NCBI GenBank assembly: GCA_018971365.1
Contig: JAGXAZ010000004.1
Coordinates: forward strand, 1-38,886
DNA from: Gammaproteobacteria bacterium
GTDB lineage: Bacteria > Pseudomonadota > Gammaproteobacteria > Natronospirales > REEB76
Length of the DNA: 38,886 nt
Direction of reading: 5' to 3'
Positions 1 through 38,886 of this stretch are shown here, one piece after another. Position 1 is the first letter of the stretch; each line of letters starts with the position of its first letter. A program made the translations under genes and the position numbers. The notes under the pieces are model-generated. The model ran no database searches and was not told the origin of the DNA. It worked only from the letters and a program-made list of their open reading frames with translations.

Positions 1-54
1 ACCAGGGCCTGATAGAAGCCGACCTCCATTACTCCCCGGGCACCACCACCACAC

Positions 55-487
55 AACACCAACGGCACTGCCACAATACGCAGTGCAAAGAACCAGTTCA
101 GTGTGATGCCGGAAACCGCATAGTCGCCGCGGAGCCACTGCTCTAAATCCATGACCGATGCCAGGAATAACGCCGAACAGTGAAATGATCACTTGGGCCT
201 CCCAGTAGGACAACTGTCCCCAGGGCAGCAGATAGCCTGTGAAGGCTTCGGCCATGAGCGCTGCATAATATCAGCATCCCGAAAATCCACAGCAGTTCCC
301 GAGGCTTTTTGTAGGAGCCGTACATCAGTCCGCGGAACATGTGCAGGTACACTACTACGAAGAACAGGGAAGCGCCTACGACGTGCATATAGCGGATCAG
401 CCAGCCCCAGTTCACGTCGCGCATAGCGTGAACGCGCTCCACGAACTCGTACCTATAACCTTCGCGCGCGTCTCCCGCCGCCAGCAA
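55..487 (-). pseudogene. Degenerate partial second copy of cytochrome b (bc1-type)
   Basis: ORF 143..487 contains [46 protein letters not shown], nearly identical to the intact copy at 1481..2920, then shifts frame. DNA from about 55 to 430 aligns by eye with about 2290-2650, with 1-bp indels. Confidence 0.8.
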
Positions 488-543
488 CGCTGAACGCCCG
501 TAGTGTGGCAGCGATCACGCACATAAAAAGCTTTCTGAATCAA

Positions 544-1413
544 TCAAAAAAGAAATCCCGCACCCACGCCAAAATAATGTGACCAGCCGCCCAAGTTACC
601 CGAGATCCGTTGGCCGATCTCCGCATCCACCTCAAAACGGGGAGTGATGAGATATTGGACGCCCCCATCGGCGTCGTACCCCGCGCCCTGTCCCGGGCCC
701 GTGTGATTCTGTCCATAGGCCTCCAGATAAAACTGGAAGTTCTGGGTGGTTTCCCAGGTGAGCACCAGGTCCGGATTCGCGCTCCAGTAGTACGCGCCCC
801 CTTGCAGGTTGGTGGGCAGGGCCAAGTGCGTCACCCCGAGCATCAGGGTCAAGGCGACCGAGGAAGTGAGGCTGTAGCCGACGATGCCATTGACCGCATA
901 ACCCGTGGCGGCTGAGCCATAAGTGGGGCTGCCGGAGGGGAGTGTAAAGAGAGTCTCACCCGCCCAGATCCAGCGAGCGTTGTAGCCGAATTCGTGCTTG
1001 ATCCCAACGACCGAAGCACTTCCCCCCACTATGGTCTGATTGCCTCCGCCGGGCACGGGTGTCACCTGACTGCTGATGTTGGGAGGGAGAAACACGAATT
1101 CATTCTGGTCAGGCAGGCCGAACCGCAGTTCCCCTTGCGGGTATCCCAATGCATGTCCGCTCTGGCCCAAGAGCGTGTACCGGGCCCATCCGGTCTCCAG
1201 GACCGCATAACCGGGTTTCACCACGCAGGCACTGTCTCCCACAGTGGGGCGATCCAGCAGAGCGAGAAGCGAACTGGGTCCCGTGCACGGGTCGGAGATA
1301 GCCGACTGCGAGCCCTTGGCCCAGACGGGGACCATCATGCCCATACCCAGGACCAGCAACAGCACAGACCATAACGTAGGCCGATTACCGGGACCAGCGC
1401 TGTTCAACGGCAT
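544..1413 (-). CDS. Putative outer-membrane beta-barrel (MetA-pathway-of-phenol-degradation/transporter-like)
   Basis: N-terminal signal-like hydrophobic segment, alternating aromatic/polar strands, terminal ...YFGVGAGFLF ending in Phe as in outer-membrane barrels. Confidence 0.55.
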   Translation of the reverse strand: MPLNSAGPGNRPTLWSVLLLVLGMGMMVPVWAKGSQSAISDPCTGPSSLLALLDRPTVGDSACVVKPGYAVLETGWARYTLLGQSGHALGYPQGELRFGLPDQNEFVFLPPNISSQVTPVPGGGNQTIVGGSASVVGIKHEFGYNARWIWAGETLFTLPSGSPTYGSAATGYAVNGIVGYSLTSSVALTLMLGVTHLALPTNLQGGAYYWSANPDLVLTWETTQNFQFYLEAYGQNHTGPGQGAGYDADGGVQYLITPRFEVDAEIGQRISGNLGGWSHYFGVGAGFLF

Positions 1414-1480
1414 GTGGTTGTCGCCGGTGCGTGAATGGCAACCGGCAGCGGATGCAACTGAAGGGCAGCAAGTTTCTTTT

Positions 1481-2920
1481 TCATTTGAACGTTACCCTGT
1501 TTGGGACCGGCTTGGGCTCATTCAGCACGGGGAAAGCCGCCGGCAACAATAGGAAAAAGATGCAATAGGTACCCGGTATGAGCCAGCTCGCCAGCTTGAG
1601 AGCGGCTTCACTTGAAGTCCACGTGAGTTTATCCAGGAGACTGATGATACCCATGATTACGCTGAAGGCAATTACAAAATATTGTCGCGAACGCGGCTGG
1701 GCATGGATCCAGGACAGCACGAAGAACAGAAAGTACAATTCCGCGATGCGCTGGCCGATTTCCGCCCAAAACGGACTGGCCGGTTGCATGCCAATGTAAC
1801 CCAAGACAATGAAGCTCAGGCCGAAGCATACCACCAGGCCGCGGTAGGCGAGACCACGGTAACGCAACGATTTAATGGGGTTACGATCTATCCAGGGCAA
1901 CAAAAACGGCAAGAGGATGGACAGCGCCAATAAGGTCACTCCCAAACTTTTGTTGGGGATGGAGCGCAGAATGGCGAAGAACGGGCCAAAATACCACAGC
2001 GGGCGGATATCTGACGGCGTGTGCATCCCATTTGCCGGCACGGAGTTTGCTGGCTCCAGGAACAGGCCATGCAGACCGGGCGAGAAAAAGATGATGGCCG
2101 CAAAGATCGCCAGGAATACGGTCACCCCGACGATGTCCTTGATGGTGTAGTAGGGATGGAACGGGATACCGTCCAACGGAATGCCGTCCGGTCCCTTGTG
2201 TTCCTTGATTTCGATACCGTCCGGATTGTTGGAACCCACTTCGTGCAGCGCGATCAGGTGGAACAGCACTAGGCCGATGAGCATCAGCGGCACCGCCACC
2301 ACGTGCAGCGCGAAGAAGCGGTTGAGGGTGATGCCAGAGACCCCATAGTCGCCGCGAATCCACTGCTCTAATCTGTGGCCGATGCCAGGAATGACGCCGA
2401 ATAGGGAAATGATCACTGTTGCGCCCCAGTAGGACATCTGCCCCCAAGGCAAGAGATATCCCATGAAAGCTTCGGCCATCAGCGCCACATAAATCAGCAT
2501 GCCGAACATCCACAAAAGCTCGCGCGGTTTCTTGTAGGAACCGTACATCAGTCCGCGGAACATGTGCAGGTACACCACCACGAAGAACAGGGAAGCGCCT
2601 ACAACATGCATATAGCGGATTAACCACCCCCATTCCACATCGCGCATGATGTACTGCACCGAGGCAAACGCGCCCGCGGCCGAGGGCTGGTAGTTCATGG
2701 TGAGGAAGATGCCGGTGACAATCTGATTCACCAGGATCAGCAGCGCGATGGAACCGAAGAAATACCAGAAATTGAAGTTCTTGGGAGCGTAGTACTGGGC
2801 CACCTGCTCGTTCCAGAACTTGCTCATGGGGAAGCGTGCGTCAATCCAGTCGCGCAGCTGGTGCAGCCACCCGCCCGCGATGTCGAAAAAATCACGTTTT
2901 TGCATTTTATTGTGCATCAC
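1481..2920 (-). CDS. petB: Cytochrome b of a bc1-type complex
   Basis: 479 aa; haem-b histidine pairs in [22 protein letters not shown] and FFALHVVAVPLMLIGLVLFHLIALHE; PFHPYYTIKD motif; Qo motif reads PLWY. Confidence 0.9.
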   Translation of the reverse strand: MMHNKMQKRDFFDIAGGWLHQLRDWIDARFPMSKFWNEQVAQYYAPKNFNFWYFFGSIALLILVNQIVTGIFLTMNYQPSAAGAFASVQYIMRDVEWGWLIRYMHVVGASLFFVVVYLHMFRGLMYGSYKKPRELLWMFGMLIYVALMAEAFMGYLLPWGQMSYWGATVIISLFGVIPGIGHRLEQWIRGDYGVSGITLNRFFALHVVAVPLMLIGLVLFHLIALHEVGSNNPDGIEIKEHKGPDGIPLDGIPFHPYYTIKDIVGVTVFLAIFAAIIFFSPGLHGLFLEPANSVPANGMHTPSDIRPLWYFGPFFAILRSIPNKSLGVTLLALSILLPFLLPWIDRNPIKSLRYRGLAYRGLVVCFGLSFIVLGYIGMQPASPFWAEIGQRIAELYFLFFVLSWIHAQPRSRQYFVIAFSVIMGIISLLDKLTWTSSEAALKLASWLIPGTYCIFFLLLPAAFPVLNEPKPVPNRVTFK

Positions 2921-2961
2921 CTTGCCCTTTACATGTCTTCATCCGCGACAATTCCAATCGT

Positions 2962-4161
2962 TCAGAGCCCTACCGGGTGCAGCCAGTAATATCCGGCCAA
3001 TCCCAGCAGGGCTCCCACGGATACGATGCTGACTTCAGGCAGCTTGGGCCATTTGAGAATTACCGCCATGCTGGTAATGGCAATAACACCTGTCAGTACA
3101 TCCCCGATGGCGGCGGTGGCGATTAGGATGCCGGTACCGAACAAGGCGCCCACCACGGCGGAAATAATTCCTTGCAGAAATCCCTGCAGATAACGATTGG
3201 CGCGGTAGCGTTTTAGCAGCGGTGCGGCCACGACCGTCAGCAGCACCGCGGGCGCGAACATCCCCACCGTTGCGACCAAGCCGCCTTGGAAACCGTTGAG
3301 CAGGTAGCCGACAAACGTGGCGGTGATGACGACGGGGCCGGGGGTAATCATGCCGATGGCCACGGCGTCAATGAATTGACGGTTTGTCAGCCAGTGGTAC
3401 TGGTCTACGACGTAGACCTTGAGAAATGGGGCGATGACCAGGCCGCTGCCGAACACTAGAAAACCGGTCTTGAAGAAAAACACGAATAATTTGCCGGAGG
3501 TACTGCTCAGCCAAGCACTCGGCAGGGCCAGCCAACCGCCGCCGGCTGACGACATCGTCGCGGACGACGGGCTTTGTGTTGGAGGGCGGGGACCGGCGAA
3601 TACCAGACAGCCCAGCAGGCCCGCAATCAGGAACAGGCTGATGAGCTCCTGTTTGAAGGCGAGGGTGATGACCGCCGCGACCGTGGCGAACAGCCAGGCG
3701 AGCCGCCGGGTCTTAAGGGTTTTGCGGCCCAGTTGCCAGCAAGCCTTTAAGATGAGTGCGACGATGACGGGCGCCACCCCGTAAAAGATCGCTTTGACCT
3801 CCCAGGCACCGGTGAAGTGCACATAGAGAGCGGCAGCCAGCGTCACGATGAGGAAAGGCGCAAACGCAAAGGTTACGCCGACCGCCAGCGCCCCGCGGAT
3901 CCTAAAGCGGGCATAGCCGCAATAAACCCCCAGTTGGTAAGCCAGGGGTCCGGGACAGGCGGTCGCGAGCGCCAGACCGTCTTCGTATTCGGTTTCCGTG
4001 AGCCAGCCGCGTTCCTCCACCAGATCCCCCCGCATGTGCTGGGCCAAGACCACGGGGCCGCCAAATCCCAGTGCCCCCAATCGCAGGAAATAGCGGGACA
4101 TTTGCCACAGGGTTACCCTGCCCTGGAGTCCGTCGAGGCTGGGATCAGTGCAGGTAGGCAT
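2962..4161 (-). CDS. chrA: Chromate transporter ChrA (CHR family)
   Basis: 399 aa; two-half CHR architecture, LRLGALGFGGPVVLAQHM and FFKTGFLVFGSGLVIAPFL...ITPGPVVITATFVGYL. Confidence 0.93.
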   Translation of the reverse strand: MPTCTDPSLDGLQGRVTLWQMSRYFLRLGALGFGGPVVLAQHMRGDLVEERGWLTETEYEDGLALATACPGPLAYQLGVYCGYARFRIRGALAVGVTFAFAPFLIVTLAAALYVHFTGAWEVKAIFYGVAPVIVALILKACWQLGRKTLKTRRLAWLFATVAAVITLAFKQELISLFLIAGLLGCLVFAGPRPPTQSPSSATMSSAGGGWLALPSAWLSSTSGKLFVFFFKTGFLVFGSGLVIAPFLKVYVVDQYHWLTNRQFIDAVAIGMITPGPVVITATFVGYLLNGFQGGLVATVGMFAPAVLLTVVAAPLLKRYRANRYLQGFLQGIISAVVGALFGTGILIATAAIGDVLTGVIAITSMAVILKWPKLPEVSIVSVGALLGLAGYYWLHPVGL

Positions 4162-4201
4162 GCACGTCTGCTCTAGGGTTCCAAGGAATTGAATTAATCA
4201 T

Positions 4202-4213
4202 TACATATATGTA
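4202..4213. promoter_or_regulatory. Palindrome TACATATATGTA in the chrA-chrB divergent intergenic region; possible operator
   Basis: Perfect 12-bp palindrome 11 bp upstream of the chrB ATG, overlapping a candidate -10 (TTGAAT 4189-4194, 17-bp spacer, TATCAT 4212-4217). Confidence 0.6.
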
Positions 4214-4224
4214 TCATCAGTTAC

Positions 4225-5199
4225 ATGAATTATGCAAGCCCTTGGCTGACCCTGATTACCAGCCTACCCGGCCAAAACACAGCCGCCCGCGTGCGGGTAT
4301 GGCGTGCACTTAAGGCTTCCGGCGCTGCTGCGTTGCGCGATGGGGTATACCTTCTGCCCCGGACTTTGCAGAACGAGACTGCATTTCGGGAGCAGGCACA
4401 AGAGATCGGGGCTGCAGGAGGGGCCGCCCACATCGCCGAGTATCGTCCCCTCGAGGGGGAAGAACCCGGCGAAGATCTGACGCGTCTTTTTGACCGCACC
4501 GCGGAATACGCCGACCTTCTCCAGCGGCTGGATGCCTTCAAACGCGAATTGGTCTCGGCATCGGAAGCGGAGGCACGCCGTGCCATCGCCGCGCTGCGCC
4601 GCGAGTTTGCCGCGGTGATGGAGACGGATTTTTTCCCTGGTCCTTCTCAGGCCCAAGCCGAGCAGGCCCTGGCGGATGCCGAGGCCGCTCTCAATGCGCG
4701 TTTCTCACCGGACGAACCGCATGCCGCAGCGGGAGCGCTGCGCCGGCACGCGCCAACCGATTATCGGGGCAAGATCTGGGCGACGAGGGCGCATCTTTGG
4801 ATTGATCGCGTCGCGTCCGCCTGGCTGATCCGCCGTTTTATTGATCCGCAGGGACGCTTCCTCTGGCTCAAAGACGCCCGCCGCCATCCAAAAAATGTCA
4901 TCGGGTTCGATTTCGATGGGGCCGAATTCAGCCACGTGGGCACGCGCGTCACTTTCGAGGTCCTGGCGTTCAGCTTCGGGCTGGAAAACGATCCGGGAAT
5001 CATCCGGCTCGGTGCCATGGTGCATTACCTGGATGTGGGGGGCGTGCCCGTCCCTGAGGCCGCGGGCTTCGCAGCCATCATGGCCGGAGCGCGGGCCCAA
5101 GCCGTGGATGACGATGAGCTACTGACGGAGATCAGCAAGACCCTGGATTTCTTGTATACCGCCTATTCAGAAGGAGGACACCCTACATCAAACACTTGA
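4225..5199 (+). CDS. chrB: Chromate resistance protein ChrB
   Basis: 324 aa; N-terminal WLTLITSLPGQNTAARVRVWRALKASGAAALRDGVYLLP and C-terminal WIDRVASAWLIRRFIDPQGRFLW typical of ChrB; divergent from chrA. Confidence 0.9.
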   Translation: MNYASPWLTLITSLPGQNTAARVRVWRALKASGAAALRDGVYLLPRTLQNETAFREQAQEIGAAGGAAHIAEYRPLEGEEPGEDLTRLFDRTAEYADLLQRLDAFKRELVSASEAEARRAIAALRREFAAVMETDFFPGPSQAQAEQALADAEAALNARFSPDEPHAAAGALRRHAPTDYRGKIWATRAHLWIDRVASAWLIRRFIDPQGRFLWLKDARRHPKNVIGFDFDGAEFSHVGTRVTFEVLAFSFGLENDPGIIRLGAMVHYLDVGGVPVPEAAGFAAIMAGARAQAVDDDELLTEISKTLDFLYTAYSEGGHPTSNT

Positions 5200-5260
5200 T
5201 TGGATTTCATGTTAGCCATCGTAAAGCATCCCGTAAAACAAACGCTCGCGCGTAGGAGGT

Positions 5261-5776
5261 ATGACCATGTCTCGTCAATCTGACAGCCTACTGGCATCTA
5301 CTGAACGGCAAAAACATCCAACACACAAACATGGGAATCTTATCGCTGTGATGACGCTGGCCGCGACGGTCTTGTTAGGTCTAACCGCAATGTCTGCCTA
5401 TGCGGCAGAACCCGGGGCCGCAATGCCAAAGCCACAAGCCCATGTCTATATATACACGGTTCGCTGGGTCTCAAGAGAGGGCGGTCCCGCCAAAGCCTAT
5501 AAAAAATTCGGGGAAACATATGGATTTGAGCCCAGTACGATCGTCGTCACCGAAGGAGAAGAAGTCACCCTGACCTTCCGCAATCTGGAAGGTGGACCAG
5601 ATGATCTACACACCTTCACACTGCCGGCCTATGACATCGACCGTTCGATTCCACCTCTGCAGACCGTGAACGTGATCTTCAAAGCCGACAAGGCTGGGGT
5701 CTTCCCTTTCCACTGTGATAATCACAAACCCTGGATGTCGGGTGAGCTGATCGTGCTGCCCGCACCAGCTACCTGA
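5261..5776 (+). CDS. Secreted type-1 cupredoxin-domain protein
   Basis: Signal-like N-terminus; DDLHTFTLP and FPFHCDNHKPWMSGELIVLP give His/Cys/His/Met copper ligands. Confidence 0.75.
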   Translation: MTMSRQSDSLLASTERQKHPTHKHGNLIAVMTLAATVLLGLTAMSAYAAEPGAAMPKPQAHVYIYTVRWVSREGGPAKAYKKFGETYGFEPSTIVVTEGEEVTLTFRNLEGGPDDLHTFTLPAYDIDRSIPPLQTVNVIFKADKAGVFPFHCDNHKPWMSGELIVLPAPAT

Positions 5777-5800
5777 CCGGGTCCGGCGGATGGGTGGTCG

Positions 5801-6862
5801 ATGAAAATCAAATGCCACTATGCGCGTGCTGTGAGCCTGATGGGCGTGACGTTAGGTTTTTTGGTTGTTGCGCCTACCACTCTGGCTGCAAAGCTGCCGC
5901 TGGTCACCGTGGCAAACGTCCCGCTACCCGGTGGCACGAGCCGGTTTGACTACCAGAGCCTGGATGGGGCCGACCATGTGCTTTTTATCTCCCACATGGG
6001 GGCAGGCCGGGTGGTGGTGTTCAACACCACCACCCGGACCGTGACGGCGGATTTGCGGGGCTTTCCTGAAGCCACAGGTGTCACGGCCGTTCCCGACCTG
6101 CATCGGGTGTTTGTCAGCGTCACCGGTCACTGGTGGGATCAAGCTTTCTTTGGCGGGTCTATTGTCGTGCTGAACAGCACCACACTGAAGACGCTTGCCA
6201 GAATTCCGGCGGGTACGTTTCCGGATGGCAGCGCCTATGTGCCGGCGGTGAAGCGGCTGTTTGTGTCAGACGAGGCCGGTCGGACCGAAACGGTCATTAA
6301 TACCGTCACAAACCGTCGCATCGCCACGCTCCCGCTCGGCGGCGAAGCGGGTATGACGGCTTACGATCCGGTCACAGGGCATGTTTTGGTAAATGTGCAA
6401 ACCCTTGACGAACTGCTGGCCATTGACCCAGTGACCAAGCAGATCGTGGCCCGGTACTCACTGCCTGCGACCTGTCATCATAATCACGGTCTGCTGCTTG
6501 ATGTTCCATCACGGCTGGCGTTTATTGCTTGCGATCACAATGCGCGGCTCTTGGTCATGAACCTTAACCACATGCAGGTGACCGCAGTCCATCGTGTCGG
6601 GCGCGATCCCGATGTGTTGGCAATAGACCTTAAGAGACAGCGATTGTATGTCGCCAGCGAGAGTGGGGTTGTCTCAGTATTTCATATCACCAAGGACGGA
6701 TTACGCAAGCTGGGTCAGGGGTATGTCGGAGATGATGCCCATTCCGTTGCGGTCGACCCATCAACAGGACTGATTTATCTTCCCATTGAAGATTTTCATG
6801 GCAAACCTGTCTTGAAAATCATGCGTTATCAGATCACTGGCACCGCTGACGGTAGGCAATAA
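5801..6862 (+). CDS. Exported YncE-like beta-propeller protein
   Basis: Signal-like N-terminus; repeated blade motifs (VVVFNTTTRTV, IVVLNSTTLKTLARIPAG, LLAIDPVTKQIVARY); CHHNHG motif. Confidence 0.7.
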   Translation: MKIKCHYARAVSLMGVTLGFLVVAPTTLAAKLPLVTVANVPLPGGTSRFDYQSLDGADHVLFISHMGAGRVVVFNTTTRTVTADLRGFPEATGVTAVPDLHRVFVSVTGHWWDQAFFGGSIVVLNSTTLKTLARIPAGTFPDGSAYVPAVKRLFVSDEAGRTETVINTVTNRRIATLPLGGEAGMTAYDPVTGHVLVNVQTLDELLAIDPVTKQIVARYSLPATCHHNHGLLLDVPSRLAFIACDHNARLLVMNLNHMQVTAVHRVGRDPDVLAIDLKRQRLYVASESGVVSVFHITKDGLRKLGQGYVGDDAHSVAVDPSTGLIYLPIEDFHGKPVLKIMRYQITGTADGRQ

Positions 6863-6864
6863 TT

Positions 6865-7476
6865 ATGCCCAATACAAGTAGCTTTAGCTCCCACATTCCC
6901 AAGCCCCTTCCGTTCGATCCAAAGTCGTTGCATGGATTATCGGAACGGCTCGTGACAGCGCATTGGGAGAATAACTATGGCGGTGCGGTGAGGCGCCTCA
7001 ATGCTATTGAAAAGAGGCTCGCGGAGCTGGATTGGACCACCGCGCCGGTGTTCACGGTGAACGGCCTGAAACGCGAGGAACTGATCGCCATGAATTCGAT
7101 GCTGCTGCACGAGGTGTATTTTGAAAGCCTCGGCGCGAGCGAGCCCGGCACCACTTTTAAGACCCAAGTGAACAAGGACTTCGGTGGACTTGATCGATGG
7201 GCCGCCTAATTCGCCGCGATGGGCAAAGCACTGGCTGGCGGTTCCTGCTGGGTGCTGCTGTGCTGGAACCCGCACGATGGAAAACTTCTCAATACCTGGG
7301 CCGCTGACCACACTCATAACTTGGCCGGGGCCACGCCCATCCTGGCGCTGGACATGTACGAGCACAGTTACCACATGGATTTTGGTGCGCAGGCGGGTGC
7401 CTACGTCGACGCGGTGATGAAGAACCTTAACCTGACCACTGTCTCGGCCAAACTCGAGACCCTGAAAGGACAGTGA
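6865..7476 (+). pseudogene. Fe/Mn superoxide dismutase-like (ChrC-type) interrupted by an in-frame TAA
   Basis: ORFs 6865..7209 and 7219..7476 share the same frame; joined they read ...GGLDRWAA*FAAMGKALAGGSCWVLL...WAADHTHNLAGATPILALDMYEHSYHMDFG. Confidence 0.85.
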
Positions 7477-7477
7477 C

Positions 7478-7792
7478 ATGGAGCACACCATCAAGCCCGA
7501 GGACCTGCAGGCCCAGTTCGCCGGCAAGTTTATCCTAGACGTGCGCCGCGTTACCGACCGTGACGCTGCCCCAGAGCATCTTCCCGGCGCCCAGTGGAAA
7601 AACCCGGAGCAACTGGCCGAATGGGCCAAGACCCTGCCCAGGGAGAGAGAGATCGTCGTCTATTGTGCACACGGCGGTTCGGTATCCAACAGCGTGGTGG
7701 ACGCTCTGCGGGCCAAAGGCTTCAAGGCCCGTCTCATCAAAGGCGGGCTCGATGGCTGGAAGGCCGCCGGCGGGGAGGTTACTTGCAAATGA
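7478..7792 (+). CDS. Rhodanese-domain protein (ChrE-like position in the chr cluster)
   Basis: FILDVRR...HLPGAQWKNPEQL...VVYCAHGGSVSNSVVDALRAKGFKARLIKGGLDGWKAAGG. Confidence 0.88.
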   Translation: MEHTIKPEDLQAQFAGKFILDVRRVTDRDAAPEHLPGAQWKNPEQLAEWAKTLPREREIVVYCAHGGSVSNSVVDALRAKGFKARLIKGGLDGWKAAGGEVTCK

Positions 7793-8238
7793 AGTGGGTG
7801 ACACGCGAGCGGCCCAAGATCGACCGGATCGCCTGTCCGTGGCTGATCGTGCGGTTCATCGATCCGGCGGCTGAGTTTCTCTACGTGCCTGCGGATCGGG
7901 TGCTGAGCGCGGCGGCGGCGCAAAATGCGGTTCCCTATGACATTCCCGGTGTGGAGTTGTCCCATGCGGGGGAATTCTGCAGCTTCGATGCCTTCCTGAA
8001 AAAGTACGGTCTGGATGAACCCGCACTGCAGAGACTCGCCAGGATTGTGCGTGGGGCCGATACCGGACGGTTGGATCTCGCGCCCCAGGCGGCCGGCCTC
8101 TTGGCCCTGTCACTTGGTCTATCGCACATTTTTCCGGATGATCACACGCTGCTGCAGCGCGGAATGGTGTTTTATGACGCCCTCTATGCCTGGTGCCGGT
8201 CGCTGCAGCATGAAACTCACGGCTGGCCGCCCCAATGA
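7789..8238 (+). CDS. ChrB C-terminal-domain protein (chromate resistance)
   Basis: 150 codons with ATGA overlap to the upstream gene; IDRIACPWLIVRFIDPAAEFLYVP matches the C-terminal half of ChrB. Confidence 0.82.
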   Translation: MKWVTRERPKIDRIACPWLIVRFIDPAAEFLYVPADRVLSAAAAQNAVPYDIPGVELSHAGEFCSFDAFLKKYGLDEPALQRLARIVRGADTGRLDLAPQAAGLLALSLGLSHIFPDDHTLLQRGMVFYDALYAWCRSLQHETHGWPPQ

Positions 8239-8239
8239 C

Positions 8240-9090
8240 CTGAATTGCGGTGCACCCAGTCCATACGCGCACTAAAGTAGACCTGCATTTTGGCATCCCG
8301 GGTGAACAGCTTGTGTTCAGTCATCACCTTACCCCGGTCATGGGTCAGCGATAGCTTCATTTGCTGCAGTAACGTCTTGAGCTCCCGGACGAATGCCGTA
8401 CGCACAGCTTTAGCGTCACGGTTCTTAAGCGGCACCGGGATAAGGGTGTACGTGGTGCGTTCCACCAGCGTGCTCACTGCGGACTGGTTGCGGCGGCCCA
8501 TGAGCAAGTCGCCTTCCCGAGGCCCTCACGCTCCGTTGTACCACGGCCGTCGGACGCTCCTCGATGCTGAGCATCTCCGGAATCCGCCCCCGCCGCCGCC
8601 GTTGGTGATGCTGGCGCAGGCAGGCGAGCAGCTCCTTGCGCAGCGCTCCGCGCGGCAGCACATACAGGTAGGTGTAAATCGCCTCGTGGGAAATGCGCAT
8701 GCGGGGATCGTCGGGTTAAGTCTGTCTCAGTTCCTGAGTAATCTGCTCCGGCGAGTGGGATCGGCGCAAGCCTTGCAGTACAAAGTCCTTCAACCACGCC
8801 TGCCGCTTCAACCGCCGGCTCACGCCATGCCGGCGACGTTAATGCGTGCGGCTCTCCGCCACCGCCGCCCGATACCACCCCACGCAGTACGGCATTGCGC
8901 CGTACTTCTCGCGATACGGTCGAGGCCTGCCGACCCAAGTGCTCTGCGATTACCCGTAATGACTGCCCCCGTGCCAGCCCCCGACTCAACTCCTCACGCT
9001 CGATCAAGCATAATCGCCGATACTTTGACACGCAACACCTCCTTGGACACTCTATCTGGGTGTTGCACTGAGAACTTGAGACCGCCCAGT
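8240..9090 (-). mobile_element. Decayed, truncated IS30-family element
   Basis: KYRRLCLIEREELSRGLARGQSLRVIAEHLGRQASTVSREVRRN (frame 8474..9106), MRISHEAIYTYLYVLPRGALRKELLACLRQH (8425..8700) and MGRRNQSAVSTLVERTTYTLIPVPLKNRDAKAV (8217..8507) in different frames; the end of the DDE domain is missing; TIR-like GGTGTTGCACTGAGAAC near 9060. Confidence 0.85.
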
Positions 9091-9265
9091 CTTTCAATAT
9101 GAACACGCGATTCGTGAACCCGAGCCGTGTGGAAGCGAAAATCCGTCAAGACGGACATGGTTTGAGCCGAGTGCTCAATCGACACTCCTGGATCCGATTC
9201 AGCATCGCTCAACACCATCGAATTGCCGGCTGGATACAATGACAAGGCAGCGTTCATGGAACTTC

Positions 9266-9631
9266 CTACGCGGGCCACCCTGCCGGCACCCGGTTCGCCA
9301 GACGGCTGAGCAGGGCTTTACAAGTCTGGACCGCTCGGCGGCGTGCGGCGAGACGGGCAATGAGTGTTGTCTGCTGCTGCTGCAGCGCCCGGCAATTACC
9401 TTTATCCAACGCCTGAAAGAAATCTTTCAGTTCGCCCAGCAACAGGCCTGATTGCACGGCGGCATGGATCAGCCGGAGCCGTTCGACACAGGCCTGATCG
9501 TATTGTCCGTGCCCGCCGTTCGTCGTTTTGCACGGCGCAACCAGACCGAGCTGCACGTAGATACGGACCTGGTGCACCGAAACGCCGGCGCGCTTGGCCG
9601 CTTCGGAAATCGGATAGGCTGCTTGTGCCAT
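9266..9631 (-). CDS. merD: MerR-superfamily protein, MerD-like
   Basis: YPISEAAKRAGVSVHQVRIYVQLGLVAPCKTTNGGHGQYDQACVERLRLIHAAVQSG; MerD-like C-terminus; downstream of merA. Confidence 0.7.
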   Translation of the reverse strand: MAQAAYPISEAAKRAGVSVHQVRIYVQLGLVAPCKTTNGGHGQYDQACVERLRLIHAAVQSGLLLGELKDFFQALDKGNCRALQQQQTTLIARLAARRRAVQTCKALLSRLANRVPAGWPA

Positions 9632-9652
9632 GGCTTTGAACCGCAGCCGGGA

Positions 9653-11005
9653 TCAAAACATCGAGCCGAGGTCGGAACCTACCGTAGGATAGGCACTGAC
9701 CATTTTTTTAAGGTCGGTCGTCTTCAGACCAAGCCGTATGGCGAGTCCGAAGAAGTTGATGAGTTCTGCGTACTCTGGACCGATCAGATGGGCTCCAAGG
9801 ATTTCGCCCGTCTGCGCGTCGGTAACGATTTTCGTCGCCGCGCAGGTCTCGCCGACTCGCATATTGGAATACCAGCCGCTGGTGTCGGTAAACGCAACAT
9901 GGATTTCGCGGCCCTGATGTTTCGCTTCCGCTTCCAGCATACCGACACGCGCCAGCTCGGGGATGGTGAAAACCACCGTCGGGACGCCCCGATAATCCGG
10001 CGTGGTGTGATTCCCCTTGAGCATATTGGAAGCCGCCACTTTGCCTTCGAACACGGCTACCGGGGTGAGCGGCGCTCCCGGCGTGTCGGCAGCATCACCC
10101 GCAGCATAGATGGCAGGATTCGAGACGCTTTGAAGATAGTCGTTCACCATTACGCCCTTGTCACCAGCTTTTACGCCCACGGCCGCAAGGTTCAAATTCT
10201 CAATAGCGGGCATGCGCCCCGCGCCGTGCACGACGAGATCGACCATCCAGTGCTGGTCGTTCCCGTCTTTCTCGGCTGAAACGGTAAAGCCGTCACCGGT
10301 CTTTTCAATGGATTTGAGTTGCGTGTTGAGATTGATCTTGATGCCGACGGCACGGCTGCGTTCTATGAGCTTATCGACAAGATCAGGGTCAAAGGCCTTG
10401 AGCGGCTTGCTTCCATGATCGAGGATGATGACCTCGCTGCCGGCACGTGCAGCGATATGAGCGAACTCAAAGGAAATGAAGCCGCCGCCGACGAACAGGA
10501 TGCGTTTCGGCAGCGCTTCAAGTTCCATGAATCGAGTACTGTCGACCAGATACTCTGTGCCGGGAACATTGAGCGGGCGCGGTTTGGCACCGGATGCGAT
10601 CAGAATGTATCTGCCTTCCAGGCGGGCTCCATTGACTTCGATGGCATGGCGATCCACGAAGCGTGCCGGGCCGTGAAGGGTGGCAATGTCATGGTGTTTC
10701 AGACCGTCCTCTATCCTGCGCGGCATTTTCTCGGTGAAGGATCGTTTGAAAGCCACCAGATCAGCCCAGTCGATCCTGAGTCCAGCATCTTCGATGCCCT
10801 TGCCGCGCATCAGGCGGGCGGCGTCAATGATCTCCGCTCCCCGGCGCAGCATCTTCTTCGGGTCGCAGCCCCTGAGCGCGCAGGTGCCTCCATAAGGCAG
10901 TTCGTCCACTACCGCAACGGACCAGCCGGCCGCGGCGCATTTGTTGGCCGCACTGACGGCGGCCATGCCCACGCCCAGAACGATGAGATCGAATGATTGA
11001 CGCAT
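9653..11005 (-). CDS. NAD(P)/FAD-dependent pyridine nucleotide-disulfide oxidoreductase (MerA/glutathione-reductase-like)
   Basis: 450 aa; FAD site, redox motif GGTCALRGCDPKK, VVFTIPELARVG, C-terminal dimerisation domain. Confidence 0.85.
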   Translation of the reverse strand: MRQSFDLIVLGVGMAAVSAANKCAAAGWSVAVVDELPYGGTCALRGCDPKKMLRRGAEIIDAARLMRGKGIEDAGLRIDWADLVAFKRSFTEKMPRRIEDGLKHHDIATLHGPARFVDRHAIEVNGARLEGRYILIASGAKPRPLNVPGTEYLVDSTRFMELEALPKRILFVGGGFISFEFAHIAARAGSEVIILDHGSKPLKAFDPDLVDKLIERSRAVGIKINLNTQLKSIEKTGDGFTVSAEKDGNDQHWMVDLVVHGAGRMPAIENLNLAAVGVKAGDKGVMVNDYLQSVSNPAIYAAGDAADTPGAPLTPVAVFEGKVAASNMLKGNHTTPDYRGVPTVVFTIPELARVGMLEAEAKHQGREIHVAFTDTSGWYSNMRVGETCAATKIVTDAQTGEILGAHLIGPEYAELINFFGLAIRLGLKTTDLKKMVSAYPTVGSDLGSMF

Positions 11006-11106
11006 ATCGAATCCTTAGATATGAGTTGGGCTGATGGCTGACCGCTGACGACTCCCCAGCGGGTAGTCGGGTCCGGTACCAGCGTTTATCGGGATCTGCT
11101 CCTCCC

Positions 11107-12750
11107 TCACCCCGCACAACAGGAGAGTTTGGTCACATCCATGCTGAAGGTCTGGGCACAGAGCTTGAGCCCCTCGGCCATGACCAGATAAGGGAACATC
11201 GTATCGGCGAGCTGCTGCACCGTCATATGCTGGCGGATGGCGAGTGCGGCGATCTCGATGATCTCACCGGCTTCGGGAGCAAGAATCTGCGCCCCGAGCA
11301 GCCGGCCGCCGGTGGTCTCCGCCACCAGCTTGATGAAGCCCTGGGTCTCGAAATTGGCCAGCGCCCGCGGCACGTTGTCCAAGGTCAGCGTGCGGCTGTC
11401 CACGGCGAGACCCTGTTCCCCGGCCGCCGCTTCGGTAAGACCTACCGTCGCGACTTGCGGATCGGTAAACACCACCGCCGGCATGGTGGACAGATCCAGC
11501 GTAGCGTCACCACCCAACATGTTGATGGCCGCGCGCGTACCCCCAGCCGCCGCCACGTACACAAACTGCGGATGGCGGGTGCAGTCGCCCGCAGCGTACA
11601 CCTGTTCAATCGAAGTGCGCAGATGATCATCCACGATAATTGCGCCGTTGCGCTCGATTTTCACGCCGATGGCATCGAGTCCGAGGCCGGCGGTATTGGG
11701 ACGGCGGCCCGTCGCCACCAGCAAGCGGTCGCCGGTGATGAGCTCGCTGCCGATATCCACTCCAAACTGGCTGCCGGAATGATGGACGGATTTGGTCGTG
11801 ATTCCGGTAAGAATGCGCAAGCCTTCTCCCTCAAGAAACGTCGCAAGCTCCGCGCCGAGGGCCTCGTCTTCACGCGGCAGCAGCCGGGGTAGAAGTTCGA
11901 TCACGCTGACCTTGGAGCCCAAGCGCAGGAATGCTTGCGCCAGCTCTAGCCCGACCGCCGAACCGCCGAGTACGATGAGGTGTTCGGGGAGGTCTTCTGC
12001 CACCAGCGCTTCGGTCGAGGTCCAGTAGGGGGTGTCCCGCAGACCGGGAATGGATGGCACAGCCGGTGAAGCCCCCGTGGCAATCAGGACGCGATCCGCC
12101 TGCACGTGCGTTTCGGAACCGTCGGGGCGTTTTACCGAAAGAGCAGTCGGTGCAGTGAAACGCGCCTGGCCCTGAAGCAGGTTGATGTTGGGGTTGTCGT
12201 CGAGGTTGTGCTGATACTTGGCCTGCCGCAATTCGTCCACGCGCGCCTGTTGCTGCGCCACAAGACGCCGGCGCTCCAGGACCGCGGTCGCCTTGCCAAG
12301 GCCATTAAAAGGATGATGCTCCATCTGGTGTGCCACGTGTGCGGCCCGGATCATGATCTTGGAAGGCACGCAGCCAATGTTGACGCAGGTGCCGCCCAGC
12401 GTACCCTGCTCGATCATCGTCACCTGTGCACCCTCGCTGGCGGCGCGTAAAGCGCAAGCAAAAGCTGCCGAGCCGCTGCCGATGATGACCACTCGCAGGC
12501 CCGACTCCCCGCCGGTGTGCGCGGGTGGAATGGACTCGGGACCGAGCGATTCCGCTCCATAGCCTTTCGCCCGCACCGCGTTGAGCAGGCGCTCGACAGG
12601 AAGGGCCTCGCGAAGCTCGACCTTCGCCTGGGCGTCAGGAAAGGAGACCCGGGCCGTGACCCCGGGAAGTGCATTTAAGGCTTTTTCAATCGTGCGCGCG
12701 CAGTGGTCGCAGGTCATGCCAGTGATGCGCAGAGTCGTGTTCTGTGCCAT
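11107..12750 (-). CDS. merA: Mercuric reductase MerA with N-terminal HMA domain
   Basis: 547 aa; GMTCDHCARTIEKAL, GGTCVNIGCVPSKIMIRAAH, C-terminal vicinal Cys pair LSCCAG. Confidence 0.95.
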   Translation of the reverse strand: MAQNTTLRITGMTCDHCARTIEKALNALPGVTARVSFPDAQAKVELREALPVERLLNAVRAKGYGAESLGPESIPPAHTGGESGLRVVIIGSGSAAFACALRAASEGAQVTMIEQGTLGGTCVNIGCVPSKIMIRAAHVAHQMEHHPFNGLGKATAVLERRRLVAQQQARVDELRQAKYQHNLDDNPNINLLQGQARFTAPTALSVKRPDGSETHVQADRVLIATGASPAVPSIPGLRDTPYWTSTEALVAEDLPEHLIVLGGSAVGLELAQAFLRLGSKVSVIELLPRLLPREDEALGAELATFLEGEGLRILTGITTKSVHHSGSQFGVDIGSELITGDRLLVATGRRPNTAGLGLDAIGVKIERNGAIIVDDHLRTSIEQVYAAGDCTRHPQFVYVAAAGGTRAAINMLGGDATLDLSTMPAVVFTDPQVATVGLTEAAAGEQGLAVDSRTLTLDNVPRALANFETQGFIKLVAETTGGRLLGAQILAPEAGEIIEIAALAIRQHMTVQQLADTMFPYLVMAEGLKLCAQTFSMDVTKLSCCAG

Positions 12751-12807
12751 CCTCGTATCTCCGTGTTCGGCGATTATCCGACCCCATGTGCGGCCGGAAT
12801 GCTTGAC

Positions 12808-12839
12808 AGCGTAGACCCTGTACCTAGGTAAAGAGTCAA
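12808..12839 (-). promoter_or_regulatory. MerR-family-type promoter/operator upstream of merA
   Basis: Minus strand: TTGACT-CTTTACCTAGGTACAGGGTC-TACGCT; 20-bp spacer centred on palindrome TACCTAGGTA. Confidence 0.75.
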
Positions 12840-13129
12840 GCCCTTGGCGGCCGATTTGAGTTACGCTGCGGGAATGCGTTGATCAGATCATGCAGGCCAG
12901 TTGCGACCCGACGGAGTGCGTCTAATTTGGACGCACCTCTTCCATCAGCATGGCCCCGTCGCGGCCCAAGATTCGGATCTTGTCACAGTACAAGTGCTCA
13001 ATACATAACGGGCATTTACCGCAAGCGACGGTTCCTTGTCCGCGAATACCGATAAAGAATCCTTAAGAAAATATTTCCAAGCGTTTCATTTTTATTACTT
13101 GACGATTAACCCCATTAAATGTTTACAAT

Positions 13130-13149
13130 ATTACATGAGATACTGTAAT
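13130..13149. promoter_or_regulatory. Inverted repeat ATTACA-N8-TGTAAT overlapping the arsR-type gene start
   Basis: Perfect 6-bp arms at 13130-13135 and 13144-13149. Confidence 0.55.
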
Positions 13150-13531
13150 GATGAATAATGAGCTAATCACCAAGAGACTGGGAGCCTTGGCGCATCCTGC
13201 ACGCCTCACCATCGTCCGCATGCTGGTGCGGGTTGGCCCTTCTGGCCTGCCGGCGGGTAAATTAGGTGCAGCAATGGATATCGCCCCTAATGCCCTGACC
13301 TTTCATCTCCAAAAGCTAGCAAATGTCAGCCTTGTCAGCTCCCGGCGAGAAGGTCAATACGTAGTCTATACCGCTGATTTCACCAACCTGCTCGGCTTGG
13401 TAGAACACATCGTCGGCGCCTGTTGTGTCGATACGGCTGAAAAATGCGGACCACGTTGTTCACCGAGTACACGGAGTCCGTTGAACACAGCATCCTCCCT
13501 TAAATCCACCTCAAAAAGGAATTCAAAATGA
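13148..13531 (+). CDS. ArsR-family metalloregulator with C-terminal Cys cluster
   Basis: ArsR wHTH (LGALAHPARLTIVRMLV...ALTFHLQKLANVSLVSSRREGQYVVYTAD); ACCVDTAEKCGPRC. Confidence 0.85.
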   Translation: MMNNELITKRLGALAHPARLTIVRMLVRVGPSGLPAGKLGAAMDIAPNALTFHLQKLANVSLVSSRREGQYVVYTADFTNLLGLVEHIVGACCVDTAEKCGPRCSPSTRSPLNTASSLKSTSKRNSK

Positions 13532-13977
13532 TTGAAGCTCAACGTTCCGGTCGTTCCTGGCCGCGCGCCATTGGCATCGGTCTGGGCGTCGCCGTGCTGA
13601 CCGCGGCGGTGATGGTGACACTGCTCAAAATAGGCGTTTCACCTTTTCCCAAACCGCCCTCACTGGCCTTTGCCGAAACCATGCTGGGACGCAACCTGCC
13701 GTTACCCGTTGGCCTGCTGTTCCATGCGGCTTGGGTAACCTTGTGGAGCGTGGTGTACGTGCGTTTCTTTCCGCGACGCAACCTCTGGACGGCGCTGGGT
13801 CTGGCGTTAGTCCTGTGGCTGGTCATCCTGGCGGTGTTCTTTCCGCTGGTGGGCTGGGGATTAGCGGGGCTGCACATCAGTCCCAAGTTGATCCCGGCTT
13901 CGCTGCTGCCGCACTTGTTGTTCGGGTTTTTGCTGTGGGGTCTGGACAAGTATCTTCCTCGCAAACCCGCACAGTAG
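13528..13977 (+). CDS. Multi-TM membrane protein of unknown function
   Basis: 149 aa with about 4 hydrophobic helices; overlaps the arsR-type stop by 4 bp. Confidence 0.65.
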   Translation: MIEAQRSGRSWPRAIGIGLGVAVLTAAVMVTLLKIGVSPFPKPPSLAFAETMLGRNLPLPVGLLFHAAWVTLWSVVYVRFFPRRNLWTALGLALVLWLVILAVFFPLVGWGLAGLHISPKLIPASLLPHLLFGFLLWGLDKYLPRKPAQ

Positions 13978-13990
13978 GAGTCATCCAACT

Positions 13991-14311
13991 ATGACCACGA
14001 TAGATGCCAATACCCTGCGCACCTGGCAGTTGCAGAGGCGCGAATTTATCCTGGTGGATACTTTACCTGCGGAGAGTTTCGCCAAGGGGCATCTGCCAGA
14101 CGCCATCAACATCGTATCCGATGATATTTTGCAGCAGGCCCCTGACCGCCTCCCCGACAAGCAGGCGCTGATTGTGGTCTATTGCGCGAGCGCCACCTGC
14201 AAGCGGGCCGGTCTGTCGGCGGAACGCCTCGCACGCCTCGGTTACAACCAAGTCCATCATTTTGTCGGTGGCAAAAGGGATTGGGTGGCCGCAGGTTTTC
14301 CATTGGAGTAA
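13991..14311 (+). CDS. Rhodanese-domain protein
   Basis: FILVDTLPAESFAKGHLPDAINI...IVVYCASATCKRAGLSAERLARLGYNQVHHFVGGKRDWVAAG. Confidence 0.85.
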   Translation: MTTIDANTLRTWQLQRREFILVDTLPAESFAKGHLPDAINIVSDDILQQAPDRLPDKQALIVVYCASATCKRAGLSAERLARLGYNQVHHFVGGKRDWVAAGFPLE

Positions 14312-14323
14312 CCGGAGCATCGA

Positions 14324-14671
14324 ATGCCAACGCGGGAAGCCGCCCTGATGTTGCTGGTTTATGTTGGTGCTGCGCTGTTCGAGATCGCTGGTTGTTTTGC
14401 GTTCTGGGCCGTCTTGCGGCTGGAACGAACTGCGTGGTGGATCATACTGGGTGTCGCTGCCTTGCTGCTGTTCGCGGCCTTGTTGACACGCATCGACGTG
14501 AATCTGGCTGGACGCGCCTACGCAGCTTATGGCGGCATTTATATCGTCGCGTCACTGGCATGGTTGTGGCTGGTCGAGAGACAGTCACCAGATCGCTGGG
14601 ACTTGGTCGGTGCCGGGCTCTGTGTAGCCGGCACCCTGGTGATCCTGATGGGGCGCCACGGGGCGATCTAA
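14324..14671 (+). CDS. ynfA: YnfA-family (UPF0060) small membrane protein
   Basis: [17 protein letters not shown]...[50 protein letters not shown]. Confidence 0.88.
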
Positions 14672-14724
14672 CGCCGTAATGCCAGCATTGTAGGCAAGTC
14701 TGATTATTAAGTGGAGATCCAATT

Positions 14725-14976
14725 GTGAAGTACAAATGGCTAGCTGCGGGATTGCTTGGGAGCGCATTCGCGGTCTTTTGTTGCGCGCTTCCCGTTCTGA
14801 CTATGGTCAGCGGGGTGGGTTTGTCGCTGCTCAGCATCATCCGCGGCTTTTGGCCTTTGGCATTGATTGTCCTATTGACTGTTCTGGCCGGCGGTATTGC
14901 GTTGAAGGTGTACCAGTCCAAATCAGAGTGCTGTCAACCCGGTTCTGGCGACGCCGCGTCAAGAGATGAGTTGTGA
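14725..14976 (+). CDS. MerF-like small membrane protein, putative Hg(II)/metal uptake
   Basis: 83 aa, GTG start with upstream GGAG; first-TM Cys pair FAVFCCALPVLTMVSGVGL, second TM, then ECCQ. Confidence 0.6.
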   Translation: MKYKWLAAGLLGSAFAVFCCALPVLTMVSGVGLSLLSIIRGFWPLALIVLLTVLAGGIALKVYQSKSECCQPGSGDAASRDEL

Positions 14977-15059
14977 TTGAATTGACGTCAGGCAGTCAGA
15001 AAGTGTCATAGATCGTTAACAGAGTAACAGGGCAACACAGATTTCTATAGGATATCCGC

Positions 15060-15509
15060 ATGCCGCAAACACTATCCATCGGAGAGTTGGCGAAAGCCGC
15101 CGGCGTGCAGGTAACCACGGTGAGGTTTTATGAGCGCAAGGGCTTGCTCCTTACCCCAGCCCGCCGTGCGTCAGGTTACCGGGTGTACGGCGACGATGCC
15201 GTCCAGCGGCTTCGGTTTATCCAGGAGGCCAAAGAACTGGGATTTTCTCTGCACGAAATCGCTGAACTGCTGACGCTGCGCGTCGGTACCGGACGCACCT
15301 GCAGGAATGTTCGGCAACACGCGGTGCAAAAAATTGCTGATGTGGATGCCAAGATCCGGCAATTAAAGCGCTTCAAACGGGCCCTGCAGAAATTGGTAGC
15401 GCAGTGCGAGGCGGGCGGTACGCAGGGTGCGTGTCCGATTCTCGACGCGCTGGAGCATCCGAAGACGGCCCCGCTGTCGCTTCGCAAGAGCCCGCGCCCC
15501 CCTGCTTGA
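15060..15509 (+). CDS. merR: MerR-family regulator, Hg(II)-MerR type
   Basis: SIGELAKAAGVQVTTVRFYERKGLL; Cys at RTCRN, AQCEAGG and ACPIL match the spacing of Hg-binding MerR. Confidence 0.82.
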   Translation: MPQTLSIGELAKAAGVQVTTVRFYERKGLLLTPARRASGYRVYGDDAVQRLRFIQEAKELGFSLHEIAELLTLRVGTGRTCRNVRQHAVQKIADVDAKIRQLKRFKRALQKLVAQCEAGGTQGACPILDALEHPKTAPLSLRKSPRPPA

Positions 15510-15549
15510 GCCCATTCATGCCTTGGGGCGTGTGAGTCCTGCGTGGGCC

Positions 15550-15630
15550 TTAATTAACGCTCTTCCACAGCCGTTTGATGAACACCTTGTTCAGCCAACG
15601 TCTGCGGTCCTCCATGCTGATGGCGATCGG
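15550..15630 (-). mobile_element. C-terminal remnant of an IS3-family transposase (DDE integrase core)
   Basis: Minus translation PIAISMEDRRRWLNKVFIKRLWKSVN* resembles the IS3-family SISMDGKGRWLDNVFIERLWRSLKYE region; truncated immediately afterwards. Confidence 0.6.
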
Positions 15631-15654
15631 GTGTGTAGTCCGGTCGCGACAGAT

Positions 15655-16047
15655 TTAGTGGCTATCCAGTCGCTCCAGGATTGGGCAGTTATCCGAGTTC
15701 CCGGAGCACAAGTTCAACAGCAGTGTCAGTTCGGCCTCCATCGTCTTTAAGGTGCGGATCTGCTTTTGCATGTCTGCGCACTTGCGCTGAGCCATGGCGC
15801 GGATGGCCTTGCTGGATTTTAACGGATTCTCGCGCAATTTCAGCAGTTGGCCGATTTCCGCGAGACTAAAACCAATACTCTGGGCGCGCTGCACGAACTT
15901 GAGACGCGCCATGTCCTTTTCTGAGTATGTACGTCGGCCCGAGCGGTTCTTGCCAACTCGCGGCACCAGTCCGATCTTCTCGTAATAGCGGAGTGTGTCG
16001 GGCGATAGGCCAAGCACTTCTGCTGTTTTACCGATCAGTTGTTCCAC
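15655..16047 (-). CDS. MerR-family metal-responsive regulator (ZntR/CadR/PbrR-like)
   Basis: GTG start with AGGAGG; GKTAEVLGLSPDTLRYYEKIGLVPRVGKNRSGRRTYSEKD; Cys at RKCADM, NLCSGNSDNCPIL. Confidence 0.82.
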   Translation of the reverse strand: MEQLIGKTAEVLGLSPDTLRYYEKIGLVPRVGKNRSGRRTYSEKDMARLKFVQRAQSIGFSLAEIGQLLKLRENPLKSSKAIRAMAQRKCADMQKQIRTLKTMEAELTLLLNLCSGNSDNCPILERLDSH

Positions 16048-16049
16048 GA

Positions 16050-16319
16050 TCAACCCTCCTTCTGCATTTGGCTGTTGAGTAAAGCGCGCAGGGCTTTTTT
16101 CTCCCAACGAACGGCGGGCAGAAGCTTTCCGGAGATCGCAAGTGCTGGCGTTGCCTTTACGCCGAGGTCCACCGCGCGTTCCAGGTGTTCAATGACATTA
16201 CGTTCCTGGTAGCTGACGGCATTTGCCGGCAGTTCAGAAATTGTTGCCTGGACATGTGCGCGTGCCGCGTGGCAATGAGGGCAGTAAGGCGAAAAGAATA
16301 ATTCAACATCGAGCGGCAT
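16050..16319 (-). CDS. Thioredoxin/glutaredoxin-fold protein with CPHC motif
   Basis: MPLDVELFFSPYCPHCHAARAHVQ...NVIEHLERAVDLGVKATPALAISGKLL. Confidence 0.8.
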   Translation of the reverse strand: MPLDVELFFSPYCPHCHAARAHVQATISELPANAVSYQERNVIEHLERAVDLGVKATPALAISGKLLPAVRWEKKALRALLNSQMQKEG

Positions 16320-16436
16320 GCTAATGATTCCGTGGTTCCTGCTCAGGAGTGTATACCCGGATTCCATGGCTCACCTGAACCATGAGTTGGCTGTATTTGC
16401 TTGTGTAGAAATGCTCATCCAAAATCTGTGTGTGCA

Positions 16437-17621
16437 TCATCGGGCCACCACTGTGCCGGAGTACATGTTGGCGCCACAATGGAATGTGTAACGTCCAGGG
16501 TGGGGTGCATAAAGGACCACAGACCGCGTCTGCCCCACGGGCACGGTGATTTCAGTCGCGTGGCCGTCGGTACCGAGGCCCTCGAAAATGGTGCGTAACA
16601 GGCATCCCCCGATATGATCAGTCACCGCCACCTCGACTGCTTGCCCGGCAGGTATGTCGAAGACCCGCGGTTGGTAGGGATACCCGGTTGTAGCGGCACC
16701 TTCGGTCAAATGATACTGGGGTCTCGGCACAGCGGTTGACACTGCCGCTGCCGAAACCGGCTTGAGATAAGCGCCGTAGTTCTGACCAAAGTAATAGAAC
16801 AGAAACACACCGGTACCGATGAATAACACCGCCGTGATGCGCATAAGCCATGGACCCATGCGCCGCAGGGCGGAGAATACCCGACGACCGAGTACCATCA
16901 TCACGACCACCAGAAACGCAATGGCAAAACCGTAGGCGAAAACTGAAAGTGCGGCGAGCGCATAATTACCGGCCACCAGCGGCAACAGCAGAATGCCGAG
17001 GAAGATCGGCAGCGAGCAGGTGTGCGAGGCGGCGCCGTAGGCAAACCCGAAAGAAAAGAGCGTGCGCTTTCTGGTCACCCCGACCGGAGCGGCGCCGGTT
17101 TCGCGTCGGGCGTAGAGCCGATTGGCCGGATTCCAGCGCTCCAGGAACGACAGCAAGCCAGTGCGCCCCAGCAACATCAATACGCCGAGCAGGAGGAAAA
17201 CGGCGCCGACCACCGGGATGAAATAGACCAAATAGTTGTACGCGACGTTTCCGACCAGGCCGATGATCGCCCCGGCGATGGCATAGAACACCACGATGCC
17301 GAGCGCGACCAGCACAGCCGCGAAAACCAGAGGCCGCGAGAAGTTGTGGATGTCCTTGCCGGGCGGCGCGCCGACGGTGAGGTAGGCCAAGAAGGCCGGT
17401 GTGATGGCGATGCTGCACGGCGAAAAGAATGACGCCGCCCCGCCAATCAGCGCCAAACCGAGCAGGAGTGCGGGCGGCAATGTGCGGCCCTGCTGAAGCA
17501 GGACGCCCGCGTGCAGATAAAGAAAATAGCCCGCGACGCCCATCAACAGGAGGACCGCGGCCGCACTCGCGGCCCGAATCCAGTCGTGGCTTCGCGTGCT
17601 CGATGTCGTGGCTGGTGGCAT
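16437..17621 (-). CDS. CcdA/DsbD-type membrane protein fused to a C-terminal cupredoxin-like domain
   Basis: GGAASFFSPCSIAITPAFLAYLT and AYGAASHTCSLPIFLGILLLP match the two CcdA Cys motifs; C-terminus GGCLLRTIFEGLG...GRYTFHCGANMYSGTVV. Confidence 0.8.
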   Translation of the reverse strand: MPPATTSSTRSHDWIRAASAAAVLLLMGVAGYFLYLHAGVLLQQGRTLPPALLLGLALIGGAASFFSPCSIAITPAFLAYLTVGAPPGKDIHNFSRPLVFAAVLVALGIVVFYAIAGAIIGLVGNVAYNYLVYFIPVVGAVFLLLGVLMLLGRTGLLSFLERWNPANRLYARRETGAAPVGVTRKRTLFSFGFAYGAASHTCSLPIFLGILLLPLVAGNYALAALSVFAYGFAIAFLVVVMMVLGRRVFSALRRMGPWLMRITAVLFIGTGVFLFYYFGQNYGAYLKPVSAAAVSTAVPRPQYHLTEGAATTGYPYQPRVFDIPAGQAVEVAVTDHIGGCLLRTIFEGLGTDGHATEITVPVGQTRSVVLYAPHPGRYTFHCGANMYSGTVVAR

Positions 17622-17896
17622 CACGAGCTCCTTTCGTCCGAGGTTTGCCGGGTTTTTGGATGCGCCATCGGTGCCTTGGTCTCGGTCGTGTAGCCAAGCA
17701 GGTCCAGTCGGTTGACGATGACCGATTCCTCAAGTTTGGCAGGATCGAACAGTACCTCGATGCGTTGTGAGGAGGCATCGGCGCGGACTTGCTGAATACC
17801 CTCGAAGGCTTTCAGGACGCGGACCACGCGTTGCTCGCAGCTCTCGCAATGCAGTTTCTGATCTCCAATCACTTTTAATGCAACGGACTTGAACAT
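17621..17896 (-). CDS. Small HMA-type metal-binding protein
   Basis: MFKSVALKVIGDQKLHCESCEQRVVRVLKAFEGIQQVRADASSQRIEVLFDPAKL; TGATG overlap with the downstream gene. Confidence 0.82.
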   Translation of the reverse strand: MFKSVALKVIGDQKLHCESCEQRVVRVLKAFEGIQQVRADASSQRIEVLFDPAKLEESVIVNRLDLLGYTTETKAPMAHPKTRQTSDERSS

Positions 17897-18068
17897 GGCT
17901 GTCTTCTCGTCTGACAGTGGTGGCAAATGGGCGGTGCCCGGCAGGATCAGGTCCTGGTTGTAATAGCGTCGCGTCGCTCGTGACGGCCGGTACGGTCCCG
18001 GCGTCCCGGCCACTCGCTCCAGCGACGACTATTGCTTTCGCTGCGGCACGCCCTGCGTTCGGAAACCA

Positions 18069-20540
18069 TTACTTCGCACGGTTTCCTACACCAATGGCTT
18101 TACGCCCCGGCGCGGGCGCGCTTCCTACGCCGCCCACCGCGCCGAAGAACAATTGCGGCTGGCCCCACAGCGAATTGATGAAAATCGCCGTGACGCTACC
18201 GGCCATCGCGATCATCGCCCAGACCGGATAAATGATGCCGGTGGCCGCAACCGGCACGCCGAGGCCGTTGAACAGGAACGCCAGCGCGATGTTTTGCACC
18301 ATCTTACGGTAGCCGCGGCGGCTGATGGCATAGGCGTCGAGCACGCCCGCGAGGCGGGTGTTCAGGATAATGACATCGGCGGAGTCGATCGCGATGTCGG
18401 TGCCGCTGCCCATCGCGATGCCGACATCGGCCTGCATCAGCGCCGGCGCATCGTTGATGCCATCGCCGACCATCGCGACGCGTGCCTGGGTCTGGAGCTG
18501 GCGGATCGTCTCCGCCTTGCGTTCCGGCAACACGCCGGCGTAAATCTCTTCGATACCGGCTTGGGCCGCCATGCGCCTGGCCGCGCGTTCGTTGTCGCCG
18601 GTCAGCAGCGCGACCCGCACGCCCGCGGCCTGTAGCCGTTGTACGGTTTCGGCTGCGTCCGCACGCAGCGCATCGCCGAAGGCGAGTACGCCGAGCAGCC
18701 GACCGGCGCGGCCAAGCGCGATCACCGTCCGTCCGCTTTCTTCCAGGCGGCTGATGGCGTCCGCCAAAGGCACAAGATCAATGCCGCGGCCGGCGAGAAA
18801 CGCCGGGCTGCCTGCTATCAGCTCCTGATCGTGCAAACGCGCGACCACGCCCTTGCCCGCGATTGCATTGAATGACTCGACAGCCGGGATGTCCACTCCC
18901 GCGTCGAATGCGGCCTTGGCGACCGCCTGCCCCAGCGGATGCTCGGAAGCCGCTTCCACTGCCGCTGCCAGCGAGAGCAGCGTGTCCTTGTCGACGTCGT
19001 GCGGCACGATTTCGCGCAACGCCGGCTTGCCCTCGGTCAGCGTGCCGGTCTTGTCGAACACGACCGTGGTGACGCGACGCAACCCTTCGAAAGCTTCGCC
19101 GGTACGCATCAGAATGCCGCGCTCGGCCGCCTCGGCTGCGCCGCGCACGATCGACAGCGGCGCCGAAATGCCTACCGCGCACGGATAGCCCATCACCAGC
19201 ACCGACAGGCCCGCGAACACCGCGCGCTGGATGTCCAACGGATACCCTAACAGTACCGGTCCAACGAGCCAGGCAATGAATGCGATCGCCGCAACGGTAA
19301 GCACCGTGGGGGTGTAAACGCGCAGCACCCGGTCAACGATGTGCAGCAAGCCGGGCTTGAGCGCCTGCGCGTTTTCGACGCTGCGAATCACCTGCCGCAG
19401 AAAACTCTCCTCGCCGACCGCCGTCACCCGCACGAGCAGCGTACCGGAACCGTTGATGGCGCCGCCGGCGACGCGCGCGCCCGCGGCTTTCGCTACCGGC
19501 AGCGGCTCGCCGGTAATCAGTGATTCGTCCACCGCCGAGCGACCTTCGATGATCTCACCGTCCACCGGAATACGCTCACCGGGGCGGATGCGCACGCGGT
19601 CGCCCACGCGTACCTCTTCAATGCGCACGTCGGTCTCGCGCCCGTCGCGCAGCACACGTGCGGTGTCCGCTTGCAGGTCGAGCAGCTTCTTGACCGCCTG
19701 TGAGCTGCGCGTCTTGACGATCAGCGACAACCACTCGGAGAAGATGTGATAAGTCAGGACCAGTACCGCGACGGCAAAAAACGGCGCGGTCGGATAACCC
19801 GGCAGCCGCGTCGCGAGGCCGATCAGACCGCCGCTCAAGCCGGCGAGCGCACCGATTTCGACCAGCACGTGCTGATTGAGGATACCGCGGCGCAGCGCCT
19901 GAAACGCCATGCGCAGGATGTGCGCGCCGAGGCCGAAGATCAGTGCCAGCGCGAGCAGACCGGTAAGCCACGGCGTTGCCTCGCCGAGCGTGCCATTGAG
20001 TCGCAGGAAAAACAGTGCCAGCCCCGGTGCGGCTAGTGCCAGTGCCCCGCCGGCGGCCTGCACGACACCGCGATTCTTCACCACCGCGAACGCAAACGCG
20101 ATCAGGCTCGCAAACACGAACCCCGATAAGCCCAGTGTCCAGCCGCTCGCCGGATTGGCGATCAGGCCGATGGCCGCCAGGCTCGCTCCGAGCGCCACCA
20201 GAAACCGATTGCGCTCGCGCGCCAGCGCGCGTTCCTGCTGCTCGAAAGGTTCCACCTTGCGCGGGTCCGACAGCATGTAGCCAATGTCGGTGAGGATGTG
20301 CATCAGCTTTGCGGCGTCGGTCTTGCCGGGATCGAACTCGACCAGCGCCTGTTCGTGGGTCAGGCTCACGGCCACCTTGTGCACACCGGACTGGCGCCCC
20401 AAGGCTTTTTCGATGGTGCCGGTGCACAGTGAGCAGTGCAGCCCACCGATATGGGCGCGCACACGGCGGCGATCCGCGCGACTGGTGGGCTCATCACTCC
20501 AAAAGCGAATATCTTCAGATAAGGCGTGTGTGGAACTCAT
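18069..20540 (-). CDS. P1B-type heavy-metal ATPase with YPC in place of CPC
   Basis: N-terminal HMA ([16 protein letters not shown]), [49 protein letters not shown]6 [21 protein letters not shown] at 20540 with upstream GGAG. Confidence 0.93.
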
Positions 20541-20580
20541 GTGGGCTGTCTCCTGTTTTCGACCGTTTGCTTTGAGGACA

Positions 20581-20611
20581 AGCCTAGATGATGGAGTGAA
20601 CTCCATGTCAA
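20581..20611 (-). promoter_or_regulatory. MerR-family-type promoter/operator upstream of the ATPase
   Basis: Minus strand TTGACA-TGGAGTTCACTCCATCATC-TAGGCT; 19-bp spacer with perfect dyad ATGGAGT-TC-ACTCCAT. Confidence 0.82.
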
Positions 20612-20820
20612 GCCCCTCGGCCCCAGACACAACGCGGGGATTGCGTTTTGCTATGCTCTTTGCTGCCAATGCACCGGGTTGTTTCTGCAAGCCTCGCCAG
20701 CGCTTCGCAAAAGCCCTCACCCTTCTGTTTTGGACCCATCTGTCCTTAGAGAGGCTCCCGCTCCGCGCTTCCGGGCCCAACGCAGCAAAATTCAGGGGAC
20801 CGAGCGCTTATCCGCCCCCC

Positions 20821-20852
20821 TTGACCTTACACATAGGTGAAGGCTTTAGGAT
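20821..20852 (+). promoter_or_regulatory. MerR-family-type promoter/operator upstream of the TlpA-like gene
   Basis: TTGACC-TTACACATAGGTGAAGGCTT-TAGGAT; 20-bp spacer with partial dyad CCTT...AAGG. Confidence 0.65.
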
Positions 20853-20930
20853 GTTCGCTGGTTGCAGATTATTCCGAAGATTTATCGCCAAGTGATCCCA
20901 GAAACCGTTCTTGATACATGGAGCACGCTC

Positions 20931-21461
20931 ATGACCATTCGGTACCGCTCATCCAAATTTATGCTCTGGTTTAGTTTATCCTTGGCAATGCTGATACCCG
21001 TTTTCGCATACGCCAATCCCAAAGCCGGGGCTGTGGCACCCGCCGCCACATTCACAAGCCAGCAGAATAAGAGCCTGTCACTAACGGCCTATCACGGCCA
21101 GAAGGTCATGCTGTGGCTGTTCTCCACCTGGTGCCCCAGTTGCCAGGCGGGTCTCGGGGCACTCGCCCAGGAACAGCAAGCCCTCGCGGCCGATCATGTA
21201 CGGCTGATTGTGCTGGAGAACTACCGCAACGGCGGTTACCCCGGCCCGACCATGCAAGAGTTGTTGAACCAGTACGCCAGTACCGTGAAAGATGCGCCCA
21301 ATTGGACCATTGGCAATGCCACGCGTGAATTGGCTGCGGTGTATAACGCGAAGTCGTATCCCGATATTTATTATCTTATCGGCGCGGATGGCAAGATTGA
21401 GACCGTCGGCAGCGCACCGTCCGCCAGCATGAACGAGATCCTCACATTTGCACGGAAGTGA
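20931..21461 (+). CDS. Exported TlpA-like thioredoxin-fold protein
   Basis: Signal-like N-terminus; LWLFSTWCPSCQAGLGALAQEQQ; SYPDIYYLIGADGKI. Confidence 0.8.
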   Translation: MTIRYRSSKFMLWFSLSLAMLIPVFAYANPKAGAVAPAATFTSQQNKSLSLTAYHGQKVMLWLFSTWCPSCQAGLGALAQEQQALAADHVRLIVLENYRNGGYPGPTMQELLNQYASTVKDAPNWTIGNATRELAAVYNAKSYPDIYYLIGADGKIETVGSAPSASMNEILTFARK

Positions 21462-21556
21462 TGCTGTCTCGAGTCCCGGGCTTGTACGGTGTCGGTTACA
21501 GACCAAGTGTGGCCAAGCCTTAGAGAATATAGCCGTGCCATTGTTGTAATGAGGCC

Positions 21557-22078
21557 TTGCCCATGAAGAATCTGTTACCCGCTGCCCGCGAAGTGTTTTC
21601 GTCACGTGCCTCATGGATCATCGGCATCGTGAGCTTCGTGGTGTTCCTTGTTATTTACCTGCTGACCCTGCCCGCCACGTTTACCGGCGGCGTGATTGGA
21701 TTCAAGGCACTCGCATTCGTGACACCCGAGCTCATCGGGTGGTCGGTGCTCATGGCGGCCCTTTTGGGCGTACTGATGCCGATGACGGTGTATCTGCTGC
21801 GGCGCGGGTATAAGGCGCGCGGCGCTGCCGGCACGGCAGCCGGCGGACTGATCATCAGCCTGGTCACGCCCCTGCTTTGCTGTACTCCGATCCTGCCGAT
21901 CCTGTTCAGCTTTCTCGCCGGCTTCCTTCCCGCGCTGGCGGGTAGCGCGGGCGGGGCTGTACAGGGATTCCTGGCGACCCACGAATGGCTGTTCTTTACC
22001 GTGGCCACCGCGATCCTGTTACTTGCGCTGTACCAGAATGCCAAGCAGGTTGTAAAAGGCGCTTGCTGCACCGTCTGA
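21557..22078 (+). CDS. Multi-TM protein with two CC motifs, putative metal transporter
   Basis: 173 aa; LVTPLLCCTPILPILFSFLAGF and C-terminal VVKGACCTV. Confidence 0.65.
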   Translation: MPMKNLLPAAREVFSSRASWIIGIVSFVVFLVIYLLTLPATFTGGVIGFKALAFVTPELIGWSVLMAALLGVLMPMTVYLLRRGYKARGAAGTAAGGLIISLVTPLLCCTPILPILFSFLAGFLPALAGSAGGAVQGFLATHEWLFFTVATAILLLALYQNAKQVVKGACCTV

Positions 22079-22379
22079 ATCCGCCTGAAGGTGCCGCTCT
22101 CTACGCGTGATACTGTGCAGGCCTGGATTGCTCTGGTGACACGTCGCCGACCGGCCGTCTTCGAGCAACACGTCATCCGACAACTGGTGGCCACAACCGG
22201 CCGATCGAAGTGTCCCACCGGACTTCCGGAAAGCCGCCCCTCGCCTCCGATGACTACCGAGTCCCGCGCTGGCCTGACTCGCATTGTCTGCCTGATCATC
22301 ACTGCACGCGGGCTACGCGTTGCGTTGCTCGTCAAAATGAATCCGGTTCTGCTCTTAAAGGATTTTGACTTTCTGCTAA

Positions 22380-22862
22380 TCAATGATCGCGTATCGCACG
22401 GTAGATCGATTCCTCGAACCGATCGAGCGGTGAAAAAAGCAAACACGGAAAATGGGCCGGTCGCCTGAATACCAGAGTCGGCAGAGTCATGACTTCGCAG
22501 CCTCGATCTCCTCGCAGCGCCTGAACGACAAGAGACACCCCGAAAAACGCCAGGATGCCCAACTGGATGTCTGTGATGTGGAGTGCAAAAAGGACCGCCA
22601 CCACCGGCAGAATCGTGACCGCCTTCACCACCACCACCCATTTGAACTGACGCGGCCCGACTAGACGATACAGCAAAGCATAGTAGATAAATACCGCAAC
22701 GAAGGTGCAGGAGACGACGAGTGCCGTCTTCCAGTCGGGCCGATGAATATTCACCGCGGTCACGAACAAAAGCCAGCCTCCAAGCAGCAGTCGTAGCGTG
22801 CGGCTCACCGGCGGCGTCTTTTGCACTACCTGATCTGTTTTAGCGATCACGTCTTCTGCCAT
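22380..22862 (-). CDS. Hypothetical 3-4 TM membrane protein
   Basis: ATG with strong GGGAGG; hydrophobic helices then basic tail DRGCEVMTLPTLVFRRPAHFPCLLFSPLDRFEESIYRAIRDH. Confidence 0.6.
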   Translation of the reverse strand: MAEDVIAKTDQVVQKTPPVSRTLRLLLGGWLLFVTAVNIHRPDWKTALVVSCTFVAVFIYYALLYRLVGPRQFKWVVVVKAVTILPVVAVLFALHITDIQLGILAFFGVSLVVQALRGDRGCEVMTLPTLVFRRPAHFPCLLFSPLDRFEESIYRAIRDH

Positions 22863-23274
22863 CCCAACCACCTCCCGCTCGAAAAGGCTGACCCGGGGGG
22901 GCCGGGTGAGGCGACTCATACCACGCTGGGCGGCCTCACGTCGCCGAAGACGTTATTCAACTTGGCCTGCACGGCGCCAAGGCCGCCATTAGTCGCACAT
23001 TTCACCGTTTCGCTCTCAACGACAACATACCATATCTTCGGCGCAACCTTCGCCCGCATCCTGAATGGGTGGACATGGCAAGGTGCTTGGCTTAGGCCGC
23101 TAAACCAGACTGGAGCATTGCTCTCAGCAGAATTCTCGATCTGGATGTCTTGACGTCAGAACCCGTAGTGTCCGATTACGTGCTGTCAGCTGCGGCATGC
23201 CGGCTTGATTTCCGTACTCTTGGCCTAAGCGCCGCCCCTGAGCGTCGGGGGATTCGCGCCACTCCTGCACGCGG

Positions 23275-23838
23275 CTACTGCGTGCGCACTGTCTTGAGGG
23301 CCCGGCTCCAGGCCACCAGCTGATCCAGCATGGTGCTGACCTCGCCTTCATGGCGCGGGTCGGGTTTGAAGCGGCTGAAGTTTTCGAAGTCGGTGAACAG
23401 TGACAGCATCACCTGAGCGCGCACCGTGGCAATTTGCAGTTCCGCCATCACCAGGCGCAAATGCTCCACAGCCCGGGCGCCGCCGGCGCTGCCGTAGCTC
23501 ACAAAACCCGCGGCCTTGTTGTTCCATTCCTGATAGAGAAAATCAATGGCGTTCTTGAGCGCGCCGGAGGTGCTGTGGTTGTACTCCGGCGTCACGAACA
23601 CAAAACCGTCGAACGCAGCGATCTTTTTTGCCCAAGCCTGGGTATGCGGCTTGCCATACTGGTGCAGCGAGGGCGGAACCGGTTCATCCAGATGCGGCAG
23701 ATGGTAATCCGCGATATCCACCAGCTCGAACTCGGCGTCGTGGCGCTGGTGTGCGATTTCATACACCCACTTGGCCACGGCCTCGCCATTACGGCCCGGG
23801 CGCGTACTGCCGAGGATGATGCCTATATTGACAGTCAT
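23275..23838 (-). CDS. NADPH-dependent FMN reductase (ChrR/YieF-like flavoprotein)
   Basis: IGIILGSTRPGRNGEAVAKWV...GFVFVTPEYNHSTSGALKNAIDFLYQEW. Confidence 0.9.
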   Translation of the reverse strand: MTVNIGIILGSTRPGRNGEAVAKWVYEIAHQRHDAEFELVDIADYHLPHLDEPVPPSLHQYGKPHTQAWAKKIAAFDGFVFVTPEYNHSTSGALKNAIDFLYQEWNNKAAGFVSYGSAGGARAVEHLRLVMAELQIATVRAQVMLSLFTDFENFSRFKPDPRHEGEVSTMLDQLVAWSRALKTVRTQ

Positions 23839-23910
23839 GGTGCAAACTCCTGTATGGAACAGAAAATAGCCGGATCACCCCGCGGCTTGCGGGGATGAGC
23901 CCGGGGGACT

Positions 23911-24522
23911 TCAGGCTGCGAGTTTCTCTGCATGCGCGGTGGCACGCACAGAGGGGCGTGCAGCGACGCGCTTCATGTACGCCTGCAAGTGCTTGTAGGT
24001 GCCGAGATCCAGCTTGTGGAAGTAGCTCCAGTTAAGGATGGTGTAGGCGTAAGCGTCCGCCACCGTGAACTTCGGGCCCATGAGAAATTCCTTGTCGGCG
24101 AGGTGCTGGTCCAGCAACGCGAACCGCTGCTTGAGTCTTTCGATGGCAAGCTGCTTGCCGGCTTCCGGCATGGCCGGATTCCACAGCGGGCTGAAGCCCT
24201 TGTGCAGTTCGCTGCTGATGAACGTCAGCCACTCGATGATGCGGTAGCGCTCCATGCTGCCGGGCGCGGCCAGCAAACCGGTTTCCGGCTTACGGTCAGC
24301 GAGGTATTGGAGTATCGCCGCAACTTCGGTTAGCAACGAGCCGTCGTCGAGTCGGATGGCCGGCACGTAGCCCTTGGGATTAATCCGGTAGTAATCCTCG
24401 CCGGTTTTCACCAGTTTATGCGCCTTCAAATCCACCTCGACTGCCTCGTACGGCAAGCCGAGTTCGTTCAGCACGATGTGCGGCGCCATCGAGCAGGCGC
24501 CGGGTGAATAGTACAGTTTCAT
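23911..24522 (-). CDS. Glutathione S-transferase
   Basis: MKLYYSPGACSMAPHIVLNELGLPYEAVEVDL...LLTEVAAILQYLADRKPETGLL. Confidence 0.9.
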   Translation of the reverse strand: MKLYYSPGACSMAPHIVLNELGLPYEAVEVDLKAHKLVKTGEDYYRINPKGYVPAIRLDDGSLLTEVAAILQYLADRKPETGLLAAPGSMERYRIIEWLTFISSELHKGFSPLWNPAMPEAGKQLAIERLKQRFALLDQHLADKEFLMGPKFTVADAYAYTILNWSYFHKLDLGTYKHLQAYMKRVAARPSVRATAHAEKLAA

Positions 24523-24559
24523 GACGGTTCTCCTGTATTGAGTTGTGGTAAAAACCCGC

Positions 24560-25657
24560 TCAGGCGGCTTCGGCCTGCAGCGAAGGGTAATCGGTATATC
24601 CTCGCGCACCGCCTTGATAGAAAGTGCTCTGGTCAGCCTGCGCCAGCGGCGCACCCACGCGGAAGCGCTCCACCAAATCGGGATTGGCGATATAGGGAAC
24701 GCCATAAGCCACCAAATCCGCATCGCCTTTGGCAATCACGGTGTTGCCCTTGTCCCGATCGTAGCCGGTGTTGGTGATGAGCGTGCCGCGATACACCGTG
24801 CGGTAATGCGCCGTTACGTTCTGCACCATGTTGGGAATGGCGGACAGGTCGCCCTGGGCCTCGCGCAGATGCAGATAGGCGAGCTCATAGCTCGACAGTG
24901 CACCGATCACGAAGTCGTAGAGCGCTTGGGTGTCGGAATCCGGCGGCACATTCCAGGTGTTGGCGGGTGATAGGCGCACACCGGTACGATCCGCGCCGAT
25001 GGCGTCCGAAATGCCTTCGACAATTTCGAACAGGAAACGCGCGCGGTTGGGGATGCTCCCGCCGTACTCATCGCTGCGCTTGTTGGTGCTGTCGCGCAGG
25101 AATTGTTCGATGAGGTAACCGTTGGCACCATGGATTTCCACGCCGTCGAAGCCGGCTTCGACGGCATTCCTGGCCGCCCGCACATAGTCCCGTACCACCG
25201 CCTTGACCTCGTCGGTTTCCAGCGGACGCGGCGTGACCGTGTCCTTCAAGCCCTGCGGCGTGAATGACTTGGAGCGCGGATTGATGGCGGAGGGCGCCAC
25301 CGGCAGCGCACCGTCGTGAAAATCCGGGTGCGACACATAGCCCACGTGCCAGAGCTGGCTGAAGATGTGCCCGCCCTCTGCATGCACGGCATCGGTGACT
25401 TTTTTCCAGGCGCGAATCTGCGCCGCGGTATGAATGCCGGGCGTGTACACGTAGCCCACGCCTTGCGGTGAAATCTGGCTGCCCTCGGTGACGATCAGGC
25501 CGGCTGAAGCGCGCTGCGCGTAATACTGGGCATGCAACTCGGTGGGCGCACGGTCGCGGTTGTAGGCACGCGATCGCGTCAGGGGCGCCATGACCACGCG
25601 GTTGGCCAGTCTGTAGCGGCCGAGTTTCACCGGTGTCAGCAAAGGCTGAGTGTTCAT
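24560..25657 (-). CDS. nemA: Alkene reductase / old yellow enzyme
   Basis: 365 aa; GRYRLANRVVMAPLTRSRA, GFDGVEIHGANGYLIEQFLRDSTNKRSDEYGGSIPNRARF. Confidence 0.93.
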   Translation of the reverse strand: MNTQPLLTPVKLGRYRLANRVVMAPLTRSRAYNRDRAPTELHAQYYAQRASAGLIVTEGSQISPQGVGYVYTPGIHTAAQIRAWKKVTDAVHAEGGHIFSQLWHVGYVSHPDFHDGALPVAPSAINPRSKSFTPQGLKDTVTPRPLETDEVKAVVRDYVRAARNAVEAGFDGVEIHGANGYLIEQFLRDSTNKRSDEYGGSIPNRARFLFEIVEGISDAIGADRTGVRLSPANTWNVPPDSDTQALYDFVIGALSSYELAYLHLREAQGDLSAIPNMVQNVTAHYRTVYRGTLITNTGYDRDKGNTVIAKGDADLVAYGVPYIANPDLVERFRVGAPLAQADQSTFYQGGARGYTDYPSLQAEAA

Positions 25658-25761
25658 GTTGTTCTCCTTTCTCTATTCATACGTTCATACATATTTAGAT
25701 AATCCGATATATAAATCCCGAAAAAATCCCCTTGCGGGGCGGGCGCGCAAATCGCGCGGGG

Positions 25762-26064
25762 TCACAGCTCCTTCTTCAGAAAATCTCCCAACTCCTTGAG
25801 TGCATCCTCGTTGCGTTCGTAAAAAGTCCATTGGCCCTCGCGGCGCGCCACCACCAGCCCGGCCTGCTCCAATATGGCGAGGTACTGCGAGGCGGTGGAC
25901 TGGGACAGGCCGAGCTTCGACTGGATTTCGCCCACGCACACCTTGCGGCCGCGGGCGCCGCCCGTGGGGCAGTCGCCGAAATGTTTACCCGGCTCCTTCA
26001 TCCACTGCAGGATCTTGAGCCGCGACTCATTGGCCAGCGCTTTGAAGACTTCCACCTGTTCCAT
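25762..26064 (-). CDS. ArsR-family transcriptional regulator with CP(X)nC insert
   Basis: MEQVEVFKALANESRLKILQWMKEPGKHFGDCPTGGARGRKVCVGEIQSKLGLSQSTASQYLAILEQAGLVVARREGQWTFYE. Confidence 0.88.
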   Translation of the reverse strand: MEQVEVFKALANESRLKILQWMKEPGKHFGDCPTGGARGRKVCVGEIQSKLGLSQSTASQYLAILEQAGLVVARREGQWTFYERNEDALKELGDFLKKEL

Positions 26065-26072
26065 GACGGGAC

Positions 26073-26100
26073 AGTATATCGGCTTTTTCCGATATGTCAA
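26073..26100 (-). promoter_or_regulatory. Strong promoter with embedded dyad upstream of the arsR-type gene
   Basis: Minus strand TTGACA-TATCGGAAAAAGCCGA-TATACT; perfect inverted repeat ATATCGG-N6-CCGATAT at 26076-26095. Confidence 0.82.
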
Positions 26101-26306
26101 TGCCTTTCTGCGCTTTTCCCCCTTGATGGGAATAAGGCCAAATATATAGAGTGTATGCGCTCTCTGGCCGTGATGATTTGAGCGGGGCTTTCGCGCCCCT
26201 GCGGGCTGCTCTCGCTCGCGTCGGCGCTCGGCACGCACTATGGGCGAGGAAGAACAAGAATTACTTAGAGTGCATAACAAAATACGCGAGGATCACCGCT
26301 CGGCGT

Positions 26307-26347
26307 AGTTCAAATCCCCCCTATCCCCCTTTGTAAAAGGGAGGAGC
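26307..26347. repeat. Dispersed intergenic repeat-like sequence
   Basis: TTCAAATCCCCCCTATCCCCCTTTGTAAAAGGGAGGAGCG resembles the widespread CAAATCCCCCCTAACCCCCCTTT...AAAGGG intergenic repeat. Confidence 0.45.
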
Positions 26348-26398
26348 GTGCTCGGTGCGCGGGGAATTTATCACGGTCGTTCATTTTGTTGGATGCTC

Positions 26399-28192
26399 TT
26401 AGAACTGGTTTTCAGACAGCGCCAGCACGCCGGCGGCGCCGGCAATGATGGATTCCTTGAGCGCCGGTGTTTTGGTGAGTTCGTAATCCGCATAGAAACG
26501 CGCGGTGCCGATTTTGGCCTTGTAAAAATCGGCCTCTGCCCCGCCCTTGGCGAGCCGCTGCTGGGCGATAAGCGCGGCGCGCGCCATTTGCCAGCCGCCC
26601 GCCACGCTGCCGAGCAACATCAGGAACGGCACCGCGCCCGCCGCCGCGGCGCGCACGCTGGCGACATAATTCGCCACCAACCAGTTGACCGACTCTTCCA
26701 GCGCATTGATGCCGGCGGCCAATCGCGTGCGGATGGCCTTCAGGTCCTCGCCGCCTGCCTTGGCAAGTTCCGTATCGAGCATGCGCATCTCGGCAATCAG
26801 CGCTTTCACGGCCAGACCCTTATCACGAGCGATTTTGCGGCCGAGCAGGTCTTTTGCCTGGATACCGGTGGTGCCCTCGTAAATCGTGCTGATGCGTGCG
26901 TCGCGATAATGCTGCGCGGCACCGGTTTCCTCGATATAACCCATGCCGCCGTGCACCTGCACGCCGAGCGAAGCAATCTCTACCGCGTTTTCGGTGCACC
27001 AGCCCTTGACCACCGGGATCATCAGGTCCACGAACTCCTGCGCCCGCGCACGTTCTTTGGCGTCCGCGAGGCGCACAGCGCGATCCAGATAGGCCGCGGT
27101 CACGTAAGCCACGGCGCGCATGGCCTCAACGCGTGCCCTCATGCTCATCAACATGCGGCGCACATCCGGGTGATGGATGATGGTCACCGGCGGGCCGCCG
27201 CGCACGCCGATATCCGCGCTCTGCACACGTTCCTTGGCGTAATCGCGCGCCTGCTGCCACGCGCGCTCCGCAATGCCCAAGCCCTGCACGCCCACGGCAA
27301 AGCGTGCCATGTTCATCATGACGAACATGTATTCCAGGCCGTGGTTTTCCTCGCCGATGAGGTAACCCGCCGCGCCCCCGTGCTCTCCGTAACTCATCAC
27401 CGCAGTGGGACTCGCGTGAATGCCGAGCTTGTGCTCTATGGACGCACACTGCACGTCGTTGCGCTTGCCGAGCGTACCGTCCGCGTTCACCAGCACCTTG
27501 GGCACTACGAACATGGAAATGCCCTTGACGCCCGCCGGCGCATCCGGCGTGCGCGCGAGCACCATGTGGACGATGTTCTCGGTCCAGTCGTGCTCGCCGT
27601 AGGTGATGAAAATCTTCTGACCGGTGAGTCTGTAGTGATCGCCCTCGCGCACCGCGCGGCAGCGTACGGCGGCCAGATCGGAACCGGCCTGCGGCTCGGA
27701 AAGATTCATGGTGCCGGTCCATTCGCCCGAAACCATCTTCGGCAGGAAGCGTTTCTTGAGGGCATCGCTGCCCGTCAACAGCACGGCATGGACCGCGCCC
27801 TGGGTCAACAGCGAACAAAGCGCGTAGGACATGTTTGCCGACTGCCACATCTCCTGCACCGGCGCGGACACCACCTGCGGCAACCCCTGACCGCCGAATT
27901 CCGGCGGCAGCGACAGCGCGTTCCAGCCGTCGGCAACAAAGCGCCGATAGGCGTCCTTGAAGCCCTTGGGGGTCGTGACCGCGCCATCGTTGAATTTCGC
28001 ACCTTGCTGATCACCGGTCTGATTGAGCGGCGCCAGCACGTCTGCTGCGAATTTGCCGGCGGCGTCCAGCACCGTGTCCAGCAACTCCGGCGTGACCTCG
28101 CCGCAATCCGGCAGGCGCGCCACCTCATCCAGGCCGGCCAGTTCAGTCAACACAAATTTCATGTCACGCAGGGGGGCGGTATAGCTGGGCAC
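26399..28192 (-). CDS. Acyl-CoA dehydrogenase with extended C-terminus
   Basis: 597 aa; MNLSEPQAGSDLAAVRCRA, CTENAVEIASLGVQVHGGMGYIEETGAAQHYRDARISTIYEGTTGIQAKDLLGRKI. Confidence 0.93.
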   Translation of the reverse strand: MPSYTAPLRDMKFVLTELAGLDEVARLPDCGEVTPELLDTVLDAAGKFAADVLAPLNQTGDQQGAKFNDGAVTTPKGFKDAYRRFVADGWNALSLPPEFGGQGLPQVVSAPVQEMWQSANMSYALCSLLTQGAVHAVLLTGSDALKKRFLPKMVSGEWTGTMNLSEPQAGSDLAAVRCRAVREGDHYRLTGQKIFITYGEHDWTENIVHMVLARTPDAPAGVKGISMFVVPKVLVNADGTLGKRNDVQCASIEHKLGIHASPTAVMSYGEHGGAAGYLIGEENHGLEYMFVMMNMARFAVGVQGLGIAERAWQQARDYAKERVQSADIGVRGGPPVTIIHHPDVRRMLMSMRARVEAMRAVAYVTAAYLDRAVRLADAKERARAQEFVDLMIPVVKGWCTENAVEIASLGVQVHGGMGYIEETGAAQHYRDARISTIYEGTTGIQAKDLLGRKIARDKGLAVKALIAEMRMLDTELAKAGGEDLKAIRTRLAAGINALEESVNWLVANYVASVRAAAAGAVPFLMLLGSVAGGWQMARAALIAQQRLAKGGAEADFYKAKIGTARFYADYELTKTPALKESIIAGAAGVLALSENQF

Positions 28193-28234
28193 GGAAAAGC
28201 TCCTGACAACAGACCACGGCCGGCGGCGATGCGC

Positions 28235-28789
28235 CTATTTTACAGTCTCGCCCCCACTCGCAGGGAACAACTCGGCACCGTCAGCCTTGGTGGCATCCGT
28301 CACCAGTTGGTGGAACAGCGAGGACTCGCGCTTGTAGAAACCCGCGGTATGAAATGAGTCCGCAAGCCTGAAATGCGTGTAATCGAAATGATGGCACAGC
28401 TCGTGCAACAGGGTGCGCAGGAAACTGCGGAACGCGACCACTTGCCGGCGCGTGGCGGTGCGCATCCATAAAGTGATCTTCGCCACTTTGAGCGCGCCCT
28501 CCACGCCTTCATACAGGCCGTGCAGCTCACCGTAACGGCTGGACGGCCGTTTCGCCAGTACCTTGATCGTGACCGGCGGCGCCTGCAACTGGTCGCACAT
28601 TCGGTCCGCTAAAGCCTGGCAAACCTGCTGCACCGCCGCGGGCCGGTCCGACTTGAGCGCTGTCTGCAGTTCCGCCACCGGCAACCACAATTCCGACGCG
28701 TTCGATAACTGTAGTGCCTCGATGCGCTCGCTGGCATCGTAGATACGCTTGTTGCCAGCACTCAGACGTGCGTAATAATGGAAGGGCAT
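28235..28789 (-). CDS. SprT/HExxH-like putative zinc metallopeptidase-fold protein
   Basis: LRTLLHELCHHFDYTHFRL metal-binding motif. Confidence 0.6.
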   Translation of the reverse strand: MPFHYYARLSAGNKRIYDASERIEALQLSNASELWLPVAELQTALKSDRPAAVQQVCQALADRMCDQLQAPPVTIKVLAKRPSSRYGELHGLYEGVEGALKVAKITLWMRTATRRQVVAFRSFLRTLLHELCHHFDYTHFRLADSFHTAGFYKRESSLFHQLVTDATKADGAELFPASGGETVK

Positions 28790-28809
28790 GCGCTACCTAT
28801 AATATCCCG

Positions 28810-29442
28810 ATGCCTGCATCCGCTCGAGTATCACCTGTTGCACCCTGGCTCGGTCGGCTGGCGCTGATCGGAGTGCTGTACTTCTTCCTGGCCTCGGCAG
28901 TGGTGCAATTTCTGCGGGCGGATTACAGCTTCATGGGCACGCCGCTGAGCTTTTACCTGCTCGGCCCGTACGGTGGCTGGCTGCATTCTGCGTTCTACGC
29001 CCTCGCTGCCGCCATCGCGCTGCTGGCGACCGGACTGTATCTCGGCAGTGAACAAGGGGCGCGCACTGCCGCGACCCTGCTGCTGTTCACCCTGGGCGCT
29101 GCGGGCGTGGCAGTCGCGGCCATTTCCCCGACGGATACGACTGCCACGCTCACCCTGCATGGCGCCATCCACATTTTCGCAGCCGTCGTCGCCTTCCTGT
29201 GCACCAGCGTTGCCATGCTGATTCAATCCTGGTATTTCCGTCGCACGCCCCGCTGGCGGCCGTATTTCCGTCCCGCAATGCAACTAGCGGTGTTCGAATT
29301 CGCCGTGCTGTGGTGGTATGCCCTGCTGCACCACCCGGCGCGCGGCTTCATGGAAAAGCTCACCATCCTGCTGATCCTGCTCTGGTTGGCGCTGGCGGCC
29401 TGGTGGCTGCAATGGCCGGCGCATCGCCGGCGGCAACTATAA
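28810..29442 (+). CDS. DUF998-like membrane protein
   Basis: About 6 TM segments; VAAISPTDTTATLTLHGAIHIFAAVVAFLCTS resembles DUF998. Confidence 0.65.
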   Translation: MPASARVSPVAPWLGRLALIGVLYFFLASAVVQFLRADYSFMGTPLSFYLLGPYGGWLHSAFYALAAAIALLATGLYLGSEQGARTAATLLLFTLGAAGVAVAAISPTDTTATLTLHGAIHIFAAVVAFLCTSVAMLIQSWYFRRTPRWRPYFRPAMQLAVFEFAVLWWYALLHHPARGFMEKLTILLILLWLALAAWWLQWPAHRRRQL

Positions 29443-29475
29443 TTCCCCGCATCTTTCCGCATTGCCGCACCATCT

Positions 29476-29973
29476 ATGAGCCGCTGGCGTCCCGCTCCGC
29501 CCAAACCCTCGCCCTACATCACCGCGGCTGGTTACCGGCGGCTGGAAAACGAATTGAAGCATTTATGGGAACAGCGCGCCGAGGTGGTGCAGGCGCTGTC
29601 CGCCGCCGCCGCTGAAGGCGACCGCTCGGAGAATGCGGAATACATCTACCGCAAAAAGCAATTGCGTGAGATGGACGGGCGCATCGGCTACTTGCAGAAG
29701 CGCATGCCCGAATTGCACGTTATTTCCGATCCGCCGCCGGACCGCCGCCGGATTTTTTTCGGCGCACAGGTGACACTGGAAGATGATCACGGCACGCAGA
29801 CCGTCTATCGAATCGTGGGCGCAGATGAATTTGATCCGGCCGCCCACTGCATCAGCATTGATTCGCCGCTTGCGCAGGCCCTGCTCAAGAAAACCGTGGA
29901 CGACGAAGTGCGCGTGCAGACTCCTGCGACTGAAGCCCGCTACTGCATTGTCGGCATCAGCTACGAGGTCTAG
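29476..29973 (+). CDS. greB: Transcription elongation factor GreB
   Basis: YITAAGYRRLENELKHLWEQRAEVVQALSAAAAEGDRSENAEYIYRKKQLREMDGRIGYLQKRM. Confidence 0.93.
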   Translation: MSRWRPAPPKPSPYITAAGYRRLENELKHLWEQRAEVVQALSAAAAEGDRSENAEYIYRKKQLREMDGRIGYLQKRMPELHVISDPPPDRRRIFFGAQVTLEDDHGTQTVYRIVGADEFDPAAHCISIDSPLAQALLKKTVDDEVRVQTPATEARYCIVGISYEV

Positions 29974-30031
29974 GCCGTCAAAAATCCGCACGCCCTGGCC
30001 GGCAAACTCTCATTGTGGGAGTGGCAATGCT

Positions 30032-30092
30032 GTGGGAGCGACGGTCTCCGTCGCGATTCAAATTCAATCGCGATCGGGACGAGCGCTCCCAC
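30032..30092. repeat. REP-like inverted repeat GTGGGAGCG...CGCTCCCAC
   Basis: Arms 30032-30040 and 30084-30092 with nested TCGCGA boxes. Confidence 0.6.
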
Positions 30093-30107
30093 CGAGAGAA
30101 TGTCAGG

Positions 30108-30416
30108 TCAACTCTTTCCAAAAAGCCGTTTCAATTCTTCTTGCGCTTTGCTGATGGCACTGGTGTCGCGCGGCCGAAACGCGCTCGCGCGCGGCTCGAA
30201 ATAGTCGCAGAAATTGGCGCGCTGCTTGTCCTTCGGTGGGTCGGCGCGCTCTTCAGTGCAGCCTTCCGGTTTGCGCGGGTCATAAAAACGGCACTGAAGG
30301 CAAACATGCAGTTCGGCGCGGCAGGCCAGGCATTCCGACAGCCGCGACAGCGGCATGGGCACGTCCTTGAGTGTCGCGCCGCATTTCCAGCACACCAGCG
30401 AATCAGCAGGGTTCAC
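30108..30416 (-). CDS. Hypothetical Cys-rich (zinc-ribbon-like) protein
   Basis: LVCWKCGATL...ECLACRAELHVCLQCRFYDP...NFCDYFEPR. Confidence 0.65.
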   Translation of the reverse strand: MNPADSLVCWKCGATLKDVPMPLSRLSECLACRAELHVCLQCRFYDPRKPEGCTEERADPPKDKQRANFCDYFEPRASAFRPRDTSAISKAQEELKRLFGKS

Positions 30417-30458
30417 GCTTTGTCCCCTCTCCCATTGGGAGAGGAAAGGCTGAGGGAA

Positions 30459-30758
30459 TCAAGCCCGCGCGGCGTTGGAGTCGGTGGGAGTATGGTAGTA
30501 GTCGCTGTCTTCGGCGAATTCGCGAATCAACTTCTCAAGTTCCGCCTGGCGCAGGCCTGAGGTGGACACCGGCGCGCAATCTTCGCACATGGGATCTTCG
30601 CAGGGCTGGCGCGAGTACAGCCAGAAATGCACCGCACCGGCCAGCAGGCCGTCCGCGATGTCCCAGAGATCCGCTTCGGGATGCTCGTCGCTGACGTGAT
30701 TGGCAAGCTCCACCACCTGCTCGGCCGTGGATTCGAAGGACGAAATCTCAGTATTCAT
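30459..30758 (-). CDS. Hypothetical acidic protein
   Basis: MNTEISSFESTAEQVVELANHVSDEHPEADLWDIADGLLAGAVHFWLYSRQPCEDPMCEDC. Confidence 0.55.
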   Translation of the reverse strand: MNTEISSFESTAEQVVELANHVSDEHPEADLWDIADGLLAGAVHFWLYSRQPCEDPMCEDCAPVSTSGLRQAELEKLIREFAEDSDYYHTPTDSNAARA

Positions 30759-30817
30759 GGCGTAATCCGGATGCCCCAAAAGGGCCAGTATTTTAGCAGA
30801 ATCGGGCTAGCCGCCGC

Positions 30818-31945
30818 TCACAGCGCACTCACGCGGTGGCGATAATGCACGCGCCGTTCCTTGAGATAGGCCACGATGTATTCGAAGCAACCCGCGGCAC
30901 GCGCCACGATTTCCGGCGGATGCACTCCCGGTTCGCGGAACCTGCGCTCCAGCAGCAGATTGGCGGCCGCCGTGCAGGTAAACCCGGTGGTGCGTGCCAT
31001 CGAGGTAAAACCGGTGGTCGGGTCGTATTCATCATGCACTTCCCACACGTGGCGCACGTGCCTGCCGTCTTCCTTACCCTCCACGGTGACGCGCATGACA
31101 GTGAATTCCGCTTCGCCTGGCGCGAGTTTCCACTGTTCCAGCAGCAGCTTCACCGCCAGATCCAGCGGCCGTACTTTGACGGTACTGACATCCAGCGTGT
31201 CCGTGGAAAAAAATCCTGATTGTGCAAGAGCTTCAATCAGCGCCGCGTGGCCCGGATAGCGCAGGGTCTTTTCCGCCATCTCCGGAATATGCGCCATGGT
31301 CTTGAGCAGCGAGCGCAGGCCGTCGGTATTGAAAGCCTCGAGCCGGCCCACGCCGTCAAATTCAACGGTTTCGCACTCGCTCAATGCCGGCAATGTCACG
31401 ACCTTGCCGGCACGTTGCAGGCGCGCCGGACGCGTGTATTCCTCGATCACGTCTATCGGAGAAAACGGCGCCTTGTAATTGAAGGGCGGCTGCGGATGTT
31501 TCGGCAGCCCGCCCACCAGACATTCGAATCGCGCGACCTGCATGTGCGCGTCATGATGACCGAGAATCAGGTTATCCATGCCCGGCGCTACGCCGATATC
31601 CACCAGTGCGGTAACGCCCCGGCGCTTGGCGAGCGCATCAAGTTCCACTGCGTCCTCGGGGAAAAACGAGATGTCCGCCACGTTTTTGCCGGCTTTAATC
31701 AGCGCCTTTAGAGTGCGGAAGCCCAAAAACCCCGGTAGCGCCGACACCACCAAGTCGAACGGCCGCACGAAATCCGCGAGTACCTGCGCGTCCGTGAGAT
31801 CCAGTTGGCGCGTAATGATGCCGTGCGATGCGAGCCGTGCAAGCGCCTCTGCACTGCGATCGGCCGCGGAGACTTCGTGGCGGCCGGCCAGGTCGCGGGC
31901 CATGACACCGCCCACCATGCCGGCGCCCAGTACGCAGATTCGCAT
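30818..31945 (-). CDS. Saccharopine dehydrogenase-family protein
   Basis: MRICVLGAGMVGGVMARDLAGRHEVSAADRS Rossmann start; VDIGVAPGMDNLILGH. Confidence 0.85.
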   Translation of the reverse strand: MRICVLGAGMVGGVMARDLAGRHEVSAADRSAEALARLASHGIITRQLDLTDAQVLADFVRPFDLVVSALPGFLGFRTLKALIKAGKNVADISFFPEDAVELDALAKRRGVTALVDIGVAPGMDNLILGHHDAHMQVARFECLVGGLPKHPQPPFNYKAPFSPIDVIEEYTRPARLQRAGKVVTLPALSECETVEFDGVGRLEAFNTDGLRSLLKTMAHIPEMAEKTLRYPGHAALIEALAQSGFFSTDTLDVSTVKVRPLDLAVKLLLEQWKLAPGEAEFTVMRVTVEGKEDGRHVRHVWEVHDEYDPTTGFTSMARTTGFTCTAAANLLLERRFREPGVHPPEIVARAAGCFEYIVAYLKERRVHYRHRVSAL

Positions 31946-32046
31946 GTCGCTAGCCCTTGTCGTTGTGGACCTTGGCCCCATCTTGTTGCAGAAGCCGGCC
32001 GGTCGCAAGCGCTGCCGGCGCCGCACGCATTTCTGCTAACCTAGTC

Positions 32047-32487
32047 ATGCAAGCCAAATCCACCGGACACGCCGCCATGGTCACCGAAGCCAAAGACCTC
32101 GATATCCAGATGTCGCCCGAACAGCTCTATCAGGAGGAAGTGTTTACCGATCGCAACGTCGGTACCATTCAGCGCCTTACACCGGTAACGCGCGACGGCG
32201 GACCGGACCAGACGCGGCCGGTGATTTACTCCGGCCAGACCCAGGTGCTCACGCCGCTCGGCACGCTGCCCATCAGTTTCGACATCGAGGCCAAGTCGCT
32301 GAAGGAAGCGGCGGAAAGATTCGGCGTTGGCGCCAAGGCCGCCATCGAGCAGACCATGAAGCGCCTGGAAGAACTGCGCCGCGAGGCGGCCTCCTCCATC
32401 GTGTTGCCCGGAGCCGGCAACGGCGGGCTTGGGGGCCTGGGTGGCACGGGCCGGCTGCCCGGTGGCGGCAAAATCAAGCTGCCCTAA
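32047..32487 (+). CDS. Conserved-looking hypothetical protein
   Basis: Continuous ORF with Gly-rich C-terminus GAGNGGLGGLGGTGRLPGGGKIKLP. Confidence 0.55.
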   Translation: MQAKSTGHAAMVTEAKDLDIQMSPEQLYQEEVFTDRNVGTIQRLTPVTRDGGPDQTRPVIYSGQTQVLTPLGTLPISFDIEAKSLKEAAERFGVGAKAAIEQTMKRLEELRREAASSIVLPGAGNGGLGGLGGTGRLPGGGKIKLP

Positions 32488-32504
32488 TTCCGTAAGCGGT
32501 TCCC

Positions 32505-32867
32505 GTGACTGGCGCCCCGCAGCGCAAACCAAAACTCCCGGCCGCCGGCACCGTCGATGCGGACCTGACCGCACTCGTCAAGGCCTTCAAACAAGATCGC
32601 CACGTCACCTGCGGCGGCAAGGGCTTCGGTTCGACCGCCCTCAAGGTCAACGGCAGGATTTTCGCCATGCTGTCCTCAAAAGGACGGTTCGTGGTCAAAC
32701 TGTCCGCTGAGCGGGTGGATGAGCTGGTGCAATCCGGCAAAGGTGAGTATTTCGAGCCCGCACGCGGCCGGCTCATGAAGGAATGGCTGGCGGTAAAACT
32801 CCCCAATTCAGCCTGGCTTAAACTGGCCAGGGAAGCCCACGAATTCGTGCGGCGCGGCGCTGTGTGA
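32505..32867 (+). CDS. Hypothetical protein, weakly TfoX/MmcQ-like
   Basis: VTCGGKGFGSTALKVNGRIFAMLSSKGRFVVKLSAERVDELVQSGKGEYFEPARGRLMKEWLAV. Confidence 0.5.
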   Translation: MTGAPQRKPKLPAAGTVDADLTALVKAFKQDRHVTCGGKGFGSTALKVNGRIFAMLSSKGRFVVKLSAERVDELVQSGKGEYFEPARGRLMKEWLAVKLPNSAWLKLAREAHEFVRRGAV

Positions 32868-32984
32868 GAATCCCGGTCCCGCTGATCCCCGCCTGATTGC
32901 CGGTGGCGGCTGGTGTGTTTGGTCACTGCACCGCACAGCCCCGATTGGACTAAACTTTACTACCGGGTCAGGGAGGGCAAAGTC

Positions 32985-33416
32985 ATGTTCGTATCGCAGG
33001 TATTGCAGAACAAACCGGTCCACGAGGTGGTCACTTCCGGAGAAGACACCCGCGTCGCAGCCGCGGCGCAACTCATGACCGAGCGCGGCGTGGGCGCACT
33101 GGTGGTGCTCGGGCGCGGCGGCGACATAGCCGGTATCGTCACCGAGCGCGACATCCTGCGGCGCTTCGCGCGCCACGGCGCTCAGCTCGGCGGCATGCGG
33201 CTCACGGAAATCATGAGCACACCGGTCGAGACCGTGCACCCGGACGCGCGTATCGAGGACCTGTTGCAGCGCATGACCCTGAAACGCTTCCGCCACCTGC
33301 CGGTGGTGGATCGGGGCCGGTTGGTGGGCATCGTATCCATCGGCGATTTGGTCAAAGCCATTCTGCAGGAAAAAACCGCGGAAGCGGAATCCCTGCGCCA
33401 GTACATCAATTCCTGA
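32985..33416 (+). CDS. CBS-domain pair protein
   Basis: VAAAAQLMTERGVGALVVLGRGGDIAGIVTERDILRRFA and RHLPVVDRGRLVGIVSIGDLVKAIL. Confidence 0.9.
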   Translation: MFVSQVLQNKPVHEVVTSGEDTRVAAAAQLMTERGVGALVVLGRGGDIAGIVTERDILRRFARHGAQLGGMRLTEIMSTPVETVHPDARIEDLLQRMTLKRFRHLPVVDRGRLVGIVSIGDLVKAILQEKTAEAESLRQYINS

Positions 33417-33515
33417 ATCGGTGCAGTGGAATTTTCCGCGGCGGCTGCTGCAGGAGCCTGCTGCCGGCGGCAGCGGCCGTCTGTCGGCAGTGATTCTGCA
33501 AAGAAGATATCAGTC

Positions 33516-33532
33516 GCGGCGAATATCGCCGC
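33516..33532. repeat. REP-like palindrome GCGGCGA-ATA-TCGCCGC
   Basis: Perfect 7-bp arms followed by GCTCCCAC, as in the 30032 element. Confidence 0.55.
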
Positions 33533-33560
33533 TCCCACAGGAGCGTCGCTCCCGCGATTT

Positions 33561-34610
33561 TCACTCTGACGAGAGCGCCGCGACGATGGCGAGATCGCCG
33601 GGCTTCACCGATTCCACATTGAAATCGCGCGCCGCCGCCGCCATGCGCGTCAGCGCCGCGGCCATTGGCATGGACGGCTTCTTGTCATTCTTCTTCAAAC
33701 GCACCCAGCGCACCGGATTGATGCGCGCCACCACGTAGTTGCGCAGATACGGCGACTTGAAGCCGCGCGCCTGCAATTTCGCCACAATCTTCTTGACCTG
33801 CGCATCAATCTGGCGCAAGCGCGCGGCGTAATCCTGCCGCCGGGCGAGACCCGCCGTGAGCGTGTGCTCGCCGAAGCGATCGAGTTTCTTCAGGAAGGAA
33901 CTGTAGGCGCCGCCCGCGAAACGGCTGTCATCCTCGTAGAGAATTCCGAGCGTCAGGAATTCCGGCTGCTCGAACTCCGCCGCGAATTCCGTTTCCTTGG
34001 CGCGCGGCCGGCTCTTGGCGAGAGTGCGCGCCATGCGGATCACCTCCAGCGCGCGGTCCTTCAGGTTGTGGGCCTTCTCGGTGTTGAGTGCGAGGATGCG
34101 GAACGCGAGCGCCTCATCCGGGGACACGAGCGCGGTGATCTGTTTCAGTCCGAGCACCTTGGCGGCGGCCAGGCGATGCCGGCCGTTGGGTGTCCAGAGC
34201 TTGCCGTCCGCACCGCGCACCACGATGATGGGATCGAGAAACGAACCGCTCTCCTCGATCTTCTGCACCAGGCGCTTGGTGTGCGTGGGTGAAAGATCGC
34301 GCTGAAACGGCGTAGGCGCGACCGCGGCGATGGGCAGCGTCGCGATCAGTACCGGATGCCCCGAGAACGGTTCGCGGTAGCCGCCGATGGCGGTACCGCC
34401 GAGGTTTTGCACCTGAGCGGTGAGCGGCGCCAATTCGACGGCATCCGTGTGCAGCACAATCTGCCCGGCATCCAGGCCGCGTTCCGCCCGGCGCACCGGC
34501 AGGCGTTTGGCTTTGCTTTTTCGGGATGTCTTGTGCCTGGTCAAACGCCCGTTCTCCAATACGCATGCTCGTGACCTACTCAGGAATTTCCTGAGTAAGA
34601 CAACGTTCAA
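33561..34610 (-). CDS. ParB/sulfiredoxin-like nuclease-domain protein
   Basis: RLVQKIEESGSFLDPIIVVRGADGKLWTPNGRHRLAAAKVLGLKQITALVSPDEA. Confidence 0.8.
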   Translation of the reverse strand: MNVVLLRKFLSRSRACVLENGRLTRHKTSRKSKAKRLPVRRAERGLDAGQIVLHTDAVELAPLTAQVQNLGGTAIGGYREPFSGHPVLIATLPIAAVAPTPFQRDLSPTHTKRLVQKIEESGSFLDPIIVVRGADGKLWTPNGRHRLAAAKVLGLKQITALVSPDEALAFRILALNTEKAHNLKDRALEVIRMARTLAKSRPRAKETEFAAEFEQPEFLTLGILYEDDSRFAGGAYSSFLKKLDRFGEHTLTAGLARRQDYAARLRQIDAQVKKIVAKLQARGFKSPYLRNYVVARINPVRWVRLKKNDKKPSMPMAAALTRMAAAARDFNVESVKPGDLAIVAALSSE

Positions 34611-34836
34611 ACATCGGTGGCCGGTGGTAAATCGGCAGAAACGGCCAACGCCACCCCGCCGGGCCGGTACCGGGCTTGTAGCGCAAGTCTAGCCGCTACG
34701 CCGATCCCTTCAATCCGCCGCGTTACGCCCGCGGATATTGTCAATAGACCGCATACCGGGCTGGCGAGGTAACGCCTGTTAGCGTAGCATGCTTGGGCCA
34801 ATAAACTCATGTTCCTGAGGCAGTTACAGGCGGAAT

Positions 34837-36978
34837 ATGCACCTGTTTATACCAGCAATCTGGATGGTGTCCGGTTTTTCGCTGTTCGCGGGAACCTATT
34901 TCATCATCTCAGGGGTATGGCACCGCCGCGAGCCCGGCTTTCTGGCATTCGGACTGCTGTGCGTGTTGATTGCCTTGTGCATGATCGTGACGGCTGCGTT
35001 CTATGCAATTCAATCCATAGAGGCGGCCATGATTCTGGCACACATCAAGATTGCGGTCCTGTGCCTTGCCTATCCTACCGCGGTGTGGTTCCTGGCCGAG
35101 TACACACAACTGCGCAACCGCAGGTACTGGCTGATTGGTGCGTGGCTGGTATTCGGCATTCTTTTTATTGCGGACCTCATGCCGTTCCGCGGCCTGTGGT
35201 ACTCCGCCATGACCACCGATGAACCGCTGGCCTTGCCCTGGCATGAAATCCTGACCGGGTTTTTCGGAAGTCCCGGACCTTTCGCTTACTTCTATCACGT
35301 GGCTGTGTCCGCGTTTTTCATCTGGGTTCTTTGGCGCTGCGTGATGTTGTGGCGTGAAGATCACGTAGCCAAAGCCTGGCCGCTTACGCTTTACCTGGTC
35401 GTTCAGACGGCGGCACTCCTGCACGACCAGATCATTGCGCCGCTGAATCTGCACGGCCCGGCATTTACGGATTTTGCCCTGTTGGCGCTGGTGCTGATCA
35501 TGAGTTTCACGTTGCGCCGCGACATGCAGGCGCGCGCGCGCGCACTGGATCAAAACGTCAACGCGCTGCAGGCCGAAACTCTGCAGCGTCAGCGCGTGGA
35601 AGAACACCTGCAGCACATGGCCTATCACGATTTCCTCACGGACCTGCCGAACCGCCGGTTGCTGCATAAGGTCCTGCGCGGAGCGTTGACCCAGCATCGA
35701 ATTTCCGGGAAATACGGCGCCATCGTGTTCCTGGACCTGGACCACTTCAAGACCATCAACGATTCCCTTGGCCATCATACGGGCGATGAGCTGCTGAAAC
35801 TCGTCGCCGTGCGCCTGCAAAGCGCCCTGCCGGAAACCCACTTTGTGTGCCGGTTGGGAGGCGACGAGTTCGCCGTGGTGCTGAGCAACCTGGAAAAGAG
35901 TCGGGAATTGGCGCGCACACGTGCACTGCACGCCGTGCACACCCTGACCGCGAGTCTGGCACAACCGTTCAAGATCGGTCAGCACGAACTCACTATCGGT
36001 GCCAGCACCGGCGTCAGCGTGTTCCCGGACAGCAACGCCGACGAAAGCGGCATCCTGCGGCAGGCGGACATGGCGCTGTTCAGCGCCAAAGCCGCGGGTC
36101 GCAATACCTCCGCGGTGTTTGCCAGCCAGATGCAGGCCGAGGCCAGCCGTCGCATGGTGGTGGAAAAGGGGTTGCGCGTCGCACTCGAACGCCGCGAACT
36201 CAAGCTCTATTACCAGCCGCAGGTGGATATCTCCGGCAAGGTGATCGGCGCCGAAGCGCTGCTGCGCTGGTTTCACCCGGATCTGGGTTTCATCGAACCG
36301 CGGCATTTCGTACCGGTGGCGGAAGAGACCGGCCTGATTCACGCCATTGGCGACTTTGTCCTGCACAGCGTGTGCGCGCAGCTTCGCACCTGGGACGAAG
36401 ATCGCATGCCTGCACCCCAGCGTCTGTCGTTGAATATCAGTCCCTGGCAACTGGCCACCCGCGGCTTCGTCACCAAAGTGCAATCCGCGACACAATCGGC
36501 GGGAATTGAGCCTTCGCGGCTCACCCTGGAGATCACCGAGCATGCCCTGCTGCAGGACATGGACGAAGTGGTGCATGCGATTCAGGAATTGAACGCACTG
36601 GGTGCGCGGTTTTCGATAGACGATTTCGGCGCCGGGTATTCGGCACTGGGTTCGATCAAAAAACTGCCGCTGCAGGAACTCAAGATTGACCGTCTGTTCA
36701 TCAACGAAATGAGACTGGACCGCAAAGACAATTTCATCGAGACCATCATCGCCATGGCCCGGACCATGAATCTGCTGGTAATCGCCGAAGGTGTGGAAAG
36801 CGAGGCGCAACGCACCGCGCTGATGTCCATGGGTTGCCTGGGCTTTCAGGGTTATCTGATCAGTGCACCGCTGTCAGTGCGTGAATTCGAGCACTGGTTG
36901 CTGGGCACTCGGCCACGGCCGCAGGCAACGTTGAACGTTCAGCAACAAAACGTAAAGATCGAAACCCGGGGCCGCTGA
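34837..36978 (+). CDS. Membrane GGDEF-EAL protein
   Basis: 713 aa; N-terminal TM sensor, CRLGGDEFAVV, GAEALLRWFHP, IDDFGAGYSALGSIKKLPLQELKIDR. Confidence 0.93.
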   Translation: MHLFIPAIWMVSGFSLFAGTYFIISGVWHRREPGFLAFGLLCVLIALCMIVTAAFYAIQSIEAAMILAHIKIAVLCLAYPTAVWFLAEYTQLRNRRYWLIGAWLVFGILFIADLMPFRGLWYSAMTTDEPLALPWHEILTGFFGSPGPFAYFYHVAVSAFFIWVLWRCVMLWREDHVAKAWPLTLYLVVQTAALLHDQIIAPLNLHGPAFTDFALLALVLIMSFTLRRDMQARARALDQNVNALQAETLQRQRVEEHLQHMAYHDFLTDLPNRRLLHKVLRGALTQHRISGKYGAIVFLDLDHFKTINDSLGHHTGDELLKLVAVRLQSALPETHFVCRLGGDEFAVVLSNLEKSRELARTRALHAVHTLTASLAQPFKIGQHELTIGASTGVSVFPDSNADESGILRQADMALFSAKAAGRNTSAVFASQMQAEASRRMVVEKGLRVALERRELKLYYQPQVDISGKVIGAEALLRWFHPDLGFIEPRHFVPVAEETGLIHAIGDFVLHSVCAQLRTWDEDRMPAPQRLSLNISPWQLATRGFVTKVQSATQSAGIEPSRLTLEITEHALLQDMDEVVHAIQELNALGARFSIDDFGAGYSALGSIKKLPLQELKIDRLFINEMRLDRKDNFIETIIAMARTMNLLVIAEGVESEAQRTALMSMGCLGFQGYLISAPLSVREFEHWLLGTRPRPQATLNVQQQNVKIETRGR

Positions 36979-37017
36979 CAAACGCGGCTTGCCGCAACCA
37001 CAGGCGGGCGCAGCCCT

Positions 37018-38886
37018 ATGCCATTGTTTTTGCCTATCGTATGGATTATCGCCGGCTTCACGCTGGCGGCCGGCGTGTGGTGCATATCCGGAAACATCCG
37101 CGCCCAGCACACTGCATTTCTGTCGTTTGGCGTTCTCGCCATTTTGATCGCCGCTGACTTGGCGCTGACCGCCGAATATTACTCGCTGAACTCACTGATG
37201 ATGATGCGGCTGGTCTTCGGACTCCGCAGTATGCTGATCTGTATCATATTCCCGGTTGCTGTGTGGTTCATCGGCACTTATACACGATTGCGAAAAACCG
37301 AGTACTGGGCCGCCACTTCGGGCCTGATATATGCGGTATTTTTCATTGCCTACCTTTGGTCGGGAGGCAACTGGTTTTACACCAATTGGACCATGCAGCC
37401 CTCGTTCGTGTTTCTGGGAGAGACTCTCTCTTGGGCAAACAACACAGGGGGCCCATGGTTAGTGTATTTCAGCGCTGCAAACGATGCGGTTTTCGTGTGG
37501 GCGTTGTGGCGCTGTGGCGCAATGTGGCGCGCTGGCCTTCACTACAAAGCGCTTCCGCTCACCATCTATTTCTTGCTCCAGGCAGCAGCGGTGGTAAACG
37601 ACCAGCTCATGGGCACAAAGCATGAGCCATTTATCCAACTCGGGCAATTCGCATTCCTGGGGCTGGTCGTAGTCATGGGTGTGTCGCTGATCCTGGAAAC
37701 GCGGCGCCGCGAAGAAGCGTTCTACAAAACCGTGGGCGCCCTGCAGTCGGAAACCGCGAAACGCAAGCGCTACGAAGCGCGATTGAATTATCTGGCAACG
37801 CACGATCCGCTCACCGACCTGCCGAACCGGCGACAGTTGCGCACCATACTCGATACCACTCTGCAACAATACCAGACCAGCGGCGACCTCGGCGCCATCG
37901 TGTTCCTGGACCTGGATCATTTCAAGACCATCAACGATTCGCTCGGCCACCAGGTCGGCGACAAGCTGTTGCGTTTGATTGCCGAGCGCCTGCGCAACGC
38001 CCTGCCGGAAACACGCTGCGTCAGCCGCTTGGGCGGCGATGAATTCGCGGTGGTGATCGGGGATCTTGGCCGGGACCGCACTCAGGCCGAGGCCGCAGCT
38101 ATGCAGGCCGCGGATGCCTTGCGTGACAAACTCGCCGAGCCGTTTGCCGTCAACAATCATCAGTTCTCGGTAGGCGGCAGCGTGGGAGTATCGGTATTCC
38201 CGGAAGCCCAAAGCAGCGACGAGCAGGCGGATGTCGGTGCCCTGTTCCGTCAGGCCGATATGGCGCTATACCGCGCCAAGGCCACAGGGCGTAATCGGGC
38301 GGCGCTGTTCGCGTCACAGATGCAGCAGGACGCGCGCCTGCGCCTCGTGATCGAGGAAGGACTGCGCACCGTGCTGGATCGCGGCGAGCTTGAGCTTTAC
38401 TTCCAGCCGCAGATGGATTTCCAGAACCAATTGATCGGCGCCGAGGCGCTGTTGCGCTGGAACCACCCGCGCTACGGCTTGATCGAGCCGCAGCAGTTCA
38501 TTCCCGTGGCCGAAGAGACGGGATTAATCCACGACATCGGCGAGTTCGTGCTGACAAGCGCCTGTCGTTACTTGCAGGACTGGAACGGGGGTACCCTGGC
38601 CACGCCGCCGCGCCTGGCAATCAATGTCAGTCCCTGGCAGCTCGCCACCGTGGGCTTCGCGCGCAAGGTGAAGCGCAGTGTGACGCGCAGCGGCATTGAC
38701 CCGGCGAGTCTGACGCTGGAGATCACCGAGAGCACGGTGTTGCAGGACATCGCCGAAGTCACGCGGACCATTCTGGAGTTGAGTGCCCTGGGCGTGCGCT
38801 TTTCGATTGACGATTTCGGCTCGGGCTATTCAGCGCTGGCCTCGCTCAAGAAGCTGCCGCTGCATGAACTTAAGATTGACCGCATG
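37018..38886 (+). CDS. Second membrane GGDEF-EAL protein, truncated by window end
   Basis: ATG at 37018, open to the window edge; same architecture: SRLGGDEFAVVIGDL, GAEALLRWNHP, IDDFGSGYSALASLKKLPLHELKIDRM. Confidence 0.9.
   Translation, partial: MPLFLPIVWIIAGFTLAAGVWCISGNIRAQHTAFLSFGVLAILIAADLALTAEYYSLNSLMMMRLVFGLRSMLICIIFPVAVWFIGTYTRLRKTEYWAATSGLIYAVFFIAYLWSGGNWFYTNWTMQPSFVFLGETLSWANNTGGPWLVYFSAANDAVFVWALWRCGAMWRAGLHYKALPLTIYFLLQAAAVVNDQLMGTKHEPFIQLGQFAFLGLVVVMGVSLILETRRREEAFYKTVGALQSETAKRKRYEARLNYLATHDPLTDLPNRRQLRTILDTTLQQYQTSGDLGAIVFLDLDHFKTINDSLGHQVGDKLLRLIAERLRNALPETRCVSRLGGDEFAVVIGDLGRDRTQAEAAAMQAADALRDKLAEPFAVNNHQFSVGGSVGVSVFPEAQSSDEQADVGALFRQADMALYRAKATGRNRAALFASQMQQDARLRLVIEEGLRTVLDRGELELYFQPQMDFQNQLIGAEALLRWNHPRYGLIEPQQFIPVAEETGLIHDIGEFVLTSACRYLQDWNGGTLATPPRLAINVSPWQLATVGFARKVKRSVTRSGIDPASLTLEITESTVLQDIAEVTRTILELSALGVRFSIDDFGSGYSALASLKKLPLHELKIDRM

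Follow-up and report, generated by a model that had tools for sequence, protein, structure and literature searches.

This study describes five genes that may together form a soft-metal resistance cassette under MerR control, equipping a P1B pump with a transmembrane thiol-reducing arm of its own, a reading of the sequence to which we would give about an even chance. The genes lie on the minus strand at positions 15655-20540 of the window (the whole stretch of DNA analysed here, 38,886 nucleotides) and encode a P1B ATPase, a small HMA protein, a CcdA-type protein fused to a cupredoxin, a thioredoxin-fold protein and a MerR regulator, in the order claimed for them in the initial annotation. That annotation had also named the system as a candidate undescribed one; this seems to hold for the CcdA-cupredoxin fusion and for the complete kit, although several of the parts are known (PMC3668242, PMC4541151, PMC11082258), and a literature search on the gene combination returned nothing beyond a paper on Mesorhizobium cadA-ccdA. 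The cassette would link the redox state of thiols to the export of metal under common regulation, and its fusion, which is encoded by a single gene, offers a concrete candidate answer to the question of where CupA-type copper chaperones obtain their electrons.

Organisation and control of the cassette

The ATPase gene (18069-20540, minus strand) encodes 823 aa from an ATG at 20540, a longer open reading frame of 903 aa being a mere upstream read-through of this gene. It is followed on the same strand by the small HMA gene (17621-17896; 91 aa with a CESC motif; PF00403, 41 bits), the CcdA-cupredoxin fusion gene (16437-17621; 394 aa), the thioredoxin-fold gene (16050-16367; CPHC motif, with an alternative internal ATG start near 16320) and the MerR gene (15655-16047), which starts with a GTG behind AAGGAGGG. 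Profile searches assigned the five products to E1-E2 ATPase plus HMA, HMA, Cupredoxin_1 (a weak match of 24 bits), Thioredoxin_3 and MerR, respectively. The tight junctions attributed to the cassette are present at two of its four gene boundaries, where the HMA and fusion genes share TGATG at 17621 and where 2 nt separate the thioredoxin stop from the MerR start, whereas the 172 nt between the ATPase and HMA genes and the 69 nt between the fusion and thioredoxin genes are loose. An Rfam scan of the region from 13.0 to 23.5 kb gave no match. Divergent from the cassette, on the plus strand at 20862-21461, is a gene for a TlpA/ResA-like exported thioredoxin (CPSC; AhpC-TSA, 35 bits), and the window also holds metal genes unrelated to the cassette (chrA, merA, arsR and two MerR genes).

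The presence of a MerR-type operator ahead of the ATPase gene was confirmed. The promoter (20581-20611, minus strand), 71 bp before the ATPase ATG, has a -35 element TTGACA and a -10 element TAGGCT separated by a 19-bp spacer, within which the dyad ATGGAGT-TC-ACTCCAT is located at 20591-20606. By a loose score alone the operator is not rare, as sites of equal or better score number four on the cassette strand of the window, counting the operator, and 12 on the opposite strand; but its core, GGAG-N4-CTCC, recurs in the same layout before the ATPase gene in six other loci (L003, L006, L007, L008, L009 and L021), and related dyads with a 20-bp spacer are present in L004 and L020. The core does not resemble the usual CueR box, which counts against the reading proposed here.

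The regulator scored 106.6 bits against the NCBIfam CueR model, below the cut-off of 147.4 bits that defines the equivalog, but it retains the paired cysteines of the metal loop, as C-x6-C where CueR has C-x7-C. It also carries a serine at the position of CueR Ser77, a mark of monovalent-ion sensors (PMC11591864). The same position is occupied by Arg in L007, L008 and L021 and by Cys in L004, L006 and several plasmids, and the sensed metal may thus differ between loci.

The YPC ATPase

The window ATPase is a P1B heavy-metal ATPase in the broad sense (TIGR01525, 556.5 bits against a cut-off of 346; DKTGT; HMA, 40 bits) that combines an N-terminal HMA domain (CSLC) with YPC in TM6, N-x6-FN-x4-P in TM7 and M-x2-SV in TM8. 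Membership of the P1B-1 CopA class was rejected, with YPC for CPC in TM6 and close but altered motifs in TM7 (FN for YN) and TM8 (SV for SS). YPC was found in all 22 group members compared and CPC in all nine CopA/SilP controls; the 22 YPC pumps, from bacteria and haloarchaea, form one side of a tree branch with a support of 97/97. They represent a well-supported P1B group that is defined by metal-site motif and partners rather than by annotation. The database label of these pumps is mostly "cation-translocating P-type ATPase". A broad sampling of genomes with the pump, which is no census (E≤1e-180, the two best candidates per genome being scored), yielded one distant relative. An ordinary CPC CopA is encoded in the same genome as the cassette, so that a plain copper role for the YPC pump would be redundant.

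YPC in TM6 is on record for Sulfolobus CopA and CopAL6 (PMC4541151, PMC11082258), which are compared with the window group by their published descriptions, and for neither of which a CcdA context is reported, in contrast to the window pump. CopAL6, which has an HMA domain at each end as do the pumps of L005 and L034, is the sole YPC pump found with an E. coli test, in which copper resistance was lowered and copper content raised (PMC11082258), a point against the proposed reading. Deletion of Halobacterium YvgX results in copper sensitivity (PMC3600143), and this protein is no more than a lead as a possible further YPC pump.

The CcdA-cupredoxin fusion and the thioredoxin

The fusion protein consists of one extra N-terminal TM segment, a CcdA core with C69 in TM1 and C202 in TM4, and a C-terminal cupredoxin. 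The CcdA half has no match in Pfam (DsbD_TM included) or NCBIfam; profile-profile alignment (hhalign) with ordinary CcdA profiles gave a probability of 97.1% and an E value of 5e-11, with C69 and C202 falling on both CcdA cysteines, and it therefore possesses the homologous six-TM core of CcdA/DsbD proteins, in which TM1 and TM4 each hold a cysteine. Both classical cysteine positions are kept in the window protein and all of its fusion relatives. The profile of the CcdA part had no credible match in the PDB, and an AlphaFold2 model of the whole fusion, based on seven sequences, was unreliable (pLDDT 55) and was discarded.

The best sequence-profile match of the cupredoxin half is CupA (E 8.7e-4), and its structural model (pLDDT 84) found CupA-Cu(I) (4f2e) as best Foldseek match (E 2.9e-7, TM 0.69/0.76), CuA domains being among the other fold neighbours. 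The domain carries C340, H381, C382 and M386, of which C340 and C382 are invariant in ten sequences and match C74 and C111 of CupA; the domain thus has the CupA fold with both Cu-binding cysteine positions. The second-site methionines of CupA are retained in part, as the equivalent of M115 (M386) is kept and the position of M113 is taken by Ala, Gly or Glu. Positive-inside loops predict the cupredoxin to be outside the membrane, a topology that fits the proposed passage of electrons from C69/C202 to C340/C382. The cassette thioredoxin matches 1fo5 (E 6e-11), and prediction revealed neither a signal peptide nor a TM segment; it is likely to be cytoplasmic.

Distribution of the cassette

Nine CcdA-cupredoxin loci were found in seven genomes (window included), all with the ATPase close by, and the gene-neighbourhood check proposed in the initial annotation was thus passed. 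The small HMA gene directly precedes the fusion gene in eight of the nine (the window, L003, L004, L006-L009 and L056), while MerR and thioredoxin genes recur in shuffled order, a CxxC thioredoxin being alongside in most. The TlpA-like gene is also beside the L003 cassette (74% identity), whereas the remaining fusion loci showed no such gene; its product is a possible periplasmic partner outside the conserved core. The spread of the cassette is patchy (3/19 genomes in the order, 3/369 in the class sample), and the fusion protein had no match among plasmids, nor was it detected in a scan of viral contigs.

The combination of ATPase, HMA, CcdA, thioredoxin and metalloregulator also occurs, in other orders, on plasmids from other classes as well as on one from Bacillota, and genome G263 holds three copies of the unfused version. 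In Thalassobaculum the order is TlpA-SCO-CcdA-MerR-CcdA-like-ATPase. Among plasmid loci found by their ATPase, a CcdA gene accompanies the YPC pump in nine of 13 (eight by annotation, the ninth being a split CcdA that a profile recovered in L033) as against none of nine CPC controls searched with the same profiles (Fisher 0.0014); with annotated genes only, the counts are 8/13 and 0/9 (p 0.004). This conserved co-occurrence, which the CPC-pump controls lack, lends partial support to the earlier interpretation of the genes as one export path. Several distinct CcdA types are found beside the same pump, suggesting repeated recruitment, and in several plasmid relatives the TM1 cysteine is lost and CPxC (CPxC-T-P) is present in TM4, so that electron transfer by the usual route cannot be general.

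Discussion

Operator and gene layout suggest that entry of metal would cause MerR to activate the operon, whereupon the metal would be carried by the small HMA protein and the pump's own HMA domain, both of which have CxxC sites, and exported by the YPC ATPase, as expected of its family. Electrons would pass from the cytoplasmic CxxC thioredoxin through C69/C202 of CcdA to C340/C382 of the cupredoxin outside, a route proposed from the invariance of these cysteines and from its agreement with the predicted topology. Once reduced, the cupredoxin would bind, and perhaps reduce, the exported metal before being reset by CcdA, and the fusion would thereby provide re-reduction of the two cysteines, for which pneumococcal CupA lacks a known source. 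More tentatively, and with the balance somewhat against it, the fusion may be a self-renewing metal reductase-chaperone, the periplasmic soft-metal site of which is reduced and loaded anew with no need of a soluble partner, and which serves a distinct class of YPC pump which has repeatedly recruited CcdA-type partners across bacteria. Cu(I)/Ag(I) is the likeliest metal, with a slightly better than even chance in view of the CupA-like site and the CueR-like serine; Hg(II) or organomercury, favoured by mer genes beside seven to nine of 13 YPC loci, is a distinctly less probable second, followed by Au or another metal.

The description of the cassette as neither a standard merTPCA nor a cop operon proved correct: merT, merP and merA are absent from it, no merR-merT-merP-merA unit is formed, the merA region stands separately 3 kb off, and the defining features of a simple CopA operon, including the CopA signature of the ATPase, are wanting. 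Pneumococcal CupA-CopA likewise pairs a membrane-bound cupredoxin with two reducing cysteines and a P1B Cu(I) pump; however, CupA, for which the cytosol and CopY are the described sources of copper (PMC5646241), has a membrane leader only, whereas the window cupredoxin is fused to CcdA, is predicted outside, lacks the M113 ligand and is partnered by a YPC pump rather than by CopA. In the Scs system, the DsbD-type membrane carrier ScsB keeps the periplasmic Cu(I)-binding protein ScsC reduced and so confers copper tolerance (PMC8900818), a comparable pairing of a membrane electron carrier with a periplasmic Cu(I)-binding protein. Membership of Scs was rejected, since ScsB carries alpha and gamma domains in the periplasm and ScsC is a thioredoxin exported as a protein of its own, while the window cupredoxin is fused directly and the window thioredoxin has no signal; none of the four Scs genes encodes a P1B pump. 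In metallicolous Mesorhizobium, ccdA is directly downstream of the P1B ATPase gene cadA and co-induced with it by Zn/Cd (PMC3668242), but that pump is a Zn/Cd pump, no cupredoxin fusion is reported and the role of CcdA is left open there. The same five functions are united in the plasmid cassette ATPase-HMA-MerR-Trx-CcdA-MFS of Paraburkholderia and Cupriavidus (with variants in Nitrobacter and Afipia), the pump of which is 64-67% identical, although its CcdA is separate, belongs to another subfamily and is without cupredoxin, and its regulator is of the Cys type.

A mercury module, in which YPC pump, HMA protein and thiol arm export or pass on Hg(II)/organomercury and thioredoxin/CcdA repairs mercury-blocked thiols, is the principal alternative, though a rather improbable one. 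At 3-6 kb from the window cassette there are a merA gene, which exceeds the NCBIfam MerA cut-off, and a merD-like gene, and the second cassette copy in G765 (L056) adjoins merA. Within 4.5 kb, mer genes accompany 7/13 YPC plasmid loci and 0/9 CPC controls (Fisher 0.010), and within 5.5 kb 9/13 and 0/9 (Fisher 0.0014), counts that include interdependent YPC loci, among them three haloarchaeal near copies. However, mer genes gather on metal-resistance plasmids anyway, apart from the window and L056 no fusion locus had MerA in the flanking DNA examined, the regulator has Ser rather than Cys at the Hg/Zn-type position, and the cupredoxin matches a copper chaperone. The mer-linked YPC loci range from haloarchaea to Cytobacillus.

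It is unlikely that the cassette serves copper delivery, with Cu(I) pumped out to load periplasmic cuproproteins while, much as oxidase assembly requires, the CcdA-cupredoxin and TlpA hold acceptor thiols in the reduced state. The divergent TlpA-like gene of the window and L003, the Thalassobaculum arrangement and the CuA fold neighbours would suit such a role, but the patchy, accessory spread, the plasmid and duplicated copies and the MerR control would not, and most loci sit among metal-resistance genes rather than oxidase genes. We hold it equally doubtful that the CcdA-like protein is a soft-metal permease or docking subunit instead of an electron carrier, with the cupredoxin as its periplasmic metal acceptor: the related plasmid CcdAs beside the same pump that lack the TM1 cysteine and bear CPxC-T-P in TM4 are consistent with it, yet the window protein and all fusion relatives keep both cysteines and most have a CxxC thioredoxin alongside. 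That the genes are chance neighbours without joint function, in a window rich in unrelated metal genes, is very improbable given the same partners in distant genomes and in other orders, the fused domains, the shared operator and the negative controls.

Gene organisation of the cassette

The five-gene minus-strand run proposed in the initial annotation is present in that order, from 20540 to 15655, and encodes a P1B ATPase of 823 aa (starting at 20540), a small 91-aa HMA protein, a 394-aa membrane protein (16437-17621) whose C-terminal domain is a cupredoxin, a thioredoxin-fold protein with the motif CPHC (105 aa; approximately 89 aa if translated from an internal ATG) and, ending at 15655, a MerR regulator (130 aa). 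The expected MerR-type promoter lies 71 bp 5' of the ATPase start (TTGACA-19-TAGGCT, with the dyad ATGGAGT-TC-ACTCCAT). Tight junctions had also been claimed, which is true of the TGATG overlap at 17621 and the 2-nt gap before merR but not of the other two junctions, measuring 172 and 69 nt. An imperfect inverted repeat (CATGGTTC...GAGCCATG; 16340-16385, minus strand) in the gap before trx could represent a separate operator or a hairpin for trx-merR.

Conservation of the CcdA-cupredoxin fusion

Nine loci with the fusion, that of the window included, were recovered from seven genomes. These are genomes of Natronospirales relatives, of Rhodanobacteraceae/Lysobacterales, where G762 and G765 have two copies each, and a MAG bearing the label Acidobacteria. 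A neighbourhood check placed a pump with the TM6 motif YPC close to the fusion at all nine loci, in most with the HMA gene alone between them, although the two are adjacent at locus L005 and separated by two MFS genes at L006. The small HMA gene lies directly 5' of the fusion everywhere except at L005, where one HMA precedes the pump and a second ends it. The MerR and thioredoxin genes vary in position: they come last in the window and in L003, run ahead of the other genes with shared orientation in L056, and are upstream and divergent in L008 and L009; L004 and L006 carry a different MerR 3' of the fusion, and no thioredoxin gene was found at these two loci. Genome G263 has the same gene order three times with CcdA and cupredoxin unfused; these identical copies of MerR/HMA-ATPase-CcdA-cupredoxin (L021, L022 and L023) lie on three contigs, two of them close to a contig end, as would fit a unit that was mobile until recently.

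The fusion is an accessory trait, present in 3 of 19 genomes of its order and, with the split form counted, in 3 of 369 in a class sample. The cassette is a real, conserved set and plausibly a functional unit. In one MAG the fusion gene (L007 8001-9182) is interrupted by a single in-frame TGA (residue 163), and the reading frame of the pump is broken too, through either decay or assembly error.

A CupA-like cupredoxin joined to a CcdA-type membrane domain

The membrane half of the fusion matched no Pfam or NCBIfam model, yet profile comparison related it to ordinary CcdA proteins (97% probability, E 5e-11), its cysteines aligning with the CcdA redox pair (FFSPC69 with the TM1 SPC motif, HTC202 with the TM4 TPC motif). 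Hydropathy and alignment indicate seven membrane segments, an N-terminal one in addition to the CcdA six. Since Lys/Arg residues crowd the presumed cytoplasmic loops (8 in 153-205 and 4 in 246-257, none in the opposite loops), the C-terminal cupredoxin is predicted to lie outside the membrane.

Pneumococcal CupA, the membrane-bound partner of CopA, was the best PDB match of a ten-sequence cupredoxin profile (E 8.7e-4), and the confident domain model (pLDDT 84) is closest to CupA with Cu(I) (4f2e; E 2.9e-7, TM 0.69/0.76). C340 and C382 align with CupA C74 and C111, and M386 with M115, while no relative has Met at the M113 position. CupA uses C74 and C111 for the reduction of Cu(II) to Cu(I), which is faster in an M113A variant; these cysteines are then reset 'from a currently unknown source' (PMC5646241). 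The equivalent cysteine pair is here fused to a predicted electron carrier.

The YPC pump and its pairing with CcdA

TM6 reads YPC in 22/22 pump relatives compared, among them plasmid pumps of Cytobacillus, Deinococcus and haloarchaea with approximately 45-54% identity to that of the window. In a maximum-likelihood tree the YPC pumps form one side of a branch (support 97/97), apart from ten CPC pumps. The window's genome has a CPC CopA of its own and a TPC pump besides, and the YPC ATPase is therefore an additional pump. Several YPC pumps bear a C-terminal second HMA (L034 3566-6058, L027/L055, L005 5412-7919), the architecture of CopAL6, which decreased copper resistance in E. coli.

On plasmids retrieved with the pump as sole query, 9 of 13 loci have a CcdA-family gene near the YPC pump, as against 0/9 loci with CPC CopA/SilP pumps scanned with the same profiles (Fisher p 0.0014, a value that overstates the evidence, since descent and transfer link these loci to one another). 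Annotated CcdAs lie near YPC pumps in Paraburkholderia, Nitrobacter, Marinobacter, Cupriavidus, Methylobacterium, Thalassobaculum, Leisingera and Cytobacillus, and one in Deinococcus was detected by profile, in two pieces. In the reverse search, 10/12 plasmids with a Cupriavidus-type CcdA have a YPC pump within a few kb. The CcdAs beside the pump are of several types, which suggests repeated origins of the pairing. Some adjoining CcdA-family proteins lack the TM1 cysteine and have CPxC-T-P in TM4 (L017 9211-9903, L018 10004-10699, L020 9149-9841, L034 6055-6777); these may be permeases for metal instead of redox carriers.

Proposed mechanism

Conserved cysteines, folds or families, operator and co-occurrence were read from the sequence, and the mechanism that we infer would run as follows. 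Metal would activate MerR; the HMA domains would pass metal to the pump, which, presumed to work outward, would export it; and the thioredoxin would reduce CcdA, which in turn would reduce the cupredoxin, allowing the latter to bind or reduce metal outside. Such a cassette would work like a cross between CupA-CopA and the ScsB-ScsC copper-sensitivity suppressor, belonging to neither by the features tested. In Mesorhizobium, a CcdA adjoining a P1B pump and co-induced by metal is on record, with no role assigned to it (PMC3668242); no account of the fusion or the five-part cassette was found among open-licence papers. The unit is a variation on known metal-resistance cassettes, in which the putatively electron-fed cupredoxin is the one unusual, testable part.

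Which metal is handled

Cu(I)/Ag(I) is somewhat favoured as the substrate, given the CupA-like cupredoxin site, the P1B-1-like pump body and, in the window's MerR, Ser at the CueR Ser77 position, a residue typical of regulators that sense monovalent ions (PMC11591864). At other loci the regulator has Arg or Cys there, so inducers may differ between loci. Hg is a less probable substrate, to which the window's merA 3 kb away, a merA adjoining the second G765 copy, and the occurrence of mer genes close to 7-9 of 13 YPC plasmid loci versus 0/9 CPC loci all point; several of the latter sit with copper genes instead.

Surroundings of the cassette in the window

The region 9269-12750 (minus strand) encodes merA (above the NCBIfam cut-off), a merD-like HTH gene and a glutathione-reductase-like flavoprotein with 51% identity to one 3' of a Methylobacterium plasmid YPC cassette (L028 9743-11086). 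Two small plus-strand membrane proteins (14725-14976 and 21557-22078), matching no Pfam or NCBIfam model, recall MerF/MerT: each has CC and P within a TM segment and another CC at its C-terminus. An exported TlpA/ResA-like thioredoxin (20862-21461, plus strand), divergent from the pump and adjacent in L003 too, is a possible extra acceptor of CcdA electrons. Further away, chrA lies in 2965-6859 together with a possible ChrB-like gene and genes for a NosZ/nitrosocyanin-like cupredoxin and for a beta-propeller protein; the L008 cassette, too, is flanked by relatives of this propeller and of the 4225-5196 gene.
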